A stretch of 64,000 nt of DNA, taken from the NCBI RefSeq assembly GCF_015864945.1, contig NZ_JADYWF010000002.1, positions 186,001 to 250,000 of the forward strand, written 5' to 3'. Numbering within the stretch: the first letter of the stretch is position 1; every line of letters begins with the position of its first letter. This stretch comes from Salinibacterium sp. NG253. GTDB taxonomy: Bacteria; Actinomycetota; Actinomycetes; Actinomycetales; Microbacteriaceae. Under the pieces are notes generated by a model. It saw nothing but the letters and a program-made list of their open reading frames with translations, made no database searches and was not told the origin of the DNA. Below are positions 1 through 64,000 of the stretch, piece after piece. The position numbers were made by a program, and so were the translations under genes.

Positions 1-142
1 GACACCAGGGATCAGGTTCCGGAGGCGGATGTTTCGGCACGAGACCGCTAGGCGCGTAAAGAATACGGGGCTAGCGGAAGTGGTCTCACTAATGTATCGA
101 GGTGAAACTGAGGCAGCAACAGCGGTGAGGGTGAATAGAGGG
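1..142. other. Left edge, no gene recognised
   Basis: The stretch before the LuxR gene's stop codon shows no ORF with recognisable protein character and no clear hairpin. It may be the 3' flank of that gene plus part of an intergenic region that continues outside the window. Confidence 0.4.
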
Positions 143-1741
143 TTAGTCGCGGGTGATATCCACTTGAAGACCGAGCTCGCGAGATTTGTGAATCGCTTCG
201 ACCCGCGATGTCACCCCCAGCTTTCGGTAAATACTCTTGAGGTGCGATTTCACTGTATTCACCGAAATGAACAGTGTTTCCGCGATTTCTGATGAGCTAC
301 TCCCGCGTACAAGCTCGCGGGCGATCGAGCGCTCTCGGTCGCTGAGGGCGAGCGAGTCGCGTGGTGCGAGAACGACGGTGAGGCCGTCGAGTCGTTTGAT
401 GAGAGCGCCGACTTCAAGAGGTTGGCTTCGTGTCGACGCACGAGTGAGCATCGCTTGAACCACTTCGCTCGGAATCAGGCGGAATGGGCTGTGCATGCGG
501 TTGCGGGCAGCCAAGCGCAGTGCGCGGTCGAAAGCGACATCCGATTGTTCTTCGCCGCCGAGCGAAAGGTTCGCCGCAGCCTTGACGAGGAACACATCCG
601 CGAGAGTCCGACTTGAGTGATTATCTCCCATGGACTCGCATTCGCGAAGGGCGTCCAGCGCACCTCGAGCGTCGCCGGTAACGAAGCGAAGGTGAGCTAC
701 AAGCCGGCTCGGGCACACAGTGTGGTGCTGGGTGGGGGAGAGCGTCGCAAGCACATCCCACGCAGCTCCGCTATCGCCGAGTTGCAGAAAAGCGGCAGCG
801 CGGAGTCCGCGGATCTCGGCGTCCACGAAGCCGACGGGTTGCCACTCATCGAGGGCAAAGAGCGCTGAACGAAGTTTTTCGAGACCCTCGTGGGCATTCC
901 CGACGAAGAGTTCCGTAAAAGCTTGCGCGTAGAGTCCGAGAGCTTCCCAATCACTCTCGCGAATGGCTTCCTGCACTCTGCTCACGAGCGGACCAACCGC
1001 GTCTGTGCCGCGTTGCATGACCCCGATCAGTAGCTCGGTTATCAGAGCGGGCGCGTTGAATCTGCTGTCGCGCAACGCAGGGCTTGCGCCCGTTGATTCG
1101 GCTCTAGCGACGTAGCTGAGGGCATGCTCAAAGTCGCCCATGAGGAACTGGATGAGGGCGAGACATCCGAAGACTTCAAGCTGGTTAGCGACACTCAAAT
1201 TTGTTTCGGCTAGCGACCCGGCCAACCGGAAGTCTGCCTTGGCGCGGTCAAAGTCGCCGCCATGAAGGGCTATCGCACCCCGTTGGAGCGCGATTTCTGC
1301 GGTGAGCGGAACACGCCGAGCGAGCGGGATGACATCGCGGCTATCTGCGATCGCGCTCGCGCTCGTGATCGCGGCCAGAGCGTCATTCAGACGGCCAAGA
1401 GATCGCAGGGCTGCCGCGTAGCGCACGTAAAGGGTGGCGCGCACGAAGGCGGGAGTCTCAGGGGTAAGCAGAGCGAAGGCGGCCTCGTAGTACGGGAGTG
1501 CCGTGGTGCGGCTCGCAGTGTCTGCGGAGCGGAAACTTGACGCGTAACACGTGATTAGCCAAGGATCACTGTGCCACAACTCGTCGGGGGTGAAATCGAG
1601 CATCGTGCGTAGCGATGCACCCGCAGTGCTGACCACCTGCGGCCAAGCTTCGCGCAATTCGTGCAGTGCGAGTGTGAAGTCACCGGTGGAGCGGGCAGCA
1701 TCAAAAGCGCGTTCGAGCGCGCTCACGTCTACTGTCGCCAT
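143..1741 (-). CDS. LuxR-family regulator with long helical (TPR-like) sensor region
   Basis: A 532-aa protein. The last ~65 residues form a LuxR/GerE helix-turn-helix: LSDRERSIARELV opens the domain and SVNTVKSHLKSIYRKLGV is the recognition-helix segment. The preceding ~450 residues are alanine/leucine-rich helical pairs resembling TPR or MalT-like repeats. No N-terminal P-loop is visible, so this is not a full LAL/MalT ATPase. The ATG is preceded by a G-rich stretch (GGGGGG, 8 nt upstream) that can act as a ribosome binding site. The gene is transcribed divergently from the large surface protein and may regulate it, which is inference from position only. The signal sensed is unknown. Confidence 0.85.
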   Translation of the reverse strand: MATVDVSALERAFDAARSTGDFTLALHELREAWPQVVSTAGASLRTMLDFTPDELWHSDPWLITCYASSFRSADTASRTTALPYYEAAFALLTPETPAFVRATLYVRYAAALRSLGRLNDALAAITSASAIADSRDVIPLARRVPLTAEIALQRGAIALHGGDFDRAKADFRLAGSLAETNLSVANQLEVFGCLALIQFLMGDFEHALSYVARAESTGASPALRDSRFNAPALITELLIGVMQRGTDAVGPLVSRVQEAIRESDWEALGLYAQAFTELFVGNAHEGLEKLRSALFALDEWQPVGFVDAEIRGLRAAAFLQLGDSGAAWDVLATLSPTQHHTVCPSRLVAHLRFVTGDARGALDALRECESMGDNHSSRTLADVFLVKAAANLSLGGEEQSDVAFDRALRLAARNRMHSPFRLIPSEVVQAMLTRASTRSQPLEVGALIKRLDGLTVVLAPRDSLALSDRERSIARELVRGSSSSEIAETLFISVNTVKSHLKSIYRKLGVTSRVEAIHKSRELGLQVDITRD

Positions 1742-2018
1742 TGCTGTGTTCCCCCCTTCGAGACCACAGTCTCGATGAGTTCGAATGATCTCGCCTGGTC
1801 GGGTGGGTGACGCGAGAGTCTACAGACTACTCCTTCTGCGCGTCGCGCTTGCATTCATTCTCGATGACCCCCCATAATAGGCACGTCGCATTCTTGACCC
1901 CCGAACGTGTGACATATCCCGATAGAGCTACCCGGAATCCCCCGCCGGGCTAACGCGCCCCCCAGCGCATTGGTTCGAATAGTTCCAGGTCGCTCGTTAC
2001 CCGAGAGCGAAACCCGAA
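1742..2018. promoter_or_regulatory. Divergent intergenic region between LuxR regulator and surface protein
   Basis: These 277 bases must hold the promoters of both divergent genes. A short perfect inverted repeat, AGTCT-AC-AGACT, lies at 1817-1828 about 80 bp upstream of the regulator start. It could be a regulator-binding site, but five-base arms are weak evidence. No small ORF or RNA gene was recognised here. Confidence 0.35.
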
Positions 2019-4118
2019 GTGAATAACTTTTTGGCGCGCTGGCGCGCCGCAAATCGAAGCCCCCGATTCGATAAGGCCACTGGCCAGAAGCGCAAGCTCT
2101 GGTCGTTGCGAGACATGCGTGGCGTTTCTGCCATGGTCGCTCTCGCGCTTGTGGTCGGTTCAGGACTGGCAGTTGTTTCTGTCTCCTCCGCAGCCGAAGC
2201 CCACACGCCAAGCATCGAAGTTACGTGTGAAGGCGTGACTGTCACTGGCCTCTATTACGCCGCTAGTGGCTCGGGCGAAGGCCAGCAGAACCTCATCAAG
2301 TTCCAACTTGAGGGTGGCAAGCAGCAGGTTATCGAGTTCAGCAAGAACGGTTCGCACTTCTTCGCTTTCCCGAACTCCACTGAGGCTCACACCTTCACTG
2401 CCTCGGTAACCGCGTGGAACAACCCCACTCACACGAGCTGGAACCGCACGTGGACCAAGACGTCCGAGCCGTGCGTTGCGCAGAGCATCGTCAGCGTAAC
2501 CGCTCCCCGTTGTGAGGTTCCCGGTGGCTCAACCGACATCACTGCAGAGTTCAAAGATCTCGTCGCGAACCGCACGTACGAAGTAACGCTGTCCGATTCT
2601 TCTGGCCACAGCCAGACGGTCAAGTACACGCCGAAGCAAACCACGGGAAGCTACACCTGGGAGGGAACGGCCGCCGGCCCCACCTACACCGTCACGATTA
2701 CTGACACGACCAACCGCTCACTTGTGGCCTGCAAGACCGTTCATTCGGTTCCCTGCCCCGAAGTTGCTGGTATCGCAATCCTCGCGAACGAATGCACCGT
2801 GCCTGGTGAAGGCGCTTCACTCAAGGTCAACGTGAGCGATCTCGTTATCGGCCGTGAGTACCGCATCGACATCGTCAACGCCGCTTCCGACGCAGTCGTA
2901 GACAGCAACACCTTCACTGCAGATGCGACCAGCGGGGTCTACAACTCACCCGCAACGCCGTCAGCTACTTACTACGCGACAATCGTTGATACCCGTGAAG
3001 CAGACGCGACACCGTTGAAGAGCAACACGCACACGTTCCTTCCCTGCCCCGGTGAAATTGGCGGGCTCACTTTGATCGCTACGCAGTGTGACGTTGTTTC
3101 CTCTGATGCAGCGGGCGAGATTACGTTCGCCGTTGATGGTTTGGTTCCTGGCCGCACTTACAACATCGTCATCACCGACGGTTCCCAGCAGCCGGTTCTT
3201 TCTGAGAACAACTACGTTGCAACGACCGACCGCTACGACGCCACTCTCACCGGTCTTGCCGAAGGCAAGTACACCGCTACGGTGACGGATGCGGCGCAGT
3301 CGGAATACACGAATAGCACTACCGCAACACTCCTGCCCTGCGCCACCAACGAGACCACGGTCGAATTGGCTGCAGAGCAGTGCACCGTTCCCGGAGGCGA
3401 CGCAGCGATCACCGCGACTGTTTCCAACTACGCAGCTGGTCGCGACTACAAGGTCACGCTTATGCTCGACAACGTTGCAGTCGACGCTCAGTCGCTCGAC
3501 TCCAGCTCCGGTACCGCTCAGAAGTTCACGTTCGACGGCCTTGAGCCCGACAACACCTACCGAGTCGTAGTGACGGACACCAAGTCGAATCCGAGTGTGA
3601 CTGCCGCGGCAGACATGTACTTGGATGCTTGCCCGCAAATGCCCGCTGTTCTCGGCTCGCAGGTAGAGTGCACCGCTGGCGGAGATTCGAGCATTGAAGT
3701 AACGGCAGACAACCTCTTCGTTGGAGAGAACTACACGGTTACCGTGGTCACGAAGTCGACCGGCGACGCTGTTGAAGGTGTCGCTCCGGTCACCTTCGAA
3801 GCCGACATGCCGACTCGAACGATCACAATCGAGAATGTTCCCAACGGGGACACCTACATCGTGACCGTTGCAAGTTCCGACATGGAGCTTGTCAGCCAGA
3901 GCGAAGTGACACTCGAAGTGTGTGAGCTGCCTACTTTGCCGCTTCCTCCCGAGGAGCCACCGACCACGGTGCCTTCCTCAGTTGACCTGCCTACCCTGGC
4001 ATACACAGGCTCGAGCACAATCGTTCCGACACTGGCTGGACTCGGGTTCCTGCAGCTCGGATTGGTGCTCGTAGGGTTCAGCGTTGCGCGACGACGTTCG
4101 GTAGTTCGCGGAAACTGA
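2019..4118 (+). CDS. LAxTG-anchored surface protein with six cysteine-bracketed Ig-like modules
   Basis: A 699-aa secreted protein. A hydrophobic signal segment at residues ~34-58 follows a basic N-terminus, and the mature chain probably begins near AEAH. Six tandem beta-rich modules follow. Each is bracketed by cysteines 81-84 residues apart: C70/C152, C165/C246, C259/C343, C357/C441, C455/C538 and C551/C635, with an extra C238. Modules 2, 3 and 5 begin with a C(E/T)VPG motif. A proline-rich stalk (640-655) leads to LAYTG at 660-664, a hydrophobic helix and an RRR tail, which is a sorting signal of the LAxTG type used by actinobacterial class E sortases. The GTG start is assumed; an in-frame ATG at 2115 would leave a more typical signal peptide. 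Ligand and role are unknown; cell-wall display is well supported. Confidence 0.85.
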   Translation: MNNFLARWRAANRSPRFDKATGQKRKLWSLRDMRGVSAMVALALVVGSGLAVVSVSSAAEAHTPSIEVTCEGVTVTGLYYAASGSGEGQQNLIKFQLEGGKQQVIEFSKNGSHFFAFPNSTEAHTFTASVTAWNNPTHTSWNRTWTKTSEPCVAQSIVSVTAPRCEVPGGSTDITAEFKDLVANRTYEVTLSDSSGHSQTVKYTPKQTTGSYTWEGTAAGPTYTVTITDTTNRSLVACKTVHSVPCPEVAGIAILANECTVPGEGASLKVNVSDLVIGREYRIDIVNAASDAVVDSNTFTADATSGVYNSPATPSATYYATIVDTREADATPLKSNTHTFLPCPGEIGGLTLIATQCDVVSSDAAGEITFAVDGLVPGRTYNIVITDGSQQPVLSENNYVATTDRYDATLTGLAEGKYTATVTDAAQSEYTNSTTATLLPCATNETTVELAAEQCTVPGGDAAITATVSNYAAGRDYKVTLMLDNVAVDAQSLDSSSGTAQKFTFDGLEPDNTYRVVVTDTKSNPSVTAAADMYLDACPQMPAVLGSQVECTAGGDSSIEVTADNLFVGENYTVTVVTKSTGDAVEGVAPVTFEADMPTRTITIENVPNGDTYIVTVASSDMELVSQSEVTLEVCELPTLPLPPEEPPTTVPSSVDLPTLAYTGSSTIVPTLAGLGFLQLGLVLVGFSVARRRSVVRGN

Positions 4119-4126
4119 TCCTGACT

Positions 4127-4164
4127 GTTCGGCGGGCAACCCTAGTTGCCCGCCGAACTCCCTT
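4127..4164 (+). terminator. Rho-independent terminator after the surface protein
   Basis: A perfect 13-bp stem (GTTCGGCGGGCAA, 4127-4139, with TTGCCCGCCGAAC, 4146-4158) is followed by TCCCTTTG. It starts 8 bases after the stop codon. The T tract is short but the stem is very strong. Confidence 0.8.
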
Positions 4165-4242
4165 TGTGAGGTTTCTCGCACAGCGCACTCGGGCGCTGTG
4201 CGATTGGCCGTTAAGGGCAAAACTGCAAACTAGGCTCGAATC

Positions 4243-6096
4243 ATGAGCACAGTAGGTGGCCCGCGGCGCGGTGGCCGAGTCAGTGGCGGAGACTATTCCG
4301 CCCAAAAAGCAGAAAACGCTGCAGCCCCCAAGATTCCCCACCTCCTCGGGCGCATCGCTCAACTCTTTGAGCCTCACAAGCCAGCGCTCACGCTCACCAT
4401 CACTCTGGTGCTGATCGGCGCCGCCATTAGTGTGTTGCCGCCGCTTCTCACCAAGCAAGCGTTCGACGAGGGCCTCTTCCCGACAGCAGGAACCCCTAAC
4501 ATCCCGGTGCTGACACAACTCGTCAGCACCATGATCGTGCTCTGGGTAGCCTCTGCCGCGCTCGGTGTCTGGCAGACGTATCTCACCGCGACAGTCGGCA
4601 ATAAGGTCATGGGAGCACTTAGGGTGCGCCTCTTCGACCAGCTGCAGCGTATGGAACTGGCGTTCTTCACCCGCACGAAGACGGGCGTCATCCAATCTCG
4701 GCTCCAAAACGATGTCGGTGGAGTCGCCGGTGTGCTCAACAACACCGTGTCGAGCGTCATCGGCAACACCGTTACGGTGATTGCCGCGTTCATCAGCATG
4801 CTTGTGCTCAGCTGGCAGCTCACCGTGGTCGCAATCATCGTGCTCCCCGGCATTGTGATTGCTCAACGACGTGTCGGGCAAATCCGTGCGCGCATCGCTA
4901 CCAAGACCCAAGAGTCGCTCAGCAACATGACGGCGATCACTCAAGAGTCACTGAGCGTCTCGGGCATCCTGCTCTCCAAGAGCTTCAATCAGCAAGACAT
5001 CGAGACTCAGCGGTACTCCGACGAGAACGAACAGCAGGTCGATCTGCAGGTGCGCCAGCAGATGAGTGGTCAGTGGTTCTTCGCCACCGTCAACATCTTC
5101 CTGTCGGTCATCCCGGCGATTGTCTATATGGTCGCGGCGTACCTTATTACTGGTGGCGTTGACGTGACCGCCGGGACGATCGTTGCCTTCACCACCGTGC
5201 AGGCACGCCTCATGTTCCCTCTTCTTGGTCTCATGCGTGTGGCGCTCGACCTTCAAACGTCATCGGCACTCTTCGCGCGCATCTTCGAATACCTCGACCT
5301 CAAGCCCGCGATTACCGACAAGGCTGACGCCCACCAGGTAAACACAGACAAGCTCGGAGCGGTCGCTTTCGACAACGTGACGTTCCGCTATCCGGATGCC
5401 GACGCATCCACGAGACCCACGCTCGACTCGGTGAGCTTCTCGATTGAGGCCGGACAGTACGCGGCGTTTGTCGGCCCGTCCGGTGCCGGCAAAACCACGG
5501 TGTCGTATTTGATCCCGCGCCTGCACGAAGCGAGCGACGGGCGCGTGCTCTTTGCCGGGGATGACGTCAAGGACCTCACTCAAGATTCCCTCATTCGCAA
5601 CATCGGCATAGTGAGCCAAGAGACCTATCTGTTTCACGCGAGCATCGCCGAGAACCTTTCCTACGCGCGACCGGATGCGACTACCGAGCAGATCGAAGCC
5701 GCGGCCCGTGCCGCCAACATCCACGAGACGATCATGTCGTTCCCCGACGGTTACGCCACCACGGTAGGGGAGCGTGGTTACCGGCTTTCGGGCGGCGAGA
5801 AGCAGCGCATCGCAATTGCGCGTGTGCTGCTCAAAGATCCTGGGGTGCTGATCCTTGACGAAGCAACGAGTGCGTTGGACTCGATCTCCGAGCGCATCGT
5901 GCAAGCCGCCCTCGACACTGCTTCGCGGGGTCGAACCACCATCGCGGTCGCGCACCGGCTGTCGACGGTACGTTCAGCTGATGTGATCTTTGTTGTGGTC
6001 GCCGGCGCGATTGTCGAGCGGGGAACACACGCTGAGCTGATCACGCGCGGTGGCGAGTACTCGCGGTTGTACGCGGAGCAGAACCGTACCGACTGA
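4243..6096 (+). CDS. ABC exporter, fused membrane and ATP-binding domains
   Basis: A 617-aa half-transporter of the multidrug/lipid exporter type (MsbA/BmrA-like). Residues ~30-330 form the six-helix ABC transmembrane domain. The ATPase domain follows with Walker A GPSGAGKTT, the signature LSGGEKQR, Walker B VLILDEATSALD and the H-loop AHRLST. One polypeptide carries both domains, so it should act as a homodimer or with a partner half. No partner gene is adjacent, which favours a homodimer. The hydrophilic N-terminus (~40 aa) is cytoplasmic. Substrate is unknown. The fragment at the right window edge belongs to the same broad family. Confidence 0.93.
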   Translation: MSTVGGPRRGGRVSGGDYSAQKAENAAAPKIPHLLGRIAQLFEPHKPALTLTITLVLIGAAISVLPPLLTKQAFDEGLFPTAGTPNIPVLTQLVSTMIVLWVASAALGVWQTYLTATVGNKVMGALRVRLFDQLQRMELAFFTRTKTGVIQSRLQNDVGGVAGVLNNTVSSVIGNTVTVIAAFISMLVLSWQLTVVAIIVLPGIVIAQRRVGQIRARIATKTQESLSNMTAITQESLSVSGILLSKSFNQQDIETQRYSDENEQQVDLQVRQQMSGQWFFATVNIFLSVIPAIVYMVAAYLITGGVDVTAGTIVAFTTVQARLMFPLLGLMRVALDLQTSSALFARIFEYLDLKPAITDKADAHQVNTDKLGAVAFDNVTFRYPDADASTRPTLDSVSFSIEAGQYAAFVGPSGAGKTTVSYLIPRLHEASDGRVLFAGDDVKDLTQDSLIRNIGIVSQETYLFHASIAENLSYARPDATTEQIEAAARAANIHETIMSFPDGYATTVGERGYRLSGGEKQRIAIARVLLKDPGVLILDEATSALDSISERIVQAALDTASRGRTTIAVAHRLSTVRSADVIFVVVAGAIVERGTHAELITRGGEYSRLYAEQNRTD

Positions 6097-6242
6097 CGGG
6101 TCGCACACATCCTCTCGGAGACCACTGCTGGCGCGGGTGCCGGTGTGGCGTGTGCTGGGCGTAGGCTGGGGGAGCCCTCGGGGTTGCGGGCATCACAATT
6201 TTGCCGCGCCCACAACCGGGCCCTTTCTTAGCTAGGAATCGC

Positions 6243-7472
6243 TTGACTACCGTCGTTCATCCCGGTGACTCACTCTCTGCACGTCAACGGCTTGTGTATG
6301 TTCTCGTGCTTGGTGCGCTCACTGCGCTCGGGCCGTTCACCGTTGACCTGTACTTGCCGGCGTTCCCGCTCATTGAAGCGGATCTCGACACGACTGCTGC
6401 CATAGTGCAGCTCACGTTGACAGCAACGACACTTGGCTTCGCGCTGGGACAACTGATTGTTGGCCCGCTGAGCGACCGGATCGGTCGACGACTGCCGCTT
6501 CTCGTTGCCACCAGCGTTCACTTGATGGCGAGTGTCGGAGTTGCCCTCGCGGCCAATATCGAGCTGCTCTTCGTCTTTCGGCTTATCCAAGGAATGGGGG
6601 CGGCGGCGGGTGCTGTTGTCACCATGGCAATCGTGCGTGACCTCTTCGGTGGGCTTCCTCTGGTGAGGATGCTGTCACGCCTTGCCCTCGTGCAGGGACT
6701 TGCGCCCATCTTGGCTCCACTCATCGGGTCTCAGCTTCTGCTGATCACCCCGTGGCGTGGAATGTTCGTCTTCTTGGCGATCTACGCCGGTTTGGTATTG
6801 ATAGCGGCGTGGTTCCTTATTATTGAAACCTTGCCGCCAGCCCGGCGACGAGATCTCGGCCATGCTACGGCAGGGCAACGCTACAAGGCGCTCTTCACTG
6901 ATCGGGTGTTCGTGGGCACGGCGATCATCGCGGGAATGACCTTCTCCGGGCTTTTCGCGTACCTCGCCTCATCTCCGTTCCTGTTGCAGAACGTCTACGG
7001 TCTTGATCCTCAAGCGTTCGGTCTTGTCTTCGCCGTGAACTCGGTGGGGGTCGTGATCGGAGTCCAGTCCGCAGCATTCCTGATGCGATTCATCGGGCCG
7101 CAGTGGATTCTTGCAGGCTCCGGAGTGATGCTGCTGCTCTCGGCATCCACGATCGTGTTCCTCGACATTGTAAACGGCGATCTCATTACGGTGCTGATTC
7201 CCCTGTTCTTCTTCGTGATGTCCTGCGGCTTCTCGTTCCCCTGCACTCAAGTGTTGGCGCTCGCCAACCACGGGGGAGAAGCAGCGACGGCGGCGTCAGT
7301 GTTGGGCGCCGTAAACTTTGGCCTTGCCGGACTCACCTCACCCATCGTCGGCGCCTTCGGAATCACCAACGCAATCCCGATGGGCATTGTGATGGGGAGC
7401 ACCGCAATCGTGTCGATCATCGTCATGTGGACCGTCATCCGTCCACGCTCCGTGCCCGCGCTATCGCGCTAG
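6243..7472 (+). CDS. Bcr/CflA-type MFS drug efflux transporter
   Basis: About 409 aa with twelve hydrophobic segments. Bcr/CflA features are visible: GPFTVDLYLPAFP in helix 1, QLIVGPLSDRIGRR (MFS motif A) between helices 2 and 3, and RLIQGMGAAAGAV in helix 4. I chose the TTG at 6243 because AGGAA lies ~8 bases upstream and the protein then begins just before the first helix. An upstream TTG at 6201 would add 14 residues unlike the family. It is a predicted proton-coupled exporter of drugs or metabolites; the substrate cannot be read from sequence. It follows the ABC exporter on the same strand with a 146-base gap. Confidence 0.9.
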   Translation: MTTVVHPGDSLSARQRLVYVLVLGALTALGPFTVDLYLPAFPLIEADLDTTAAIVQLTLTATTLGFALGQLIVGPLSDRIGRRLPLLVATSVHLMASVGVALAANIELLFVFRLIQGMGAAAGAVVTMAIVRDLFGGLPLVRMLSRLALVQGLAPILAPLIGSQLLLITPWRGMFVFLAIYAGLVLIAAWFLIIETLPPARRRDLGHATAGQRYKALFTDRVFVGTAIIAGMTFSGLFAYLASSPFLLQNVYGLDPQAFGLVFAVNSVGVVIGVQSAAFLMRFIGPQWILAGSGVMLLLSASTIVFLDIVNGDLITVLIPLFFFVMSCGFSFPCTQVLALANHGGEAATAASVLGAVNFGLAGLTSPIVGAFGITNAIPMGIVMGSTAIVSIIVMWTVIRPRSVPALSR

Positions 7473-7560
7473 GCATCGCGAGCGGTATTGAGTCTCACAA
7501 AAGGCTGACAGCCGCGGATTGTCTCGGCAGTCGCGAAGATTCATCCGGTAGCGTGAACCG

Positions 7561-8247
7561 GTGAACTCTGAAATTTCGCCCGCAGAAGCCCGTCAGATTA
7601 CGCGGCGGTGGCCTCTCATCAGCGGCGTGAGCGCGCTAGTGCTCGCGGTGCTCCTCGGCGTGCTGATCGCGACACGAGACGGCGTGCTGAGCCTCGACCA
7701 GTTGGTGCTCGACGATCTGCTGAGCATCCGAGCCGATATCTTTACCGTGCCGGCCTTAGCAATGAATTTCTTGGGTGGCGGCTGGTTTGGGGTGTTCGTG
7801 GTACCGCTCGGAGGAGCACTCGCTTTCTTTCTGGTGAAACGTCGCTGGGCTGCTCTGTACTTTTTGCTGGCATCAGCATTGAGCGCCGGCGTTGTTCAGT
7901 TGCTCAAGTCGTTCTATGGCCGTGCTCGTCCCGACGAGATCTTGGTGACCGCTGACCTCGGTTCATTCCCCTCGGGGCATGTAGCCAACGCGGCGACGCT
8001 CTCGGTCGTGTTGATCATCCTGTTGCAGCGGCGATGGGTGCTGGTCGTCGGCATCGTGTACACGATCCTGATGATTCTGAGCCGCACGTATCTCGGCGCT
8101 CACTGGCTCAGCGACACCATCGGCGGCGCACTCGTTGGTATCGGTGTCGGCGTTATCGTGTGGGCGCCCTTCGCGCATCTCTTGGCGACTGAAGACACAC
8201 AATTCGGCATCAAAAAGCGCGCTAGGCGACCTCACTCCGTAGGCTAG
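7561..8247 (+). CDS. PAP2-family membrane phosphatase
   Basis: A 228-aa integral membrane protein with the three PAP2 signature motifs in order: KSFYGRARPD, FPSGHVANA and SRTYLGAHWLSD. The lysine/arginines, the PSGH histidine and the last histidine form the catalytic phosphatase site of the family. Five to six hydrophobic helices are visible. Likely substrates are undecaprenyl pyrophosphate or phosphatidate-type lipids at the outer face of the membrane; the sequence does not decide between them. It starts with GTG and is followed after only four bases by the DUF853 gene, so the two are probably cotranscribed. Confidence 0.92.
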   Translation: MNSEISPAEARQITRRWPLISGVSALVLAVLLGVLIATRDGVLSLDQLVLDDLLSIRADIFTVPALAMNFLGGGWFGVFVVPLGGALAFFLVKRRWAALYFLLASALSAGVVQLLKSFYGRARPDEILVTADLGSFPSGHVANAATLSVVLIILLQRRWVLVVGIVYTILMILSRTYLGAHWLSDTIGGALVGIGVGVIVWAPFAHLLATEDTQFGIKKRARRPHSVG

Positions 8248-8251
8248 AAGC

Positions 8252-10159
8252 ATGACGGATGCCGCAGCCCAAGTAGAAGCAGCCAAGAAAGCCCTAGCGG
8301 AGGCACAGGCTGCGCTCGCGGCTGCCGAACTGGCATCGGCGGAGGCCGCGCTCGCCGCCGAGCAAGCGGCTGCCGAAGCGTCGGAGGCGGCAACCGCCGA
8401 AGCCGCTGCCGAGACCGCGCCGGAAGCTACTGGCGCTGAAGCGGCTGCCGCGAAATCGGCCGCAGCTAAGCCCGCCGCGGCACAACCAACTAAGACCACT
8501 GACTCTGGTGACGGGCCTCTCAACGCGGCCGAGGTGACCGAGATTCGCGAGGGCTACGCGTTCGAGGGTGACGTGCTTGAGATGGGCGCTCTCGTCAATG
8601 GAGATGCGCTCGCTGATGTTCCCGTGCGCATTCCGATTGCGATGCTTAACCGTCACGGCTTGGTGGCTGGTGCTACTGGAACAGGTAAAACGAAGACGCT
8701 GCAGGTGCTTGCCGAGCAGTTGTCGGCCGCCGGGGTTCCGGTCTTCGCCGCCGATATCAAGGGTGACCTTTCGGGTATTGCTACGGCAGGCAGTTCGAGC
8801 GAGAAGTTGCTGGAGCGCACCGAGTCGATCGGGCAAGACTGGCAGCCCGCGGCATCCCCGACCGAATATTTCACGCTCGGCGGTAAGGGCATCGGCGTTC
8901 CCATTCGTGCGACAGTTTCCAGCTTTGGGCCATTGTTGCTCTCGAAGGTGCTCGGCCTCAATGACACCCAAGAATCGAGCCTGGGCCTGATTTTCCACTA
9001 CGCCGATCAGACCGGTCTGCCGCTGGTTGACCTGAGTGATTTGCGCGCTGTTGTGCAATACCTGTTGAGCGATGATGGCAAGGCCGAGTTGAAGAATCTA
9101 GGCGGGTTGTCCTCTGCGACGGCCGGCGTCATCCTGCGCGAGCTCATTGGCTTTGCGAACGAGGGTGCCGACGAGTTCTTTGGCGAGCCCGAGATCGATA
9201 CCTCGATTTTTCTGCGCACCAACGCCGAGGGCAAGGGCATCGTAAGCCTGCTCGAGCTGCCGGGCGTGAGCAACAAACCGGCACTCTTCTCGACGTTCTT
9301 GATGTGGCTTCTTGCCGACCTCTTTAACGACCTCCCTGAAGTGGGCGACATCGATAAGCCCAAACTGGTGTTCTTCTTTGATGAAGCTCATTTGTTGTTC
9401 AACGATGCGTCGAAGGACTTCATCGAATCGATCACGCAAACGGTTCGGCTGATCCGTTCCAAGGGGGTCGGTGTGGTGTTTGTGACGCAGACGCCCAAGG
9501 ATGTGCCGAGCGATGTGCTCGCGCAGATTGGATCCCGCTTCCAGCACCAGCTGCGCGCCCACACGCCTGACTCGGCAAAAGCGCTCAAAGCGACAGTGTC
9601 GACCTACCCGACGTCGGGTTACGACTTGGGCGAGGTGTTGACGTCCCTCGCCACCGGTGAGGCGATCATCACTGTCATGAACGAAAAGGGTGCTCCGACC
9701 CCGGTGGCGTGGACTCGGTTGCGTGCCCCACAAGGCTCAATGTCGCCGACGGATGCCGCCACGATGGAGGCTGCGGTCGCGGCATCCCCGCTGATGGTGA
9801 CGTACGGCACCGCGATCGATCGCGAGTCTGCGCGGGAAATGTTGGCTGTGAAGATGAATGCAGCGGCCGAAGCGGACGCCAAGGCGGAGGCAGCAGAAGC
9901 GGCTGAAGCGGCCGCGAAGGTTGCCGCCAAAGACGCGGAGAAGCTCGCGAAGGCGCAGGCCAAAGAGCAGGCGAAGGTGCAAGCCGACTACGAACGAGCG
10001 CTCAAAGACATGAATAAAAAGACGACGTCGCGCACCACAACACGCACGACAACGCGCAAGCAACCCAACGTTTTGGGTGACGCCTTGGGTTCACGAACTG
10101 GACAGACGGTCGTGCGCGAGGTGCTTCGCGGGATTTTTTCGACACTTAAACGTCGCTAA
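8252..10159 (+). CDS. HerA/VirB4-like ATPase, DUF853 family
   Basis: A 635-aa protein. Residues ~1-85 are an Ala/Glu/Lys-rich coiled coil. The DUF853 core (E. coli YjgR-like) follows, with Walker A GATGTGKTKT near residues 140-149 and Walker B KLVFFFDEAHLLF. The motif FVTQTPKDVPSDVLAQIGSR, typical of the family, lies after it. The C-terminal ~110 residues are again Ala/Lys-rich coiled coil ending in a Thr/Arg-rich basic tail that could touch nucleic acid. The family is widespread and poorly characterised; related HerA proteins are hexameric DNA pumps. Lysine- and alanine-rich extensions at both ends are an unusual elaboration of the core. Confidence 0.9.
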   Translation: MTDAAAQVEAAKKALAEAQAALAAAELASAEAALAAEQAAAEASEAATAEAAAETAPEATGAEAAAAKSAAAKPAAAQPTKTTDSGDGPLNAAEVTEIREGYAFEGDVLEMGALVNGDALADVPVRIPIAMLNRHGLVAGATGTGKTKTLQVLAEQLSAAGVPVFAADIKGDLSGIATAGSSSEKLLERTESIGQDWQPAASPTEYFTLGGKGIGVPIRATVSSFGPLLLSKVLGLNDTQESSLGLIFHYADQTGLPLVDLSDLRAVVQYLLSDDGKAELKNLGGLSSATAGVILRELIGFANEGADEFFGEPEIDTSIFLRTNAEGKGIVSLLELPGVSNKPALFSTFLMWLLADLFNDLPEVGDIDKPKLVFFFDEAHLLFNDASKDFIESITQTVRLIRSKGVGVVFVTQTPKDVPSDVLAQIGSRFQHQLRAHTPDSAKALKATVSTYPTSGYDLGEVLTSLATGEAIITVMNEKGAPTPVAWTRLRAPQGSMSPTDAATMEAAVAASPLMVTYGTAIDRESAREMLAVKMNAAAEADAKAEAAEAAEAAAKVAAKDAEKLAKAQAKEQAKVQADYERALKDMNKKTTSRTTTRTTTRKQPNVLGDALGSRTGQTVVREVLRGIFSTLKRR

Positions 10160-10433
10160 TTTCGACCGACATCCGGAGCGCGCCGTGGTGGACGCCCGGG
10201 CGGTCTAACGTGCCTAGACCCCAGTGTTTTAGGGGAACTTGAGTACGAATTCCACTCCGATTGGTGGTGGCAACGAACCGAAATAAGCTTGCTGTTGCCA
10301 AATTGTGACCATACCAATGTGGAAAAAGTTGCTGCGTTCACTTGTCAAACCCAACGGTTAGACAGTTTACTGGTGAACGTCCGATTCACTTCTTGAACGG
10401 AACAGCACTCATATTCCAATGGAGGAACACAGA
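10160..10433. promoter_or_regulatory. Upstream region of the sugar ABC operon
   Basis: 274 bases without a gene. A strong Shine-Dalgarno sequence (GGAGGA, 10421-10426) precedes the ATG at 10434. The stretch 10330-10390 is AT-richer than its surroundings and probably contains the promoter (for example TTGTCA near 10343). I could not identify a convincing LacI-type operator or a terminator for the upstream gene. Confidence 0.4.
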
Positions 10434-11705
10434 ATGCGTAAGCCACTTTCCATTATCGCCGGGGCGGTGGCCTTAGGCCTCGTTCTTGCGGGCTGCTCGA
10501 GCACCCCTAGCTCAGACCCCGACAACGCTGACCAGGTTGAGGTATTCACCTGGTGGGCCTCAGGATCAGAAAAGGTCGGCCTTGACGCTCTCGTCACGGT
10601 ATTCGCTGAGCAGAACCCTGACATTGAGTTCATCAATGCGTCTGTAGCTGGCGGTGCCGGCTCTAACGCCAAGGCAGCTCTTGCATCACGCCTCGAGTCG
10701 AATGACCCGCCGGACACGTTCCAGGCCCACGCCGGAGCAGAACTCACGGACTACATCAACGCCGGTCAGCTTCAGGACCTCAGCTCGTTCTACCAAGAGA
10801 ACGGCCTCACGGATGTCTTCCCCGAGAGCCTGATCGAGCGCATCACCGTTGACGGTGCCATCTACTCGGTACCCAGCAACATCCACCGTGCCAACGTCGT
10901 CTGGGCCAACACCCAGGTGCTCGAGGATGCCGGGATCGACCCGATGGCCGCTCCCGCCGACATCGACGCCTGGCTTGTTGACCTGAAGAAGCTCAAGGAT
11001 GCCGGAGTCGAGACTCCTCTCGCCCTCGGAACCGAGTGGACCCAGATGCAGCTCTTCGAAAACGTTCTCATCGCTGACCTGGGCGCTGAGGGCTACTCGG
11101 GACTCTGGACTGGCGACACGGCCTGGGATGACGCTGGCGTAGAGACCGCAATCGGTCACTACGGCGACCTGCTCGAATACACCAACAGCGACTTCGCTGG
11201 CCTCGACTGGGATGCTGCAACGCAGATCGTTCTTGATGGCAACGCCGCATACAACGTCATGGGTGACTGGGCCGAGTCTGCATTCCAGCAGGCTGGTTGG
11301 ACCTACGACAACGAGTACACCACCTGGGCAACCCCCGGCACCGATGGAGTCTTCGACTTCCTCGCTGACTCGTTCACCCTCTCGGTAGGCGCTCCTCACG
11401 AGGCGGCTGCCATTGACTGGCTGACGACCATCAGTTCGGCTGAAGGCCAGAAGGCATTCAACCTCGCTAAGGGTTCGATCCCGGCACGTACCGACACGGT
11501 CGCTTCTGACTACCCCGCGTACCAGCAGACGGCTATCAAGTCGTTCGGCGAAGACACCGTTGTTAGCTCGCTCGCCCACGGTGCAGCAGCAAGCATCGCC
11601 TGGTCGGGAGACATCTCCTCGGCTATCGGTAAGTTCGGCGCTGACCGCGACGCAGCGTCGCTCCTGTCCGGACTTGTTGCTGCCGCTGACAAGGCTCAGG
11701 GCTAA
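10434..11705 (+). CDS. Sugar ABC transporter substrate-binding lipoprotein
   Basis: A 423-aa extracytoplasmic solute-binding protein of the family 1 (sugar) type. The signal peptide ends in the lipobox LVLAGC with lipidated C21. The mature protein begins VEVFTWWASGSEKVGLDALV, the usual start of these carbohydrate-binding proteins. ATG 10434 was chosen over an upstream in-frame ATG at 10419 because GGAGGA sits 7 bases before it. It heads an operon with two permeases. Similar proteins bind glucose, mannose or oligosaccharides; the actual ligand is not determinable here. No ATPase gene follows, so a shared MsiK-like ATPase encoded elsewhere is expected. Confidence 0.92.
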   Translation: MRKPLSIIAGAVALGLVLAGCSSTPSSDPDNADQVEVFTWWASGSEKVGLDALVTVFAEQNPDIEFINASVAGGAGSNAKAALASRLESNDPPDTFQAHAGAELTDYINAGQLQDLSSFYQENGLTDVFPESLIERITVDGAIYSVPSNIHRANVVWANTQVLEDAGIDPMAAPADIDAWLVDLKKLKDAGVETPLALGTEWTQMQLFENVLIADLGAEGYSGLWTGDTAWDDAGVETAIGHYGDLLEYTNSDFAGLDWDAATQIVLDGNAAYNVMGDWAESAFQQAGWTYDNEYTTWATPGTDGVFDFLADSFTLSVGAPHEAAAIDWLTTISSAEGQKAFNLAKGSIPARTDTVASDYPAYQQTAIKSFGEDTVVSSLAHGAAASIAWSGDISSAIGKFGADRDAASLLSGLVAAADKAQG

Positions 11706-11722
11706 CTAGCACTACGAGACAC

Positions 11723-11754
11723 AGTGGGTGGGGGCGGAGACGTCTCCACCCACT
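11723..11754 (+). promoter_or_regulatory. Intercistronic hairpin between binding protein and permease genes
   Basis: AGTGGGT (11723-11729) pairs with ACCCACT (11748-11754), and the inner GGAG pairs with CTCC, with a bulge of G/C residues. There is no T tract. In binding-protein-dependent operons such as mal, hairpins here protect the upstream mRNA and raise the ratio of binding protein to permease. A similar role is inferred. Confidence 0.6.
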
Positions 11755-11779
11755 ACCGTGCAAACCGAGGAGCTCGCGC

Positions 11780-12670
11780 GTGAAAAAAGGATATAAAAAC
11801 TGGGGCCCACCGCTCCTCTTGATATCCCCGACGATTATCGTTCTCGGGATATTTGTTTATGGCTTGATCGGCGCCAACATCTCGGTGTCGCTCAGCAACC
11901 GGAACAGTCTTGTTCCCGCTACTGAGTTCGTTGGACTCGATAACTACATCGCTCTGTTTGGCGAAGAGCGCTTCATCCACTCGCTTCAGAACCTGGGTAT
12001 CTTCACCCTCTTCTTCATCGGTGGCACCATGATCTTCGGATTCTTGTGGGCATGGATGCTCGACAAGGGCGTCACCGCAGAGGGCGTTTTCCGCTCGGTG
12101 TTCCTGTTCCCCATGGCGATCTCGTTCGTGGCATCCGGTGTCGTCTGGCGCTGGTTGCTCAACAGTGCTGAGGGTGACCGTGCATCCGGGCTCAACCGGG
12201 TCTTTGAGAACCTCGGTCTCGACTTTCTCCAGAACTCGTGGTGGAACGATCCGACCTGGGGCATGGCGGCCATTGCATTGCCCGCCATTTGGCAGCTCGC
12301 CGGCTACGTCATGGCGCTCTTCCTTTCGGGCTTCCGTGGCATCCCTGAAGAGCTGCGTGAAGCAGCCCGCATGGATGGCGCGACCGAGTGGAAGCTCTAC
12401 CGCTACGTGATCTTCCCCCAGCTCAGCCCCGTCGCGCTGTCGGCTCTCATCATCGTGGGCCACATGTCGCTCAAGGTCTTCGACCTCATCATGGCGATCA
12501 CGAAGTCGATCTACCAGACCGAGGTTCCCGCCACCTACCTGTGGGTTGCCTTGACCTCTAACGACTACGCCAAGTCGGCCACTATCGCGACGATCCTGTT
12601 GCTCTTCGTTGCCGTCGTAATCGTCCCCTACCTGATCTACACCGCTCGCGCAGAGAAGAGGCAAGGATGA
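11780..12670 (+). CDS. Sugar ABC transporter permease (MalF/UgpA type)
   Basis: 296 aa with six predicted membrane helices. The cytoplasmic EAA loop reads EELREAARMDGATEWKLYRY followed by the conserved Pro-x-Leu region, where the shared ATPase docks. The GTG start at 11780 has GAGGAG upstream. It overlaps the second permease by four bases (ATGA), so translation is coupled. The first TM helix follows a short basic N-terminus, as in UgpA-like permeases. Confidence 0.93.
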   Translation: MKKGYKNWGPPLLLISPTIIVLGIFVYGLIGANISVSLSNRNSLVPATEFVGLDNYIALFGEERFIHSLQNLGIFTLFFIGGTMIFGFLWAWMLDKGVTAEGVFRSVFLFPMAISFVASGVVWRWLLNSAEGDRASGLNRVFENLGLDFLQNSWWNDPTWGMAAIALPAIWQLAGYVMALFLSGFRGIPEELREAARMDGATEWKLYRYVIFPQLSPVALSALIIVGHMSLKVFDLIMAITKSIYQTEVPATYLWVALTSNDYAKSATIATILLLFVAVVIVPYLIYTARAEKRQG

Positions 12671-13602
12671 GTGTCGCAACTGGACTCGACAAAAAGCCAA
12701 GCGAACCCACTACCGAGTCGCACATGCCGCAGAGTTCGGCGATCCGTGCGCGGGCTGGGTTGAGTCGCACCGCGAAGTACGTACTGCTGGTGTTCTTCTT
12801 GGTCATCGTGCTGATGCCCGTGTACGTGCTGATCGTCACGAGCCTCAAGCCGCCACAGGACGTCAACCCCGCCACCTCGTGGGGGCTTCCGGTTCGCTGG
12901 CCGTGGGAACCCGCCTTTGAGGGCGGACCAACCGGCTTCGACAACTGGGCTCTCGCCTGGAACGCGCTGTCGGCATCCATCGGTCGCACGTTCTTGCTGG
13001 CGATTCCCGCAGCATTGATCGCGTCGTTCCTGGGAGCAATGAACGGCTTCGTTCTCGCCCGCTGGCGCTTCCCGTACGCCGACGTCGTCTTCACGTTCAT
13101 CCTGTTCGGAATGTTCATTCCGTACCAGGCGATCATGACGCCGCTCGTGCAGATGAAGACCAGCCTCGGATTGCCGAGCGATGTCTCCACCCTGCTCGTG
13201 GTGCACGTGATTTATGGTTTGCCGATCTGTACGTTGATCTTCCGCAACTACTACGCCGGCATCCCTCATGAGCTCATGGAGGCTGCTCGCATGGATGGTT
13301 CGGGGATGCTGCGCACGTTCCGCAGCATCGTCTTGCCGCTGTCGCTTCCCGGCTTTGTTGTCACGATCATCTGGCAGTTCACCTCAGCGTGGAACGACTT
13401 TCTGTTCGCGCTGTTCCTGTCGAACCAGAATGAGGGGCCGGTGTCGCTCGCGCTCAACAACCTCGCTCAGGGCGCGCAACTAGCCAACTACGGCGCCGCG
13501 ATGGCGGGCGCATTGCTGGCATCGCTGCCCACGCTGGTCGTGTACATCGTGCTTGGTAAGTACTTCATCGGTGGTCTGATGAGCGGCTCGGTCAAGAGCT
13601 AA
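12667..13602 (+). CDS. Sugar ABC transporter permease (MalG/UgpE type)
   Basis: 311 aa. A hydrophilic N-terminus of ~35 residues is followed by six hydrophobic helices. The EAA loop contains ELMEAARMDGSGMLRTF. The conserved SLKPPQD just after TM1 is characteristic of UgpE/MalG-type partners. The gene is last in the operon and ends just before a convergent terminator. Together with the preceding permease it should form the membrane channel for the sugar bound by the upstream lipoprotein. Confidence 0.93.
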   Translation: MSVATGLDKKPSEPTTESHMPQSSAIRARAGLSRTAKYVLLVFFLVIVLMPVYVLIVTSLKPPQDVNPATSWGLPVRWPWEPAFEGGPTGFDNWALAWNALSASIGRTFLLAIPAALIASFLGAMNGFVLARWRFPYADVVFTFILFGMFIPYQAIMTPLVQMKTSLGLPSDVSTLLVVHVIYGLPICTLIFRNYYAGIPHELMEAARMDGSGMLRTFRSIVLPLSLPGFVVTIIWQFTSAWNDFLFALFLSNQNEGPVSLALNNLAQGAQLANYGAAMAGALLASLPTLVVYIVLGKYFIGGLMSGSVKS

Positions 13603-13624
13603 GTCAGATCTCCTCGCCGCGAAT

Positions 13625-13672
13625 GCCGCGGTGCTGTTGCCCCTCCAGAGGGCATCGGCACTGCGGCTTTTG
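13625..13672 (+). terminator. Rho-independent terminator, end of sugar ABC operon
   Basis: An imperfect long stem, CCGCGGTGCTGTTGCCC (13626-13642) against GGGCATCGGCACTGCGG (13650-13666), is followed by CTTTT. It sits between convergent genes and may act in both directions. Confidence 0.7.
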
Positions 13673-13699
13673 TGCGTTAAAGGGGAGTCACTGCTACCG

Positions 13700-14356
13700 C
13701 TAACGAGCGAGGGCGTTGATTACCGTGAGCGCTGCGACAAAGATGCCAGCGGCCGCGGCAGTGGTGCCAATCGCGATAGCGACTACGAGGAGGGGATACC
13801 GCTCGTACGTGTACAGGGTTTCGGGGTAATCGCGCCGAATTTCACCGTGGGAAACGGTGCCGGGAATCGTTTCAACCGGCACATCGAACTGGGACGCGAC
13901 GAATTCGAAATCCTCGAGAGCCCAATACTGCCCGCGCATGCGCAACAGGCGACGGCCATTGTGGCCCATCACGGAGAGTTCGGCCCGCGACTCCAAACCA
14001 TCGCTTGTGTAGACCGTTGACCGCACCATCAGCGTGGCTTCTGACTTATCGAAGTGCCGTAGTCGGCCGAAGAGGAAGCCTCGCTCGGTGACGAGAGGCG
14101 AGTCTGCACCGATCCAGATAGCGATGCGAAAGTAAGAGATGGCAGCGAGAGTGGCAGCGGCTAGAGCGATCACCTGAGTGATCACGACCGCTAGCCAAGG
14201 CCCATCCGGGATTGTGAGGAGATAAAGTGCGCCGAAGACTACTACGGTGAAAAGAAGACCAGCCACAAACCCACGCCAAAATAGTGAGAGTGGCGGAACG
14301 AGCCGACGACGAGGATCGTCACGGCGAGGTTTGAGGCTCACTGGCCTAGTCGACAA
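13700..14356 (-). CDS. Membrane protein of unknown function
   Basis: 218 aa. Two close hydrophobic helices (roughly residues 28-48 and 55-78) precede a ~110-residue soluble region beginning near FRIAIWIGADSPLVTERGF. A last helix near residues 188-212 ends the protein. The middle region looks beta-rich and somewhat PH-like, but I do not recognise the family with confidence. A TTG start is chosen because AAGGGA lies 7 bases upstream; a GTG five codons later is possible. It is convergent with the sugar ABC operon and lies beside tRNA-Ser on the same strand. Confidence 0.7.
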   Translation of the reverse strand: MSTRPVSLKPRRDDPRRRLVPPLSLFWRGFVAGLLFTVVVFGALYLLTIPDGPWLAVVITQVIALAAATLAAISYFRIAIWIGADSPLVTERGFLFGRLRHFDKSEATLMVRSTVYTSDGLESRAELSVMGHNGRRLLRMRGQYWALEDFEFVASQFDVPVETIPGTVSHGEIRRDYPETLYTYERYPLLVVAIAIGTTAAAAGIFVAALTVINALAR

Positions 14357-14404
14357 CGGCGTTCCCTTCGTTTTTTCGCGTGGGCGATCACAATGGGGTA
14401 AGTG

Positions 14405-14489
14405 CGGAGAATGGGGGATTCGAACCCCCGAGGGCTTGCACCCAACACGCTTTCCAAGCGTGCGCCATAGGCCACTAGGCGAATTCTCC
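14405..14489 (-). tRNA. tRNA-Ser (anticodon GGA)
   Basis: On the minus strand the acceptor stem GGAGAAT/ATTCTCC and the T-loop GGTTCGAATCC are present. The anticodon loop CTTGGAAAG gives anticodon GGA, and a long variable arm is present, as expected for a class II serine tRNA. Discriminator base is G. CCA is not encoded. Confidence 0.95.
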
Positions 14490-14633
14490 TGACAGGTTGA
14501 ACGCGCGTTAGCGCAAACAGCCTCAAGTGATCATAACGGGGTGGGCGGCCCAGTGGTAATCGGCGTCCCCAACACTCTGGATTAGGGCAGTGCCGCGGGC
14601 GCGCGAGGGTCAATAATTTTGGGTAGACTGAGG

Positions 14634-14727
14634 GCGGCTCCTCGCGTGGCGCCATCCAGGCCAATTCCCCCAGGACGGAAACGTAGCAAGGGTAACCGGG
14701 CTCTGGCGGGTGCGCGAGGGGTCTTTT
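14634..14727 (+). ncRNA. ffs: Signal recognition particle RNA (bacterial small type)
   Basis: The domain IV core is evident: CCCAGGACGGAAACGTAGCA followed by AGGGTAACCGGGCTCTGG, with the GGAAAC-type apical loop and the asymmetric AGCA/GGTA internal loop that binds Ffh. Flanking arms GGCTCCTCGCG and TGCGCGAGGGGTC pair to close the hairpin. A -10-like TAGACT lies at ~14623 and TTTT follows the 3' arm. In other actinobacteria this gene is near tRNA-Ser and dnaX. End points are approximate to a few bases. Confidence 0.92.
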
Positions 14728-14783
14728 CTGTTAAGCGCCCGGCATCTCCTTCTGGGGCGTATCTTCCGGCGTAGGCTGGAGAG

Positions 14784-16922
14784 GTGACGCGGAATATCTA
14801 CATCACCTCCATCGAAGGCCACGCTGGCAAGTCCACCATCGCCCTCGGTCTACTCGACACGCTCAGTCGCGAAGCTAAGAGTCTGGGGGTGTTTCGGCCA
14901 GTCGCTCGCACGAGCGATGAGCGAGATTACGTCTTAGAGATGTTGCTCGGTCACGACGCAGTTAATCTCAGCTATGACGAGGCTGTCGGTGTGGGCTACG
15001 ACGACGTGCACGCGGACCCCGAACTGGCGCTCAGCCGCATCATCGAACGTTTCAAAGCGGTCGAGGCCCAGTGCGACGTTGTCGTGATTGTCGGTTCTGA
15101 TTACACGGATGTCGGCAGCCCCACCGAACTTTCCTATAACGCGCGCGTCGCCGCGAACCTCGGTGCTCCGGTGCTCCTTGTATTGGGTGGTCAGTCTGAG
15201 GACGGCGAGAGCCGTAGCCCCGCTGACATGGCTCAGGTGTATTCGATTGCGCATCAAGAATTGGATGCCGCCCACGCGCGGTTGGTCGGTGTGATCGTCA
15301 ACAGGTCTGACCCCGATTTCATGACCGACATCATCGCCGGAGTGAGCGCAGCGGTCGGCGACGATACTCCGGTGTGGGCTATCCCCGAGGACCCCTTCCT
15401 CATCGCGCCCAGCCTCGCCTCTCTGCTCACTGCCGTTGATGGTGAATTGTTGCGCGGCGACGATGATCTGCTGCAGCGTGAAGCGCTCGGCGTTGTTGTG
15501 GCCGGTATGACGATGGAGAACGTGCTGCTGCGTCTCATCGAGGGCTCGGTCGTGGTGGTTGCTGGCGACCGGTCGGATGTGTTGCTGGCGACGCTGATGG
15601 CGCACGCGTCGGAGACGTTCCCTTCGCTTGCGGGCATCATCCTGAACGGTGGTTTTGATCTGCTGCCCCAGATCGAGCGCCTTATGGATGGTCTCGATGT
15701 CTCGTTGCCGGTGATTCGTACCTCGTTCGGCACCTATGACACCGCGCGCATTATTACCAAGACGCGCGGCCGCTTGGCTGCCGAGTCTCCCCGCAAGTTC
15801 GATACGGCGCTTGCCCTATTCGAACAGCATGTGGATGCCGCAGAGCTGCTGCGTCGACTCGACCTGCATCCGCCCACCGTCGTCACGCCGCTCATGTTTG
15901 AGTACGGACTGCTCGATCGCGCTCGCAGCATCCCGCAGCACATTGTGTTGCCGGAGGGCAGTGATGACCGCATTTTGCGCGCATCAAGCACGCTGTTGCG
16001 GCGCGGCGTTGCCAAGCTCACGATCCTGGGTGACGAGGGCGAGGTGCGTGGCCGCGCGGCTGAACTCGGTCTCGACATCTCGGGTGCGAGCATCCTGAGC
16101 CCCTTTGATGAAGAACTGCGCACCCAATTCGCGACGGAATATGTGAAGCTGCGTTCTCACAAGGGAATGACGATGGAGGTGGCGCGAGACACGGTGACCG
16201 ACGTCTCCTACTTCGGCACCATGATGGTGCACTTGGGGCTGGCCGACGGCATGGTCTCGGGCGCCGCTCACACCACGGCTCACACCATCCGCCCCAGTTT
16301 CGAAATCATCAAGACCAAGCCCGATGTGTCGATCGTGTCGAGTGTGTTCCTAATGTGCCTTGAAGACCGCGTGCTCGTCTACGGCGACTGTGCGGTAAAT
16401 CCCGACCCGGATGCCGCGCAGCTGGCAGACATCGCAATCTCGTCTGCTGCGACTGCCGCCCAATTTGGCATCGAACAGCGCATCGCCATGCTGTCGTATT
16501 CCACCGGAGCATCGGGCACCGGCGCCGACGTTGACAAGGTGCGGGCCGCTACCGCGCTCGTGGTCGAACGACGCCCTGATCTTGCCGTCGATGGCCCCAT
16601 CCAATATGACGCTGCAGTCGATGCCGCCGTGGGTAAATCAAAAATGCCCGACTCAGAAGTCGCCGGCCGTGCCACCGTGTTCATATTCCCCGATCTGAAT
16701 ACAGGCAATAACACCTACAAGGCCGTGCAGCGCAGCGCTGGCGCGGTGGCCATTGGGCCGGTGCTCCAAGGTCTACGCAAACCCATCAACGACCTTTCAC
16801 GAGGAGCCCTCGTGCAAGACATCGTCAACACTGTGGCGATCACCGCAATTCAGGCTCAATCGGTTGCCGCCGAGGCTGCCGCACTACGTGGCATCGCCGA
16901 TGATGCCTCTGCCAAGGAGTAA
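14784..16922 (+). CDS. pta: Phosphate acetyltransferase
   Basis: A 712-aa long-form Pta. It has an N-terminal BioD-like P-loop domain (ITSIEGHAGKST), a central DRTGG domain (~residues 210-330) and a C-terminal catalytic phosphotransacetylase domain starting near TPLMFEYGLLDRA. The catalytic region keeps LPEGSDDRILRA, GLADGMVSGAAHTTA and LSYSTGASGTGADVDKVR. It interconverts acetyl-CoA and acetyl phosphate. The GTG start lies directly behind GGAGAG. The stop is two bases before ackA, so the genes form an operon. Confidence 0.97.
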   Translation: MTRNIYITSIEGHAGKSTIALGLLDTLSREAKSLGVFRPVARTSDERDYVLEMLLGHDAVNLSYDEAVGVGYDDVHADPELALSRIIERFKAVEAQCDVVVIVGSDYTDVGSPTELSYNARVAANLGAPVLLVLGGQSEDGESRSPADMAQVYSIAHQELDAAHARLVGVIVNRSDPDFMTDIIAGVSAAVGDDTPVWAIPEDPFLIAPSLASLLTAVDGELLRGDDDLLQREALGVVVAGMTMENVLLRLIEGSVVVVAGDRSDVLLATLMAHASETFPSLAGIILNGGFDLLPQIERLMDGLDVSLPVIRTSFGTYDTARIITKTRGRLAAESPRKFDTALALFEQHVDAAELLRRLDLHPPTVVTPLMFEYGLLDRARSIPQHIVLPEGSDDRILRASSTLLRRGVAKLTILGDEGEVRGRAAELGLDISGASILSPFDEELRTQFATEYVKLRSHKGMTMEVARDTVTDVSYFGTMMVHLGLADGMVSGAAHTTAHTIRPSFEIIKTKPDVSIVSSVFLMCLEDRVLVYGDCAVNPDPDAAQLADIAISSAATAAQFGIEQRIAMLSYSTGASGTGADVDKVRAATALVVERRPDLAVDGPIQYDAAVDAAVGKSKMPDSEVAGRATVFIFPDLNTGNNTYKAVQRSAGAVAIGPVLQGLRKPINDLSRGALVQDIVNTVAITAIQAQSVAAEAAALRGIADDASAKE

Positions 16923-16924
16923 GA

Positions 16925-18046
16925 ATGACAACGGTCTTCGTGGTGAACTCCGGTTCATCGTCGATCAAATGGGAGCTGCTCGATGCCGAGTCCGGTTCCG
17001 TCTATAGCGGCGGCATCGTGGAACGCATCGGGGAACCCGGCGGAGGAGCCGCGGACCACGACGACGGAATGCGGCAGATCTTGGCCGAGCTCGGGGACGA
17101 GCATCCGGCCGTCGTCGGCCATCGTGTGGTGCACGGCGGGGCGGAATTCACCCAAGCCACCGTGATTACAGATGCGGTTGAAGATCGGCTCGAAGAGATT
17201 TCGGTGCTGGCGCCATTGCACAACCCCGCCAACCTCAAAGGGATTCGGGCGGCGAGGGCGACATTCTCGACCGTGCCACACGTCGCAATTTTCGATACCG
17301 CGTTCCACGGAACGCTGCCGCCCCACGCCTACACGTACGCGATTAATACGGAACTGGCCCGAGTGCACGGCATCCGTCGCTACGGTTTTCACGGCACCTC
17401 ATACCGCTACGTTGCGGGGCGGACGGCCGCAGTGCTGGGCAAAGATCTCGCCGACCTCAAACTGATTGTGTTTCACCTCGGCAACGGGGCATCCGTGTGC
17501 GCGATCGACGGCGGTCGCAGCGTCGACACCTCAATGGGCATGACTCCGCTCGAGGGGCTCGTAATGGGCACCCGCTCCGGAAACATCGATCCTGGGGCAC
17601 TTTTTCATCTCGGCCGGGCAGGAATGGACCTCCCCGGATTAGACCACCTGCTTAACCGTGAGAGTGGATTGCTTGGCATGACCGGCACCGGAGATATGCG
17701 CGATGTGCAATCGAAGGCGGATGCTGGCGATGAGCAGGCGCAGGCGGCGCTCGGCGTTTACTACCACCGGCTCCGTCACTACCTTGGCGCGTATCTCGTG
17801 GCGCTGAGCGGGGCGGACGCAATCGTGTTCACCGCGGGCGTAGGCGAGAACAACGCGAACACGCGTCTGGCGACCGTCGAGGGTCTCGAATCGTTTGGGA
17901 TCGAGATGGATGTCGCCGCCAACGCCGCAGCAAATCGTGGCGAGCGCATCATCTCGGCATCCGATTCGCGCGTCAAGGTTCTCGTCATTCCCACCAACGA
18001 GGAACTGCAGATAGCACGGGAATCGGTTGAGGCTGTAACCCGATAG
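16925..18046 (+). CDS. ackA: Acetate kinase
   Basis: A 373-aa ASKHA-fold kinase with VVNSGSSSIKWEL at the N-terminus (first ATP/Mg motif), HRVVHGG, FDTAFHGTLP, RYGFHGTSYRY and FTAGVGENN. It transfers phosphate between acetyl phosphate and ADP, completing the Pta-AckA route. It is somewhat shorter than the ~400-aa E. coli enzyme, but all motifs are kept. The ATG is two bases after the pta stop, with AAGGAG overlapping the end of pta as ribosome binding site. Confidence 0.97.
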   Translation: MTTVFVVNSGSSSIKWELLDAESGSVYSGGIVERIGEPGGGAADHDDGMRQILAELGDEHPAVVGHRVVHGGAEFTQATVITDAVEDRLEEISVLAPLHNPANLKGIRAARATFSTVPHVAIFDTAFHGTLPPHAYTYAINTELARVHGIRRYGFHGTSYRYVAGRTAAVLGKDLADLKLIVFHLGNGASVCAIDGGRSVDTSMGMTPLEGLVMGTRSGNIDPGALFHLGRAGMDLPGLDHLLNRESGLLGMTGTGDMRDVQSKADAGDEQAQAALGVYYHRLRHYLGAYLVALSGADAIVFTAGVGENNANTRLATVEGLESFGIEMDVAANAAANRGERIISASDSRVKVLVIPTNEELQIARESVEAVTR

Positions 18047-18226
18047 ACCACTTCTTTGTCCCCCTAAAAGGCCTCTTGTATCGCCTCGCGCTGAGGTTTT
18101 ATCATGGGGCTGAGGCCGGATTCGGGCGGGCTCAACGTGGGGTCAACCACCCTGTGAGTAGCTAACCACTACTCGAGTTGAGACTGTGCATACCAAGCAC
18201 ACTGGCCTCGTGATCAGGGGGATATT

Positions 18227-21200
18227 GTGGTTTTCGGGGAACCAATTTTTAGTACGAACAAGACCAGTTGGGGGCTTGCTCGGGTAGTTCGCTTGACCGT
18301 TTCGACGGTCGCGGCGGCAGCGCTCGTCACGCTCTCGGTCTTTTCTGCCGGTGCTCCAGCGCAGGCGGCAGCCGGGGATGATTCCACCGCGGACGCGACT
18401 TTCTTGTCGGGCACGCTACTTGCGGGACTCCTTCCGGCGCAGATTGCACTTCTCGGAGCATCAGCCGCGAGCAATGACGGAACTCAGGCACAGCAGACGG
18501 ACACCTCCGGTGTCGGCGTGCTCGCGGCAGTAACTGCCACCGCTGGTGGCATCGGGGTGCCCATCGCTCTCGCCGATGCTGGCGTTCTCGGCACCTATGC
18601 TCAAGCCTCGAACGACGGTAGCTCAATCGCTGCAACAGGACTGGCTGATGCTTCAGGAGACATCGGGGCTTCCCTCTTCGACCTGACCGATCAGCCGTCG
18701 TCACTTTCTTTGGGGCTCGCCGAGGCGTTGGGCGCTGGCCTTGCGAGTGAACTGACAGCGCTCTCCCTTGAGGTCGGAGCAGCCAGCTCTCGTGCGTCCG
18801 CCGCCGCACCAGCGGCACCGACGGGATCCTACGAGATTGTGGGCGCTGAACTTCGGCTCACCAGTGACACTGTTGCAGGAGTAAGCGCCACGGTAGATGG
18901 CCTTGCAGCGACTCTGTCCGGCGCTGTTGATGCCGTTGCTGGGCCCAGCGGTTCGCTAGTGAGCGGTGTCTCTGGTATCGCTCTCAGCACGCTCAGTAGC
19001 CTGGGTGTGCTCTCGGTCGGCGATACCTCAGCGAGCGTGGCGCTTGATCTTCCCGCTGCGCTGGCTCCCGTGTACACACCGCTCACATCCGACGCCGTCA
19101 CCATCGACTTCGGCACGGGTGAGATTATCGTGGACTTGGCGGAGCTCAAAGGCGGTTCGCTGTCGGGGCTGCCGGTGGACACCTCTGTTCTTACGTCCAC
19201 CGAACTCGCTGCGATCACCGCTTCGGTAACTACTTTGGTCGGGCAATTTACTGACAATGTTGAGGATGCCGTCACGGCGGCGCTTACGGCGGCCGAAGTA
19301 AGCATCACCGTCGAGTTGGGGCTCGACCTTGGAGCTCTCCTTGGGGTTGTGCCGATTGTTGAGGTGACCGTTGATGGCACCCTCGGCGAAATTGCAACGT
19401 CCACGGCGACTATTGGGATTTCTGCGCTCTCTGGTCTCGTAAACATCTCCGCGCTTACGACCGCGATCGTCGGGGCGGCCATTGCGCCGCTAGTGTCGGA
19501 CCTGTTGGATCCAGACACGACCGCCCTCAAAGCATTCGTCGATGGTCTTCAGACCGGTGTTATCACTCCAGTAGTGACGCTTCTGAACCCGGTGCTTGAA
19601 GCTCTTGATACTGTTCTCGCGCTAACGGTCAACAACCAGCAGTTGCTCGGTGTTGCACCAGCCCAAGAGTTCGTTGAGACAGCTCTCCGTGTAGGTCTAC
19701 TCGCCCAGGGTCCGGTTGCAAGCCTTCTGGAGCTGGATGTCGCACGCTCCGCTGTTGGTCCCAACAGCGCCGGAGTTCGCCCCGCTATCGCCGATGTCGA
19801 TCCCACGAGCGGACCGGCAACCGGCGGCACAGCGGTCACGATCACGGGAACTGATTTCGGAGGCTCAACCGGCGTCACTTTCGATGGCGTCGCAGCCACT
19901 GACTTCGTTGTCGTGAGCGACACCGAAATCACCGTGACGAGCCCCGCGCATGCTGCGGGTGACGTCGATGTGATCATCCAACATCCTGCGGGTGCTTCGG
20001 ATGCTGCCGAGTTCATCTACACGCCGGTACCTCTCGTCTCCTCCCTCACACCGGACTTCGGTCCGATCGCCGGTGGCACTGTGGTGACCATCACTGGCTC
20101 TGAATTTACGGATGCCACGGGTGTCACTTTCGACGGAACCGACGGCACGTCATTCACCGTCGACAGCGACACTCAGATCACGGTGACGAGCCCGGCACAC
20201 GCCCTGGGCGCTGTCGACCTGATTATTGAACGCGCAACCGGCGACTCAGCTCCTGCCACGTTCACGTACCGCGGAGCGCCAACGGTTTCCGGTATGACAC
20301 CGACCGAGGGTCCGCTCGCGGGCGGCACAGAGGTCACCATCACGGGTGCCGGTTTCACGGGCTCCACGGGGGTTACCTTCGACGGCGCTGCCGGAACGTC
20401 GTTCACGGTCGTGAGTGACACCGAGATCACCGTCTCGAGCCCCGCGCATGCTGCAGAAACCATTGAGGTTGTCGTGCAGCATCCGATCGGAGATGTCGCC
20501 GCCGGTGACTTCACGTACACCGCTGCACCGATCATCTCCTCGCTATCGCCGAACATCGGACCAGTCGCGGGCGGTACTGCCGTGACGATCACGGGTACTG
20601 GTTTCACCGGGGCTACGGGAGTCACGTTCGATGGGGATGCCGGAACGTCGTTCACGGTGGTGAGCGATACCGAGATCACCGTTTCCACCCCGGCGCACGT
20701 GATTGGCGTTGTCGACGTGATCGTGCAGAGCACGCCATCCGATTCGTCCCCGGGCACTTTCGGCTATCAAGCCGCTCCGACAGTGTCTTCGATCGCTCCG
20801 GATGAGGGCCCGCTCGCGGGAGGAACAGAAGTCACGATCACCGGCACCGGTTTCACCGGGGCAACCGGCGTGACGTTCGACGGCGATGAAGGAACCTCGT
20901 TCACGGTCGTGAGTGACACTGAAATCACCGTCACCACCCCGGCAGGCACGGAGGGTGCTGCGGCCGTCGTAGTGGAGCACCCCGCTGGCGACGCTGACGC
21001 AGGAGACTTCACCTACGTTGCGGCACCGACCGTCTCCGCGATGAGTCCCGTTCTGGGACCGATCGCTGGCGGAACGGAAGTCACGATCACGGGCACCGGT
21101 TTCACCGGGGCAACGGGTGTGACCTTTGATGGGGATGCCGGAACGTCGCTCACGGTTGTGAGCGATACCGAGATCACTGTTGCCAGCCCGGCTCACGCGG

Positions 21201-22408
21201 TGGGCACCACTGCGGTCATCGTGCAGCACGTCGGCGGAAACGCTGCAGCAGGAGACTTCACGTTCCTCGCGAACCCCAGTGTCTCCGACCTGGCTCCGAG
21301 CTCCGGTCCTTTGGCTGGTGGCACCGTCGTCACGATCACCGGCACCGGCTTTACCGGGGCAACGGGAGTGACCTTTGACGGGGATGACGGAACGTCGCTC
21401 ACGGTCGTGAGCGACACTGAGATCACCGTGACGAGCCCGGCTCACGCAGCGGGTGATGCGGCAGTTGTGGTCGTGCATCCGATCGTCAATGCCGCGGCCG
21501 GCGACTTCACTTACACCGCAGCTCCGGCGATCGCGTCGTTGACGCCAAGCACGGGACCGGTAGCAGGCGGCACGGTCGTCACGATCACGGGAACTGGCTT
21601 CACGGGGGCGACCGGCGTGACCTTCGACGGAGATGACGGAACATCGTTCACGGTCGTGAGCGACACTGAAATTACCGTGACGAGTCCAGCGCACACCGCG
21701 GGAGATGTTGAGGTTGTGGTCACCCACGCGACCGGCGACTCGGCTCCTGCCGACTTCACCTACGTGGCTCCGCCCGCAGTGTCGTCGATTAGCCCGGATG
21801 AAGGGCCTCTTACCGGGGGAACTGAAGTGACGATCATCGGTTCTGGCTTCACTGGAGCAACCGGCGTCACGTTCGACGGGGACGACGGAACGTCATTCAC
21901 GGTCGTGAGCGACACTGAGATCACCGTGACTACTCCCGCTGGCTCGGAAGGTACCGCGGCTGTCGTGGTCCAGCATCCGAACGGCGATGCTGACGGCGGC
22001 GACTTCACCTACCTCGTTGCCCCCGTGGTCATGTCGATGACGCCGCTAGTCGGTCCCGATGATGGTGGCACTCTGGTGACGCTTCGCGGATCTGGATTCT
22101 CGGCCGCTACCGGAGCACGCTTCGGTGAGGTGTGGGGCTCCAACTTCACGGTTCTGAGTGACACAGTCGCAACGGTGGTCACTCCCGAACACGAAGCGAT
22201 GTGGGTTCCTGCGATGGTCGCCTCGGGCGCACTAGAGGTCAGCACGCCTGGCTTCACCTTCGAGCTCACCACACTGGCTGCAGCGGATGATGGCCTCGCC
22301 TTCACCGGTTCGTCCGGCTACCTAGGCGCTTGGCTCGCTTTTGCGCTCATCGGCGCCGGCGGACTGCTCATGATTTCTCGACGCCCCACCGGGCGCCACC
22401 GCGCGTGA
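18227..22408 (+). CDS. Giant LAxTG-anchored surface protein with ten TIG repeats
   Basis: 1393 aa. A signal peptide (residues ~20-48) ends near APAQA. Residues ~50-515 form an Ala/Ser/Thr/Val-rich region that resembles the actinobacterial 'choice-of-anchor G' proteins. Ten tandem IPT/TIG Ig-like domains of exactly 83 residues follow (521-1350), with the consensus GPLAGGTEVTITGTGFTGAT and later FTVVSDTEITV. The C-terminus has LAFTG at 1357-1361, a hydrophobic helix and an RRP...R tail, a class E sortase-type signal. The GTG start follows AGGGGGAT. A cell-wall-displayed adhesin or stalk is the simplest inference. Its position between ackA and dnaX is unusual. Confidence 0.9.
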   Translation: MVFGEPIFSTNKTSWGLARVVRLTVSTVAAAALVTLSVFSAGAPAQAAAGDDSTADATFLSGTLLAGLLPAQIALLGASAASNDGTQAQQTDTSGVGVLAAVTATAGGIGVPIALADAGVLGTYAQASNDGSSIAATGLADASGDIGASLFDLTDQPSSLSLGLAEALGAGLASELTALSLEVGAASSRASAAAPAAPTGSYEIVGAELRLTSDTVAGVSATVDGLAATLSGAVDAVAGPSGSLVSGVSGIALSTLSSLGVLSVGDTSASVALDLPAALAPVYTPLTSDAVTIDFGTGEIIVDLAELKGGSLSGLPVDTSVLTSTELAAITASVTTLVGQFTDNVEDAVTAALTAAEVSITVELGLDLGALLGVVPIVEVTVDGTLGEIATSTATIGISALSGLVNISALTTAIVGAAIAPLVSDLLDPDTTALKAFVDGLQTGVITPVVTLLNPVLEALDTVLALTVNNQQLLGVAPAQEFVETALRVGLLAQGPVASLLELDVARSAVGPNSAGVRPAIADVDPTSGPATGGTAVTITGTDFGGSTGVTFDGVAATDFVVVSDTEITVTSPAHAAGDVDVIIQHPAGASDAAEFIYTPVPLVSSLTPDFGPIAGGTVVTITGSEFTDATGVTFDGTDGTSFTVDSDTQITVTSPAHALGAVDLIIERATGDSAPATFTYRGAPTVSGMTPTEGPLAGGTEVTITGAGFTGSTGVTFDGAAGTSFTVVSDTEITVSSPAHAAETIEVVVQHPIGDVAAGDFTYTAAPIISSLSPNIGPVAGGTAVTITGTGFTGATGVTFDGDAGTSFTVVSDTEITVSTPAHVIGVVDVIVQSTPSDSSPGTFGYQAAPTVSSIAPDEGPLAGGTEVTITGTGFTGATGVTFDGDEGTSFTVVSDTEITVTTPAGTEGAAAVVVEHPAGDADAGDFTYVAAPTVSAMSPVLGPIAGGTEVTITGTGFTGATGVTFDGDAGTSLTVVSDTEITVASPAHAVGTTAVIVQHVGGNAAAGDFTFLANPSVSDLAPSSGPLAGGTVVTITGTGFTGATGVTFDGDDGTSLTVVSDTEITVTSPAHAAGDAAVVVVHPIVNAAAGDFTYTAAPAIASLTPSTGPVAGGTVVTITGTGFTGATGVTFDGDDGTSFTVVSDTEITVTSPAHTAGDVEVVVTHATGDSAPADFTYVAPPAVSSISPDEGPLTGGTEVTIIGSGFTGATGVTFDGDDGTSFTVVSDTEITVTTPAGSEGTAAVVVQHPNGDADGGDFTYLVAPVVMSMTPLVGPDDGGTLVTLRGSGFSAATGARFGEVWGSNFTVLSDTVATVVTPEHEAMWVPAMVASGALEVSTPGFTFELTTLAAADDGLAFTGSSGYLGAWLAFALIGAGGLLMISRRPTGRHRA
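19787..22276 (+). repeat. Ten tandem 249-bp repeats encoding TIG domains
   Basis: Ten in-frame units of 249 bp each start at 19787, 20036, 20285 and so on. Units 4-9 are the most alike at the nucleotide level (for example ACGATCACCGGCACCGG and GTCGTGAGCGACACTGAGAT recur nearly unchanged). Units 1, 2 and especially 10 are more divergent, as expected if the ends recombine less. Copy number could change by unequal crossover. Confidence 0.93.
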
Positions 22409-22412
22409 ATAG

Positions 22413-22442
22413 GGGTGGCAGCGCACTGGAGCGCTGCCACCC
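22413..22442 (+). terminator. Perfect hairpin after the TIG protein
   Basis: GGGTGGCAGCGC and GCGCTGCCACCC form a 12-bp perfect stem beginning five bases after the stop codon. No T tract follows. It is probably the terminator or a 3'-end stabiliser of the surface protein mRNA. Confidence 0.65.
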
Positions 22443-22467
22443 AATCACTCGCCTCGAGAGCTAAGTG

Positions 22468-22506
22468 CGTGCAGGGTTTTCCCACCCCCCGGGTTGGCCC
22501 TGCACG
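22468..22506. repeat. Strong inverted repeat with C-rich apex upstream of dnaX
   Basis: CGTGCAGGG (22468-22476) pairs perfectly with CCCTGCACG (22498-22506). The 21-base interior contains a run of six or more C and a possible small ACCC/GGGT stem. A further hairpin, TGGTCGG/CCGACCA, lies at 22546-22566. Function is unknown; possibilities are an additional terminator, a small RNA or a dnaX leader element. Confidence 0.55.
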
Positions 22507-22691
22507 TCTATTCGGGTAACGCTTGCCACGGATCAGGTGTGGCTGTGGTCGGTAACCAGCCGACCAGAGATGATTCGGGGCGGGCGGCGATACGGTTTGG
22601 TCGATTTCACACAACTTTGAGATGAGTGTGGGCTGTGCCTGTTCGCTCACCGCACGTTGGGATCGTCAGCGGGCACGACTACGCTAGGGGC

Positions 22692-24890
22692 GTGGTTGCT
22701 GCCCTATATCGCCGATACCGGCCCGAGACTTTTGCTGAACTCATCGGCCAGTCTCAAGTGACCGATCCGCTGCGCACAGCGTTGCGCACCGATCGGGTCA
22801 ATCATGCGTACCTGTTTAGTGGTCCGCGTGGGTGTGGCAAGACGACATCCGCCCGCATTTTGGCGCGTTGTCTCAACTGTGCCGAGGGCCCGACCGACAC
22901 TCCCTGTGGGGTGTGTGCGTCGTGTGTAGAGCTGTCGCGTGATGGTGGCGGTTCGCTCGATGTTGTCGAGATCGACGCGGCAAGCCACAACGGTGTTGAG
23001 GATGCCCGTGACCTGCGCGAGCGCGCAGTGTTCGCCCCGGCCCGCGACCGTTTCAAGATCTTCATTCTCGACGAGGCGCACATGGTGACGCCTCAGGGCT
23101 TCAACGCGATGCTCAAGATTGTTGAAGAGCCGCCGGAGCACGTGAAGTTCATCTTCGCGACGACCGAGCCTGACAAGGTGATCGGCACGATTCGTTCGCG
23201 CACCCATCACTACCCGTTCCGTTTGGTTCCGCCGGCCCAGATGCTCGACTACGTTCAGCAGCTGTGCGAAAGCGAGAACGTCGAAGTGGAGCCCGGAGTG
23301 CTTCCCCTCGTTGTTCGTGCCGGTGGCGGTTCGGTGCGCGATACTCTCTCGCTGCTCGATCAACTCATCGCTGGCTCCGACACCGCAACGGTCGGCTACG
23401 AGCGCGCCGTTGCGCTGCTGGGTTACACCCACGCCGAGCTACTCGACGAAGTGATTGACGCCCTCGGCACCGGCGACGCTGCCGCTGCGTTCTCGTCGGT
23501 CGACCGCGTCATCCAGACCGGTCAAGACCCGCGTCGTTTCGTCGAAGATCTTCTGGAGCGGATGCGCGACCTCATCGTTGTCGCAGCCACCGCAGACAAC
23601 GCCGCCTCCGTGCTGCGCGGCATCCCGCAAGACCAGCTTGAGCGCATGGCGCAGCAGGCCCACACACTGGGTGCCGCTGAGCTATCGCGCGCAGCCGATG
23701 TGATCAACGCTGCGCTCTCAGAAATGACCGGCGCAACCTCACCGCGGCTTCATCTTGAACTGATGATCGCGCGCATTTTGGTTCCCGCGAGCGATAACAC
23801 CCAACGTGGTGCACTCGCGCGGGTTGAGCGCCTCGAACGTCGCATCGGTATCGAGGGTGATGCACCCATCGCCGCGGCTCCCGCTGCCAGTGCGGCACCG
23901 TCGCGTGCTGCGGCACCGGCGGCTGCTCCTGCTTCCGCACCGGCGGCTGCCCCCGCTGAACGTGCCGCTGCGCAGACACCTGCCGCGACGCCGCCGGCAC
24001 CCGCGGCTGGTTCGGCGACTCCGGCTGCCTCACCGCCGGCGCCCGCAGCATCCAGTACGGGGCTCTCTGCCCCCGCTGCGCCGCGCACGACGCCCGTATC
24101 GTTTCAGCAGGTCAAAGATGCCTGGCCCGAAATTCTTGATGTGGTCGAGAACCTCAAGCGCACCGCGTGGATGGTCGTGTTCACGGCTAAGCCTCTTGAG
24201 CTTCGCGACGAGAAGATTTTGGTGCTCTCGTTCCCCAGCCAACGCGACGTTGATGCTCTCAAGCAGCGCAGTGCTCCCGGCGAAGGAGTCGGCGACTATC
24301 TCAAGAAGGCAGTCGTGCACGTGCTCGGTTTCGAGCCCGCGTTCATCGCCAAAGTTGAGGGTGCCCCGTCGGCGCCTCCCGCTGAGCACCCAGCACCGCC
24401 GGCAGCACCGCAGCAGGAATCGCGGATGCCGGTCCCGGAGGTTTCGCCGGAACCCACGGCTCAGCCGCGCTCGCCGCAGCGCACCGCGCCCGCCGTTGAT
24501 GAGGGCCCCGAGCCTGAGGAACCTGCGCCGGCCGAAGATCGTGAACCCGGGGGATGGGCTGTAGCGGCTATCCCTGAGTCCGAGCCAGAATCCGAGGGCG
24601 ACCCTTCCGCAGCACGCGGTGGCGCTGCAGCGCAACGCACTGCTAACGCGCAAGCGCAGCAAGCTCAGCAAGCGGCGAAGAAGCCGACGGCCGACCGGTT
24701 GGCTGAAGCGGCAGCAGCTGCACCTCCAGCCCCACCAGAATCAATGGCGAAAGCAGCGATGTCGGCAACGGCAGCGCAAATGGATCGTTCGCGTTATGGC
24801 GAATCCGTTGTGCGCGAACTGCTGAACGCAACCTTTATCGAAGAAGAGCAAGTGGCTCCCCGCGTGGTGCCGCAGCCGAGAGACGAGTAA
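22692..24890 (+). CDS. dnaX: DNA polymerase III subunit gamma/tau
   Basis: 732 aa from the GTG at 22692, chosen because the protein then begins VVAALYRRYRPETF as in the family. The AAA+ clamp-loader domain holds Walker A GPRGCGKTTSA, a zinc-binding region with four cysteines in CLNCAEGP...CGVCASC, Walker B ILDEAH and the sensor 1 region FIFATTEPDKV. A long Ala/Pro-rich linker (~residues 395-480) precedes the tau-specific C-terminal domain, which should contact the polymerase. No frameshift signal for a separate gamma form was recognised. recR follows after three bases. Confidence 0.96.
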   Translation: MVAALYRRYRPETFAELIGQSQVTDPLRTALRTDRVNHAYLFSGPRGCGKTTSARILARCLNCAEGPTDTPCGVCASCVELSRDGGGSLDVVEIDAASHNGVEDARDLRERAVFAPARDRFKIFILDEAHMVTPQGFNAMLKIVEEPPEHVKFIFATTEPDKVIGTIRSRTHHYPFRLVPPAQMLDYVQQLCESENVEVEPGVLPLVVRAGGGSVRDTLSLLDQLIAGSDTATVGYERAVALLGYTHAELLDEVIDALGTGDAAAAFSSVDRVIQTGQDPRRFVEDLLERMRDLIVVAATADNAASVLRGIPQDQLERMAQQAHTLGAAELSRAADVINAALSEMTGATSPRLHLELMIARILVPASDNTQRGALARVERLERRIGIEGDAPIAAAPAASAAPSRAAAPAAAPASAPAAAPAERAAAQTPAATPPAPAAGSATPAASPPAPAASSTGLSAPAAPRTTPVSFQQVKDAWPEILDVVENLKRTAWMVVFTAKPLELRDEKILVLSFPSQRDVDALKQRSAPGEGVGDYLKKAVVHVLGFEPAFIAKVEGAPSAPPAEHPAPPAAPQQESRMPVPEVSPEPTAQPRSPQRTAPAVDEGPEPEEPAPAEDREPGGWAVAAIPESEPESEGDPSAARGGAAAQRTANAQAQQAQQAAKKPTADRLAEAAAAAPPAPPESMAKAAMSATAAQMDRSRYGESVVRELLNATFIEEEQVAPRVVPQPRDE

Positions 24891-24893
24891 CCC

Positions 24894-25493
24894 GTGTACG
24901 ACGGAATTGTTCAAGAACTGATCGACGAGCTCGGTCGGCTTCCCGGCATCGGGCCCAAGTCTGCTCAGCGCATCGCATTCCACATTTTGCAGACCGAAAG
25001 TTTTGATGTTCGTCGGCTTGCAGAACTGCTCAACGACATCCGCGACAAAGTGCATTTTTGCGCCATTTGCGGCAACGTAACCGAGCACGACACGTGTTCG
25101 ATTTGTCGGGATGCTCGGCGCTCGCCGGCCACGATTTGTGTTGTCGAAGAGGCAAAAGACGTCGTCGCTATCGAGCGCACTCGCGAATTCCACGGGCTGT
25201 ATCATGTACTCGGTGGAGCTATCAGCCCCATCGATGGAATTGGTCCCGACCAGTTGCGCATCAAGCAGCTGTTGGGCCGGTTAGCTGACGGCGTCGTCAC
25301 AGAAGTCATCATCGCGACCGACCCCAATCTCGAAGGTGAAGCAACCGCTACGTACCTCACGCGGCTTCTCGTTCAACCCAACCTTCGTATTTCTCGCCTC
25401 GCATCCGGTCTCCCGGTCGGCGGAGATCTGGAATATGCCGACGAGGTCACTCTCGGTCGTGCATTTGAAGGTCGTCGAACGATCGACAACTAG
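24894..25493 (+). CDS. recR: Recombination mediator RecR
   Basis: 199 aa. It starts with [25 protein letters not shown] (helix-hairpin-helix), then a C4 zinc finger ([16 protein letters not shown]) and a Toprim domain ([14 protein letters not shown]). It acts with RecO and RecF to load RecA at single-stranded gaps. The GTG start lies three bases after dnaX, so the pair is cotranscribed. The ybaB/ebfC gene often found between dnaX and recR in other bacteria is absent here. Confidence 0.96.
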
Positions 25494-25585
25494 CCCTCCC
25501 GTAACGAACTCGGCGGATGGTGCTGGCACCGTTAGACTCGCATTTTGGGCACCTGCTGCCCGATCAACCACGCTTCAGGAGAACA

Positions 25586-26851
25586 ATGAGCCTCATCGTT
25601 CAGAAGTTCGGTGGCTCGTCCGTTGCCGACGCTGAGAGTATTAAGCGCGTCGCTAAGCGCATTGTCGAGACCCGCAAGGCCGGAAACGACGTTGTTGTTG
25701 TCGTTTCAGCCATGGGTGACACCACCGACGAACTCTTCGATCTCGCCGCGCAAGTCGTGCCAGTGCCGACCGGGCGCGAGCTCGACATGCTGCTTACCGC
25801 AGGCGAACGAATTTCGATGGCGTTGCTCGCCATGGCGATCAAGGGCTTGGGCGTCGACGCTCGCAGTTACACCGGCAGCCAGGCCGGAATGGTCACGGAT
25901 GCCCAGCACGGTGCCGCGCGTATCGTGGAGGTTTCTCCTCGCCGCGTCAAAGAAGCCCTCGACGATGGCGCTATCGCGATCGTCGCAGGCTTCCAAGGAT
26001 TCAACCGGGGAACCGGAGACATTACGACTCTCGGTCGCGGTGGCTCAGACACCACCGCGGTAGCCCTCGCCGCCGCGCTCGGTGCCGAGACGTGCGAAAT
26101 CTATACCGACGTCGATGGCATTTTTACGGCTGATCCCCGCATCGTGAAGTCCGCGGGCAAGGTCGATGTCGTCACGAGCGAAGAAATGTTGGAGCTTGCT
26201 GCGGCAGGCGCCAAGGTGCTCGATGTGCGCGCTGTGGAATATGCGCGCCGGCACGGGGTAACGATCCACGTGCGGTCGTCGTTCAATAACAACACGGGCA
26301 CGTTGGTAGTCAATCCGAAGGATGGAGAGAGCGTGGAAGAAGCAATCATCACAGGTGTTGCCTCCGATCTGAGCGAAGCGAAGATCACGGTGGTAGGAGT
26401 TCCTGATGTTCCAGGAAAGGCTGCACAGATCTTTACGATCGTGGCCACCGCTAATGCCAACATCGACATGATCGTTCAGAACGTTTCTGAGGCGGCCACC
26501 GGTCGCACCGACATCTCCTTCACTCTGAAGAAGTCGGATGCCGAAGATGTGCTTCGAGCGTTGACCTTCAATCAAGAAGAGGTTGGCTTCGAGTCGCTGC
26601 AGCACGATGACCAGATCGGAAAGCTCTCCGTGGTCGGCGGCGGCATGCGCACCAACGCTGGAGTGTCGGCTCGACTGTTCACAGCTCTGTTCGAGGCTGG
26701 CATCAACATGGAAATGATCTCCACCAGTGAGATTCGCATTTCTGTCGTCACGCGTGCTGACACCGTCGCCGAGGCGGTTCGCGTGGTGCACACGGCGTTC
26801 GGCCTTGATGGCGATGAAGAAGCTGTTGTGCACGCGGGAACGGGCCGCTAA
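25586..26851 (+). CDS. lysC: Aspartate kinase, with internal beta-subunit start
   Basis: 421 aa from ATG 25586 (AGGAG ten bases upstream), the usual length of the actinobacterial enzyme. [12 protein letters not shown] opens the kinase domain and [16 protein letters not shown] lies in it. Two C-terminal ACT domains ([17 protein letters not shown] and [14 protein letters not shown]) mediate feedback control by lysine/threonine. It phosphorylates L-aspartate as the first step towards Lys, Met, Thr and cell-wall diamino acids. A GTG at codon 250 with its own ribosome binding site predicts a separate beta subunit, as in corynebacterial lysC. asd lies downstream. Confidence 0.97.
26324..26335 (+). 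promoter_or_regulatory. Internal ribosome binding site and GTG start for LysC beta subunit
   Basis: GGAG at 26324-26327 lies five bases before an in-frame GTG at 26333 (codon 250). It begins a 172-aa product [20 protein letters not shown]..., matching the known beta-subunit start of alpha2beta2 aspartokinases in Corynebacterium. Direct evidence is the spacing and the equivalent position; expression is inferred. Confidence 0.7.
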
Positions 26852-26876
26852 CCGCGCTTCGCGGCCAAATTTTCTT
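26843..26876 (+). terminator. Terminator-like hairpin overlapping the lysC stop
   Basis: GGCCGC (26843-26848) pairs with GCGGCC, or alternatively CCGCG/CGCGG forms a tighter stem. It is followed by AAATTTTCTTCTT. It overlaps the stop codon and may partly separate lysC from asd transcription. Confidence 0.5.
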
Positions 26877-26912
26877 CTTGTTCGGCGCTAGTGTGGCGAA
26901 TACAAACTGTAG

Positions 26913-27989
<1,077 letters not shown>

Positions 27990-28027
27990 CGGGCACGCTT
28001 CACTGCCCGCCGCTCCGAACTTCCCGT

Positions 28028-28717
28028 ATGACCTTCGGTTCCGCAGCCCGCACGATCATTGCGATGATCGCGGTCTCCGTCACGTTGGGTCTTGCGGGGT
28101 GCGCGACGAGCGCGTCCTCGACGGAGCCTCTCGCCGTCGCGGCGGCAGATTCCGATGCTCTTCGGGTCGCTTTCTATGGCGACTCGTATACGCGGGGAAC
28201 AGGAGCATCAGCGGAGCAATTGCGCTGGTCGACGCTTCTCAGCAGCCAGCATGGCTGGAGTGAGTTCAATCCGAGCGTGAGCGGTCTTGGGTTCATGCGC
28301 AACCGCACGGAGTTCGGCGACGGCGACCTGCCCGGCCTCATCATTGCCGACGACCCCGATGTCGTTATTGTCGCGATGGGCCTCAACGACAACTTCGCCT
28401 ACGACGCGTATGCCGACGAGCTGCCCGGCCAGATCCTGAGCGATTTCGAGCGACTCGTGTCGGAGCTCCCGGATGCCCAGATCATTGTCGTCGAGCCTTT
28501 CTGGTACAAAACCCAGCGCCCTGCTTCGGTCGGAGTGATCATTTCGTGGGTGCGTGACGCCGCAACTGAAGCCGGCGCCGATTACGTGTCGGGCGCGTCG
28601 TATTGGCTCACGGGGCATCCGGAGTGGATGTCCGATGACAACCTGCATCCCAACGATGCGGGGCATGCGGCGATCGCAACCCAGATGGATCTCGCGCTTC
28701 GCGAACTCGGGCTCTAG
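28028..28717 (+). CDS. SGNH/GDSL hydrolase lipoprotein, copy 1
   Basis: 229 aa. The signal peptide ends in lipobox LAGC (C25). The SGNH motifs are FYGDSYTRGTG (nucleophile S53), a block III GLNDN asparagine and DDNLHPND (catalytic Asp/His). It is a predicted exported esterase or acyl hydrolase tethered to the membrane; substrate unknown. The next gene is a close paralogue, clearly a tandem duplication: both share WSEFNPSVxGLGF, FGDGDLPxLIIADDPD and HPEWM. Confidence 0.88.
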   Translation: MTFGSAARTIIAMIAVSVTLGLAGCATSASSTEPLAVAAADSDALRVAFYGDSYTRGTGASAEQLRWSTLLSSQHGWSEFNPSVSGLGFMRNRTEFGDGDLPGLIIADDPDVVIVAMGLNDNFAYDAYADELPGQILSDFERLVSELPDAQIIVVEPFWYKTQRPASVGVIISWVRDAATEAGADYVSGASYWLTGHPEWMSDDNLHPNDAGHAAIATQMDLALRELGL

Positions 28718-28793
28718 CTCTCGTGAATTACTCATGGTCTCCCGCGCCGAAGGCCACAGCAATCGTTTGGGCCACCCGCGCCGAACTCCTTCC

Positions 28794-29465
28794 ATGAAGT
28801 TTGATTCAGTAGCCCGCATTATCGCGACGACCGTTGTGGTCGCAGCGGCCCTCAGCCTCTCGGCCTGCAGCTCCGAGGAGCCCGCGGCCGAACGCGACCC
28901 CAGCGACGTTCGCGTCGCTTTCTATGGTGACTCCTACACTCTCGGCACCGGAGCGTCGGCTTTCGAGAACCGGTGGTCGACGGTGATCAGCGAGCAGCGG
29001 GGGTGGAGCGAGTTCAATCCGAGCGTGAACGGACTCGGCTTTATCAACAACCGCAGCACATTCGGCGACGGCGATCTTCCGAGCCTGATCATCGCGGATG
29101 ACCCCGACATCGTGATCGTGACGATGGGCCTCAACGACAACTTCAGTTTCGATGCCCGATCCGACGACATCCGCGCTCAAATCTCAGCAGATTTCGACCG
29201 GCTGACAACCGCGCTTCCGGATGCCCGCTTCATTGTTGTCGAGCCGTTCTGGTACACGGATGAGCGGCCAGAGTCGGTCGAAACGATCATCGGTTGGGTC
29301 GAGGCTGCCGCATCCGACAGCGGTGCTGACTACATTCCGGGGGCCTCGCACTGGATCGAGGGGCACCCCGAGTGGATGGCCAGCGACGGGCTGCATCCCA
29401 ACAATGAGGGTTACGCGGCGATGGCCAGCGAGATGGATCAGGCTCTTCGCACTTTGGGCCTCTAA
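28794..29465 (+). CDS. SGNH/GDSL hydrolase lipoprotein, copy 2
   Basis: 223 aa from ATG 28794, chosen because it gives a clean signal peptide with lipobox LSAC (C25). An open frame extends upstream but has no protein character. Catalytic motifs match copy 1: FYGDSYTLGTG (S47), MGLNDNFSF and DGLHPNNEG. The paralogues differ most in the signal peptide and the linker after the cysteine, consistent with an old duplication and a conserved enzymatic domain. Its neighbours (asd upstream, mqo downstream) give no functional clue. Confidence 0.88.
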   Translation: MKFDSVARIIATTVVVAAALSLSACSSEEPAAERDPSDVRVAFYGDSYTLGTGASAFENRWSTVISEQRGWSEFNPSVNGLGFINNRSTFGDGDLPSLIIADDPDIVIVTMGLNDNFSFDARSDDIRAQISADFDRLTTALPDARFIVVEPFWYTDERPESVETIIGWVEAAASDSGADYIPGASHWIEGHPEWMASDGLHPNNEGYAAMASEMDQALRTLGL

Positions 29466-29485
29466 CAGAAGGCTAAAGTGGAGTT

Positions 29486-30961
29486 GTGAAGAAAACCGTC
29501 GACGTCGCGCTTATCGGCGGCGGAATCATGAGTGCCACCCTCGGAACGCTGCTAAAGCAATTGCAGCCGGACTGGGAGATCCAGATTTTCGAACGCTTGG
29601 GCGAACTTGCCCTGGAGAGTTCGAATCCGTGGAACAACGCTGGCACCGGACATTCCGCGCTGTGCGAGCTCAATTACACCCCGCAAAAGAGCGATGGCTC
29701 TATCGAGATTTCGAGTGCGGTGAAGGTCAACGAGCAGTTCCAGGTGTCACGCCAGTTCTGGTCGTACCTCGTTGATGAGGGCGCGTTGCCCGAACCCGAG
29801 TCGTTCATCAATGCGACCCCGCACATGAGCTTTGTATGGGGCGAAACAAACGTCGAATATTTGCGCAAGCGTTTCGAAGCGCTCAAGGATCACCCGCTCT
29901 TCGCGGGCATGGAATACAGCGAAGACCCTGCCGTCATTCACGGCTGGGCGCCGCTCATGATGCCAGGTCGCCTCAAGTCAGAGCCAGTGGCCGCGACGCA
30001 CATTCCTGCGGGCACTGACGTCGACTTTGGTGCGCTTTCGCACTATCTCGTCAACAACCTCGTGGAGTCGGGTGCTGAGCTCAGCACGGGCATCCTGGTC
30101 ACGAACCTCACGAAACAGCGCGACGGACTGTGGAAGCTCAAGCTGCGTCACGACATCGGCGGCACTCCTGTCGAGCCCGTGACCGCACGTTTCGTCTTCG
30201 TGGGTGCTGGCGGTTACGCCCTCAACCTTCTACAGAAGTCGGGCATCAAAGAGATTCGCGGCTTCGGCGGGTTCCCCGTCAGCGGCGAGTTCCTGCGCAC
30301 CGACAACCCCGAGCTCGTGGCTGCCCACAGTGCCAAGGTCTACGGCAAGGCGGCTGTTGGTTCGCCGCCCATGTCGGTTCCTCACCTCGACCTTCGCGTC
30401 GTTGAGGGGGAGGGCAGCCTCATGTTCGGCCCCTACGCCGGATTCAGCCCCAAGTTCTTGAAGACCGGTTCAGTTCTCGACCTCTTTGCGTCCATCCGGT
30501 GGCACAACGTGCTCCCGATGGTCGCCGCCGGCCTCAGCAACCTGTCGCTCGTCAAGTATTTGGTTGGTCAGCTCATGGCGAGCCCCGAGACCAAGTTCGA
30601 AGAACTCAAGGCATTCGTGCCCAATGCCAAGCCAGAAGATTGGTACAGCATCACGGCTGGTCAGCGCGTGCAGGTGATGAAGAAAGACCCGAAGAAGATC
30701 GGTGTCTTGCAGTTTGGCACCGAGGTCGTGTCCTCCGCCGATGGCAGCATTGCTGGCCTTCTCGGCGCATCGCCGGGAGCCTCCACGGCCGTGCCGATCA
30801 TGCTCGGTCTGGTGGAGAAGTGCTTCCCCGAGCGTATGGATGAGTGGCGTCCGAAGATCGAGAAGATGATCCCGACGTTCGGCCAGCAGCTTGCTGACTC
30901 GCCTGAACTTGCTCGAGAGACGATCACCCGCACGGCGAAGGCGTTGCACATCAATCCGTAA
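29486..30961 (+). CDS. mqo: Malate:quinone oxidoreductase
   Basis: A 491-aa FAD-dependent peripheral membrane enzyme. The N-terminal FAD-binding motif is VALIGGGIMSATLG. Characteristic Mqo segments SSNPWNNAGTGHSALCELNY, FINATPHMSFVWGE and FPVSGEFLRTDN are all present. It oxidises malate to oxaloacetate and passes electrons to the quinone pool, replacing or complementing malate dehydrogenase in the TCA cycle. GTG start with GTGGAG upstream. It is a single gene unit between the SGNH lipoproteins and the two-component operon. Confidence 0.97.
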   Translation: MKKTVDVALIGGGIMSATLGTLLKQLQPDWEIQIFERLGELALESSNPWNNAGTGHSALCELNYTPQKSDGSIEISSAVKVNEQFQVSRQFWSYLVDEGALPEPESFINATPHMSFVWGETNVEYLRKRFEALKDHPLFAGMEYSEDPAVIHGWAPLMMPGRLKSEPVAATHIPAGTDVDFGALSHYLVNNLVESGAELSTGILVTNLTKQRDGLWKLKLRHDIGGTPVEPVTARFVFVGAGGYALNLLQKSGIKEIRGFGGFPVSGEFLRTDNPELVAAHSAKVYGKAAVGSPPMSVPHLDLRVVEGEGSLMFGPYAGFSPKFLKTGSVLDLFASIRWHNVLPMVAAGLSNLSLVKYLVGQLMASPETKFEELKAFVPNAKPEDWYSITAGQRVQVMKKDPKKIGVLQFGTEVVSSADGSIAGLLGASPGASTAVPIMLGLVEKCFPERMDEWRPKIEKMIPTFGQQLADSPELARETITRTAKALHINP

Positions 30962-31010
30962 GTGGCTTGTAGCGCGCTATTTGTCCCCCGTTTAGTGGGC
31001 CTTTGACCCC

Positions 31011-31047
31011 AACTGTACCCCGCACGCGGGGTACAGTTCGTACCCCG
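31011..31047. promoter_or_regulatory. Perfect 28-bp palindrome plus a third half-site upstream of the two-component operon
   Basis: AACTGTACCCCGC (31011-31023), a two-base spacer and GCGGGGTACAGTT (31026-31038) form a perfect 13-bp inverted repeat. A further direct copy of GTACCCCG follows at 31040-31047. A possible -10, CATACT, lies at 31056-31061, which puts the right arm at the -35 position. It lacks a T tract, so it looks more like an operator than a terminator for mqo. The downstream response regulator is the obvious candidate binder (inference). Confidence 0.65.
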
Positions 31048-31100
31048 ATTGCTGCCATACTGTGTGTGGTGTATTTCCGGCACGAGGAACGGGGGCAGAC

Positions 31101-32321
31101 ATGTCTATTGGCTTGCCTGCCCACCTGCGCAAAGAGAGCGTCACTCGGGCTTTCGCGCGGGTTATTAACGCTGTCGCTTTCGTCTGCTTAACCCTCGCGT
31201 TCGTGGGGGTGGTGACGTTGTATGCCAGCGACACGAGCCGCAATCTCGTGCCTGCGGCGATCGCACTTATTCCGATGCTCATTACGGTCAGGCTCCTGAA
31301 CCGCTATCGCACGATGTTCTTTACCGTCGCGCACCTTCTCATCGGCGGCCCCGCTACCTACTGGTTCGCGCTCACGATCATTTCGCAATTGCGACCGGTA
31401 GGGGTTGTCGGGCACTACTTGCTCGACCTCGTCCTGATCGCCATGATGTTCGTGGGCGGCGCCGGGCGCAACGTGGTGTGGAGCATCCTCTGGTGCACGG
31501 TTGGTGTTGCCGTGTCTCAGGCGTCAGTGGCGTTGGCATCGCTGCAGATTCAGGGCTTTGTTCACCCGCATCCGACAGTCTTTGTGATTTACGTTGCTGC
31601 TATCAGCGTGCTCATGATCCTGCGGCTCAGCCAACGCGGGGTGCGGCGCGTGCAGTCTCACCTGCACCGGGCGGCACGCGATGATGAGTTCGCGAGTCTT
31701 CGCTATGGCATCGAAGCCACCTCCGCTGCCGTTATGCACGACACGGTTCTTAGTCATCTCGCCGCTATCGCACACGCTCCATTTGGCGCGATGAACCCGA
31801 AACTCCAGCGCGACATTAGCCGTGACCTTGAGGTGCTCGTGGGCGAAGAATGGCTTTCGGAGGCGGCTCTCGATTCCTCCGATAGCGTGCGGCACGACTG
31901 GCAGAACAGCGCGCTCCTCGCGACGATTACTGAGGCTCGTGCCCTAGAACTCGTCGTTGAAGTCACCGGAGACTTGACGGCGTTGTCCCGCTTGGATTCG
32001 AGAGGCGATGCTGCTCTTGCCCCCGCCGTTAAGCAGTGTCTCGTCAATGTCATCAATCACTCCGGCACGATGCGGGCTGAAGTGGCAATCTTCGGCTCCC
32101 CGAGCGAAGTGAGCGTGCTCGTCGTGGATGCGGGCAAGGGCTTCAACGAGGCGGAGACCGGTGCTGATCGGCTGGGTTTGCGGCAGTCTGTTCGCCGGCG
32201 AATCGAGACGGTGTCGGGAACAGTTCAAGTCTGGTCTACTCCGGGCCTCGGCACATCGGTCATGATTCGGGTGCCCACGGCTGAGAACGCGCCCGCCTTA
32301 GAGCGGAGTGCAGCCCAATGA
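31101..32321 (+). CDS. Membrane sensor histidine kinase
   Basis: 406 aa from ATG 31101; an upstream ATG at 31062 would add 13 residues. About six hydrophobic helices fill residues 20-175 with almost no extracellular domain. A short DHp helix contains H213-D214 (VMHDTVLSHLAAIAH), typical of NarL-class kinases. The C-terminal HATPase has an N-box (LVNVINHSG), G1 (VVDAGKGF) and G2 (GLGTSVMIRVP). Catalysis looks intact. It overlaps the next gene by four bases (ATGA). The operon continues with a kinase-like partner and a response regulator. Confidence 0.88.
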   Translation: MSIGLPAHLRKESVTRAFARVINAVAFVCLTLAFVGVVTLYASDTSRNLVPAAIALIPMLITVRLLNRYRTMFFTVAHLLIGGPATYWFALTIISQLRPVGVVGHYLLDLVLIAMMFVGGAGRNVVWSILWCTVGVAVSQASVALASLQIQGFVHPHPTVFVIYVAAISVLMILRLSQRGVRRVQSHLHRAARDDEFASLRYGIEATSAAVMHDTVLSHLAAIAHAPFGAMNPKLQRDISRDLEVLVGEEWLSEAALDSSDSVRHDWQNSALLATITEARALELVVEVTGDLTALSRLDSRGDAALAPAVKQCLVNVINHSGTMRAEVAIFGSPSEVSVLVVDAGKGFNEAETGADRLGLRQSVRRRIETVSGTVQVWSTPGLGTSVMIRVPTAENAPALERSAAQ

Positions 32322-33472
32322 CCGCTCTCGCTGACACCGAGTCGGTTCAACAGCTCGACCCCCTCGGGACCCTTGACGCGCGCCCCGTCAGCGTTGTGGC
32401 TGCGGCTGGCGTTCTTATTCTCGGCGCTGTTATGACCTGGCTTAGCGGGCCGAACATCGCCCATCCCGTGCTCGCAAATAGTGCGTTGATCTTTGTTGCG
32501 CTCTCTTCGGTGACGCTGATCATTGGAACGAGCCCGCTGCGTGCCCCGTTCAGCGGCGGGCTGCACGCGGCTGTTATCGGCTATCTGGTTATCGCGTTCG
32601 CGCTCAGTTCGGCGTCGCTGGGAAGCAATGCTGCGCTGCTCACCGATTTCTGGGGGCCGCTGCTCATTGGTATTGCCTGCATGGCCCTTGCCCCCTATCG
32701 GCCCATCGCAGAACTGGTCACGATGGGGGTGGTCGCCGCGATCTTCACGGGGTTTATCGCCATCGTGCAGTCGTCCGTTTCGGAAGTTCAGGCGCCAGCG
32801 ATGATCGTCGCCCTCTTTTCGATGACTCCGGTTCTCACGATGTCGATCGGTGGTGCCGCGTTTTCACGGTCGCTCATCCAGACGCATGAAGAGTGGGCGT
32901 CACGCGCCCTGCGAGCGACGTCGCGCCAGATGAGACGTGAGCATGCGGGAGTTGCGCGATCGGTGCAACAGGACCGCGTCACTATCCTCAACCGCGATAT
33001 TGCGCCGCTCTTTGCTGAACTCGCTCAGCGCGGAATCATCTCGCCCGAGGACCGCGCTCGAGCGGCCACATACTCGGAATCGATCCGTGAACTCATGGTT
33101 ACCGAAGTTAACCGCAGTTGGCTCGAATCTGTCGTTGCCAACTCTTTCGGTGCGCTCGACGATGGTAATCGGGTCTACGACCCTCATCGACTGGCCGGTG
33201 CCATGACAGCCCATCAACGCACTGCCTTGCGCGCGGCCGTATTGGCCGTTGCGACCGGTGGTGAAATTGACCGTCGCAGTGTGCGCCTCGCGATTGAGAA
33301 GACTGACTCCGGGGCGGTTATCACAGTGACAGGCCTCATCACCTCATCCGAATCATCGTGGCGTTCGTCTTTGGCGCCCTATCTCGCAGTTTTGCGCGTT
33401 GTCTTTACTGGACTTCGCATTTCTTATCGATCGCCCTCTCTCACCGTTAGGTTCACTTATGACACCCCCTGA
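32318..33472 (+). CDS. Degenerate kinase-like membrane partner (pseudo histidine kinase)
   Basis: 384 aa. Residues 25-185 hold about six hydrophobic helices, as in the preceding kinase. A cytoplasmic helix then reads SVQQDRVTILNRDIAP (215-230). It aligns with the kinase's AVMHDTVLSHLAAIAH but has Q218 in place of the phosphorylated His. The following ~150 residues occupy the ATPase position but show no N-, G1- or G2-box. It is therefore probably a paralogue that lost catalysis and acts as a sensor or as a modulator of the kinase. It overlaps the genes on both sides. The alignment was done by eye. Confidence 0.7.
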   Translation: MTALADTESVQQLDPLGTLDARPVSVVAAAGVLILGAVMTWLSGPNIAHPVLANSALIFVALSSVTLIIGTSPLRAPFSGGLHAAVIGYLVIAFALSSASLGSNAALLTDFWGPLLIGIACMALAPYRPIAELVTMGVVAAIFTGFIAIVQSSVSEVQAPAMIVALFSMTPVLTMSIGGAAFSRSLIQTHEEWASRALRATSRQMRREHAGVARSVQQDRVTILNRDIAPLFAELAQRGIISPEDRARAATYSESIRELMVTEVNRSWLESVVANSFGALDDGNRVYDPHRLAGAMTAHQRTALRAAVLAVATGGEIDRRSVRLAIEKTDSGAVITVTGLITSSESSWRSSLAPYLAVLRVVFTGLRISYRSPSLTVRFTYDTP

Positions 33473-34142
33473 GACCAACCTCAGCGCTCATCTCGGCGAC
33501 AGGCCGCCCATTCGTCTTGCGATCCTCGACGATCACGAAGTGCTGCTCGACAGCCTCAACAGTTGGATCACCAACAACGCACCGGACTTCGATGTTGTTC
33601 TCACCGCCAGCACGTGGCTCGAGCTCGTGCACAGCGACCGTTTTCCGACCGAGCTCGTCTTTCTCGACTTCCAGCTGAAAGAGCCTGTGTCGATCGAAGC
33701 CCGTGTGCGCACATGTCGCGCCGCGGGAGCCAAAGTGATCGTTCTCTCCAGCCTCGATAGCCGCGAGGCTCGTGACCGCGCTCTGGCGGCCGGGGCGGCC
33801 ACTTTCCTCTCGAAGTCGCTGCCGATGCACGAAGTGATGGATGCCGCCCGCCAGATCATGGGCGTCGAGGGCGAAGGTTCGCAGCAGCATGACTGGCGAC
33901 CACTGCCATCGGGATCGGCTGACCAGTCGAAGCCGAAGCTGAGTGCCGGCGAGGCTGACGCACTCACCCTGTACGCTTCTGGACTAAGCACACCGCAGGT
34001 TGCCGAGCGGATGAACGTTCAATACGAAACGGCAAAGACTTACCTGCGCAGGGTGCGAGAAAAGTACGCAAAGGCCAACCGGCCGGCAAGTAAAAAGGCT
34101 GACCTGATTCGTCGGGCTGCTGAGGATGGATTTCTACGCTGA
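33459..34142 (+). CDS. LuxR-type two-component response regulator
   Basis: 227 aa from ATG 33459, overlapping the previous gene by 14 bases. The receiver domain (residues ~14-130) has the acidic pair LDDH, the phosphoacceptor Asp in LVFLDFQL, the conserved Ser in VLSS and Lys in LSKS. The C-terminal HTH (~160-225) contains LSAGEADALTLYASGLSTPQVAERM and a YETAKTYLRRVREKY recognition helix. The HTH is a little divergent, with longer basic spacing before the end. It should respond to the upstream kinase. tdk overlaps its stop codon, so the thymidine kinase gene is in the same transcript. Confidence 0.9.
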   Translation: MTPPETNLSAHLGDRPPIRLAILDDHEVLLDSLNSWITNNAPDFDVVLTASTWLELVHSDRFPTELVFLDFQLKEPVSIEARVRTCRAAGAKVIVLSSLDSREARDRALAAGAATFLSKSLPMHEVMDAARQIMGVEGEGSQQHDWRPLPSGSADQSKPKLSAGEADALTLYASGLSTPQVAERMNVQYETAKTYLRRVREKYAKANRPASKKADLIRRAAEDGFLR

Positions 34143-34807
34143 TGAGCAAACTGTATTTCCGCTACGGAGCCATGAACAGTGGCAAGAGCACCGCGTTGCT
34201 GCAGGCCGCCTACAACTACGAAGAGCGCGATCAGCAGGTGTTGCTGGCAAAGCCGCACATCGATACCAAGGGCGACAACGCGATCATTTCGCGACTGGGC
34301 GTAACGCGTCAGGTCGACTTCACAATTTCGCCGACCGACGACGTGTACGAGGTGTTTGCTCGCGAACGAGCAAGCGTGTTCGAGAAGACCGGGCTGCCGG
34401 TGAGTTGCTTGCTCGTCGACGAGGCTCAGTTCTTTACCGAAGCCCAGGTCGATGACTTGCTGCGTATCGCCATTGTGGAGAAGGTTCCGGTGCTGGCTTA
34501 CGGTATCCGCACCGACTTCCAGACGGTCGCGTTTCCTGGCAGCCGTCGTTTGCTCGAAATTGCGCATTCGCTTGAAGAGCTCAAGACCATTTGCCGCTGC
34601 GGCCGCAAAGCAGTATTCAACGCCCGCACGGTCGGGGACCAGTTCATTTTCGACGGCGACCAAGTCGCTATCGACGGGGTGGATGTCGGCTACCAGTCGC
34701 TGTGCGGAGCGTGCTACCTCGAAGAGAGCGGTGGCGTTCTCAACAGTGGATGGCGCCCCAAGATCGAGTTCAGCTACGGAAGCGCGCCTGACGCCGACTT
34801 CTCGTAA
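34142..34807 (+). CDS. tdk: Thymidine kinase
   Basis: A 221-aa type II thymidine kinase. P-loop GAMNSGKSTALLQAAYNYEER, Walker B LLVDEAQFF, and a zinc site formed by CRCG and CGAC near the C-terminus. It phosphorylates deoxythymidine in the salvage pathway. The ATG overlaps the response regulator stop (CTGATGAG), implying coupled translation although the functions seem unrelated. A strong bidirectional hairpin follows. Confidence 0.95.
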   Translation: MSKLYFRYGAMNSGKSTALLQAAYNYEERDQQVLLAKPHIDTKGDNAIISRLGVTRQVDFTISPTDDVYEVFARERASVFEKTGLPVSCLLVDEAQFFTEAQVDDLLRIAIVEKVPVLAYGIRTDFQTVAFPGSRRLLEIAHSLEELKTICRCGRKAVFNARTVGDQFIFDGDQVAIDGVDVGYQSLCGACYLEESGGVLNSGWRPKIEFSYGSAPDADFS

Positions 34808-34846
34808 GGCTGGGGACGGCACCTGCGCCGTACCGAGAGGCTGTTA

Positions 34847-34884
34847 ACGACGAAACACCCTCCCGAAGGAGGGCGTTTCGTCGT
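34847..34884. terminator. Bidirectional terminator between tdk and tRNA-Pro
   Basis: ACGACGAAAC-A-CCCTCC pairs with GGAGGG-C-GTTTCGTCGT around a CGAA tetraloop. It lies between convergent transcription units. The outer A/T-rich arm supplies a weak U tract in both directions. Confidence 0.8.
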
Positions 34885-34899
34885 ACTTACTGCAGTTTG

Positions 34900-34973
<74 letters not shown>

Positions 34974-35001
34974 ATCATCGGTCACTTGCGCGACCGATAC
35001 A

Positions 35002-35973
35002 TCAAGAATAGCCGATATCTCCGGCGGTGAGAGTCACTATCACCGCTTCTGGTTTGCAAGCGAAGCGAACGGGCGCGTAAATCGACGTTCCGAGGCCCGC
35101 GCTGACGTTGAGGAACGCAGCACGACGCAAGTGGTGCCAGATGCTGAGGCCGCTCGCCTGCTCGCGAGGGATGTCGCAATTAGTCACGAGGGCAGGCATG
35201 CCAGGCACGCGAACTTGGCCTCCGTGGGTGTGTCCAGCGAAGATGGCGTCAGCACCGTTAGTGACGAGGGCATCGAGCACGCGACGGTAGGGGGCATGCG
35301 TTACGCCGAGCGCTACGGTTTCGGGGCCGTGGGGGTCATCCGCCCAGCCCACGTTTTCGCGCATTTCTTCGACATTGGCGGGAAGCCGGTCGAGGCGCTC
35401 CCAGCCGCGATGCGCATCTGCCGTGCCGAAAAGCTCGAGCCGTGACCCGCGCATCTCGATCGCCCGCGCGTGGTTATTGAGCGAGAGCCAGCCGAGTTGG
35501 TCTTCGAAGTACGCATCCAAAGCATCTGTGTCGAGGTGTTCGACGGGGCGATGTCCTGAGGACGGCCCGGTGAAATAGGTAAAAGGGTTTTTGAATTGGG
35601 GGCCGTAGTAGTCGTTCGAGCCGTGCACGAAGACTCCGGGAACGCCGGCGAAAGGTTCGAAGGCGCGCTTGATGCCCAGGATGCCGTCGCGGTGGCCCAG
35701 GTTGTCGCCAGTGTTGACGACCAGATCGGGCTCATACAGCGCTAACTCGCGAACCCAGTCCTGCTTGCGAGTTTGCCACGGAGCCATGTGCAAATCGGAG
35801 AGGTGCAGCACGGTAATGTCGCGCGCACTCGGGTCGAGGATCGGAAGGATCTCGTGTCGAACAGTGAACGCATTGCGTTCAACCAACGAGCCCCACGCGA
35901 ACGCGGCGACCCCTGCCGCAGCTACCGCACCGAGTGCGGTAGCTGCGGGGGAGAGACGTCTGCCTACGGACAC
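35002..35973 (-). CDS. Membrane-anchored metallophosphoesterase
   Basis: 323 aa. An N-terminal hydrophobic segment (residues ~8-28) probably anchors it. The calcineurin-like motifs are VLHLSDLHMAP, VNTGDNLGH, GSNDYYGP and GHTHGGQV, providing the binuclear metal site. Its start overlaps the end of the PBP gene by ten bases, so it is the second gene of that operon. The same order (class A PBP then metallophosphoesterase) is found in mycobacteria (Rv3682-Rv3683). The substrate is not established for this family. Confidence 0.92.
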   Translation of the reverse strand: MSVGRRLSPAATALGAVAAAGVAAFAWGSLVERNAFTVRHEILPILDPSARDITVLHLSDLHMAPWQTRKQDWVRELALYEPDLVVNTGDNLGHRDGILGIKRAFEPFAGVPGVFVHGSNDYYGPQFKNPFTYFTGPSSGHRPVEHLDTDALDAYFEDQLGWLSLNNHARAIEMRGSRLELFGTADAHRGWERLDRLPANVEEMRENVGWADDPHGPETVALGVTHAPYRRVLDALVTNGADAIFAGHTHGGQVRVPGMPALVTNCDIPREQASGLSIWHHLRRAAFLNVSAGLGTSIYAPVRFACKPEAVIVTLTAGDIGYS

Positions 35974-38504
35974 GGCGTTGACTGCGCGACGGTGAGCTTG
36001 ATCGTGGTGCTCGTCTTTGCGTAGGAGCCTGCCGACGGGCTGGAGGCTGTTACCTTTCCGTCGCTCGGGTCACCCGGCGATACTTCCTCGCAGGACTGGC
36101 TCACGTTCGAGAATCCAGACCCGCTGAGGATGCCCTGGGCGGTGGCTAAGTCATCCCCGACGACGTCGGGTACCTCCACCTTGTTGCCCTTACTGGTGTA
36201 GACCGTGACGGTGACGCCGGCGGCGGACTGTGTGCCCGCTGCAGGATTCGTCCGGACGACCTGACCTTCAGGGAGCTCAGAATCGACCTGGCCGCCATCT
36301 GCGAAGCTGAAGCCCAGGCTCACGAGCACTGACTTGGCCTGTTCCAGCGACTGCAGGGAGAGGTCAGGAACCTCGGTACCCGAACCGGTGAGAAGGCTTG
36401 AGTCGGGTTCAGGAAGAGCACCACCGGGGTACTTGATGTTGAGCGCGGTGTCCGTTGCTTTGGTGATGTAGTGGCGCAGACGATAACCGTTCACACCGGC
36501 GTAGTAGAGCTGGCTGATGTTTTGGAACCCGGAAATGTTTCCGACCCAGGTTGCCGTGCCGTAACGAGTCGTTCCGCTCGCCATCCACGTGTGGACAGCG
36601 CCGTCGGTGGTTCCCGTCTTACCAAAGATCGGGATGCCATCGTTGGGGTCGGAGTAGGCAGCGTTACCGCGGTTCAGTACTTCAGTGAGTACATATGCGG
36701 TGGTCGCGGCGACCTCAGGAGAGATGGCCTGACGGCAATTTTGTTCTTGGCCACCAAGGTCGGTGTTGCTGGCGTTGATCGCCTTGTCGATGATGATCGG
36801 CTCGCACCAGAGTCCGCCAGCACCAATCGTGGCGTATGCCGACGCCATGCTGAGCGGGGTTACATCGTTCGTGCCGATGATCGATGACGGGAAGCTTTCA
36901 AGCTCGGCGCCGTCGGCTCGCTCAACGCCCATGCTTGCAGCGACGTTGCGAATGTTACACAGGTCAAGTTGGGTAGCCATGGAGAAAAACACACCATTGA
37001 TGGACTCTGCGGTACCTTCGGCGACAGTGTAAATGCCCGACTCATTGGCGTTGTTACCGAACTCCACGGTGTCGCCGTAGGGGCCGTTGCAACTATCCAA
37101 AAACTGAGAGCCTGGGATGTCTCGAGCGGTACCTTCAAGACGGTCGTAGATGCCCTTGCCCTGAATGAGCCACTCGATGAGGGTGAACACCTTGTACGTC
37201 GATCCGGGTTGGAATCCGCTCGATCCGCCATAGTTGTAGCTGGTGTTGTAGTTCACAGCGGTGCTCTCGATGCCACCGCCGTCGAGGGTGTCGTTGAAGA
37301 GTTTATTTTCGGCCATCACGAGCACTCGCCCGGTGCCCGACTCAACGGTGGAGGTGGCGCTTCCCAGGCTGAACGAAGTCTCGTCGTTGGGCGCGTACGT
37401 CCAGGTGGCTTTCTGGGCGGGAATTTGAGCGTCGAGGTCGAGGGTCGTGTAGAGGCTGTAGCCGCCCTTCTTCCAATTCTGGTTGCGCTCGTCGACGGTG
37501 TCGCCGAGGAACTCGAAGTCGGGAACACTTTTGACGACGTAGTCGCAGAACCACTTGGCGTACTCGTAGGCCGAGGTGCAACCGTTATTCGGCGCGGAGA
37601 GGTCTACAGATTCTTCGTCTACTTGAATAGCAACGGCTTCGTCGTATTGTGTGCGATCGATGGCGCCGACGTCGAGCATCGCGACGAGAATAACGTTGCG
37701 ACGCTCTTGGTTGGCTGCATAGTTTTCAGGATCCGACAGGTTTCGGACGCTGGGCTCTTGCACGATGGCGATCAGGCTTGCTGACTGCTCGAGAGTGAGA
37801 TCCTTCGCATCAACGCTGTAATAGCGCTGCGCGGCGGCCTGAATGCCGTACGTGGCGTTGCCGAAGTTGGCGATGTTGAGGTACGCGGTCAGGATTTCCT
37901 TCTTCGTGTACCGCTTCTCAAGCCCAATTGCGAGCTTCATCTCTTTGAGTTTGCGGTCGAAGGACTGACTCGTGGCGGCAAGATACGCGGCCGAGCGCTC
38001 ATCTTCGGTTGGCAGAGATTCTGCCTCTGAGATGTAGGTGTTCTTGACGAGCTGCATCGTCAGCGTGGATGCACCACTCTCGATTCCCGAAGAAACGAAG
38101 TTACCCACGGCGGCACGCACGAGCGAGGTGAGGTCGACACCACCGTGCTCGAAGAATCGGCGGTCCTCGCCTGCAACTACAGCATCAACGGCGTACTCGG
38201 AGATCTCGTCGAATCCGACCTCTTGACGGTTCTGATCGTAGATCGTGGCGATCTGGTAGTAGCCGTCTACGTTGCCGCTGCCGGTGAACTGCGCGAAGAT
38301 CGCATTGCGTTCTGGCTGCTGATCGATTTCGAGGTAATCGGGCAGTCCATCGAAGATGCCGATGGTACTTGTGGCGGTGATGCCGGTGACCGCGAGCGCG
38401 GGGGCAACCATGGCTGTGACGAGCACGCCAGAGAGGACACTGAAGCTGATCAATCCGGCAATAGCCGAAACGATGCCGCGACGCGGAGTTTTTTGGGCAG
38501 ACAT
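35964..38504 (-). CDS. ponA: Class A penicillin-binding protein with PASTA domains (PonA2-like)
   Basis: 846 aa. TM anchor at residues ~12-38. The glycosyltransferase family 51 domain has the catalytic E113-D114 in EDRRFFEHGGVD and later KRYTKKEILTAYLNIANFG. The transpeptidase domain has S435 in GSTYK, SIN (501-503) and KTGT (629-632). Two C-terminal PASTA repeats start near EVPDLSLQSLEQAKS and EVPDVVGDDLATAQG. It polymerises and crosslinks peptidoglycan at the outer membrane face. The neighbourhood (RidA, DUF4177 and metallophosphoesterase genes) marks it as the PonA2-type enzyme of actinobacteria. The whiB gene usually adjacent in mycobacteria is missing. Confidence 0.95.
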   Translation of the reverse strand: MSAQKTPRRGIVSAIAGLISFSVLSGVLVTAMVAPALAVTGITATSTIGIFDGLPDYLEIDQQPERNAIFAQFTGSGNVDGYYQIATIYDQNRQEVGFDEISEYAVDAVVAGEDRRFFEHGGVDLTSLVRAAVGNFVSSGIESGASTLTMQLVKNTYISEAESLPTEDERSAAYLAATSQSFDRKLKEMKLAIGLEKRYTKKEILTAYLNIANFGNATYGIQAAAQRYYSVDAKDLTLEQSASLIAIVQEPSVRNLSDPENYAANQERRNVILVAMLDVGAIDRTQYDEAVAIQVDEESVDLSAPNNGCTSAYEYAKWFCDYVVKSVPDFEFLGDTVDERNQNWKKGGYSLYTTLDLDAQIPAQKATWTYAPNDETSFSLGSATSTVESGTGRVLVMAENKLFNDTLDGGGIESTAVNYNTSYNYGGSSGFQPGSTYKVFTLIEWLIQGKGIYDRLEGTARDIPGSQFLDSCNGPYGDTVEFGNNANESGIYTVAEGTAESINGVFFSMATQLDLCNIRNVAASMGVERADGAELESFPSSIIGTNDVTPLSMASAYATIGAGGLWCEPIIIDKAINASNTDLGGQEQNCRQAISPEVAATTAYVLTEVLNRGNAAYSDPNDGIPIFGKTGTTDGAVHTWMASGTTRYGTATWVGNISGFQNISQLYYAGVNGYRLRHYITKATDTALNIKYPGGALPEPDSSLLTGSGTEVPDLSLQSLEQAKSVLVSLGFSFADGGQVDSELPEGQVVRTNPAAGTQSAAGVTVTVYTSKGNKVEVPDVVGDDLATAQGILSGSGFSNVSQSCEEVSPGDPSDGKVTASSPSAGSYAKTSTTIKLTVAQSTPCP

Positions 38505-38558
38505 ATGATCAAGAGTAGGGGATCATTGATAACGCCATGCTGAACGGGAGCCGCAAAT

Positions 38559-38720
38559 ATGCCTAAATGGGAGTACTTGACAACACCACTGATGGTGCAC
38601 AATTCCACCGCGATTCTTAATAATTGGGGATCCGAAGGGTGGGAGCTTGTGCAGGTCGGTACCGGCCCTGAAGGGGGCCCGGTCGCTTATTTCAAACGCA
38701 TCAAGGAAGAGAATAAGTAA
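38559..38720 (+). CDS. Small DUF4177 protein
   Basis: A 53-aa protein starting MPKWEYLTTPLMVHN and containing WGSEGWELVQV, the conserved core of DUF4177. Function is unknown. It is divergent from the PBP gene and overlaps the RidA gene by one base (TAATG), so it heads a probable DUF4177-RidA-Mur ligase transcript. The same small gene precedes the RidA gene in mycobacteria (Rv3678A-Rv3678c region). Confidence 0.85.
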   Translation: MPKWEYLTTPLMVHNSTAILNNWGSEGWELVQVGTGPEGGPVAYFKRIKEENK

Positions 38721-39181
38721 TGTCACAGCTTGATCAGCGGCTCGCAGAGCTGGGCCTGACGGTCCCAGAAAGTTCAAAGCCACTTGCCTCCTATTTGCCA
38801 GCAATGGTTTCGGGAAACCTTGTGTACACGTCCGGTCAGCTGCCGATGGTTGATGGCGCACTTCCGGCAACCGGCAAAGTCGGTGCCGAGGTGGATGCTG
38901 CTGCAGCACAGGAGTACGCCAAGACCTGTGTTCTCAACGGCCTTGCTGCCGCGAGGGGCGCGATTGGATCTCTTGACCGCATCACGCGCGTGGTGAAGGT
39001 CGTCGGTTTCGTGGCATCCGACCCCAGCTTTACCGGCCAGCCCGGTGTAATCAACGGAGCGTCCGAGCTCTTGGTTGAGATTTTTGGTGAGATCGGTAAG
39101 CACGCTCGTAGCGCTGTCGGTGTCGCTGTATTGCCGCTCGATTCTCCTGTTGAGGTCGAGTTCGTGTTCGAGTTCGCGTGA
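38720..39181 (+). CDS. RidA/YjgF-family protein
   Basis: A 153-aa member of the long RidA-like subgroup. SYLPAMVSGNLVYTSGQLPM and the C-terminal HARSAVGVAVLPLDSPVEVE, with the conserved Arg, are present. RidA enzymes deaminate reactive enamine/imine intermediates from amino-acid metabolism; activity in this longer subgroup is less certain. ATG overlaps the stop of the DUF4177 gene. It also overlaps the Mur ligase gene by four bases. Confidence 0.9.
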   Translation: MSQLDQRLAELGLTVPESSKPLASYLPAMVSGNLVYTSGQLPMVDGALPATGKVGAEVDAAAAQEYAKTCVLNGLAAARGAIGSLDRITRVVKVVGFVASDPSFTGQPGVINGASELLVEIFGEIGKHARSAVGVAVLPLDSPVEVEFVFEFA

Positions 39182-40695
39182 TCGAAGTCTGGCAGTCCGG
39201 TCAAGCCGGAGAGAATGCCCCGCTTCGCTCGCTAGATCTGAGTGAGTGGGATCCTACGCTCGTGGGCGTCACGCTGCAGGCGCGTCGTCTGGTGCAAGAC
39301 AGTCGCGAGGCTGGGCCGGATGACGTGTTTGTGGCTATCGGCACCACTGCGTCGTCGGCATTGCCGTACATTGATGCCGCTCTCGCCCAGGGTGCTGTCG
39401 CTGTGCTCGTGGACGCGAAGGCGGCCGAGAGCGCCCACGGTGACGACCGCGTGTTCGCGATTGCGAACCTCCGCGAGGTAATCGGCGCCCGAGCGGATGC
39501 GTTTGTCGAGCATCCGTCTGCCTCGATGTCCATGGTGGGTATTACAGGCACGAATGGTAAAACGTCGACGGCTCACTTGCTGACGCAAGCGTGGCAGCGA
39601 CTGGGGATGACGTCGGCAACGATCGGAACGTTGGGCGCGGGAATTACGGGCAAGCCCCGCATCAACATGGGCATGACGACTCCGCAAGTGACGGCGGTGC
39701 ACCAGTTCTTGGATGACTTCCACCGTGCCGGCGTCACAAACGTGGCTATGGAGGTCAGCTCTCACGCGCTCGAGCAACGCCGAGTAGATGGCGTTGCGTT
39801 CGACATTGTCGCGTTCACGAACTTCACGCGCGATCACCTCGACTACCACGGGTCGATGGAGGAATATGCGGCGCAGAAGGCAAAGATCTTCACGCTACCG
39901 GGCATCCAGACGGCTCTGCTGAATCTTGATGACGCGGCTGCCGAGAATCACTTCCACCACACGATCCCTGCGGGCGTGCGCGCGATTGGCATGACCTCCC
40001 ACGGCCATGCTGAAGCGAGTGTTCGTGCCGATAACGTGAAGCTCACCACCGAGGGTCTCGAGTTCGATCTCGTGATCGAGGGCGAAAGCCATCACGTCTC
40101 CAGCGGTCTCATCGGACGCTTCAATGTGGACAACTTGCTCACGTGCGCGACAGTGCTGTGGGCCCAAGGTGTCGAGCCGCGTGCGATCGCTGAGGTATTG
40201 GCGCCGCTCGAGCCGGTGCTGGGGCGTATGACCCGCATCCGCGAAAACGACCAGCTGCCGTTGGTTGTAGTGGATGCCGGCCACACTCCCGATGCGGTGC
40301 GTCAAGCAGTCACGGCTCTGCGTGACTCGGGCCACACCCGCATCGTGACCGTCTTTGGTGCAACGGGCGACCGTGATCCGGGCAAGCGCCCGGTGATGGC
40401 TCGCATCGTTGAAGACGCCTCTGACGTAATCGTGGTTACCGACGACGATGTGCACAACGAAGATGGCGACCAGATTGTGGACCACATTCGCGCCGGATTC
40501 GAACACCCGGAGCGGGTAGTGGAAATTCGCGACCGTACGACCGCCATCGCCTATGCGATTGATGCAGCGAATCCGGATGACGTGGTGCTCTTGCAGGGCA
40601 AGGGTCACGAACCGTACCAAATTGTGGGCAACGAGCGCGTGCCGTTCAGCGACATCGACACCGCTATTCGCTTGCTCAAGGAGCGCGCGAAGTAG
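39178..40695 (+). CDS. MurE-like UDP-MurNAc-peptide ligase
   Basis: A 505-aa Mur ligase. ATP motif GITGTNGKTSTAHL; carbamylated-lysine region TNFTRDHLDYHGSMEEYAAQKAKIF; C-terminal GKGHEPYQIV as in MurE. The motif that reads DNPR in meso-DAP-specific MurE is here TDDDVHNEDGDQ, so the Arg that binds DAP is absent. Also VVDAGHTPDA replaces the usual D-Y-A-HTPD. It probably adds a different residue-3 amino acid (Microbacteriaceae use Lys, Orn or diaminobutyrate), or is a paralogue with another role. It lies outside any dcw cluster. The GTG start overlaps the RidA gene. Confidence 0.85.
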   Translation: MIEVWQSGQAGENAPLRSLDLSEWDPTLVGVTLQARRLVQDSREAGPDDVFVAIGTTASSALPYIDAALAQGAVAVLVDAKAAESAHGDDRVFAIANLREVIGARADAFVEHPSASMSMVGITGTNGKTSTAHLLTQAWQRLGMTSATIGTLGAGITGKPRINMGMTTPQVTAVHQFLDDFHRAGVTNVAMEVSSHALEQRRVDGVAFDIVAFTNFTRDHLDYHGSMEEYAAQKAKIFTLPGIQTALLNLDDAAAENHFHHTIPAGVRAIGMTSHGHAEASVRADNVKLTTEGLEFDLVIEGESHHVSSGLIGRFNVDNLLTCATVLWAQGVEPRAIAEVLAPLEPVLGRMTRIRENDQLPLVVVDAGHTPDAVRQAVTALRDSGHTRIVTVFGATGDRDPGKRPVMARIVEDASDVIVVTDDDVHNEDGDQIVDHIRAGFEHPERVVEIRDRTTAIAYAIDAANPDDVVLLQGKGHEPYQIVGNERVPFSDIDTAIRLLKERAK

Positions 40696-40717
40696 CGAGA
40701 ACGCAGCTGTAACGTAG

Positions 40718-40750
40718 CGAAGGCCGGGTCCCGTTGGGGCCCGGCCTTCG
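40718..40750. terminator. Bidirectional terminator between MurE-like gene and acs
   Basis: CGAAGGCCGGG-TCCC pairs with GGG-CCCGGCCTTCG around GTTG. It lies between convergent genes. Confidence 0.82.
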
Positions 40751-40765
40751 TCATTGCTGTGAGAG

Positions 40766-42730
40766 CTAGTTGAGCTTGTCGGAGATGATCTGCATCACGG
40801 TGGTGTCGGCGAGGGTGGTGGTGTCACCGATCTCGCGACCCTCCGCGACATCCTGAAGCAGTCGTCGCATGATCTTTCCCGAGCGGGTTTTGGGCAGCTC
40901 GGCGACGATGAAGATTTCACGGGGGCGAGCGATCGCCCCAATCTCCTTCGCAACGTGCTGACGCAAGAGGGCGCTCGCCTCGGCGGCGGTCTGAGCGTGC
41001 TCTTGGTTCGACTTGAGAATCACAAACGCGACTACAGCCTGACCGGTCGCTTCGTCAGCGGCTCCGACCACAGCGGCTTCCGCCACGATCGGGTTGGAGA
41101 CGAGAGCGGACTCGATTTCGGTGGTCGACAGGCGGTGGCCGGAGACGTTCATGACGTCATCCACGCGGCCCAGCAGCCAAATGTCGCCATCTTCGTCAAC
41201 GTGGGCACCATCGCCAGCGAAGTACTGTTCGCCGTCGAGCTGCGGGAACTTCGACCAGTAGGTTTCCTTGAAGCGCTCGGGGTCACCCCAGATGCCGCGC
41301 AGCATGGCAGGCCACGGTTCGGAGACCACGAGCAGCCCACCGTTGGGCGGATCGACGCGCGTGCCATCTTCACCGAGGATGTCAATCTTGATTCCCGGAA
41401 TCGGCACCTGGGCCGAGCCTGGCTTCAGCGTCGTGAGCCCCGGCAGCGCGGAGATCATGATGGCGCCGGTTTCGGTTTGCCACCAGGTGTCAACAATGGG
41501 GGCGGTGCCCGCACCGATTACATCGCGGTACCAAATCCACGCTTCAGGGTTGATCGGCTCGCCCACCGAACCGAGCACGCGAATCGAGCTCAGGTCGAAC
41601 TGCTCGGGGATTTGACGACCGGCCTTCATAAACGAACGGATGGCGGTGGGCGCCGTGTAGAAAATGCTCACCCCAAACTTCTGAATGATCTCCCACCAGC
41701 GGCCCGGGTTGGGGCTATCGGGCGTGCCCTCGTAGAGCACCTGAGTCGCACCGTTCGCGAGCGGACCGTAGGTGACATACGTGTGACCGGTGATCCAACC
41801 CACGTCGGCGGTGCACCAATAGACATCGGTCTCGGGCTTCAGATCGAACACGTTCTTGTGAGTGAATGCAGCCTGCGTGAGGTAGCCACCACTCGTGTGC
41901 AGGATGCCCTTCGGCTTGCCCGTCGTTCCCGAGGTGTAAAGCACAAAGAGAGGGTTCTCGGCAGGGAAGCCCAGCGCCTCGTGCTCAGGCTCCGCTGCCT
42001 CAATCTGCTCGTGCCACCACAGGTCGCGACCCTCGGTCCACTCGACATCGTTGTCGCCGCGCTTGACGACCAGCACATTCGTGACGCTGGATTCGCCGTT
42101 GGCGAGTGCGGCATCCACTGCTGCTTTGAGGGGGAAGACTTTTCCCTTGCGCCAGCCACCATCGGCGGTGACGACAAGCTTCGCGCTCGCGTCGTCGATG
42201 CGGCTGCGCAGGCTTTCGGCACTGAAGCCGCCGAAGACAACGGAGTGAGCGGCGCCGAGGCGAACCGTGGCGAGCATCGCGATGACGGCCTCGGGAACGA
42301 GCGGCATGTAGATGGCGACAACGTCACCCTGGCCGACGCCGAGGGCAGCCATGGCGTTAGCGGCTCGCTTCACCTCTGCGGTCAATTCGGCGTAGGTGAT
42401 GCTGCGGCTGTCGCCGGGCTCGCCTTCCCAATGGATGGCGACGCGGTCACCGTTGCCCGCGAGCACGTGGCGGTCGAGGCAGTTGTAGGCCACGTTGAGC
42501 TCGCCGTCGGCGAACCACTTGGCGAACGGCGGCGTAGACCAATCGAGGGTTTCTGTGAATGGCTTGTGCCAGTGCACGTATTCACGTGCCTTGTCGGCCC
42601 AAAACTCAACGCGATCTTCTTTGGCTGAGGCATAGAGGTCGGCGCTTGCCTCGGAAGCCGCAGAAAAGGCCTCTGACGGGGCAAAACGGCGTGATTCGTG
42701 CAGAAGACTGTCAATGGAATTACTAGGCAT
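40766..42730 (-). CDS. acs: Acetyl-CoA synthetase (AMP-forming)
   Basis: 654 aa from ATG 42730, preferred over an upstream in-frame ATG-type start at 42769 because AGAGGA lies just before it. Adenylation motifs are YTSGTTGKPKGILHT, DTWWQTETGAIMI and GRVDDVMNVSGHRLST, and the acetylation-sensitive lysine lies in PKTRSGKIMRRLL near the C-terminus. It converts acetate, ATP and CoA into acetyl-CoA, the high-affinity counterpart of AckA-Pta in the same window. It is divergent from the 6C RNA. Confidence 0.97.
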   Translation of the reverse strand: MPSNSIDSLLHESRRFAPSEAFSAASEASADLYASAKEDRVEFWADKAREYVHWHKPFTETLDWSTPPFAKWFADGELNVAYNCLDRHVLAGNGDRVAIHWEGEPGDSRSITYAELTAEVKRAANAMAALGVGQGDVVAIYMPLVPEAVIAMLATVRLGAAHSVVFGGFSAESLRSRIDDASAKLVVTADGGWRKGKVFPLKAAVDAALANGESSVTNVLVVKRGDNDVEWTEGRDLWWHEQIEAAEPEHEALGFPAENPLFVLYTSGTTGKPKGILHTSGGYLTQAAFTHKNVFDLKPETDVYWCTADVGWITGHTYVTYGPLANGATQVLYEGTPDSPNPGRWWEIIQKFGVSIFYTAPTAIRSFMKAGRQIPEQFDLSSIRVLGSVGEPINPEAWIWYRDVIGAGTAPIVDTWWQTETGAIMISALPGLTTLKPGSAQVPIPGIKIDILGEDGTRVDPPNGGLLVVSEPWPAMLRGIWGDPERFKETYWSKFPQLDGEQYFAGDGAHVDEDGDIWLLGRVDDVMNVSGHRLSTTEIESALVSNPIVAEAAVVGAADEATGQAVVAFVILKSNQEHAQTAAEASALLRQHVAKEIGAIARPREIFIVAELPKTRSGKIMRRLLQDVAEGREIGDTTTLADTTVMQIISDKLN

Positions 42731-42808
42731 TTGATCCTCTTCGATCGTGTGATTGCATTTATTGACCACGTGCTTTCTGAAAGTATTCCACCGATTCTAG
42801 AACCTCCG

Positions 42809-42836
42809 TTGCACGCCCACACCGTTGCGTTACACT
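42809..42836 (+). promoter_or_regulatory. Promoter of the 6C RNA
   Basis: TTGCAC (42809-42814), 16 bases, then TACACT (42831-42836) fits a housekeeping sigma-factor promoter. It would start transcription near 42843, just before the two C-loop hairpins. Confidence 0.6.
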
Positions 42837-42842
42837 GAAAGT

Positions 42843-42943
42843 CGCTGGGCGCAAGTTCAGCAAGTGGCCAATACGATTCCCCCCAATCGTCGGCCGCTGT
42901 GGCGGCGCCCTTTCCCCCCACTGGGCGCCGCCCCTCTCTTTTT
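42843..42943 (+). ncRNA. 6C small RNA
   Basis: Two hairpins each expose six C residues, the defining feature of the actinobacterial 6C RNA family. Hairpin 1: CAGC/GCTG, GGCC/GGCC and ACGATT/AATCGT stacks around loop CCCCCC at 42879-42884. Hairpin 2: a perfect GGCGGCGCCC/GGGCGCCGCC stem around TTTCCCCCCACT, followed by CCTCTCTTTTT, which serves as terminator. Length is about 100 nt. C-rich loops are thought to pair with G-rich ribosome binding sites of target mRNAs (known from related actinobacterial RNAs). Ends are approximate. Confidence 0.9.
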
Positions 42944-42956
42944 AATGGCCAGTTGT

Positions 42957-43040
42957 GAAGGCGTGTTTCGGTGGGACCCCGACGCCCCGCAACCCGGCCC
43001 AAGGCTGGGTTAGACCTGCGCACGGTAGAGGTCGACTTCC
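42957..43040 (+). other. Unassigned structured region between 6C RNA and ohrR
   Basis: Three consecutive stems can form: GGCGT...CGG/CCG...ACGCC (42961-42987), AACCCGGCC/GGCTGGGTT (42991-43011) and GACCT/AGGTC (43013-43034). GAAG and CTTC could close them into a multi-branch fold. I compared it mentally with SAM, TPP, cobalamin, glycine and c-di-AMP riboswitch cores and found no match. It could be a second small RNA or chance pairing in GC-rich DNA. Confidence 0.4.
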
Positions 43041-43109
43041 TCAGCAATCGTGGCACTCTGACGGCTCAGTTGCCGCTGGCATCCGGATTGCTGACAGTCC
43101 GCCATATTG

Positions 43110-43138
43110 CTTTGTGCACAATTTATTTGTGTGCAAAG
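43110..43138. promoter_or_regulatory. Probable OhrR operator
   Basis: The inverted repeat CTTTGTGCACAAT...TTTGTGTGCAAAG is AT-rich and ends eight bases before the ohrR start. OhrR proteins bind such AT-rich palindromes, and here binding would block the ohrR-ohr promoter. Regulation is inferred from position and family knowledge. Confidence 0.7.
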
Positions 43139-43146
43139 CTTTCAGG

Positions 43147-43638
43147 ATGGATGACGAACAGAACGAGACGGGATCGGCTCCATCCGCCCTCGACACCATG
43201 CTGTGCTTCGGTCTTTATGCGGCCGCCCGGGCGACGAACCGTCGCTACACCGCGCTTTTGGCGCCGTGGGGGCTGACCTACCCGCAATATTTGGTCCTGA
43301 TTCTCCTGTGGGAACGTCGGTCGTCGACAGTGAGTGGCCTCGCGGACAGCCTCATGCTCGACCTCGGTACCACCTCGCCGCTGATTCGGCGGTTAGAAGA
43401 TCGCGGATTCGTCGTGCGCGAACGATCGGCTTCAGACGAACGGCGCGTAATGGTGTCGCTCACTGCCTCCGGGCTCGCGCTCCGCGCGGAACTGGCTCAC
43501 ATTCCCGGCTGCATCGCCGAGGCCACTGGCATTACTCTCCCCGAATTCACCTCGACGCTGACAACGCTTCACAACGTCACCACCAACCTCTCCACAGCAA
43601 CCGCTGCTGGATCTCATGTCATTGAAAGGCAGAACTAA
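43147..43638 (+). CDS. ohrR: Organic peroxide-sensing MarR-family repressor
   Basis: 163 aa. The N-terminal helix contains the peroxide-sensing cysteine in TMLCFGLYAAAR, matching OhrR. WGLTYPQYLVLILLWE, LGTTSPLIRRLEDRGFV and the wing RSASDERRVMVSLT are characteristic. Oxidation of the Cys releases the repressor from DNA. The ATG at 43147 follows the operator closely, so the transcript leader must be very short. A longer open frame upstream (from 42955) has no family similarity and is rejected. It overlaps ohr by one base. Confidence 0.93.
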   Translation: MDDEQNETGSAPSALDTMLCFGLYAAARATNRRYTALLAPWGLTYPQYLVLILLWERRSSTVSGLADSLMLDLGTTSPLIRRLEDRGFVVRERSASDERRVMVSLTASGLALRAELAHIPGCIAEATGITLPEFTSTLTTLHNVTTNLSTATAAGSHVIERQN

Positions 43639-44060
43639 TGGAAGCTCTCTACACCGCACAGGCTCTCTCGACTGGCGCTGGCCGCAACGGCCACGTAGCT
43701 ACGACATCCGGCTCCGTCGACCTCGACTTGGCTGTGCCGCAGTCGATGGGTGGATCGGGCAACGGTGGCAACCCCGAAGAACTCTTCGCCGCCGGTTACG
43801 CCGCGTGCTTCCACTCCGCGCTGCAGCTTGTTGCTCGCAACGAGAAGGTCGCCATCGACCACTCCTCCGTGGGCAGCGCTGTGCACCTTCTGCCGATCGA
43901 CGGCGGAGGATTCAAACTCGCTGTTGAGCTCGAGGTCGTCATCCCTGATCTTGACCACGACCAGGCTCAGGCTCTGGCGGATGCCGCCCACCAGATCTGC
44001 CCTTACTCCAACGCCACTCGCGGCAACATCGACGTCACCATCACTGTCGCACAGGACTGA
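43638..44060 (+). CDS. ohr: Organic hydroperoxide reductase Ohr
   Basis: A 140-aa OsmC/Ohr-fold peroxidase. Both catalytic cysteines are visible, in AACFHSAL and HQICPYSNATRGN, the latter diagnostic of Ohr rather than OsmC. It reduces fatty-acid and other organic hydroperoxides using lipoylated partners. AAAGG lies upstream of the ATG and translation is coupled to ohrR. A strong terminator follows. Confidence 0.95.
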   Translation: MEALYTAQALSTGAGRNGHVATTSGSVDLDLAVPQSMGGSGNGGNPEELFAAGYAACFHSALQLVARNEKVAIDHSSVGSAVHLLPIDGGGFKLAVELEVVIPDLDHDQAQALADAAHQICPYSNATRGNIDVTITVAQD

Positions 44061-44096
44061 TCGCCAGCGGGCGCGTCGTGACGCGTTCGTGCGCAT

Positions 44097-44137
44097 AAAA
44101 AACGAGGGGGGTGCCGGTAGGCACCCCCCTCGTTTTC
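44097..44137. terminator. Bidirectional rho-independent terminator between ohr and hxlA
   Basis: AAAAAA, the perfect stem CGAGGGGGGTGCC/GGCACCCCCCTCG and TTTT. It has a U tract in both directions and serves the two convergent operons. Confidence 0.92.
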
Positions 44138-44159
44138 GCTCTCTAGGCAGCGCTGCTCA

Positions 44160-44783
44160 CTAGACGATTGCCGCCTTCAGGGCGGCTGCTGCTGCCGCTG
44201 GGTCGGCTGCGCTATAAATCGAGCTCCCGGCAACGGCAACGGTTGCGCCGGCACGCTGCACTGCTGCAATCGTGGAAGCGTTGATGCCGCCAGCGACCGA
44301 GAACGGAACCCGCGCGGTCTCACCGTCATTGAGCAAAGTCTCGAAGGTGAATCCGGGCTCCGCCTGCTCATCGAGCCCTGCATGCATCTCGACGAACACG
44401 GCACCAAGAGCGGTGACCTCCTTCGCGCGAGTGACCTTGTCGGCAACGCCGATGAGGTCAACAACGATGCCCTTCTTGTGGGCTTTCGCCGCTTTCACGG
44501 CACCGATGATGGTGCTGTCTCCGGCGGTGCCCAAGACGGTGACGTAGTCGGCGCCTGCAGAAAATGCGATGTCGGCTTCGAGCTCTCCGGCATCCATCGT
44601 CTTCAGATCGGCGAAGACCATCTTGTCGGGGTGAGCATCCTTGATGGCGCGCACGGCACTGAGACCTTCGTGCTTAATGAGCGGTGTGCCCAATTCGATG
44701 ATGTCAACATACTCAGCAACCTGTCCGGCCAGCGTGAGGGCGGCTTCTGTGGTGAGTACATCCATTGCTACTTGAAGTTTCAT
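44160..44783 (-). CDS. hxlA: 3-hexulose-6-phosphate synthase
   Basis: A 207-aa protein of the orotidine monophosphate decarboxylase superfamily. MKLQVAMDVL, VFADLKTMDAGELEADIAF (catalytic Asp/Lys motif), DLIGVADKVTRAKE and VAGGIN are present. It condenses formaldehyde with ribulose 5-phosphate, or runs in reverse to supply ribulose 5-phosphate. ATG 44783 is chosen for its AAAGAGA ribosome binding site; the open frame upstream runs through the trinucleotide repeat and is not protein-like. It lies downstream of hxlB in one operon. Confidence 0.95.
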   Translation of the reverse strand: MKLQVAMDVLTTEAALTLAGQVAEYVDIIELGTPLIKHEGLSAVRAIKDAHPDKMVFADLKTMDAGELEADIAFSAGADYVTVLGTAGDSTIIGAVKAAKAHKKGIVVDLIGVADKVTRAKEVTALGAVFVEMHAGLDEQAEPGFTFETLLNDGETARVPFSVAGGINASTIAAVQRAGATVAVAGSSIYSAADPAAAAAALKAAIV

Positions 44784-44840
44784 TGAGTTCTCTTTCTTTA
44801 TGGGGGAGTTGGACGAGGGGAATCTGCCGACAGGGGAGTC

Positions 44841-44874
44841 GGGGAGAAGGTGTAGCCGGGGAGAAGGTGCAGCC
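44841..44874. repeat. Two tandem 17-bp repeats between hxlB and hxlA
   Basis: GGGGAGAAGGTGYAGCC occurs twice head to tail (44841-44857, 44858-44874), differing at one base. On the coding (minus) strand it lies between the trinucleotide tract and hxlA. Confidence 0.85.
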
Positions 44875-44877
44875 TGT

Positions 44878-44901
44878 GCTGCTGCTGCTGCTGCTGCTGC
44901 T
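44878..44901. repeat. (GCT)8 microsatellite at the hxlB stop codon
   Basis: Eight uninterrupted GCT units, read as AGC on the operon strand. The hxlB stop (TAG) overlaps the first unit encountered. A pure trinucleotide tract this long is uncommon in bacterial DNA. Confidence 0.9.
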
Positions 44902-45481
44902 ACTCGAGGTTGGCGTGCCGCGGCCACAGCTCTTCGGCGGTCGCGCCGGACTCTTGCCACAGCACGTGGAAAAGTGCGTCGCCAAGCAGCAGCAACGATT
45001 GTTCGAACAATCCGCCGGAGTATTGAGCCGAACGAGTGTGCCCGTGGTCTTGTTTCTGTGCGGCGGGGATGATCACGGCGACCTGTGCGAGCTGTGCCAG
45101 AGGCGAGTCCGCTGCCGTGGTGACGGCGATGACCTGAGCACCAACCTCCTTCGCAGTCGTTGCCGAGCGGATGATGCCGGCGGTCGTTCCCGAGCCGCTT
45201 GCTGCGAGAAGAACATCTCCAGCAGCAATTGCGGGAGTGGTTACCTCGCCAACCACGTGCACGGCCAGGCCCGCGTGCATGAGGCGCATCGCGAGCATCC
45301 GCAGGGCTAGTCCGGAGCGGCCGGAGCCGAGCACGAACACTCGGGATGCGGTGCTGAGCAGGTCGAGTGCTGATCGCACTGCCTCGGATTCGTCGCGAGC
45401 GATTGCGGTGCTGATGCGGGTATTTTCCGCGAGAACAAGTTCGATTGCGGAGGAAACCGTAGTGGTGTCGTTGCTGGCCAT
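44900..45481 (-). CDS. hxlB: 6-phospho-3-hexuloisomerase
   Basis: A 193-aa SIS-domain isomerase. VFVLGSGRSGLALRMLAMRLMH (phosphosugar-binding loop), LLAASGSGTTAGII and SAQYSGGLFEQSLLLLGDAL are typical of HxlB. It converts hexulose 6-phosphate to fructose 6-phosphate, completing the ribulose monophosphate step begun by HxlA. It is first in the operon, and a regulator gene lies divergently 93 bases away. Confidence 0.95.
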   Translation of the reverse strand: MASNDTTTVSSAIELVLAENTRISTAIARDESEAVRSALDLLSTASRVFVLGSGRSGLALRMLAMRLMHAGLAVHVVGEVTTPAIAAGDVLLAASGSGTTAGIIRSATTAKEVGAQVIAVTTAADSPLAQLAQVAVIIPAAQKQDHGHTRSAQYSGGLFEQSLLLLGDALFHVLWQESGATAEELWPRHANLE

Positions 45482-45536
45482 TACTTCACTGTGCCACCCG
45501 TTTGGGCAGCAGACCGCCCACCTTTTGGCCGGTTTT

Positions 45537-45568
45537 CCCTATCCGAAAGGGTAGGTCGCGCCTAAAAT
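45537..45568. promoter_or_regulatory. Inverted repeat and -10 element in the hxl/regulator promoter region
   Basis: CCCTATCC-GAAA-GGGTAGG (45537-45555) is an interrupted inverted repeat centred between the divergent genes. TAAAAT (45563-45568) looks like the -10 of the regulator gene. It would place transcription start at or very near the GTG at 45575, giving a leaderless mRNA. Confidence 0.55.
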
Positions 45569-45574
45569 GGGGGA

Positions 45575-46843
45575 GTGACTGCTCTCAGCAACGCCAGTTC
45601 CCTTGACCTCCTCGATGCCGCCCATTCGGTGGTGTCACGTTCTCTGCTTCAGATTGCGAGCGCCTTTTCTGCGGTGCTTGCGCCCATGGTGGCGCACAGC
45701 TCTCTATTGATATTCACGGAAGACTGCACAGGGCGCCCTCAGAAGAAAGCGGGGGATCCTTCGATCACCAATCACGTGAGCATCGCCGAACTCGACGCCG
45801 TGCGTGAGACAGTGTCGAGCATCGGGCATCCGGTGTGGGGAATCACGGCGGTAGTTGCCCGCCACGAGCGTCCCGCAGCAGTGTGGATTGCGCCGACCGG
45901 TTCGCTGCTCGTCCTCACCGATCCGGTGATCGTGACTGGTGGGCAATCGCAGGAACAGGCGTTGGCGACGATCGCGTCACTGTGGCGATTGGTGGCGGTG
46001 AGCATCCAGCAGCAAGTTGCCGTTGCAAGCCCCGACTATCTTCGGGATTCGCGGATGGCATCGCAGGATCGCGCCCAGGTTATTGCCGATCTCACCGACG
46101 CGCACTCCACGACTCTGGAACAAATTCTTGCGACGTTGCGCTCTCGTAGTGCGTCGGATGAGACTGCGCGCCAAGAAGCCACCGAGCTGGCCGCTACGGC
46201 GATGGTCAATCTGCGGGCGGTGTCTGATCGGGATCGCAGTTTGGCTGAGGAACCGGTTGCGCGCGCTTTCGAACGCCTCAAAGCAGACCTGCGGCCCTTG
46301 GCCCGGTTTGGAGGCCTTGACGTGCAATTTGTGGAACCACCCGCTAACGGTCGCGCACTGCCGGGCGAAGTCGCCCACGCTGGCCGAGCGATCGTTCGGG
46401 GCGCTGTGCTTGCGCTCGTTGACCAACCGGGAGTCGCTCGGTTGCGGGTGGAGTGGGATTGCGACGGGGAGAATCTGCTGATTGGGATTCGCGATGACGG
46501 CCCTGGTGAGCTAGCGGTGGAAGACCCCGCTGTGCGGCAACTTGTTGAGAGGGCAGCTGCCCTTCGTGGTCGGTTGAGCGTGAACGGTACTGCGGGGTGG
46601 GGTTCCGAAATCTCGGTTGTCTTGCCTCTGAGCGCTGAGGGGCTTGATCGTTCCCCGAGTGCCCAGTGGCAGGTCACGCAACGGGAAGCCGACGTGCTGG
46701 AGCTGGTCGCCTCGGGTGCCCGTAATAAAGCCATCGCGCTCTCGCTCTCCATCAGTGAGAACACGGTGAAGTTTCATGTGGCGAACCTGCTGCGCAAGGC
46801 GGGGGTCTCGAACCGGGCTGAGCTCGTTTCGGCCTATCGCTGA
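45575..46843 (+). CDS. Regulator fusing a degenerate kinase core to a LuxR HTH, divergent from hxlBA
   Basis: 422 aa. Residues ~10-155 look like a GAF-type sensor domain. Residues 165-190 resemble a NarL-type DHp helix, but the His-box reads DLTDA (T174 for His). An ATPase-like domain (~255-352) keeps the G1 DDGPG and G2 GWGSEISVVLPL but has lost the N-box Asn. The C-terminus is a full LuxR HTH (VTQREADVLELVASGARNKA, then SENTVKFHVANLLRKAGVSN). It is thus a one-piece regulator built from sensor-kinase parts. It probably controls hxlBA (inference from divergent position). The GTG start follows GGGGGA and may be leaderless. Confidence 0.8.
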   Translation: MTALSNASSLDLLDAAHSVVSRSLLQIASAFSAVLAPMVAHSSLLIFTEDCTGRPQKKAGDPSITNHVSIAELDAVRETVSSIGHPVWGITAVVARHERPAAVWIAPTGSLLVLTDPVIVTGGQSQEQALATIASLWRLVAVSIQQQVAVASPDYLRDSRMASQDRAQVIADLTDAHSTTLEQILATLRSRSASDETARQEATELAATAMVNLRAVSDRDRSLAEEPVARAFERLKADLRPLARFGGLDVQFVEPPANGRALPGEVAHAGRAIVRGAVLALVDQPGVARLRVEWDCDGENLLIGIRDDGPGELAVEDPAVRQLVERAAALRGRLSVNGTAGWGSEISVVLPLSAEGLDRSPSAQWQVTQREADVLELVASGARNKAIALSLSISENTVKFHVANLLRKAGVSNRAELVSAYR

Positions 46844-46949
46844 CTCGGTTTCCTGCGCACTTCTCCCTAACAAAGTCAGGGAGTCGCCGTTCGGCACGAG
46901 TGCGGTTGTGCCGCCAAAACTACAGTCGGAGTCTCCTTAATGTTGCCCT

Positions 46950-48038
46950 GTGACTACGACTCCTTCGCACCCCGACATTGTTCCTTTCGTTGCTCGTCGA
47001 CGGTTCACAGCTGAGCCCACCCTCACAACCAATGCGCATGCTCGGGGTGTGCCTGTAGCCGGTGGCGGCGCTGGCCTCGGTTCTGGAACGGCGAACGGGG
47101 ATGCTCTGACCCTGGCACTCCACGAGTTCGGCCCATTAGCCCCTTATGTTGGGCGCCCGAACACCACCGACGTGTTCGTCAACGGTGCCCAGAATGTCTG
47201 GATCGACCGCGGCGGAGGGCTTGAATTTGTTGGCGACGTAGGCATGACCGAAGCTGACCTGCGCGCGCTCGCCATTCGCCTCATCAACCTCGGCGGACGT
47301 CACGTCGACGAAGCGACACCCTGCGTGGATGTTCGGCTCGCCGGTGGGGTGCGGGTGCACGCTGTTCTCCCTCCCATCTCCGCCACCGGCACGCTGCTCT
47401 CGATCCGCGTGCCCAGCCGAGAACCATTCGGGTTGGCAGAACTCGACTTCGCAGGCTTCTTCAACGAGGTGCCGCTGCAGCGAGTGAAAGCCCTCATCGA
47501 CGGGCGGGAGAATGTGCTCATCTCGGGCGCATCAGGAGCTGGAAAAACCACGTTTCTTGGCGCACTGTTGGCGGCGGCATCCGACACCGAACGCATCGTC
47601 GCCATTGAGGATGTCGCGGAGCTGCGCGTCGAACACCCGCACTTTGTATCGCTCGAGGCCCGGCAAGCGAACCTCGAAGGCGCAGGGGGCTACGGGCTGC
47701 CCGCGCTCGTGCGCGAAGCGTTGCGGATGCGGCCCGACCGGCTCGTCGTAGGGGAATGTCGAGGTGCGGAGATCCGCGAACTCCTGAGCGCGCTCAACAC
47801 CGGCCACGACGGAGGCGCAGGAACCCTGCACGCTAACTCGCTGAAAGACGTACCAAGCAGGCTCGAAGCGCTGGGGGCGCTCGCCGGATTAGACGCGACC
47901 GCCATCGCACGCCAAGCCGTCAGCGCCATCGGCGCGGTGTTGCACGTCGATCGAGTCGACGGCCGCCGACGCCTCACCCACCTCGGCCGGCTCGTGCTCG
48001 ACGACAACGACCGCCTCGCGATCGCCGAAATCGAATGA
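46950..48038 (+). CDS. tadA: Tad pilus/secretion ATPase (TadA/CpaF)
   Basis: A 362-aa secretion ATPase. An N-terminal tail precedes the CpaF core: DVFVNGAQNVWIDRGGG, the Walker A SGASGAGKTTFLGAL, the Asp box region AIEDVAEL and Walker B RMRPDRLVVGECRGAE, with HDGGAGTLHAN. It powers assembly of Flp/Tad-type pili at the inner membrane face. It is shorter than proteobacterial CpaF because the N-terminal domain is small, as in other actinobacteria. GTG start. It overlaps the next gene by four bases. No CpaE/Ssd-like gene precedes it. Confidence 0.93.
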   Translation: MTTTPSHPDIVPFVARRRFTAEPTLTTNAHARGVPVAGGGAGLGSGTANGDALTLALHEFGPLAPYVGRPNTTDVFVNGAQNVWIDRGGGLEFVGDVGMTEADLRALAIRLINLGGRHVDEATPCVDVRLAGGVRVHAVLPPISATGTLLSIRVPSREPFGLAELDFAGFFNEVPLQRVKALIDGRENVLISGASGAGKTTFLGALLAAASDTERIVAIEDVAELRVEHPHFVSLEARQANLEGAGGYGLPALVREALRMRPDRLVVGECRGAEIRELLSALNTGHDGGAGTLHANSLKDVPSRLEALGALAGLDATAIARQAVSAIGAVLHVDRVDGRRRLTHLGRLVLDDNDRLAIAEIE

Positions 48039-48952
48039 AACGCCTGCCATCGCAACTGCCCGACGTCGCCAGCATCACCCAACGGCTGGCCGTGCTGCTG
48101 CACGCCGGGCTGACTCCCACTTCGGCCTGGCAGCACGTCGCGCGCGGCCGCGCCGAGGGAAGCGTCGCGGCGGCGGTAGCGGTGCAAGGCAGCGATTCGG
48201 GAGGGGCTCCGGAACGTATTTTGCGGGCATCCGCGGGTCTGCCAGCGTTGGATCGGCAAGCATGGAACTCGCTTGCCGCCGCCTGGTTTGTTGCTGGTCA
48301 AGTTGGGGCCCCGCTGGCCGGTGCGCTTCGAACTCATGCGCGAGCGTTGCGGATGCTCGTGCACATCCAGCGCGAAGTGGCCACCGCCCTCGCTGCCCCC
48401 GTCGCCACCGCGCGCATGGTCTTGGCGTTGCCCGCCGTCGGGCTCATCTTTGGGGCGCTACTGGGTTTCGACACTCTGGGAGTGCTCTTCACAACCCCGA
48501 TCGGGTGGGGGTGTCTCGTGGTCGGCGGCGGGCTGATCGTGATTGCTGTGCGCTGGAACAACCGGCTTGTGCGGTCGGCGACGCCCACACACGCGGCACC
48601 CGGTCTTGAGTGCGAGCTGATGGCCGTTGCGGTGTCGGGTGGCGGCTCACTCGTGCAGGCTCGGGCAGTCGTGACGCAGGCCCTCGAACGCTTCGGCCTG
48701 CCCGACGACGGCTCTCATCTCGACGACGTGCTGCGGCTCTCGCAGGAGGCCGGGGTGCCCGCCGCCGAACTCTTGCGGGCCGAAGCTGACGAGGTGCGGC
48801 TGACGGCCGATGCGGATGCTCGTGCCGGTGCCGCAGCGCTCTCGGTGCGGCTCATGCTCCCGCTCGGGCTGTGCGTGCTCCCGGCATTCATGGTGCTCGG
48901 AGTGCTGCCGCTCATGGTTGCGGTCATCTCATCCACCGTTGCCGGGTTCTAG
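48035..48952 (+). CDS. Tad platform protein, apparent compact TadB-TadC fusion
   Basis: 305 aa with two type II secretion F-like halves. Residues ~10-125 (LLHAGLTPTSAWQHVA ... LAGALRTHARALRMLVHIQ) followed by two TM helices resemble TadB. Residues ~190-300 (ECELMAVAVSGGGSLVQARAVV ... VRLMLPLGLCVLPAFMVLGVLPL) resemble TadC. In mycobacteria these are two genes (Rv3658c and Rv3657c). It forms the membrane platform on which TadA acts. The division is my reading of the sequence and needs a domain search. Confidence 0.8.
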   Translation: MKRLPSQLPDVASITQRLAVLLHAGLTPTSAWQHVARGRAEGSVAAAVAVQGSDSGGAPERILRASAGLPALDRQAWNSLAAAWFVAGQVGAPLAGALRTHARALRMLVHIQREVATALAAPVATARMVLALPAVGLIFGALLGFDTLGVLFTTPIGWGCLVVGGGLIVIAVRWNNRLVRSATPTHAAPGLECELMAVAVSGGGSLVQARAVVTQALERFGLPDDGSHLDDVLRLSQEAGVPAAELLRAEADEVRLTADADARAGAAALSVRLMLPLGLCVLPAFMVLGVLPLMVAVISSTVAGF

Positions 48953-49056
48953 CGATGTTCCACACATCGGGCCGCGCTAGGTCGCGAGACCCCCACGCTC
49001 GGCAGGCTGGAGTCACTCGGCCGCAGACTGCGCAACAGCGCACGAAGGAGTACCTC

Positions 49057-49338
49057 ATGAATGATCCCTACCTTGTTCCCTTGCCCACTCTCGAACCAGG
49101 CCGTGCCCGCCGCCACCGGTTCGGCGGCGTCGCGGGGATGTCGTTACGTGCGCGCCAGTTCCGTGCCCGCGTGCGCACCCGCCTGCGCTCCGAGCGCGGC
49201 GCAGCAACCGCTGAATACGCCATCACCACTCTGGCCGCAGTCGGGTTCGCCGGACTGCTCGTCGTGATTCTCCGTTCCGGAGAGGTGCGCGGCATGCTCA
49301 CCGACCTTGTGCGCAGTGCGCTCTCGATCCCGGCGTGA
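49057..49338 (+). CDS. DUF4244 Flp-like pilin
   Basis: 93 aa from ATG 49057, chosen for the AAGGAG ten bases upstream. A basic N-terminus (~50 residues) is followed by SERGAATAEYAITTLAAVGFAGLLVVIL, the class III pilin-like helix of DUF4244 with the conserved Glu-Tyr pair. It is the probable major pilin subunit of the tad system. The Arg-rich leader would have to be removed, but no prepilin peptidase gene is visible in the window. Confidence 0.88.
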   Translation: MNDPYLVPLPTLEPGRARRHRFGGVAGMSLRARQFRARVRTRLRSERGAATAEYAITTLAAVGFAGLLVVILRSGEVRGMLTDLVRSALSIPA

Positions 49339-49354
49339 TCGAGCACGAGCAGCG

Positions 49355-49690
49355 ATGAACGAGCGTGGCAGTGTTACCGCAGAGTTTGCGTTGGCGCTGC
49401 CCGCTGTCGCACTCGTGCTCGTGTGCTGTCTCAGCGGGGTGCAACTCGCCGGGCTGCAAATCCGGTTGCAGGATGCGGCAGCTGTGTCAGCACGCAGCCT
49501 GGCGCGCGACGAAAGCTCCGGCACGGTCGCGGCCACCGCATCCGCTCTGGTCGCGTCGGCACGACTCAGTTCCCATCAGCGCGACGGCCTCGTGTGCGCC
49601 ACCGTGAGCGCCCCCGCGCGCAACGCACTGCTCGGGCTGCTTCCGATCACGCTCAGTGCCACCAGCTGCGCTCTCGCGGGAGGCCAATGA
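49355..49690 (+). CDS. TadE-like pseudopilin
   Basis: 111 aa from ATG 49355. It begins MNERGSVTAEFALALPAVALVL, the TadE motif with conserved Glu in a hydrophobic helix. The rest contains three further cysteines and ends SCALAGGQ. Predicted minor pilin of the Tad apparatus, or an exported pilin-like protein. Its stop overlaps the ATG of the next gene. Confidence 0.87.
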   Translation: MNERGSVTAEFALALPAVALVLVCCLSGVQLAGLQIRLQDAAAVSARSLARDESSGTVAATASALVASARLSSHQRDGLVCATVSAPARNALLGLLPITLSATSCALAGGQ

Positions 49691-50088
49691 TGGCCACATT
49701 GCAGGCGGGAGCTGGGGTTACGGCGTGTGCTGCGCGTCGCCCGCTGAACGACGAACGAGGCTCGGGCACCATCCTGATGGTCGGTCTCATCGCCACCGTG
49801 ATCGCCGTCGCTGCCCTCGTCATCCCTCTCTATTGGGTGCTCAGCGTGAGGCACGCGCTTGCCGGGGCGACCGACGCTGCCGCGCTCGCCGCAGCCGACA
49901 CCGCGAGCGGGCTTGTTGCCGGCTACCCGTGTGCCAACGCCGAGCGGCTCGCGAGTGCTAATAACTCCCTTATAGAGGACTGTGTGGTTGATGGGCGTAT
50001 CGTGACAGTTACCGCTAGTCGCCGCATCCTCGGCATACTGGTCACAACGAGCGCTACAGCAGGCCCACCCCCAACCAGGGCGGATTAG
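49687..50088 (+). CDS. TadE/G-like pilus protein (Rv3654c-type)
   Basis: 133 aa from ATG 49687 (ATGA overlap with the tadE stop). The segment NDERGSGTILMVGLIATVIAVAAL is a pilin-like N-terminal helix, followed by YWVLSVRHALAGATDAAALAAADTASG, typical of the Rv3654c family, and two cysteines. It completes the compact tad operon. The gap to topA is 82 bases, which may contain the topA promoter. Confidence 0.85.
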   Translation: MMATLQAGAGVTACAARRPLNDERGSGTILMVGLIATVIAVAALVIPLYWVLSVRHALAGATDAAALAAADTASGLVAGYPCANAERLASANNSLIEDCVVDGRIVTVTASRRILGILVTTSATAGPPPTRAD

Positions 50089-50170
50089 GCAACTGAGCGG
50101 TCGGTGTGTGTATTGTGTCGCTGATAGTGGCGCTGCCACCGGTCAAGTGCGTCATCATCCAAGGAGTCCC

Positions 50171-53035
50171 GTGTCTGGCACCAAAAAACTTGTCATTGTC
50201 GAGTCGCCCACCAAGGCCAAGACGATAGCCAAGTACCTCGGTGACGACTACGACGTGCTCTCCTCCGTCGGTCACATTCGAGACCTCGTCGAACCCCGCA
50301 ATCTGCCGCCCGAGCTCAAAAAGGGTTCGCTCGGCAAGTTCTCTGTCGACGTCGATAACGGCTTCGAGCCGTACTACGTGGTCTCCGACGCCAAGAAGAA
50401 AACCGTCGCCGAACTCAAGAAAGCGCTCAGCGGAGCGAACGAACTCTTCCTCGCAACTGATGAGGACCGCGAAGGTGAGGCCATCGCGTGGCACCTCCTG
50501 CAGGTGCTGAAGCCCAAAGTTCCCGTCAAGCGCATGGTCTTCCACGAAATCACCGAAGACGCCATCGAAGCGGCTATCAACAACACCCGCGACGTTGACA
50601 CCGCCCTCGTTGACGCTCAAGAAACCCGCCGCATCCTCGACCGCCTCTACGGCTACGAAATCTCGCCCGTGCTCTGGCGCAAAGTCGGCCCCGGTCTTTC
50701 CGCCGGCCGCGTACAGTCCGCCGCGACCCGCCTCGTTGTTGAGCGCGAGCGCGAACGTCTCGCCTTCATCACCGCCAACTACTGGGACCTCATCGCCCAG
50801 CTCTCGCCTGACAGCGAAACCAACGGTTTCGAGTCCAAACTTGTACGCCTCGACGGCAAGCGCGTTGCTGCCGGCCGTGACTTCGACGACCGCGGAAACC
50901 TCAAAGGCGAAGCAGTAGCGCTCGACGAAAAGGCAGCCCAAACTCTCGCAGATGCACTGCGGATGCCGAGCACCACCATCACGGTGAAGTCGGTCGAAAC
51001 CAAGCCATACACGCGCCGCCCCGCAGCGCCCTTCACCACCTCAACGCTGCAGCAGGAGGCCGGCCGTAAGCTGCGCTACTCCGCACGCCAGACCATGAGC
51101 GTTGCGCAGTCGCTGTACGAAAACGGTTACATCACCTATATGCGAACCGACTCCTCGTCGCTCTCGCAGCAGGCCATCACCGCCGCCCGCACTCAAGCCG
51201 TCGCGCTCTATGGCGCTGACGCTGTGCCCGACAAGCCCCGCGTGTACGCCAGCAAGAGCAAGAACGCTCAAGAGGCCCACGAAGCTATTCGCCCCTCAGG
51301 CGACACGTTCCGCACGCCAAGCGAACTCCAGTCCACGCTGCGCGGCAATGACTTCAAGCTCTATGAACTGATCTGGAAGCGCACCGTCGCCTCGCAAATG
51401 GCTGACGCCAAGGGCTCGACGGCATCAGTCACCATCGCTGCCGGTGAAGCCCCCGTTGCCGAATTCTCGGCCAGCGGAACCATCATCACCTTCCGCGGCT
51501 TCATGCAGGCCTACGAAGAAGGCCAAGACGAAGAACGCAACGCCACCGCTGAGCCCAAAGAAGCGAAACTGCCTCCGCTCAAGGAAGGCCAAACCCTCAC
51601 GCTTCTCGACATCGAAGCGAAGGGTCACGAGACCAGCCCGCCCCCGCGCTACACCGAAGCAAGCCTCGTCAAGAAGCTTGAAGAACTCGGCATCGGTCGC
51701 CCGTCGACCTACGCGTCGATTATCTCCACGATCATCGACCGCGGCTACATTACGCCGCGCGGCCAAGCCCTCGTGCCCAACTGGATTGCCTTCTCGGTGA
51801 TCCGTTTGCTCGAAGAATACTTCGGCGACCTCGTCCAGTACGACTTCACCGCCGGCATGGAAGACGACCTCGACCGCATCGCGGGCGGCACCCAGAACCG
51901 CGTTGAATGGCTGCAGTCGTTCTACTTCGGTGACGACAAGTACCGGGGCCTGCGCACCGTCATCGACAACCTCGGCGAAATCGATGCCAAGGAAATTAAC
52001 TCGATGAAGCTGTCGGATGACGTGACGCTACGCATCGGAAAGTACGGCCCGTACCTGGAGACCCCCAGTGACGACCCGGAGAAGCCGCGCCGCGTCAACA
52101 TTCCCGAAGCGCTCGCGCCCGACGAGCTCACCCTTGCCAAGGCGATCGAACTGATCGAAGCTCCCGTCGTCGGTGACCGTGTTATCGGCGTCAACCCGGA
52201 GAACGGCAAAGAGATCGTGGCGAAAGATGGCCGGTTCGGCCCCTACGTCACCGAGCTCGAGCCAGAGCCTGAGCCCGTTCCGGAGCCCGTCGAAGAGATC
52301 GATCCCAAGACCGGCGAAGTGAAGAAGGCCAAGAAGCCTAAGAAGGCTGCCGTCGTGAAGCCGCGCACGGCATCCATTTTCAAGACGATGGAGCTCGATG
52401 CGATCGACCTCGATACCGCGCTCAAACTGCTCAGCCTGCCCCGCGTGGTCGGCCTCGACCCCGAAACCGGCGTCGAGATCACCGCACAAAACGGACGCTA
52501 CGGCCCCTACCTCAAGAAGGGTGTCGAAACGCGTTCGCTCACGAGCGAAGACCTCATCTTCGACATCGACGTCGCTGGTGCCGTAGAGCTCTACGCCCAG
52601 CCCAAGTACGGCAACCGCGCGGCATCCAGTGCTCTCAAAGAGTTCGATGCAGACCCGGTGAGCGAAAAGCCGATCAAGATCAAGGATGGCCGCTTCGGTG
52701 CGTACGTAACCGACGGCACCACCAACGCCACCATCCCGCGCGGCGAAACTGTCGAAGACGTCGACTTCGAGCGTGCCGTTCAGCTGCTGGCCGACAAGCG
52801 AGCCAAGGGGCCGGTCAAGCGCAAGACGGCTGCGAAGAAGCCAGCTGCCAAGAAGCCTGCTGCGAAAAAACCTGCCGCCAAGAAGCCGGCAGCGAAGAAG
52901 CCAGCAGCGAAGACGACTGCGGCAAAGACCACAGCAGCGAAGACGCCTGCGGCCAAGAAGCCGGCGGCGAAGAAGCCTGCTGCGCCCAAGGCCGCAGCCA
53001 AGGCCACCACCAGCGCCGCTACCGAAGCAGAGTAG
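50171..53035 (+). CDS. topA: DNA topoisomerase I
   Basis: 954 aa from GTG 50171, with AAGGAG five bases upstream. The Toprim domain starts KLVIVESPTKAKTIAKYLGD. The active-site Tyr is Y323 in ITYMRTDSSSLS, with later GIGRPSTYASII. Instead of C4 zinc fingers the C-terminus has repeated DNA-binding modules (GPY-type motifs such as RFGPYVT, RYGPYLK and RFGAYVT). It then ends in a Lys/Ala/Pro tail of many AAKKP repeats (~residues 880-945), as in actinobacterial enzymes. It relaxes negative supercoils. The tail gives processivity and DNA binding in mycobacteria. Confidence 0.97.
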   Translation: MSGTKKLVIVESPTKAKTIAKYLGDDYDVLSSVGHIRDLVEPRNLPPELKKGSLGKFSVDVDNGFEPYYVVSDAKKKTVAELKKALSGANELFLATDEDREGEAIAWHLLQVLKPKVPVKRMVFHEITEDAIEAAINNTRDVDTALVDAQETRRILDRLYGYEISPVLWRKVGPGLSAGRVQSAATRLVVERERERLAFITANYWDLIAQLSPDSETNGFESKLVRLDGKRVAAGRDFDDRGNLKGEAVALDEKAAQTLADALRMPSTTITVKSVETKPYTRRPAAPFTTSTLQQEAGRKLRYSARQTMSVAQSLYENGYITYMRTDSSSLSQQAITAARTQAVALYGADAVPDKPRVYASKSKNAQEAHEAIRPSGDTFRTPSELQSTLRGNDFKLYELIWKRTVASQMADAKGSTASVTIAAGEAPVAEFSASGTIITFRGFMQAYEEGQDEERNATAEPKEAKLPPLKEGQTLTLLDIEAKGHETSPPPRYTEASLVKKLEELGIGRPSTYASIISTIIDRGYITPRGQALVPNWIAFSVIRLLEEYFGDLVQYDFTAGMEDDLDRIAGGTQNRVEWLQSFYFGDDKYRGLRTVIDNLGEIDAKEINSMKLSDDVTLRIGKYGPYLETPSDDPEKPRRVNIPEALAPDELTLAKAIELIEAPVVGDRVIGVNPENGKEIVAKDGRFGPYVTELEPEPEPVPEPVEEIDPKTGEVKKAKKPKKAAVVKPRTASIFKTMELDAIDLDTALKLLSLPRVVGLDPETGVEITAQNGRYGPYLKKGVETRSLTSEDLIFDIDVAGAVELYAQPKYGNRAASSALKEFDADPVSEKPIKIKDGRFGAYVTDGTTNATIPRGETVEDVDFERAVQLLADKRAKGPVKRKTAAKKPAAKKPAAKKPAAKKPAAKKPAAKTTAAKTTAAKTPAAKKPAAKKPAAPKAAAKATTSAATEAE

Positions 53036-53036
53036 C

Positions 53037-53666
53037 GTGCCCGGATTGTTCATCACGCTCGAGGGCGGCGACGGCGTCGGTAAGACCACGCAGTCGCAGC
53101 TTCTCGTGAAGTGGCTCGAAGAAGCCGGTCACACGGTTGTTGTAACTCGCGAACCCGGTGGCACTGATTTGGGCTTAGAGCTGCGCGAAATCGTATTGCA
53201 CCGTCGGGGCGAGATGGACCCGCGTGCCGAAGCGCTCATCTACGCCGCCGACCGTGCCCACCACATCGCAACGCTGGTGCGTCCAGCTCTTGAGCGCGGT
53301 GAGATCGTTGTTCAGGATCGCTACATCGACTCTTCCGAGGCCTACCAGGGTGCCGGTCGAGTGCTCGGTTCCGACGAAGTGCGCGAGCTCTCGTTGTGGG
53401 CCACGCAAAACCTGCTTCCGGATGTCACAGTGCTGCTCGACCTCGATCCGGTCGACAGCCGCAAACGTCTAGACAGCGCCCGCACACGCTACGACAGGCT
53501 CGAAGCTGAGAAGCAAGAATTCCACACTCGCGTACGCGATGCCTTTCTGGAACGTGCCGCGAAGGAGCCCGAGCGCATCCTCGTCGTGGATGCCGCCAGC
53601 GGCATAGACGAGATCGCCACGACGATCCGTGAGCGCATTCAGAACCACCTCCCGCAACCCGCCTAG
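53037..53666 (+). CDS. tmk: Thymidylate kinase
   Basis: 209 aa from GTG 53037, two bases after the topA stop. The P-loop is LEGGDGVGKTTQ, the base-binding region includes TREPGGTDLG, and DRYIDSSEAYQGAGR is the DRY motif. LLDLDPVDSRKRL supports the family. It phosphorylates dTMP to dTDP and so follows Tdk (also in this window) in salvage. It is cotranscribed with topA and holB, an arrangement common in actinobacteria. Confidence 0.96.
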   Translation: MPGLFITLEGGDGVGKTTQSQLLVKWLEEAGHTVVVTREPGGTDLGLELREIVLHRRGEMDPRAEALIYAADRAHHIATLVRPALERGEIVVQDRYIDSSEAYQGAGRVLGSDEVRELSLWATQNLLPDVTVLLDLDPVDSRKRLDSARTRYDRLEAEKQEFHTRVRDAFLERAAKEPERILVVDAASGIDEIATTIRERIQNHLPQPA

Positions 53667-53675
53667 ACTGAGCGC

Positions 53676-54842
53676 ATGTCGTTGTGGGAGGGCCTGACGG
53701 GCCAAGCTGAAGCGATCGCCGTTCTTGAGGCCGCGGCCTCGTCATCGGCGTTGGGCAGCTCAGAACAGTCGTCGATGACGCACTCGTGGTTGATCACGGG
53801 CCCGCCCGGATCTGGCCGCTCTAATATCGCCTACGCTTTCGCTGCCGCCCTGCTCGGCACGCGCGGCGACGAAACCGAAGAGTCGGTCTATAAGCAGGTT
53901 GTTGCCCGCACCCATCCCGACCTTGGTGTGCTCAGCACCGAACGCGTCATCATCTCCATCGACGAGGTGCGCAAGCTGGTGGCCTCGTCGCAGTTCTCGC
54001 CGTCGGTCGGCCACTACCGCGTCATGATTATTGAGGATGCCGACCGCATGGTCGAGCGCACCTCCAACGTTCTGCTCAAAGCACTCGAAGAGCCGCCGCC
54101 ACGCACGGTCTGGATTCTGTGCGCGCCCAGCGAAGCAGACCTCATTCCCACCATCCGTTCCCGCGTGCGCAGTGTTCGTCTCCGCACGCCCGCGATCGAA
54201 GATGTTGCCCAACTGCTGCAAGACCGCGATGGCGTCGCACCCGATATTGCGTTGCGTGCGGCACGAGAAGCACAAAGCCACATCGGCATGGCACACCGTC
54301 TTGCGACCAATGCGGAGGCCCGCGAACGACGGGAACAGGCACTGACGACCGTGCTCAACATCCGCACGGTCTCGGACGCTGTGATCGCCGCCACTCTCTT
54401 GCTCGAGCTGTCGAAGGCGGATGCCACCGCCCTCACCGAGGAGAAGGACGCCCACGAACGCGAGTCCGCGCTTCGCTCGCTCGGTGTTGCCCCCGGCGGC
54501 ACCATTCCGCCGGCACTGCGGGTGCAGCTCAAGAACCTCGAAGAAGACCAGAAGCGTCGTGCAACACGGAGCCTCCGTGACGGTATTGACCGCATCATGG
54601 TTGACCTGCTGTCGCTCTACCGCGACATTTTGTTGACCCAAATTGGTGCCCCGGGAGAACTCATTAACCTCAGCATTGTCAATAACCTCACGGCGGTGGC
54701 GAACCGCACAACAGCGCCAGCGACGCTCGCCATCATGGACGGTATCGCTGAAGCGCGCCGTCGCATCGAAAGCAACGTTGCTCCGGCACTCGCCCTTGAG
54801 GCGATGCTCGTGAAGGTCGCGGTATCGGGACGCGGGGCATGA
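53676..54842 (+). CDS. holB: DNA polymerase III subunit delta'
   Basis: A 388-aa AAA+ clamp-loader subunit. The P-loop reads GPPGSGRSN with Arg in place of the catalytic Lys, expected for the non-hydrolysing delta' subunit. Sensor region WILCAPSEADLIPTIRSR and the SRVRSVRLR segment resemble DnaX. It forms the clamp loader with DnaX (22.7 kb) and delta. ATG is ten bases after tmk. It overlaps the downstream peptidase gene by four bases (ATGA). Confidence 0.93.
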   Translation: MSLWEGLTGQAEAIAVLEAAASSSALGSSEQSSMTHSWLITGPPGSGRSNIAYAFAAALLGTRGDETEESVYKQVVARTHPDLGVLSTERVIISIDEVRKLVASSQFSPSVGHYRVMIIEDADRMVERTSNVLLKALEEPPPRTVWILCAPSEADLIPTIRSRVRSVRLRTPAIEDVAQLLQDRDGVAPDIALRAAREAQSHIGMAHRLATNAEARERREQALTTVLNIRTVSDAVIAATLLLELSKADATALTEEKDAHERESALRSLGVAPGGTIPPALRVQLKNLEEDQKRRATRSLRDGIDRIMVDLLSLYRDILLTQIGAPGELINLSIVNNLTAVANRTTAPATLAIMDGIAEARRRIESNVAPALALEAMLVKVAVSGRGA

Positions 54843-56380
54843 GGCACCGCTCTGCACGCCTCGTTGGCCTCACATCGGTCGCGCTGGCGGTCTCGCTGAC
54901 ACTGAGCGGCTGTGTGTCGTGGTTCGTGCCGTCGGAATCCAGCACAACATCGACACCGACTGAAGAAGCCGTTGCGCCGAATCTGACAAAGTTCTATCAG
55001 CAGGTGCTGGAGTGGGCGAGCTGTGGAGACGATCTGCAGTGCGCTATGGCGATTGCGCCGGTGGATTGGGAGAATCCCGAGGGCGACACGATCGAGTTGG
55101 CCCTTGTGCGTCAAGTTGCTCAAGGCAATAACCGCATCGGATCTTTGCTCGTCAACCCGGGTGGCCCTGGCGGTTCTGGATTCGATTTCATCGCCGACAG
55201 TGTGGACTACGCCACCAGCGAGGCCCTTCAGTCGCAGTTTGACGTGGTCGGTTTTGACCCTCGTGGGGTGAACCGTTCGACGGCGGTGTCGTGTTACTCC
55301 GACCCTGCCGAGATGGATGAATACATCTACGGAATCACGCCGGGGGAGAAGGGCAGCGACGAATGGATTGCCGCCGCCACTGATGCCTCCGCCCAGTTTG
55401 CTCAGCGCTGTAGCGAGGAGACAGGCGAGCTGTTGGGCTTCGTTGACACCCCGAGTGCTGCCCGCGATCTCGACATGCTGCGTGCCGCTCTCGGCGATGA
55501 GACGCTGAACTATTTGGGCTACTCCTACGGAACGTTGCTCGGCCAGGTTTATGCCGAGTTGTTCCCGGAGAAGACGGGGCGGCTCGTTCTCGATGGTGCG
55601 GTCGACCCCGCGGCATCCGAATTCGAAACTACCAAGGCTCAAGCAGAGGGTTTCGAGGGCGCGCTTGATGCGTTCTTGGCTGACTGCGCCGGCGCGAGCG
55701 ATTGCCCGTTCACGGGATCTGTCGAGCAGTCGCGCACGACCATCCGCACGTTGCTCGACCGCCTCGACAAGAGCCCGCTCACAAACGCTGACGGGCGCAA
55801 ATTGGGCAGCGCAACCATGTTCACGGCCATCATCTTGCCGCTCTACAGCCAAGACAACTGGGCCTACCTGCGCCAGCTTTTCGACTCGGTAATGAGGGGC
55901 GACGCCACCATCGCTTTCGATTTGGCCGACAACTACAACGGCCGCAGCGCTGACGGCACCTACGCTGAAAACCAGACAGAAGCTTTCATCGCGATCAATT
56001 GCTTGGATGCCCGCGAGCCAGCCGATAACGAGAGCATGCGTGCGCAGGCTGCCGAGCTTGCCGCCGCGGCTCCGGTGTTCGGCCCGCAGATGTCGTATGG
56101 CGACCCCGGTTGCGCTAACTGGCCGGTGGAAGCGAAGCGGGAGCGCGTGGCGATTGCTGCTCCCGGTGCGGCCGACATGCTGGTGATCGGCACGACGAAT
56201 GACCCGGCGACGCCGTACATGTGGGCACAAACCGTTGCCGAAAACCTCGACTCGGGCCACCTGATCACCTACAACGGTGAAGGTCATACGGCGTATAACA
56301 AGTCGAATGAGTGCGTAAATACGGCGGTAGAAGACTTTCTCCTCAGGGGCGAAGTTCCCAGCGCCGATCCGAACTGCTAA
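54839..56380 (+). CDS. TAP-family alpha/beta-hydrolase lipoprotein, copy 1
   Basis: 513 aa. Signal peptide with lipobox LSGC (C25). The alpha/beta hydrolase fold shows the oxyanion region VNPGGPGGSG, nucleophile S229 in GYSYG, and the C-terminal TAP domain with the Asp in TTNDPATPY and the His in GEGHTAY. Relatives are secreted tripeptidyl aminopeptidases (SlpD/E, TAP). It is probably a wall-associated exopeptidase. It is translationally coupled to holB, and a tandem paralogue follows after 16 bases. Confidence 0.92.
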   Translation: MRHRSARLVGLTSVALAVSLTLSGCVSWFVPSESSTTSTPTEEAVAPNLTKFYQQVLEWASCGDDLQCAMAIAPVDWENPEGDTIELALVRQVAQGNNRIGSLLVNPGGPGGSGFDFIADSVDYATSEALQSQFDVVGFDPRGVNRSTAVSCYSDPAEMDEYIYGITPGEKGSDEWIAAATDASAQFAQRCSEETGELLGFVDTPSAARDLDMLRAALGDETLNYLGYSYGTLLGQVYAELFPEKTGRLVLDGAVDPAASEFETTKAQAEGFEGALDAFLADCAGASDCPFTGSVEQSRTTIRTLLDRLDKSPLTNADGRKLGSATMFTAIILPLYSQDNWAYLRQLFDSVMRGDATIAFDLADNYNGRSADGTYAENQTEAFIAINCLDAREPADNESMRAQAAELAAAAPVFGPQMSYGDPGCANWPVEAKRERVAIAAPGAADMLVIGTTNDPATPYMWAQTVAENLDSGHLITYNGEGHTAYNKSNECVNTAVEDFLLRGEVPSADPNC

Positions 56381-56396
56381 CCGCTAGGCTCATGCG

Positions 56397-57965
56397 GTGA
56401 ACTTTATCGCCGCCGCCCCCGCCTCTCGCGCTCGCAGGTTTGCCCTTGTGGTGCCCGCTCTCGTTCTCACCCTCGTGCTGAGCGGCTGTGCGAACCTCTT
56501 TTCGGGGCTTTTTGGGGACACTTCGCAGCCGACCGGTGAGGCGGTATCGGCAGAACTCGCTCCCTACTACGAGCAAATTCTCACATGGGTGGATTGCGAT
56601 AACGGCGCTCAGTGTGCGACGGCGATCGCTCCGATGGATTGGGCAAACCCGTCTCCAGAAACTGATATCGAGATCGCGATGGCGCGCCAGGAGGCAACAG
56701 GGGAGAGCTTGGGGTCGCTGTTTGTGAACCCTGGTGGGCCAGGCGCCTCAGGTTTTGATCTCATCCATGACGACGTGGACTTTGCGGTGAGTACGAACCT
56801 GCGTGAGAACTACGATGTGATCGGCTGGGACCCTCGCGGAGTTGGCCGTTCGACTCCCGTGACGTGCCTAGACGATGACGGTCTCGATGACTTCATTTTT
56901 GGTATTCCGGCTGCGGCGGTCGGCAGCGATGAATGGCTTGCGGAGAGCGAGCAGGCGGCCATCGATTTCGGCCAGGCGTGTCTCGACAACACGGGTCCGA
57001 TCCTGCAGTTCATCGATACCCAAAGCACGGTGCACGACCTCGACATGTTGCGCGCGATTGTGGGCGACGAGAAGCTGCAGTATTTGGGTTACTCCTACGG
57101 CAGCGATATCGGCTCTTATTACATCGAAAACTTCCCGCAGAACGTGGGTCGCATTGTGCTCGACGGCGCCACCGACTCGTCTATTTCTGTTTTTGAGGTC
57201 GGCCGCGTTCAGACGATTGGTTTCCAGCGGGCACTCGAAAACTATTTGGCGGCGTGCCCGACATCGTTCGATGACTGCCCATTCACCGGCGGGGTGGATG
57301 CCGCGTTGGCGACGATCCGCGAACTGTACGACCGCTATGACGCGAATCCGATCGCTGCCCCCGATGGCCGCATGATGGATGCCGGTGTGCTCGATATCGC
57401 GATGAGCACTGCCCTCTACTCTCAAGATTCGTGGCCGTTCCTCAACGACCTTTTCTCGGAGGCTGCGCGCGGTGAAACGGATACCGCATTCTTCCTTGCT
57501 GATTTCTATTACAGCCGCGATCTCGATGGCAGCTACACCGACAACTCGCTCGAGGCTTTCATCGCGATTTACTGCGTCGACTACCCCGTTGAGACTGACC
57601 CTGCCGTACTGGTTGAACAGCAGGAACTCATGCGTGAGGCGTCGCCGACGACCTACCGGGATTTTCCGCCGACCGGCGACCTGACCTGCCTGAATTGGCC
57701 GTACCAGTACATCGGGCCCGACATTACGGAGCTGACCGGTGAGGGCGCACCGCCCGTGCTGATCATCTCCACCACGGGCGACCCGGCGACACCCTACGAA
57801 TGGGGCGTAGCACTCAGCGAGCAGCTAGAGAGCGCCCAGCTCATCACCTACAACGGCGAAGGTCACACCGCCTACAACGGTGGTGTCGGGTGCATCGATG
57901 GAGCGGTCGACGCCTATTTCATCAACGGTGTAGTCCCGAATGACGACCCAGATTGTGCTGCCTAA
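56397..57965 (+). CDS. TAP-family alpha/beta-hydrolase lipoprotein, copy 2
   Basis: 522 aa. GTG start, lipobox LSGC (C31). Same architecture as the preceding gene: VNPGGPGASG, nucleophile S233 in GYSYG, TTGDPATPY and GEGHTAY. The two proteins align along nearly the whole length but with clearly diverged lid regions. It is an old tandem duplication that may split substrate specificity. Transcription likely ends before tRNA-Thr, though no clear hairpin is visible in the 79 bases between. Confidence 0.92.
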   Translation: MNFIAAAPASRARRFALVVPALVLTLVLSGCANLFSGLFGDTSQPTGEAVSAELAPYYEQILTWVDCDNGAQCATAIAPMDWANPSPETDIEIAMARQEATGESLGSLFVNPGGPGASGFDLIHDDVDFAVSTNLRENYDVIGWDPRGVGRSTPVTCLDDDGLDDFIFGIPAAAVGSDEWLAESEQAAIDFGQACLDNTGPILQFIDTQSTVHDLDMLRAIVGDEKLQYLGYSYGSDIGSYYIENFPQNVGRIVLDGATDSSISVFEVGRVQTIGFQRALENYLAACPTSFDDCPFTGGVDAALATIRELYDRYDANPIAAPDGRMMDAGVLDIAMSTALYSQDSWPFLNDLFSEAARGETDTAFFLADFYYSRDLDGSYTDNSLEAFIAIYCVDYPVETDPAVLVEQQELMREASPTTYRDFPPTGDLTCLNWPYQYIGPDITELTGEGAPPVLIISTTGDPATPYEWGVALSEQLESAQLITYNGEGHTAYNGGVGCIDGAVDAYFINGVVPNDDPDCAA

Positions 57966-58044
57966 CGACAACTTGGCGGAGTGGGCTTTCGGGCTCCAAA
58001 ACTTCGGCTAAGCTATCTTGCTGTGCCTCATGAAAATGTGGCCG

Positions 58045-58117
58045 GCCGCCTTAGCTCAGTTGGTAGAGCATCTCACTCGTAATGAGAAGGTCGTCAGTTC
58101 GATTCTGACAGGCGGCT
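58045..58117 (+). tRNA. tRNA-Thr (anticodon CGT)
   Basis: Acceptor stem GCCGCCT/AGGCGGC, D-arm GCTCAGTTGGTAGAGC, anticodon loop CTCGTAA with anticodon CGT, and T-loop AGTTCGATTCT. Discriminator T; CCA is not encoded. Confidence 0.95.
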
Positions 58118-58128
58118 CCGTTGAGCAT

Positions 58129-58154
58129 CGAGGATCAGAGAAATCTGGTCCTCG
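58129..58154 (+). terminator. Hairpin terminator after tRNA-Thr
   Basis: CGAGGA-T-CAG pairs with CTG-G-TCCTCG around AGAAAT, followed by TTGTG. It is a plausible terminator for the tRNA transcript. Confidence 0.6.
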
Positions 58155-58206
58155 TTGTGCGTTGTGGTGGCGGCAAACTCCCATATCGGAGTCTTAAGCT
58201 GAAGGT

Positions 58207-58977
58207 ATGAAGTACCGCAACGAACCCATCTATACAGCAGCCATCGGCGCCGGTCGCGCCATGTTCGGTGCTCTTCGTGTGCGACGCACCGTCATCGGGT
58301 CGCAGAATCTGCCCGATGAGGGAGGGGCCGTGATCGCGATGACCCATTTCGGTTACCTAGAGTTCGCTCTTGTCGAGTGGGCGCTGTGGCTGCACAATCA
58401 CCGCCGCATCCGTTTCATGGCTAAAAAGAGCGTATTCGAGAAGCGCGTTGTCGGCTCGTTCATGCGCAACATGAAGCACATTCCTGTCGACATGAATGCT
58501 GGTGCTAAGGCCTACGAGTCTGCCGTTACGGCTCTGCGCACGGGGGAACTGATTGGGGTATTTCCCGAAGCCGGAGTGAGCGCATCCTTCACCATCCGCG
58601 ATTTCAAAACCGGCGCCGTGCGCCTAGCAGCAGAAGCGGGCGTGCCCGTGATTCCCATCGCACTGTGGGGCGGGCAGCGCCTGATGACGAAGAACCGCAA
58701 GATCACCTTGCGTGAACGTGTGGGCATCCCGATCGTGATGGTCGTCGGGGACCCGATGACAGTTGCGACGACGGATGATGCGACAACGGCAACCGCGCGA
58801 CTCAAGAAGACAATGGAAGGCCTGCTCCAGACGGCGCAGGAGGCATACCCGCTCGATGGCACTGGTCAGTGGTGGCAACCGCGTCACTTGGGCGGAACCG
58901 CACCGACGCCAGACGAGGCGGCAGCGGCAGATGCTGAGCGTGATGCGCGACGCGCACAAGCCGCCCGCAAGCACTAA
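58207..58977 (+). CDS. PlsC-like 1-acylglycerol-3-phosphate acyltransferase
   Basis: 256 aa. The acyltransferase block I reads THFGYLEFA: H47 is kept, but the HX4D aspartate is Glu (E52). Block III is GVFPEAGVSASF (usually FPEGTRS) and block IV VPVIPIALWG. The order and spacing fit the PlsC family, which acylates lysophosphatidic acid or related acceptors at the membrane. The C-terminal ~40 residues are Ala/Arg-rich and hydrophilic. The variant motifs suggest a different acceptor or a family branch. Confidence 0.85.
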   Translation: MKYRNEPIYTAAIGAGRAMFGALRVRRTVIGSQNLPDEGGAVIAMTHFGYLEFALVEWALWLHNHRRIRFMAKKSVFEKRVVGSFMRNMKHIPVDMNAGAKAYESAVTALRTGELIGVFPEAGVSASFTIRDFKTGAVRLAAEAGVPVIPIALWGGQRLMTKNRKITLRERVGIPIVMVVGDPMTVATTDDATTATARLKKTMEGLLQTAQEAYPLDGTGQWWQPRHLGGTAPTPDEAAAADAERDARRAQAARKH

Positions 58978-59193
58978 CCCCGCACTGCTTTCCCTAGTGC
59001 CCCGAACGACGATTTCGGGCTACGAGGGTGTCCCCCAAACAGAGGATAGACCCGTCACCCAGACCCCCCATTAACGGGTATTTCCTTATGTTTCCGGGGT
59101 TTTCACCTTGTGGAACGCTGCTTTCGCGCCTAGTTTTGGCAACAGGAAGCAGAGGGGTCTGCCTCCTATTTATTCGTCTGGGGGACGATTTTC

Positions 59194-60054
59194 ATGGGGA
59201 GAGTTCCGTTTTTAACGGCCTTAGTCACCGTCGTGATTGTTGGAGTAGTACCGTTCGTCGGGGGAGGCGGACCAGGGCTCACCGAGAGCGCAACCGCTAA
59301 CTCAGCTGCACGTTCGCCGCTGTTCGCGTCGACGGCGACTGCGCCGATCGAAGAGTCGGTCGATGTCGTCGCGATTGCCAGCCTCGAACGCGTCACCGAA
59401 GAGTCACTGGCTGCAGCAATCAAGGCTGAAGCCAAGTCGCTGACCACTGACTCCGAGCACCTCGCGCAGAAAGCAGTGCCGAAGCCGGAGCCAATCGTCG
59501 TTGCCTCGGTAACGGGCGGTTCAGCATCCGTTACTCAGCTTCGTGCAGCCTATGCTTCGGCGGGCCAGTCGTGCCCGAGCAACGTTGGTGGTGGCGTACC
59601 TGGTGCGCCGAGCCGCAGCTCCTCACAGGGTGTCGCAGGCACGACCTCAGGCGACCTCGCATCCTTCGCTTATGCCTACAACTCGATCCGTGTTGCTAAC
59701 TGCTTGCAGCCCATCGCGCTGTCGAACTTCCGCTACGACTCCTGCATGGAAGAACGCCTCTTCTGGATGGCAGAATCGCCCAGCTCGAATCCTCTCGACG
59801 GTTGGGGCCACAACGGCACCACTCGCTCCGACGGCGTTGCCGCTCGCGGTTGCGACGGAAACCTCGCCGGTGGTTCAGGAAACAGCGGAGCCACCGTTGC
59901 TTCCAAGTGGTGGGAATCGTATTCTCACCGCGCATCGCTTTACCGCCCCGGTGTCAGCACCGGTGGCGTGTGCATCGCCTTCGCCATGACCCATGGTGGA
60001 ATCGATGAGCCTTACAGTTTTACCCGCGCAGCAGCACGATGGACGTACTGTTAG
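59194..60054 (+). CDS. Secreted CAP-like domain protein
   Basis: 286 aa. Signal peptide at residues ~5-35. A Ser/Thr/Glu-rich linker (~35-150) precedes a C-terminal domain beginning SFAYAYNSIRVANCLQPIAL. It contains WWESYSHRASLYRPG and GVCIAFAM, which resemble CAP/SCP (cysteine-rich secretory, PR-1) signatures, plus five cysteines likely paired outside the cell. GGGGGA lies upstream of the ATG. It is probably exported; function unknown. The family call is by motif reading only. The 216-base upstream gap holds its promoter but no recognised gene. Confidence 0.65.
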   Translation: MGRVPFLTALVTVVIVGVVPFVGGGGPGLTESATANSAARSPLFASTATAPIEESVDVVAIASLERVTEESLAAAIKAEAKSLTTDSEHLAQKAVPKPEPIVVASVTGGSASVTQLRAAYASAGQSCPSNVGGGVPGAPSRSSSQGVAGTTSGDLASFAYAYNSIRVANCLQPIALSNFRYDSCMEERLFWMAESPSSNPLDGWGHNGTTRSDGVAARGCDGNLAGGSGNSGATVASKWWESYSHRASLYRPGVSTGGVCIAFAMTHGGIDEPYSFTRAAARWTYC

Positions 60055-60099
60055 GCCCACTCGAAGCGCTGGGTTGGAACATCCGGGTACTATAACCGG

Positions 60100-61524
60100 G
60101 TGACTGATTCAGCCAGTAGTGAGCCGAAAGCGCCGGGAGGAATACGCGCGTTTATAACTCAGCACCCCACCGCATCCACGGTGACGGTCGCAGCGGTTGT
60201 ATTCGTACTACTCGCAGTAGTAGCAGTATTCGCCGGAATTTCGGTTGGCTCCGCTAACTCGGCAGTTGATGTCACCCCAGACGAAGTCACTGCAGAGCAG
60301 CGGAGCCAACCGGATGTTACACCCGGAGCAGTCGCGGTGCGCACCTGTTCTGTGGATTCTTTGGCCACGGTCGCAGCCTTCCCCTCACTTGTTGGCGTCG
60401 TGACGGATGTCGCTACGGGCAACGTGCTGTGGGACCGATCTGCCGACGAAGCGGCCAGCCCCGCCCACATCGTGACGGCGATGACGGCTGCTGCGGCACT
60501 TCAGGCTCTCGGTGCAGACACTCGCATCAGCACTAAAGTGATCGACGGTTCATCGGCTGGCGTGATCGTGCTGGTGGGTGGCGGCGACCCGACCCTCGCG
60601 ACGACCAATGCGTCGTACTATCGCGATGCCCCACAAATTTCGGATCTCGCTTCGCAGGCGATAACCCGCTATGAAGAGCTCCATCCTGGCGTTCCGATTA
60701 CGGAGATCGTGCTCGACTCCACTCTGTGGAACACGAGCGATGCCTGGGATGCGAATTGGCCCGAGCGGGAACGCACTGGCGGATACCACTCCTACGTTAC
60801 GGCGCTCATGGTTAACGGCGACCGCGCTGATCCCACCATCGCGATCAGCCCCCGCGGCACCGATCCTGTGCAATCGGCTGGGCAAGCATTCGCCCAAGCC
60901 GCTGGATTGCCCGCGGTCACATTCTCGACCGGTGCAGCGGTCGGCAACACGGTGCTGGCTGAAGTCAAATCGCAACCTGTCAGCGTGCTCGTGGAGCAGA
61001 TGCTGATCAGTGGCGATGACTCTTTGGCTGAGTCGCTTGCCCGCCTCGTTTCCAAACAGCAAGGTCTCAGCGGCGCTGCAAGCACTCTGAACCAGGCCAT
61101 CCAAAGTGTGCTCTCGGATGCCGGACTCGATGATGCCGGAACCATCACCATCACCGATGGTTCAGGTCTCAGTGCCAAAAACCAAGTCTCGCCGTTGTTC
61201 GTCGCACAGTTCATGGCGGCAGGGGCATCGGGTAGCGGCGCAATCGCGACAGCGTTCTCGATGCTTCCGATCGGGGGCGAAAGCGGCGACCTTTATAACC
61301 GTTTCGAGGGGGATGCCGCTGCGGCATCCGGTCACGTCGCGGCTAAATCAGGGTGGACGAACCAGGAGCATTCGCTTGGTGGCGTGGTGAATGCCAAGGA
61401 CGGCACTCAGTTGGCTTTCGCGTTCTACGCGATCGGCGAGGGCATCTCCACCGACGCACGCACCGCGCTCGACAACCTCGTTGCTGGCGTTTATGCCTGC
61501 GGAAGCAATCTCTCCAACTACTAG
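60100..61524 (+). CDS. Peptidase S13 (PBP4/DacB)-like protein with altered catalytic motifs
   Basis: 474 aa. One N-terminal TM helix (~residues 28-50), then a D-Ala-D-Ala carboxypeptidase-like fold. Family features VVTDVATGNVLWDRSAD, the segment before TAMTAAAALQALG, LVGGGDPTL and ITDGSGLSAKNQVSP are clear. Catalytic motifs differ: SxxK reads SPAH (S120-H123), SxN reads GDD (305-307), and the third is KSG (416-418). Without the general-base Lys and the SxN Ser it may be inactive and serve as a regulator or scaffold. It starts with GTG. Its stop codon lies in a 16-bp tandem repeat. Confidence 0.82.
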   Translation: MTDSASSEPKAPGGIRAFITQHPTASTVTVAAVVFVLLAVVAVFAGISVGSANSAVDVTPDEVTAEQRSQPDVTPGAVAVRTCSVDSLATVAAFPSLVGVVTDVATGNVLWDRSADEAASPAHIVTAMTAAAALQALGADTRISTKVIDGSSAGVIVLVGGGDPTLATTNASYYRDAPQISDLASQAITRYEELHPGVPITEIVLDSTLWNTSDAWDANWPERERTGGYHSYVTALMVNGDRADPTIAISPRGTDPVQSAGQAFAQAAGLPAVTFSTGAAVGNTVLAEVKSQPVSVLVEQMLISGDDSLAESLARLVSKQQGLSGAASTLNQAIQSVLSDAGLDDAGTITITDGSGLSAKNQVSPLFVAQFMAAGASGSGAIATAFSMLPIGGESGDLYNRFEGDAAAASGHVAAKSGWTNQEHSLGGVVNAKDGTQLAFAFYAIGEGISTDARTALDNLVAGVYACGSNLSNY

Positions 61525-61558
61525 GGTCTGCAACTACTCAGGTCTCCAACTACTCCGG
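61511..61558. repeat. Three tandem 16-bp repeats across the S13-like gene's stop codon
   Basis: Units TCTCCAACTACTAGGG, TCTGCAACTACTCAGG and TCTCCAACTACTCCGG follow head to tail. The gene's TAG stop lies within the first unit. Because 16 is not a multiple of three, added or lost units would change only the 3' flank as long as the first unit is intact. Confidence 0.9.
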
Positions 61559-61605
61559 TCCGCGGCGATCGGTCGTGGGGCGTCGGCGCGACTTAGACTG
61601 GCATC

Positions 61606-62190
61606 GTGGTTGCTGCACTTTTCATTATTGATGTCCAGAACGATTTTACCGAGGGTGGCGCGTTAGGCGTCGACGGCGGTGCCGCTGTGGCGGCCGGAAT
61701 CACCGACTATCTGCGGGCCAATCCCGATCGCTATGACGTGGTGATCGCATCCCGTGACTGGCACGATGCCGACAATGACAACGGTGGCCACTTTGCCACC
61801 GATGCCGAGCCCAACTTTGTTGACACTTGGCCCGTTCACTGTGTTGCGGGCACACCTGGGGCCGAGTACCACCCCGCGCTCGACACCTCGCTCGTGCAGG
61901 TGCACGTGCGTAAGGGGCAGGGCGTTCCGGCGTACTCAATCTTCGAGGGCACGACCGCGGAGGGCGAGACGGTGCCCGCCCTGCTTGATCGTCTTGGTGT
62001 CGACACCATCGATGTCGCTGGCATCGCTACCGACTACTGCGTTCTTGCTTCTGCTCTGGATGCCGCGGGCAGCGGCCGCGATGTGTCGGTGCTCACCGGC
62101 CTAGTCGCCGGTGTCGCTCCGGAGTCGAGCGCCGCCGCTCTCAGCACGATGGCAGACACGGGCATCACGCTTGTCTCTACCGAAGACTGA
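61606..62190 (+). CDS. pncA: Nicotinamidase
   Basis: A 194-aa isochorismatase-fold amidase. Catalytic Asp in FIIDVQNDFTEGGALGV, metal ligands in SRDWHDADN and the downstream His, the catalytic Lys in HVRKGQG and Cys in VAGIATDYCVLASALDA. It hydrolyses nicotinamide to nicotinate in NAD salvage, and in mycobacteria activates pyrazinamide. GTG start, 81 bases after the S13-like gene. Confidence 0.94.
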   Translation: MVAALFIIDVQNDFTEGGALGVDGGAAVAAGITDYLRANPDRYDVVIASRDWHDADNDNGGHFATDAEPNFVDTWPVHCVAGTPGAEYHPALDTSLVQVHVRKGQGVPAYSIFEGTTAEGETVPALLDRLGVDTIDVAGIATDYCVLASALDAAGSGRDVSVLTGLVAGVAPESSAAALSTMADTGITLVSTED

Positions 62191-62207
62191 CGAGTGGTGG
62201 CCGAGAA

Positions 62208-62762
62208 ATGACAAACGATATGAGCGAGCCAGAGCTGAGCCTCCCGGGTTTCATCGCTGAGTCAGACGTTCTGCCGCCCAGTAAGGGCTTGGGCTGGCGT
62301 CTGCTGGCGTTGCTGGTGGGTTTGGGGCTCGTGATCGGCCTCGCTATTGCGGGTGGCGCAGCAGTCTTCACAGCGATCTGGCCGACCAGCGAAACACTGT
62401 GCGATTCCTCTGCCGGCACCTGTAGCGATGTTTCGGCTGAGCAGATCGCCGAGTTCTCGCTCATTGATCTTCCCGAGGGCGTCGAGGTCGAGAGCGTGCA
62501 GTTCGCGACGGTCGAGGATTCGTTCGGGCTGCTGTATGCCACTGTCGTGTTGCCGGAAGGGGCGGCTGATCCGTTGCGTGGAGGAAACTACCGTGTTGCG
62601 GCAACGCTGTCGTGGGCATCCGAAGTGGATTCTCTCGGGCTAGACAATGCGCTGCTGTACGAGGGCATTGAGTCGATCACCGGGCCCGACTTTGAGGCCG
62701 CGAGCGGGCAGCGTGCCGATGGGCGCACCGTGATTCTCATTCGCGTGAGTCGGGCAATCTAG
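62208..62762 (+). CDS. Small membrane protein of unknown function
   Basis: 184 aa. One strong TM helix (~residues 28-57) follows a short acidic N-terminus. The outside region has two cysteines close together (CDSSAGTC) and an otherwise beta-rich domain. I do not recognise the family. It lies 17 bases after pncA and one base before the methyltransferase, so all three are likely cotranscribed. Confidence 0.75.
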   Translation: MTNDMSEPELSLPGFIAESDVLPPSKGLGWRLLALLVGLGLVIGLAIAGGAAVFTAIWPTSETLCDSSAGTCSDVSAEQIAEFSLIDLPEGVEVESVQFATVEDSFGLLYATVVLPEGAADPLRGGNYRVAATLSWASEVDSLGLDNALLYEGIESITGPDFEAASGQRADGRTVILIRVSRAI

Positions 62763-62763
62763 C

Positions 62764-63564
62764 GTGCCGGTCATCCCGGTTACCGAACTCAGCGATCCAC
62801 GGCTCGCGGACTATTCGCACCAGACCGATGTTGCACTGCGCAAAGCACAGGGCACCGAACACGGTCTCTACCTCGCCGAATCGACCCTCGTATTGCAGCG
62901 TGCGCTGCGGTCCGGTCACCGGGTGCGCTCGGTGCTGGCGCTCGGCACCTCGGTTGACGAGATTGTCGAGCTCGTGGGCGACGACGTTCCCATCTTCACG
63001 GGCGACGGCTCGCTGCTCGCCGAACTCACCGGCTACGTGCTGCACCGCGGCGTCATCGCGTCGATGCACCGCCCGCCGTTGCCGACGCCCGAAGCTCTGT
63101 TGGCGGATGCGCGCCGCATCGTCATTCTCGAAAACGTCGTTGACCCCACCAACGTCGGCGCCATCTTCCGCTCGGTCGCCGGCATCGGAGCGGATGCGGT
63201 GTTCGTCACCGAGCAGTGCTCCGACCCGTTCTACCGCCGTGCAATCCGGGTCTCGATGGGAACCGTGCTGCAGGTGCCGTGGACCCGTATCGGCAACTGG
63301 ACAGATACCCGTGCGCTGCTCACGGCATCCGGCTTTCAGATCGCAGCCCTAGCGCTCGAAGACGGTGCGGTATCGCTGCGCGATTATGCGGCGGATGCTC
63401 CCGAGAAGGTTGCGCTGGTGCTGGGCACCGAGGGCCACGGCCTCACTCGCGAAGCCATCGATGCCGCCGATTCGATTGTGCAGATCCCGATGCGTCACGG
63501 CATCGACTCGCTCAACGTTGCGGCGACGGCCGCGGTCGCGATGTTCGCGCTCGCGGTCGAGTAG
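62764..63564 (+). CDS. TrmH/SpoU-family RNA 2'-O-methyltransferase
   Basis: A 266-aa SPOUT enzyme. An N-terminal substrate-binding domain (residues ~20-100) precedes the methyltransferase knot, with motif 1 ILENVVDPTNVGAIFRS, motif 2 LVLGTEGHGLTREAI and motif 3 IPMRHGIDSLNVAATAAVA. It methylates ribose 2'-OH in rRNA or tRNA; the target nucleotide cannot be inferred. GTG start. It is convergent with the partial ABC transporter at the edge. Confidence 0.93.
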   Translation: MPVIPVTELSDPRLADYSHQTDVALRKAQGTEHGLYLAESTLVLQRALRSGHRVRSVLALGTSVDEIVELVGDDVPIFTGDGSLLAELTGYVLHRGVIASMHRPPLPTPEALLADARRIVILENVVDPTNVGAIFRSVAGIGADAVFVTEQCSDPFYRRAIRVSMGTVLQVPWTRIGNWTDTRALLTASGFQIAALALEDGAVSLRDYAADAPEKVALVLGTEGHGLTREAIDAADSIVQIPMRHGIDSLNVAATAAVAMFALAVE

Positions 63565-63588
63565 CTGTTGCGGCGCACCCGCGAGCCG

Positions 63589-64000
63589 CTAGACGAGCAG
63601 CTGGTGCTTGGCGAGGTCCTTGTAGAGCGGGGTCGACTTGACGAGCTCGGAGTGCGTTCCAACGCCCACGACCTTGCCCTTGTCGAGTACGACGATCTGG
63701 TCGGAGTCGACGACTGTCGAGAGGCGGTGTGCGATCACGATGAGCGTGCGGTTCTCGGCAACAGCATCGATGGCTTCGCGGAGCATTTGCTCGTTGAGGC
63801 CGTCCAAGCTTGAGGTCGATTCGTCGAGCAGCAGAATCGGGGGAGCAGCGAGCAGCGTGCGGGCGATAGCGAGTCGCTGACGCTCACCACCGGAGAGCAT
63901 TACTCCGTCTTCGCCGACAGCGGCATCCAAACCAGCAGGGTTGCGTTCGAGCACCGCAGTGAGGTTCACGGCGGCGATGACCTTCACACATTCTTCGTCG
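63589..64000 (-). CDS. ABC exporter, C-terminal ATPase part (partial)
   Basis: The 3' end of a gene that enters from outside the window. The ATPase domain shows the signature [15 protein letters not shown], Walker [13 protein letters not shown] and the H-loop AHRLST. The frame stays open to the window edge (the codons before 63987 read DEEC), so the GTG there is not the true start. It is related to, but distinct from, the exporter at 4.2-6.1 kb. Confidence 0.93.

Follow-up and report, generated by a model that had tools for sequence, protein, structure and literature searches.

Formaldehyde-responsive control of formaldehyde genes has been described in two forms. In Bacillus, hxlAB is controlled by HxlR, a member of the MarR/DUF24 family that responds to formaldehyde (PMC8879981, PMC7835342), which cross-links its Cys11 to Lys13 (PMC7835342). 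In Paracoccus, FlhSR is a two-component formaldehyde system in which a sensor kinase and a DNA-binding response regulator serve the formaldehyde genes (PMC8879981). We analyzed a window of 64,000 nucleotides of Salinibacterium sp. NG253 in which hxlBA lies beside a regulator of another make. HxlR is unrelated to this regulator, being a winged-helix protein without a GAF domain and without a kinase fold, and FlhSR is a true two-protein phosphorelay, whereas the regulator is one chain without catalytic residues. The regulator has the DHp and the Bergerat CA fold in common with the NarL-family sensor kinases (HPK7/HisKA_3: DesK, VraS, and DosS; Z 15-17); unlike them, it lacks the phosphoacceptor His and the N-box Asn that holds Mg-ATP, and it has its own DNA-binding domain in the chain. 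SdiA, QscR, and LasR, like the regulator, join a GAF-like ligand domain and a LuxR HTH in a single chain, but the regulator has a pseudokinase module of ~200 residues between the two. No description of such a regulator of actinobacterial RuMP genes was found in the open-licence literature searched. Judged from its sequence and its genomic setting, the protein very probably regulates the response to formaldehyde and represents a type of regulator not described in that literature.

Domain architecture and loss of kinase residues

The features of the locus are collected in Table 1. Homologues of the regulator, ~40-98% identical, were found across Microbacteriaceae, Micrococcaceae, and Mycobacteriaceae, the closest named ones being those of Salinibacterium sp. 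SWN167 and SWN248 (98%), and there is no full-length paralogue elsewhere in the 2.97-Mb genome. In Pfam searches, the LuxR/GerE HTH was the sole match to the regulator (63.6 bits against a cut-off of 23.5), in agreement with the LuxR domain read from the letters alone. HATPase_c was matched weakly in 17/60 family members, GAF was not matched in the regulator although the fold is GAF, and an HxlR-type winged helix was absent from both the Pfam and the NCBIfam results.

Table 1. Features of the regulator locus, with positions counted in the window
Feature	Position	Strand	Remarks
hxlA, 3-hexulose-6-phosphate synthase	44160..44783	-	TIGR03128, 253 bits, cut-off 200
hxlB, 6-phospho-3-hexuloisomerase	44900..45481	-	TIGR03127, 235 bits, cut-off 160
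Weaker operator-like site CCACCCGTTTGGGCAG	45494..45509		10/12 consensus positions; 45 bp from the putative operator; same site in L038
Putative operator CTATCCGAAAGGGTAG	45539..45554		11/12 consensus positions of CTACCC-N4-GGGTAG; centre ~65 bp upstream of hxlB start
GAF-pseudokinase-LuxR regulator gene	45575..46843	+	422 aa, GTG start
GAF domain	45575..46024	+	residues 1-150; fold match
GAF motif TEDCTGRPQKKAG			residues 48-60; holds Cys51, Lys57, and Lys58; fold and conservation
DHp-like helical pair	46031..46240	+	residues 153-222; Thr174 at phosphoacceptor place
Thr174	46094-46096	+	occupies phosphoacceptor His place
Degenerate HATPase/CA fold	46250..46630	+	residues 226-352; G1 and G2 glycines retained
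Ala280	46412-46414	+	occupies N-box Asn place
Cys296	46460-46462	+	within WDCDG of CA fold
NarL/LuxR-type HTH	46664..46834	+	residues 364-420

Using an AlphaFold2 model built from 60 homologues (mean pLDDT 87), we found the middle of the protein to be rich in helices and to hold an ATPase fold. Residues 154 to 354 resemble the DHp-CA region of VraS, DesK, and DosS (VIA-align Z 17.1 to 14.8), with VraS giving Z 17.1 and an rmsd of 2.4 over 129 residues. Residues 1 to 152, modelled separately (pLDDT 92.5, pTM 0.88), resemble GAF domains and the AHL-binding LuxR domains of QscR and LasR (Z ~11 to 10), with an rmsd of ~3 over ~130 residues. The GAF-like domain and the DHp-like helix claimed in the sequence-only reading are thus borne out by fold matches, the former at Z ~11.

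That reading had also called the protein a dead kinase, with no phosphoacceptor His in its helix and an ATPase fold that keeps its G-boxes and lacks the N-box Asn. When the profile of the regulator was aligned to NarL-type kinases from the same genome (hhalign probability 98), the H-box and N-box regions were in register, with Thr174 falling at the phosphoacceptor and Ala280 at the N-box Asn position. Across 99 non-redundant homologues, the phosphoacceptor position held Thr in 46, Val in 31, Ala in 8, Gly in 7, Ser in 3, Ile in 2, and His and Met in 1 each. At the N-box Asn position, Ala was found in 94, Thr in 3, Ser and Val in 1 each, and Asn in 0/99. The G1 residues D307, G309, and G311 were invariant in these 99 homologues; in the GWG at 341 to 343, W342 and G343 were invariant and G341 was nearly so. 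The position of the catalytic Glu is Gly276 in the regulator. A NarL-type kinase in the same genome (L002/L126) likewise carries a Gly where the N-box Glu would be and retains the Asn; therefore, we dropped the loss of the Glu as a sign of a dead kinase and took the Asn to be the telling loss. The H-box and N-box losses across the homologues uphold the earlier call, and by its residues the regulator is a predicted pseudokinase one-component regulator in which phosphotransfer has been lost. The only phosphoacceptor His found by alignment, that of L026, occurs in a protein from which the N-box Asn is missing, and it does not overturn that call; this His may be left over from an ancestor or have arisen by reversion. 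A kinase still working through His177 or by trans-phosphorylation could draw on the conservation of His177 in 94/99 rows and on the one member with His at 174. However, it is exceedingly improbable given that no row has the N-box Asn, that His177 is replaced by Tyr in the fdhA clade and sits 3 residues beyond the canonical position, and that GAF and HTH on a single chain make a partner unnecessary, and we rejected it on the H-box and N-box losses.

In conservation, the X/N-box region (mean 0.82) and the CA hairpin (0.85) come close to the DNA-recognition helix (0.91), which argues that the dead ATPase fold is under strong selection. That the fold still holds a nucleotide is a tentative suggestion, with the odds somewhat against it.

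Linkage to hxlBA and a candidate operator

The identities of hxlA and hxlB rest on NCBIfam equivalog models, with scores over the cut-offs. The regulator gene is divergent from hxlB-hxlA, with start codons 93 bp apart, and we determined whether its homologues keep this company. Among 199 Microbacteriaceae genomes, 51 had both the regulator and hxlA, 2 had the regulator alone, 1 had hxlA alone, and 145 had neither, and the regulator was the divergent neighbour of hxlBA in 48/55 of its copies in this family. In an Arthrobacter-type genus (61 genomes), the corresponding counts were 30, 1, 3, and 27. These genomes share descent, so that p-values for the co-occurrence overstate independence; the distribution is patchy inside genera. 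In L062, the hxl genes lie 3' of the regulator on the same strand, with a perfect operator candidate between. The mycothiol-dependent formaldehyde dehydrogenase was not found above its family cut-off in the Salinibacterium genome, which makes hxlAB possibly the principal formaldehyde sink there. An OhrR-like MarR regulator and an Ohr peroxiredoxin adjoin hxlA (42955-44060), placing an organic hydroperoxide module beside the formaldehyde module, and directly downstream of the regulator a TadA-family pilus ATPase (TIGR03819; 46950-48038) heads a Tad/Flp-like gene run.

The regulator/hxlB intergenic regions have a palindrome in common, the conserved inverted repeat CTACCC-N4-GGGTAG, and in the window a weaker element lies between the two sites of Table 1. 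The exact ACCC-N4-GGGT dyad occurred in 25/54 upstream regions against 0.7 expected from shuffles, and a best score of 11 to 12 of 12 was reached in 20/30 upstream regions against 0/600 control segments from the same loci. In G004, where the regulator is 820 kb from hxlBA, there is a perfect 12/12 site at each, and no site was found near hxlB in any of the four examined hxlBA operons of regulator-less genomes (G167, G691, G665, and G692). The operator candidate tracks the presence of the regulator. In L050 and L060, both operator arms are altered together to CTACTC/GAGTAG and a Ser in the recognition helix is changed to Thr; as a single event, this is only suggestive of a co-change in specificity. 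The conserved linkage and the tracking operator candidate support the control of hxlBA that had been read from the divergent position, and we consider such control very likely from these comparisons. In a pattern scan of this genome, six places matched, each of them on both strands, compared with four in a reversed control, and the high-scoring form was seen at hxlB only. A wider regulon in this genome was rejected because the other operator matches were at control level.

The position of the operator bears on the direction of control. Its centre lies 63 to 65 nt upstream of the hxlB start codon in most of the Microbacteriaceae examined, and a -10-like nAnnAT is conserved 53 to 58 nt downstream of the centre (54 loci). 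This geometry suggests that hxlB transcripts may be leaderless in Microbacteriaceae and that activation would occur from about -64; the transcript of the regulator itself is probably leaderless as well. A sigma-70 promoter scan of the regulator-hxlB intergenic region found nothing. With its centre near -64, the operator would precede the -35 region and has a -10-like element downstream, and on this ground we favour with fair confidence the reading of the regulator as an activator. In a rival account, the signal-free protein would be a repressor that blocks both the hxlB promoter and its own until formaldehyde releases it, and the operator of the window does overlap the likely -35/spacer of the regulator's own promoter, beginning 36 nt upstream of the GTG. 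We hold repression to be unlikely: at hxlB the placement of the site is typical of activation, and proteins with a LuxR/NarL HTH are mostly activators.

Relatives beside other formaldehyde genes and the candidate signal

Homologues that are not linked to hxl genes exist, and most of them are linked to other formaldehyde genes, which strengthens the claimed connection rather than counting against it. Five (L027, L099, L103, L116, and L117) adjoin the transketolase-transaldolase-epimerase-rpiB-aldolase genes of RuMP regeneration (tkt-tal-rpe-rpiB-fba), three (L131, L132, and L133) adjoin fdhA, which encodes the glutathione-independent formaldehyde dehydrogenase, and members of the mycobacterial clade adjoin the mycothiol formaldehyde dehydrogenase (mscR), for which the L117 protein reached the family cut-off and the mycobacterial proteins were assigned by their resemblance to it. 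L114 adjoins a ribulokinase. The operator candidate is retained in the fdhA-linked members (10 to 12 of 12) and is weak or absent in most of the tkt-linked and mycobacterial members. For L052 (Cryobacterium) and L061 (Rhodococcus jostii NBRC 16295), no formaldehyde gene was recognised within 6 kb; L061 has no operator, and genes for a P450 and a YceI protein adjoin it. In a quick tree of 53 rows, the fdhA-labelled members form one clade (100) and the mscR-linked members another (99), both apart from the hxl clades; L144 was placed in the fdhA group by sequence alone, not by its neighbours.

Because most non-hxl members adjoin fdhA, the mycothiol formaldehyde dehydrogenase, or RuMP regeneration genes, these neighbourhoods suggest that formaldehyde or an adduct of it is the signal, which we think moderately likely. 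The signal might instead be a sugar phosphate of the RuMP cycle (ribulose-5-P, hexulose-6-P, or fructose-6-P) held in the GAF or the dead ATPase pocket of the same regulator. The links to hxlBA, to tkt-tal-rpe-rpiB, and to one ribulokinase would suit such a ligand, as would the small molecules bound by GAF and Bergerat folds, but fdhA, the neighbour of some relatives, uses no sugar phosphate, and neither does the mycothiol formaldehyde dehydrogenase, making this signal quite improbable.

Short forms of ~275 residues without the GAF domain fall in two separate positions of the tree, implying that the domain was lost at least twice, and most of them are still beside hxlBA with the operator candidate retained. 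Since the hxl link stays where GAF is lost, part of the regulation has to reside in the pseudokinase core; the common regulatory unit would be the pseudokinase with the HTH, and the GAF domain would be an add-on. Within the GAF domain, conservation peaks in the segment with TEDCTGRPQKKAG (mean 0.93). Cys51, in CTGRPQKKAG, is present in 89/92 full-length rows and absent from the short forms and the fdhA-linked forms, and Cys296 is absent from most of the mycobacterial clade. They are the only conserved Cys of the family, and nearly all members have at least one of them. We rejected Cys51 as a universal sensor, given the short forms without GAF and the fdhA-linked forms without the motif, and Cys296 as well, given the mycobacterial clade. 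Direct covalent sensing, in which formaldehyde would cross-link Cys51 to Lys57 or Lys58 in the GAF hairpin or react at Cys296, would fit the conservation peak and the two cysteines and has the HxlR Cys11-Lys13 precedent (PMC7835342). Nevertheless, neither cysteine is universal and the GAF-less forms remain hxl-linked with an operator candidate, and we give this chemistry a minor chance.

Proposed mechanism and implications

The regulator looks like the descendant of a sensor kinase of the NarL family to which a LuxR-type HTH was joined. Dimerisation would probably fall to its DHp-like helices, the dead ATPase fold, perhaps nucleotide-bound, would act as a conformational relay, and the GAF domain would tune the protein. 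In the space that separates the regulator gene from hxlB, the dimer would contact DNA directly at CTACCC-N4-GGGTAG. Upon a rise of formaldehyde or an adduct, hxlBA would most likely be activated, and the regulator would also control its own gene. The whole model, a one-component pseudokinase-LuxR factor controlling hxlBA in response to formaldehyde or an adduct, most likely as an activator, is in our judgment probable. A bolder extension is more speculative and falls somewhat short of an even chance: across the family, an actinobacterial formaldehyde sensor would use the dead histidine kinase core, not phosphorylation, to relay formaldehyde (possibly by way of covalent adducts with Cys51/Lys57 or with Cys296) to the LuxR HTH of the same chain, before four formaldehyde-handling gene sets.

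A candidate regulator of actinobacterial RuMP genes, its candidate operator, and a compact test set are now available, and the regulator may provide a new formaldehyde biosensor part. The family would also offer an evolutionary series in which a two-component system collapses into one chain, with the dead kinase kept as a relay and some forms dispensing with the sensory domain.

Follow-up and report, generated by a model that had tools for sequence, protein, structure and literature searches.

A Salinibacterium protein of the S13 (DacB/PBP4-type) penicillin-binding family lacks the nucleophilic serine and the lysine of the SxxK motif as well as the serine and asparagine of the SxN motif, so that an acyl-enzyme could not form; with its acylation centre lost, the protein is almost certainly inactive as an acyl-serine peptidase, as judged from its sequence. 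Such a protein would be expected neither to cut the stems of peptidoglycan nor to be labelled covalently by penicillin. The predicted fold has been kept, and purifying selection has continued after the loss of the catalytic residues, as in a pseudoenzyme. We consider it likely that this conserved pseudoenzyme has a non-catalytic role in the cell-wall machinery, either as a scaffold or as a docking subunit, perhaps mainly through its domain II, with DD-carboxypeptidase activity supplied by the S11 enzyme DacA.

The window (i.e., the whole stretch of 64,000 nucleotides that was analysed) is part of one contig of a 2.97-Mb genome from Salinibacterium (Microbacteriaceae). The protein is encoded by an uninterrupted ORF located at exactly 60100-61524 on the forward strand, and its features are as follows.

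60100..61524, + strand: S13 (DacB/PBP4-type) pseudoenzyme, 474 aa, GTG start (profile and structure-based alignments).
60166..60234, + strand: predicted membrane helix, residues 23-45, of signal-anchor type (AlphaFold2 model, with low pLDDT there; hydrophobic sequence).
60466..60477, + strand: former SxxK motif, now H123-I-V-T126 (alignments; start of model helix 122-137).
60520..60936, + strand: insertion between motifs 1 and 2, residues ~141-279, counterpart of S13 domain II (clade identity; MtbPBP4 layout).
61012..61020, + strand: former SxN motif, now G305-D306-D307 (alignments to structures and relatives).
61345..61353, + strand: KTG motif, retained as K416-S417-G418 (alignments to structures and relatives).

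Membership in the S13 family was indicated by two curated profiles, with both cut-offs passed; Peptidase_S13 (PF02113) matched at an E value of 6.6e-49 and 167.3 bits (cut-off 22.8) and the PBP4 equivalog TIGR00666 at 121 bits (cut-off 107.8). The AlphaFold2 model (mean pLDDT 88.1, pTM 0.81) shows the fold of PBP4, including the insertion domain of S13 proteins, and in a structure search of the PDB it aligned with Actinomadura R39 (1W79; VIA-align Z 43.1, rmsd 2.5, 368 residues), E. coli PBP4/DacB (2EX2; Z 41.2), and B. subtilis PBP4a (1W5D; Z 38.9). The original prediction that fold-specific segments and a membrane anchor remain was thus borne out at the level of predicted structure, with the confidence of the model being low at the anchor. 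The window protein shares with these three proteins the family, the predicted fold, an insertion between motifs 1 and 2, and a KxG motif, but differs from them in lacking the Ser and Lys of SxxK and the Ser and Asn of SxN and in having a shorter insertion. With regard to actinobacteria, a report on M. tuberculosis PBP4/DacB (Rv3627c) describes a likewise extracytoplasmic S13 protein that has domain II and no domain III, and that carries the motifs Ser114-x-x-Lys117, Ser295-Asp-Asn297, and Lys408-Thr-Gly410 (PMC10815838); the window protein has His and Thr, Gly and Asp, and KSG in place of these intact motifs, and also appears to be without domain III.

The register of the motifs was taken from alignments to solved PBP4 structures and to relatives, which are gap-free between motif 1 and a conserved T-A-A-A-A-L. 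In this register the PAS-x-x-K column reads P-A-H123-I-V-T126, with His123 in place of the nucleophile and Thr126 in place of the lysine, as can be seen by setting P-A-H-I-V-T-A-M-T-A-A-A-A-L of the window protein against T-G-S-V-L-K-V-L-T-A-A-A-A-L of an intact congener (L062). In the AlphaFold2 model, helix 122-137 opens around residue 123, which we take to be the place of the nucleophile in PBPs. The original prediction had described SxxK as changed to SPAH by a replacement of Lys with His; alignment to the DacB/PBP4 structures upheld the loss of the motif and shifted its register by three residues, as S120-P-A-H123 (60457-60468) lies three residues too far to the left and would need a three-residue gap beside an ungapped conserved stretch. 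The reading of SxN as GDD agreed with our alignments at residues 305-307, where not only Ser has changed to Gly, as had been noted, but also Asn to Asp. With both SxxK residues and both SxN residues lost, the case for a pseudoenzyme is stronger than had been claimed, and of the three motifs of an active serine DD-peptidase only the third is found (K416-S-G). An alternative alignment with intact SxxK and SxN motifs, which would have spoken against the original prediction, did not emerge either, in that a pattern scan of the whole window protein found no intact substitute; the only S..K is at residue 7 in the N-terminal tail (where 8 of the 11 clade members have it) and the only [SY]xN at residue 51, adjoining the membrane helix.

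Conservation of these changes in relatives, another check that had been proposed, was found throughout a clade of 11 genomes, all of which share H123, T126, D307, and KSG; G305 is present in ten and replaced by Ala in the other. A sequencing error or an odd strain was rejected on the grounds of this shared loss. The named close relatives are S. amurskyense DSM 16400, the Salinibacterium strains SWN248, SWN167, and PAMC 21357, and the marine actinobacterium PHSC20C1. An S13 gene is present in 25 of the 27 genomes of the genus (own genome included), and SxxK has been lost in 17 of these 25 and kept in eight, two of which have KPG as their third motif. A second dead group within Salinibacterium (four genomes) has N together with Q or H in SxxK, followed by GDN and KPG, VTG, or VVG, and a third (one pair) has G and Q in SxxK, followed by SDN and KSG. 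A second, active S13 copy that might serve as backup was rejected, as the ORF described here is the only one in its own genome with a PF02113 match (two match pieces in one ORF), and no further copy was found in the 25 gene-bearing genomes of the genus (own genome included; where there are two adjacent pieces, they belong to one ORF each).

At the level of the family, 242 of 299 genomes had an S13 match, and 150 places in 149 genomes were sampled among the matches listed, with 93 matching genomes outside the sample; sampling favoured higher-scoring matches, and merging of identical sequences reduced 248 sequences to 223. Of these 223 distinct proteins, 194 are intact, 22 have lost Ser or Lys from SxxK, and in seven SxxK is present while SxN is without its Ser or Asn or KTG without its Lys; some of the degenerate sequences are from MAGs (e.g., L081 and L094). 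The degenerate share may be an underestimate, since a sequence from a family genome outside the sample of 149 (L272) is also degenerate (EESGVPG). By comparison, all 61 S13 proteins taken from outside the family in the same order (better-scoring ones among the matches listed) are intact, which sets the direction of change. Parsimony on a tree of 139 of the 223 rows (every degenerate sequence, every row through L130, and each fourth row among the intact sequences beyond these) gave six changes for loss of SxxK, of which well-supported branches force five, and ten changes for loss of any motif, of which they force six; motif columns had been removed from this tree, and several long branches meet in it. 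Sequence comparison therefore supports repeated loss across the family. In a 40-row tree, the window clade has a support of 100/100 and a stem of 0.69, and its sister is the SxxK-bearing L071 (89/82); two losses within Salinibacterium are favoured by the sequences but not proven, as a single dead clade was not rejected (AU p 0.094).

The Lys of the third motif has been lost in 13 of the 29 degenerate family sequences, including three of the four in the N/Q Salinibacterium group, whereas the clade of the window protein keeps it. KTG has become KPG in the DacB proteins L056, L071, L057, L067, and L049, two of which are from Salinibacterium that still have SxxK; the sequences look as if motif 3 had been weakened before SxxK was lost. 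In one genome, a distance of about 2.7 kb separates two S13 genes (L194 and L211; G052:C9:42697-43872 and 38634-40010), one of which is fully degenerate (GLGAIAT), the other having SxxK and KTG with SDG for SDN.

The surroundings of the gene comprise three further features.

59194..60054, + strand: protein of 286 aa that looks secreted and, by eye, CAP-like (conserved upstream neighbour in Salinibacterium).
60088..60093, + strand: TACTAT, a -10-like box (TANNNT) that precedes the GTG by 6 nt (clade conservation; a leaderless-type arrangement is suggested).
61606..62190, + strand: pncA-like nicotinamidase of isochorismatase fold, downstream neighbour (Pfam, NCBIfam; synteny).

In 77 of 80 named loci the S13 gene is followed, on its own strand, by a match to the nicotinamidase gene, which argues that this is the ancestral dacB locus rather than that of a stray paralogue; a diverged paralogue inserted elsewhere is disfavoured by the same synteny. 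Intact DacB proteins of other Salinibacterium (e.g., L062) and of other Microbacteriaceae are found at this pncA locus, with ~38-54% identity to the window protein at the named loci, and have intact S-x-x-K, SDN, and K-x-G motifs (the last being KTG in most of them), the first two of which are lost in the window protein. Eight of the 11 clade genomes agree fully over the 20 nt that precede the start, and the other three show one or two differences there (one with TACGAT), while sequence further upstream varies; of 14 other Salinibacterium dacB genes, 13 likewise have a TANNNT box that precedes a start by 6 nt (L024 is without it). From its sequence and position, this start-proximal box may be a leaderless promoter, which it resembles. 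The gene at 59194-60054 immediately precedes the S13 gene in Salinibacterium, whether the S13 protein is dead or intact; the C-terminal half of its product looks CAP/SCP-like by eye, and the product had no Pfam or NCBIfam match at 0.001. Two tandem TAP-like alpha/beta hydrolases are encoded at 54839-57965 (+) and have matches upstream of S13 in many named loci.

Constraint after the loss is seen in several measures. Within the clade, 11 of 11 ORFs are open and the median dN/dS is 0.090 (range 0.041-0.134; 55 pairs, 11 genomes), while the neighbouring genes gave 0.084 (pncA, the same 11 genomes) and 0.082 (CAP-like gene, ten of these); the median dS of 1.26 is near saturation, and these values are rough. 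The SxxK-bearing S13 genes of Salinibacterium gave dN/dS values of 0.24 (six genomes) and 0.26 (eight genomes). Constraint looks weaker in the second dead group (0.217 in four genomes versus 0.130 for its own pncA), while the third (one pair) gave 0.146 versus 0.166 for pncA. Among 68 positions at least 95% conserved in the 194 intact proteins, the clade keeps 62, and four of the six lost (S123, K126, D239, S305, N307, and L382) are catalytic (hypergeometric 9e-5), a test that is partly circular because the reference proteins had been chosen for intact motifs. In a control with the 61 outgroup proteins, which were not motif-chosen, 41 positions were at least 95% conserved and the clade had lost 11, including four of the five catalytic positions (P 0.014), a weaker result. 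Pooling 15 degenerate groups gave 45 of 75 catalytic cells lost versus 63 of 945 other cells; as these groups were picked for motif loss, this count shows only that the rest is largely kept. The insertion (~141-279) is the most conserved part of the protein within the clade (mean identity 0.89 versus 0.79-0.81 elsewhere) and also the part nearest to the intact congeners (0.59 versus 0.37-0.51 for other parts); in the second dead group it does not stand out from the other parts (0.75 versus 0.73-0.77).

The protein is a direct DacB (PBP4) orthologue at the ancestral Microbacteriaceae locus; its acyl-serine centre is gone, its membrane anchor and PBP4 fold are predicted to remain, and it persists under strong purifying selection. 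We propose that it has a scaffold or docking role in the cell-wall machinery, for which domain II might provide the working surface. DD-carboxypeptidase activity would then come from S11 DacA; the genome has one S11 DacA match, with the motifs SITK, SAN, and KTG intact, and one VanY-type match, which suggests that loss of S13 activity was bearable. The non-enzymatic job was probably already present in the active DacB of Microbacteriaceae, because separate lineages lost catalytic residues yet kept most of the scaffold. Precedents for such a job come from laboratory mutants of two PBPs. In work on E. coli PBP4, S62G and S62A did not bind beta-lactams, an active-site mutant was still found at midcell (S62G more diffusely), localisation required the non-catalytic domain 3, and PBP1A, LpoA, NlpI, and EnvC were partners (PMC9166362). 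Similarly, a report on B. subtilis PBP2B describes a structural role independent of catalysis, in that inactive PBP2B supports division and PBP3 then becomes essential (PMC5656894). As far as these sources go, E. coli PBP4 S62G and B. subtilis PBP2B S309A are thus acylation-dead and still localise or support the division complex; by contrast, the dead state of the window clade is natural and fixed, and neither precedent would by itself show the same for the window protein. Several observations weigh against a scaffold, among them the weaker-looking constraint in the second dead group and its insertion of merely average conservation. The domain that localises the E. coli protein is domain III, which is apparently absent here and, in the source cited for it, from MtbPBP4. 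Furthermore, the S13 gene is missing from some relatives; no S13 match was found in a 99%-complete congener (G021) or in one that is 87% complete (G018), nor in nine near-complete genomes of the genus g78 among those listed (e.g., G121, G174, and G218), and the absences from G021 and g78 indicate that the protein is not universally needed.

A pseudoenzyme that binds ligands, i.e., one whose pocket holds D-Ala-D-Ala stems or muropeptides uncut and reports or shields them, is a rather doubtful alternative. Retention of K416-S417-G418 and of a D353-G-S-G motif in 11 of 11 clade members is in its favour, as is that of most near-fixed positions. Loss of the KTG Lys in 13 of 29 degenerate sequences, three of four in the N/Q group among them, indicates however that pocket binding is not preserved by all lineages, and of the roles that the original prediction had suggested, partnering with active PBPs (or scaffolding) hence fits the family pattern better than muropeptide binding; in addition, the His and the additional Asp might leave the pocket less open to ligands, and the best-conserved segment in the clade is the insertion and not the penicillin-binding part.

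It is improbable that the pocket has been rebuilt (H123, T126, D307, K416, S417, and H424) as a ligand, metal, or catalytic site and that domain II in addition carries a scaffold role already present in active DacB. We likewise give little credence to a rebuilt site as an alternative explanation, in which His123, Asp307, Thr126, Lys416, Ser417, and a clade-specific His424 would form a catalytic or metal site that works without an acyl-enzyme. While none of the 11 clade members departs from H123, T126, D307, S417, T420, and H424, at positions where the residues of most intact relatives differ from these, other degenerate lineages carry unrelated residues at these columns, and we know of no enzyme of PBP4 fold that uses a His/Asp/Thr/Lys/Ser/His set.

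Plain decay, in which catalysis is gone and the sequence has yet to erode, also seems highly unlikely. It would agree with the dispensability of the gene in G021 and in the nine g78 genomes among those listed, with the long stem of the clade, and with a median identity of 50% to SxxK-bearing congeners, as compared to 71% for pncA; but a pseudogene is hard to reconcile with ORFs open in every clade member, a dN/dS equal to that of pncA, a conserved pre-start box, and the number of near-fixed positions kept.

The notion of an active PBP4 with misaligned motifs can be dismissed, since its only candidates (residues 7 and 51) lie outside the folded domain and since the one point for it, the passed TIGR00666 cut-off, is shared with seven degenerate relatives. 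Six of these lack one or both SxxK residues (L057, L058, L066, L068, L081, and L094), and L100 keeps SxxK and lacks the SxN Ser and the KTG Lys, so this cut-off does not test catalysis. For annotation this is a warning, as eight of eight degenerate proteins tested (that of the window and the seven others) pass TIGR00666 and would be named active D-Ala-D-Ala carboxypeptidases.

Returning to a scaffold or docking role, we note that accounts of PBP4/DacB generally centre on the reaction it catalyses; a constrained dead version implies a second job valued above catalysis. Pseudoenzymes and PBPs with structural roles are already known; what is new is a natural and recurrent pseudo-PBP4, and our search of the open-licence PMC literature retrieved no account of dead S13 proteins from Microbacteriaceae. 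The window clade includes a type strain, S. amurskyense DSM 16400, in which a non-catalytic function of DacB is directly testable.

Some minor observations concern the genomes with weak or absent matches and the DAP-binding column. No clean empty site was seen in G021, where the sole pncA match sits in a different neighbourhood; in that genome (L251/L260, G021:C51) the S11 DacA gene adjoins a TrmH-like gene, and a TrmH-like gene is downstream of S13 in the window genome. One g78 genome (G316) has weak S13 matches only (E 3.9e-11). The cell wall of Microbacteriaceae is not known to contain DAP. Arg361 of E. coli PBP4 is described as DAP-binding in the source already cited (PMC9166362); window residue 359 (nt 61174-61176), counted as this column, is Ala, and the clade has Pro or Ala there. 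Arg is found at this column in 9 of the 194 intact family members, a scarcity that could fit a wall without DAP.
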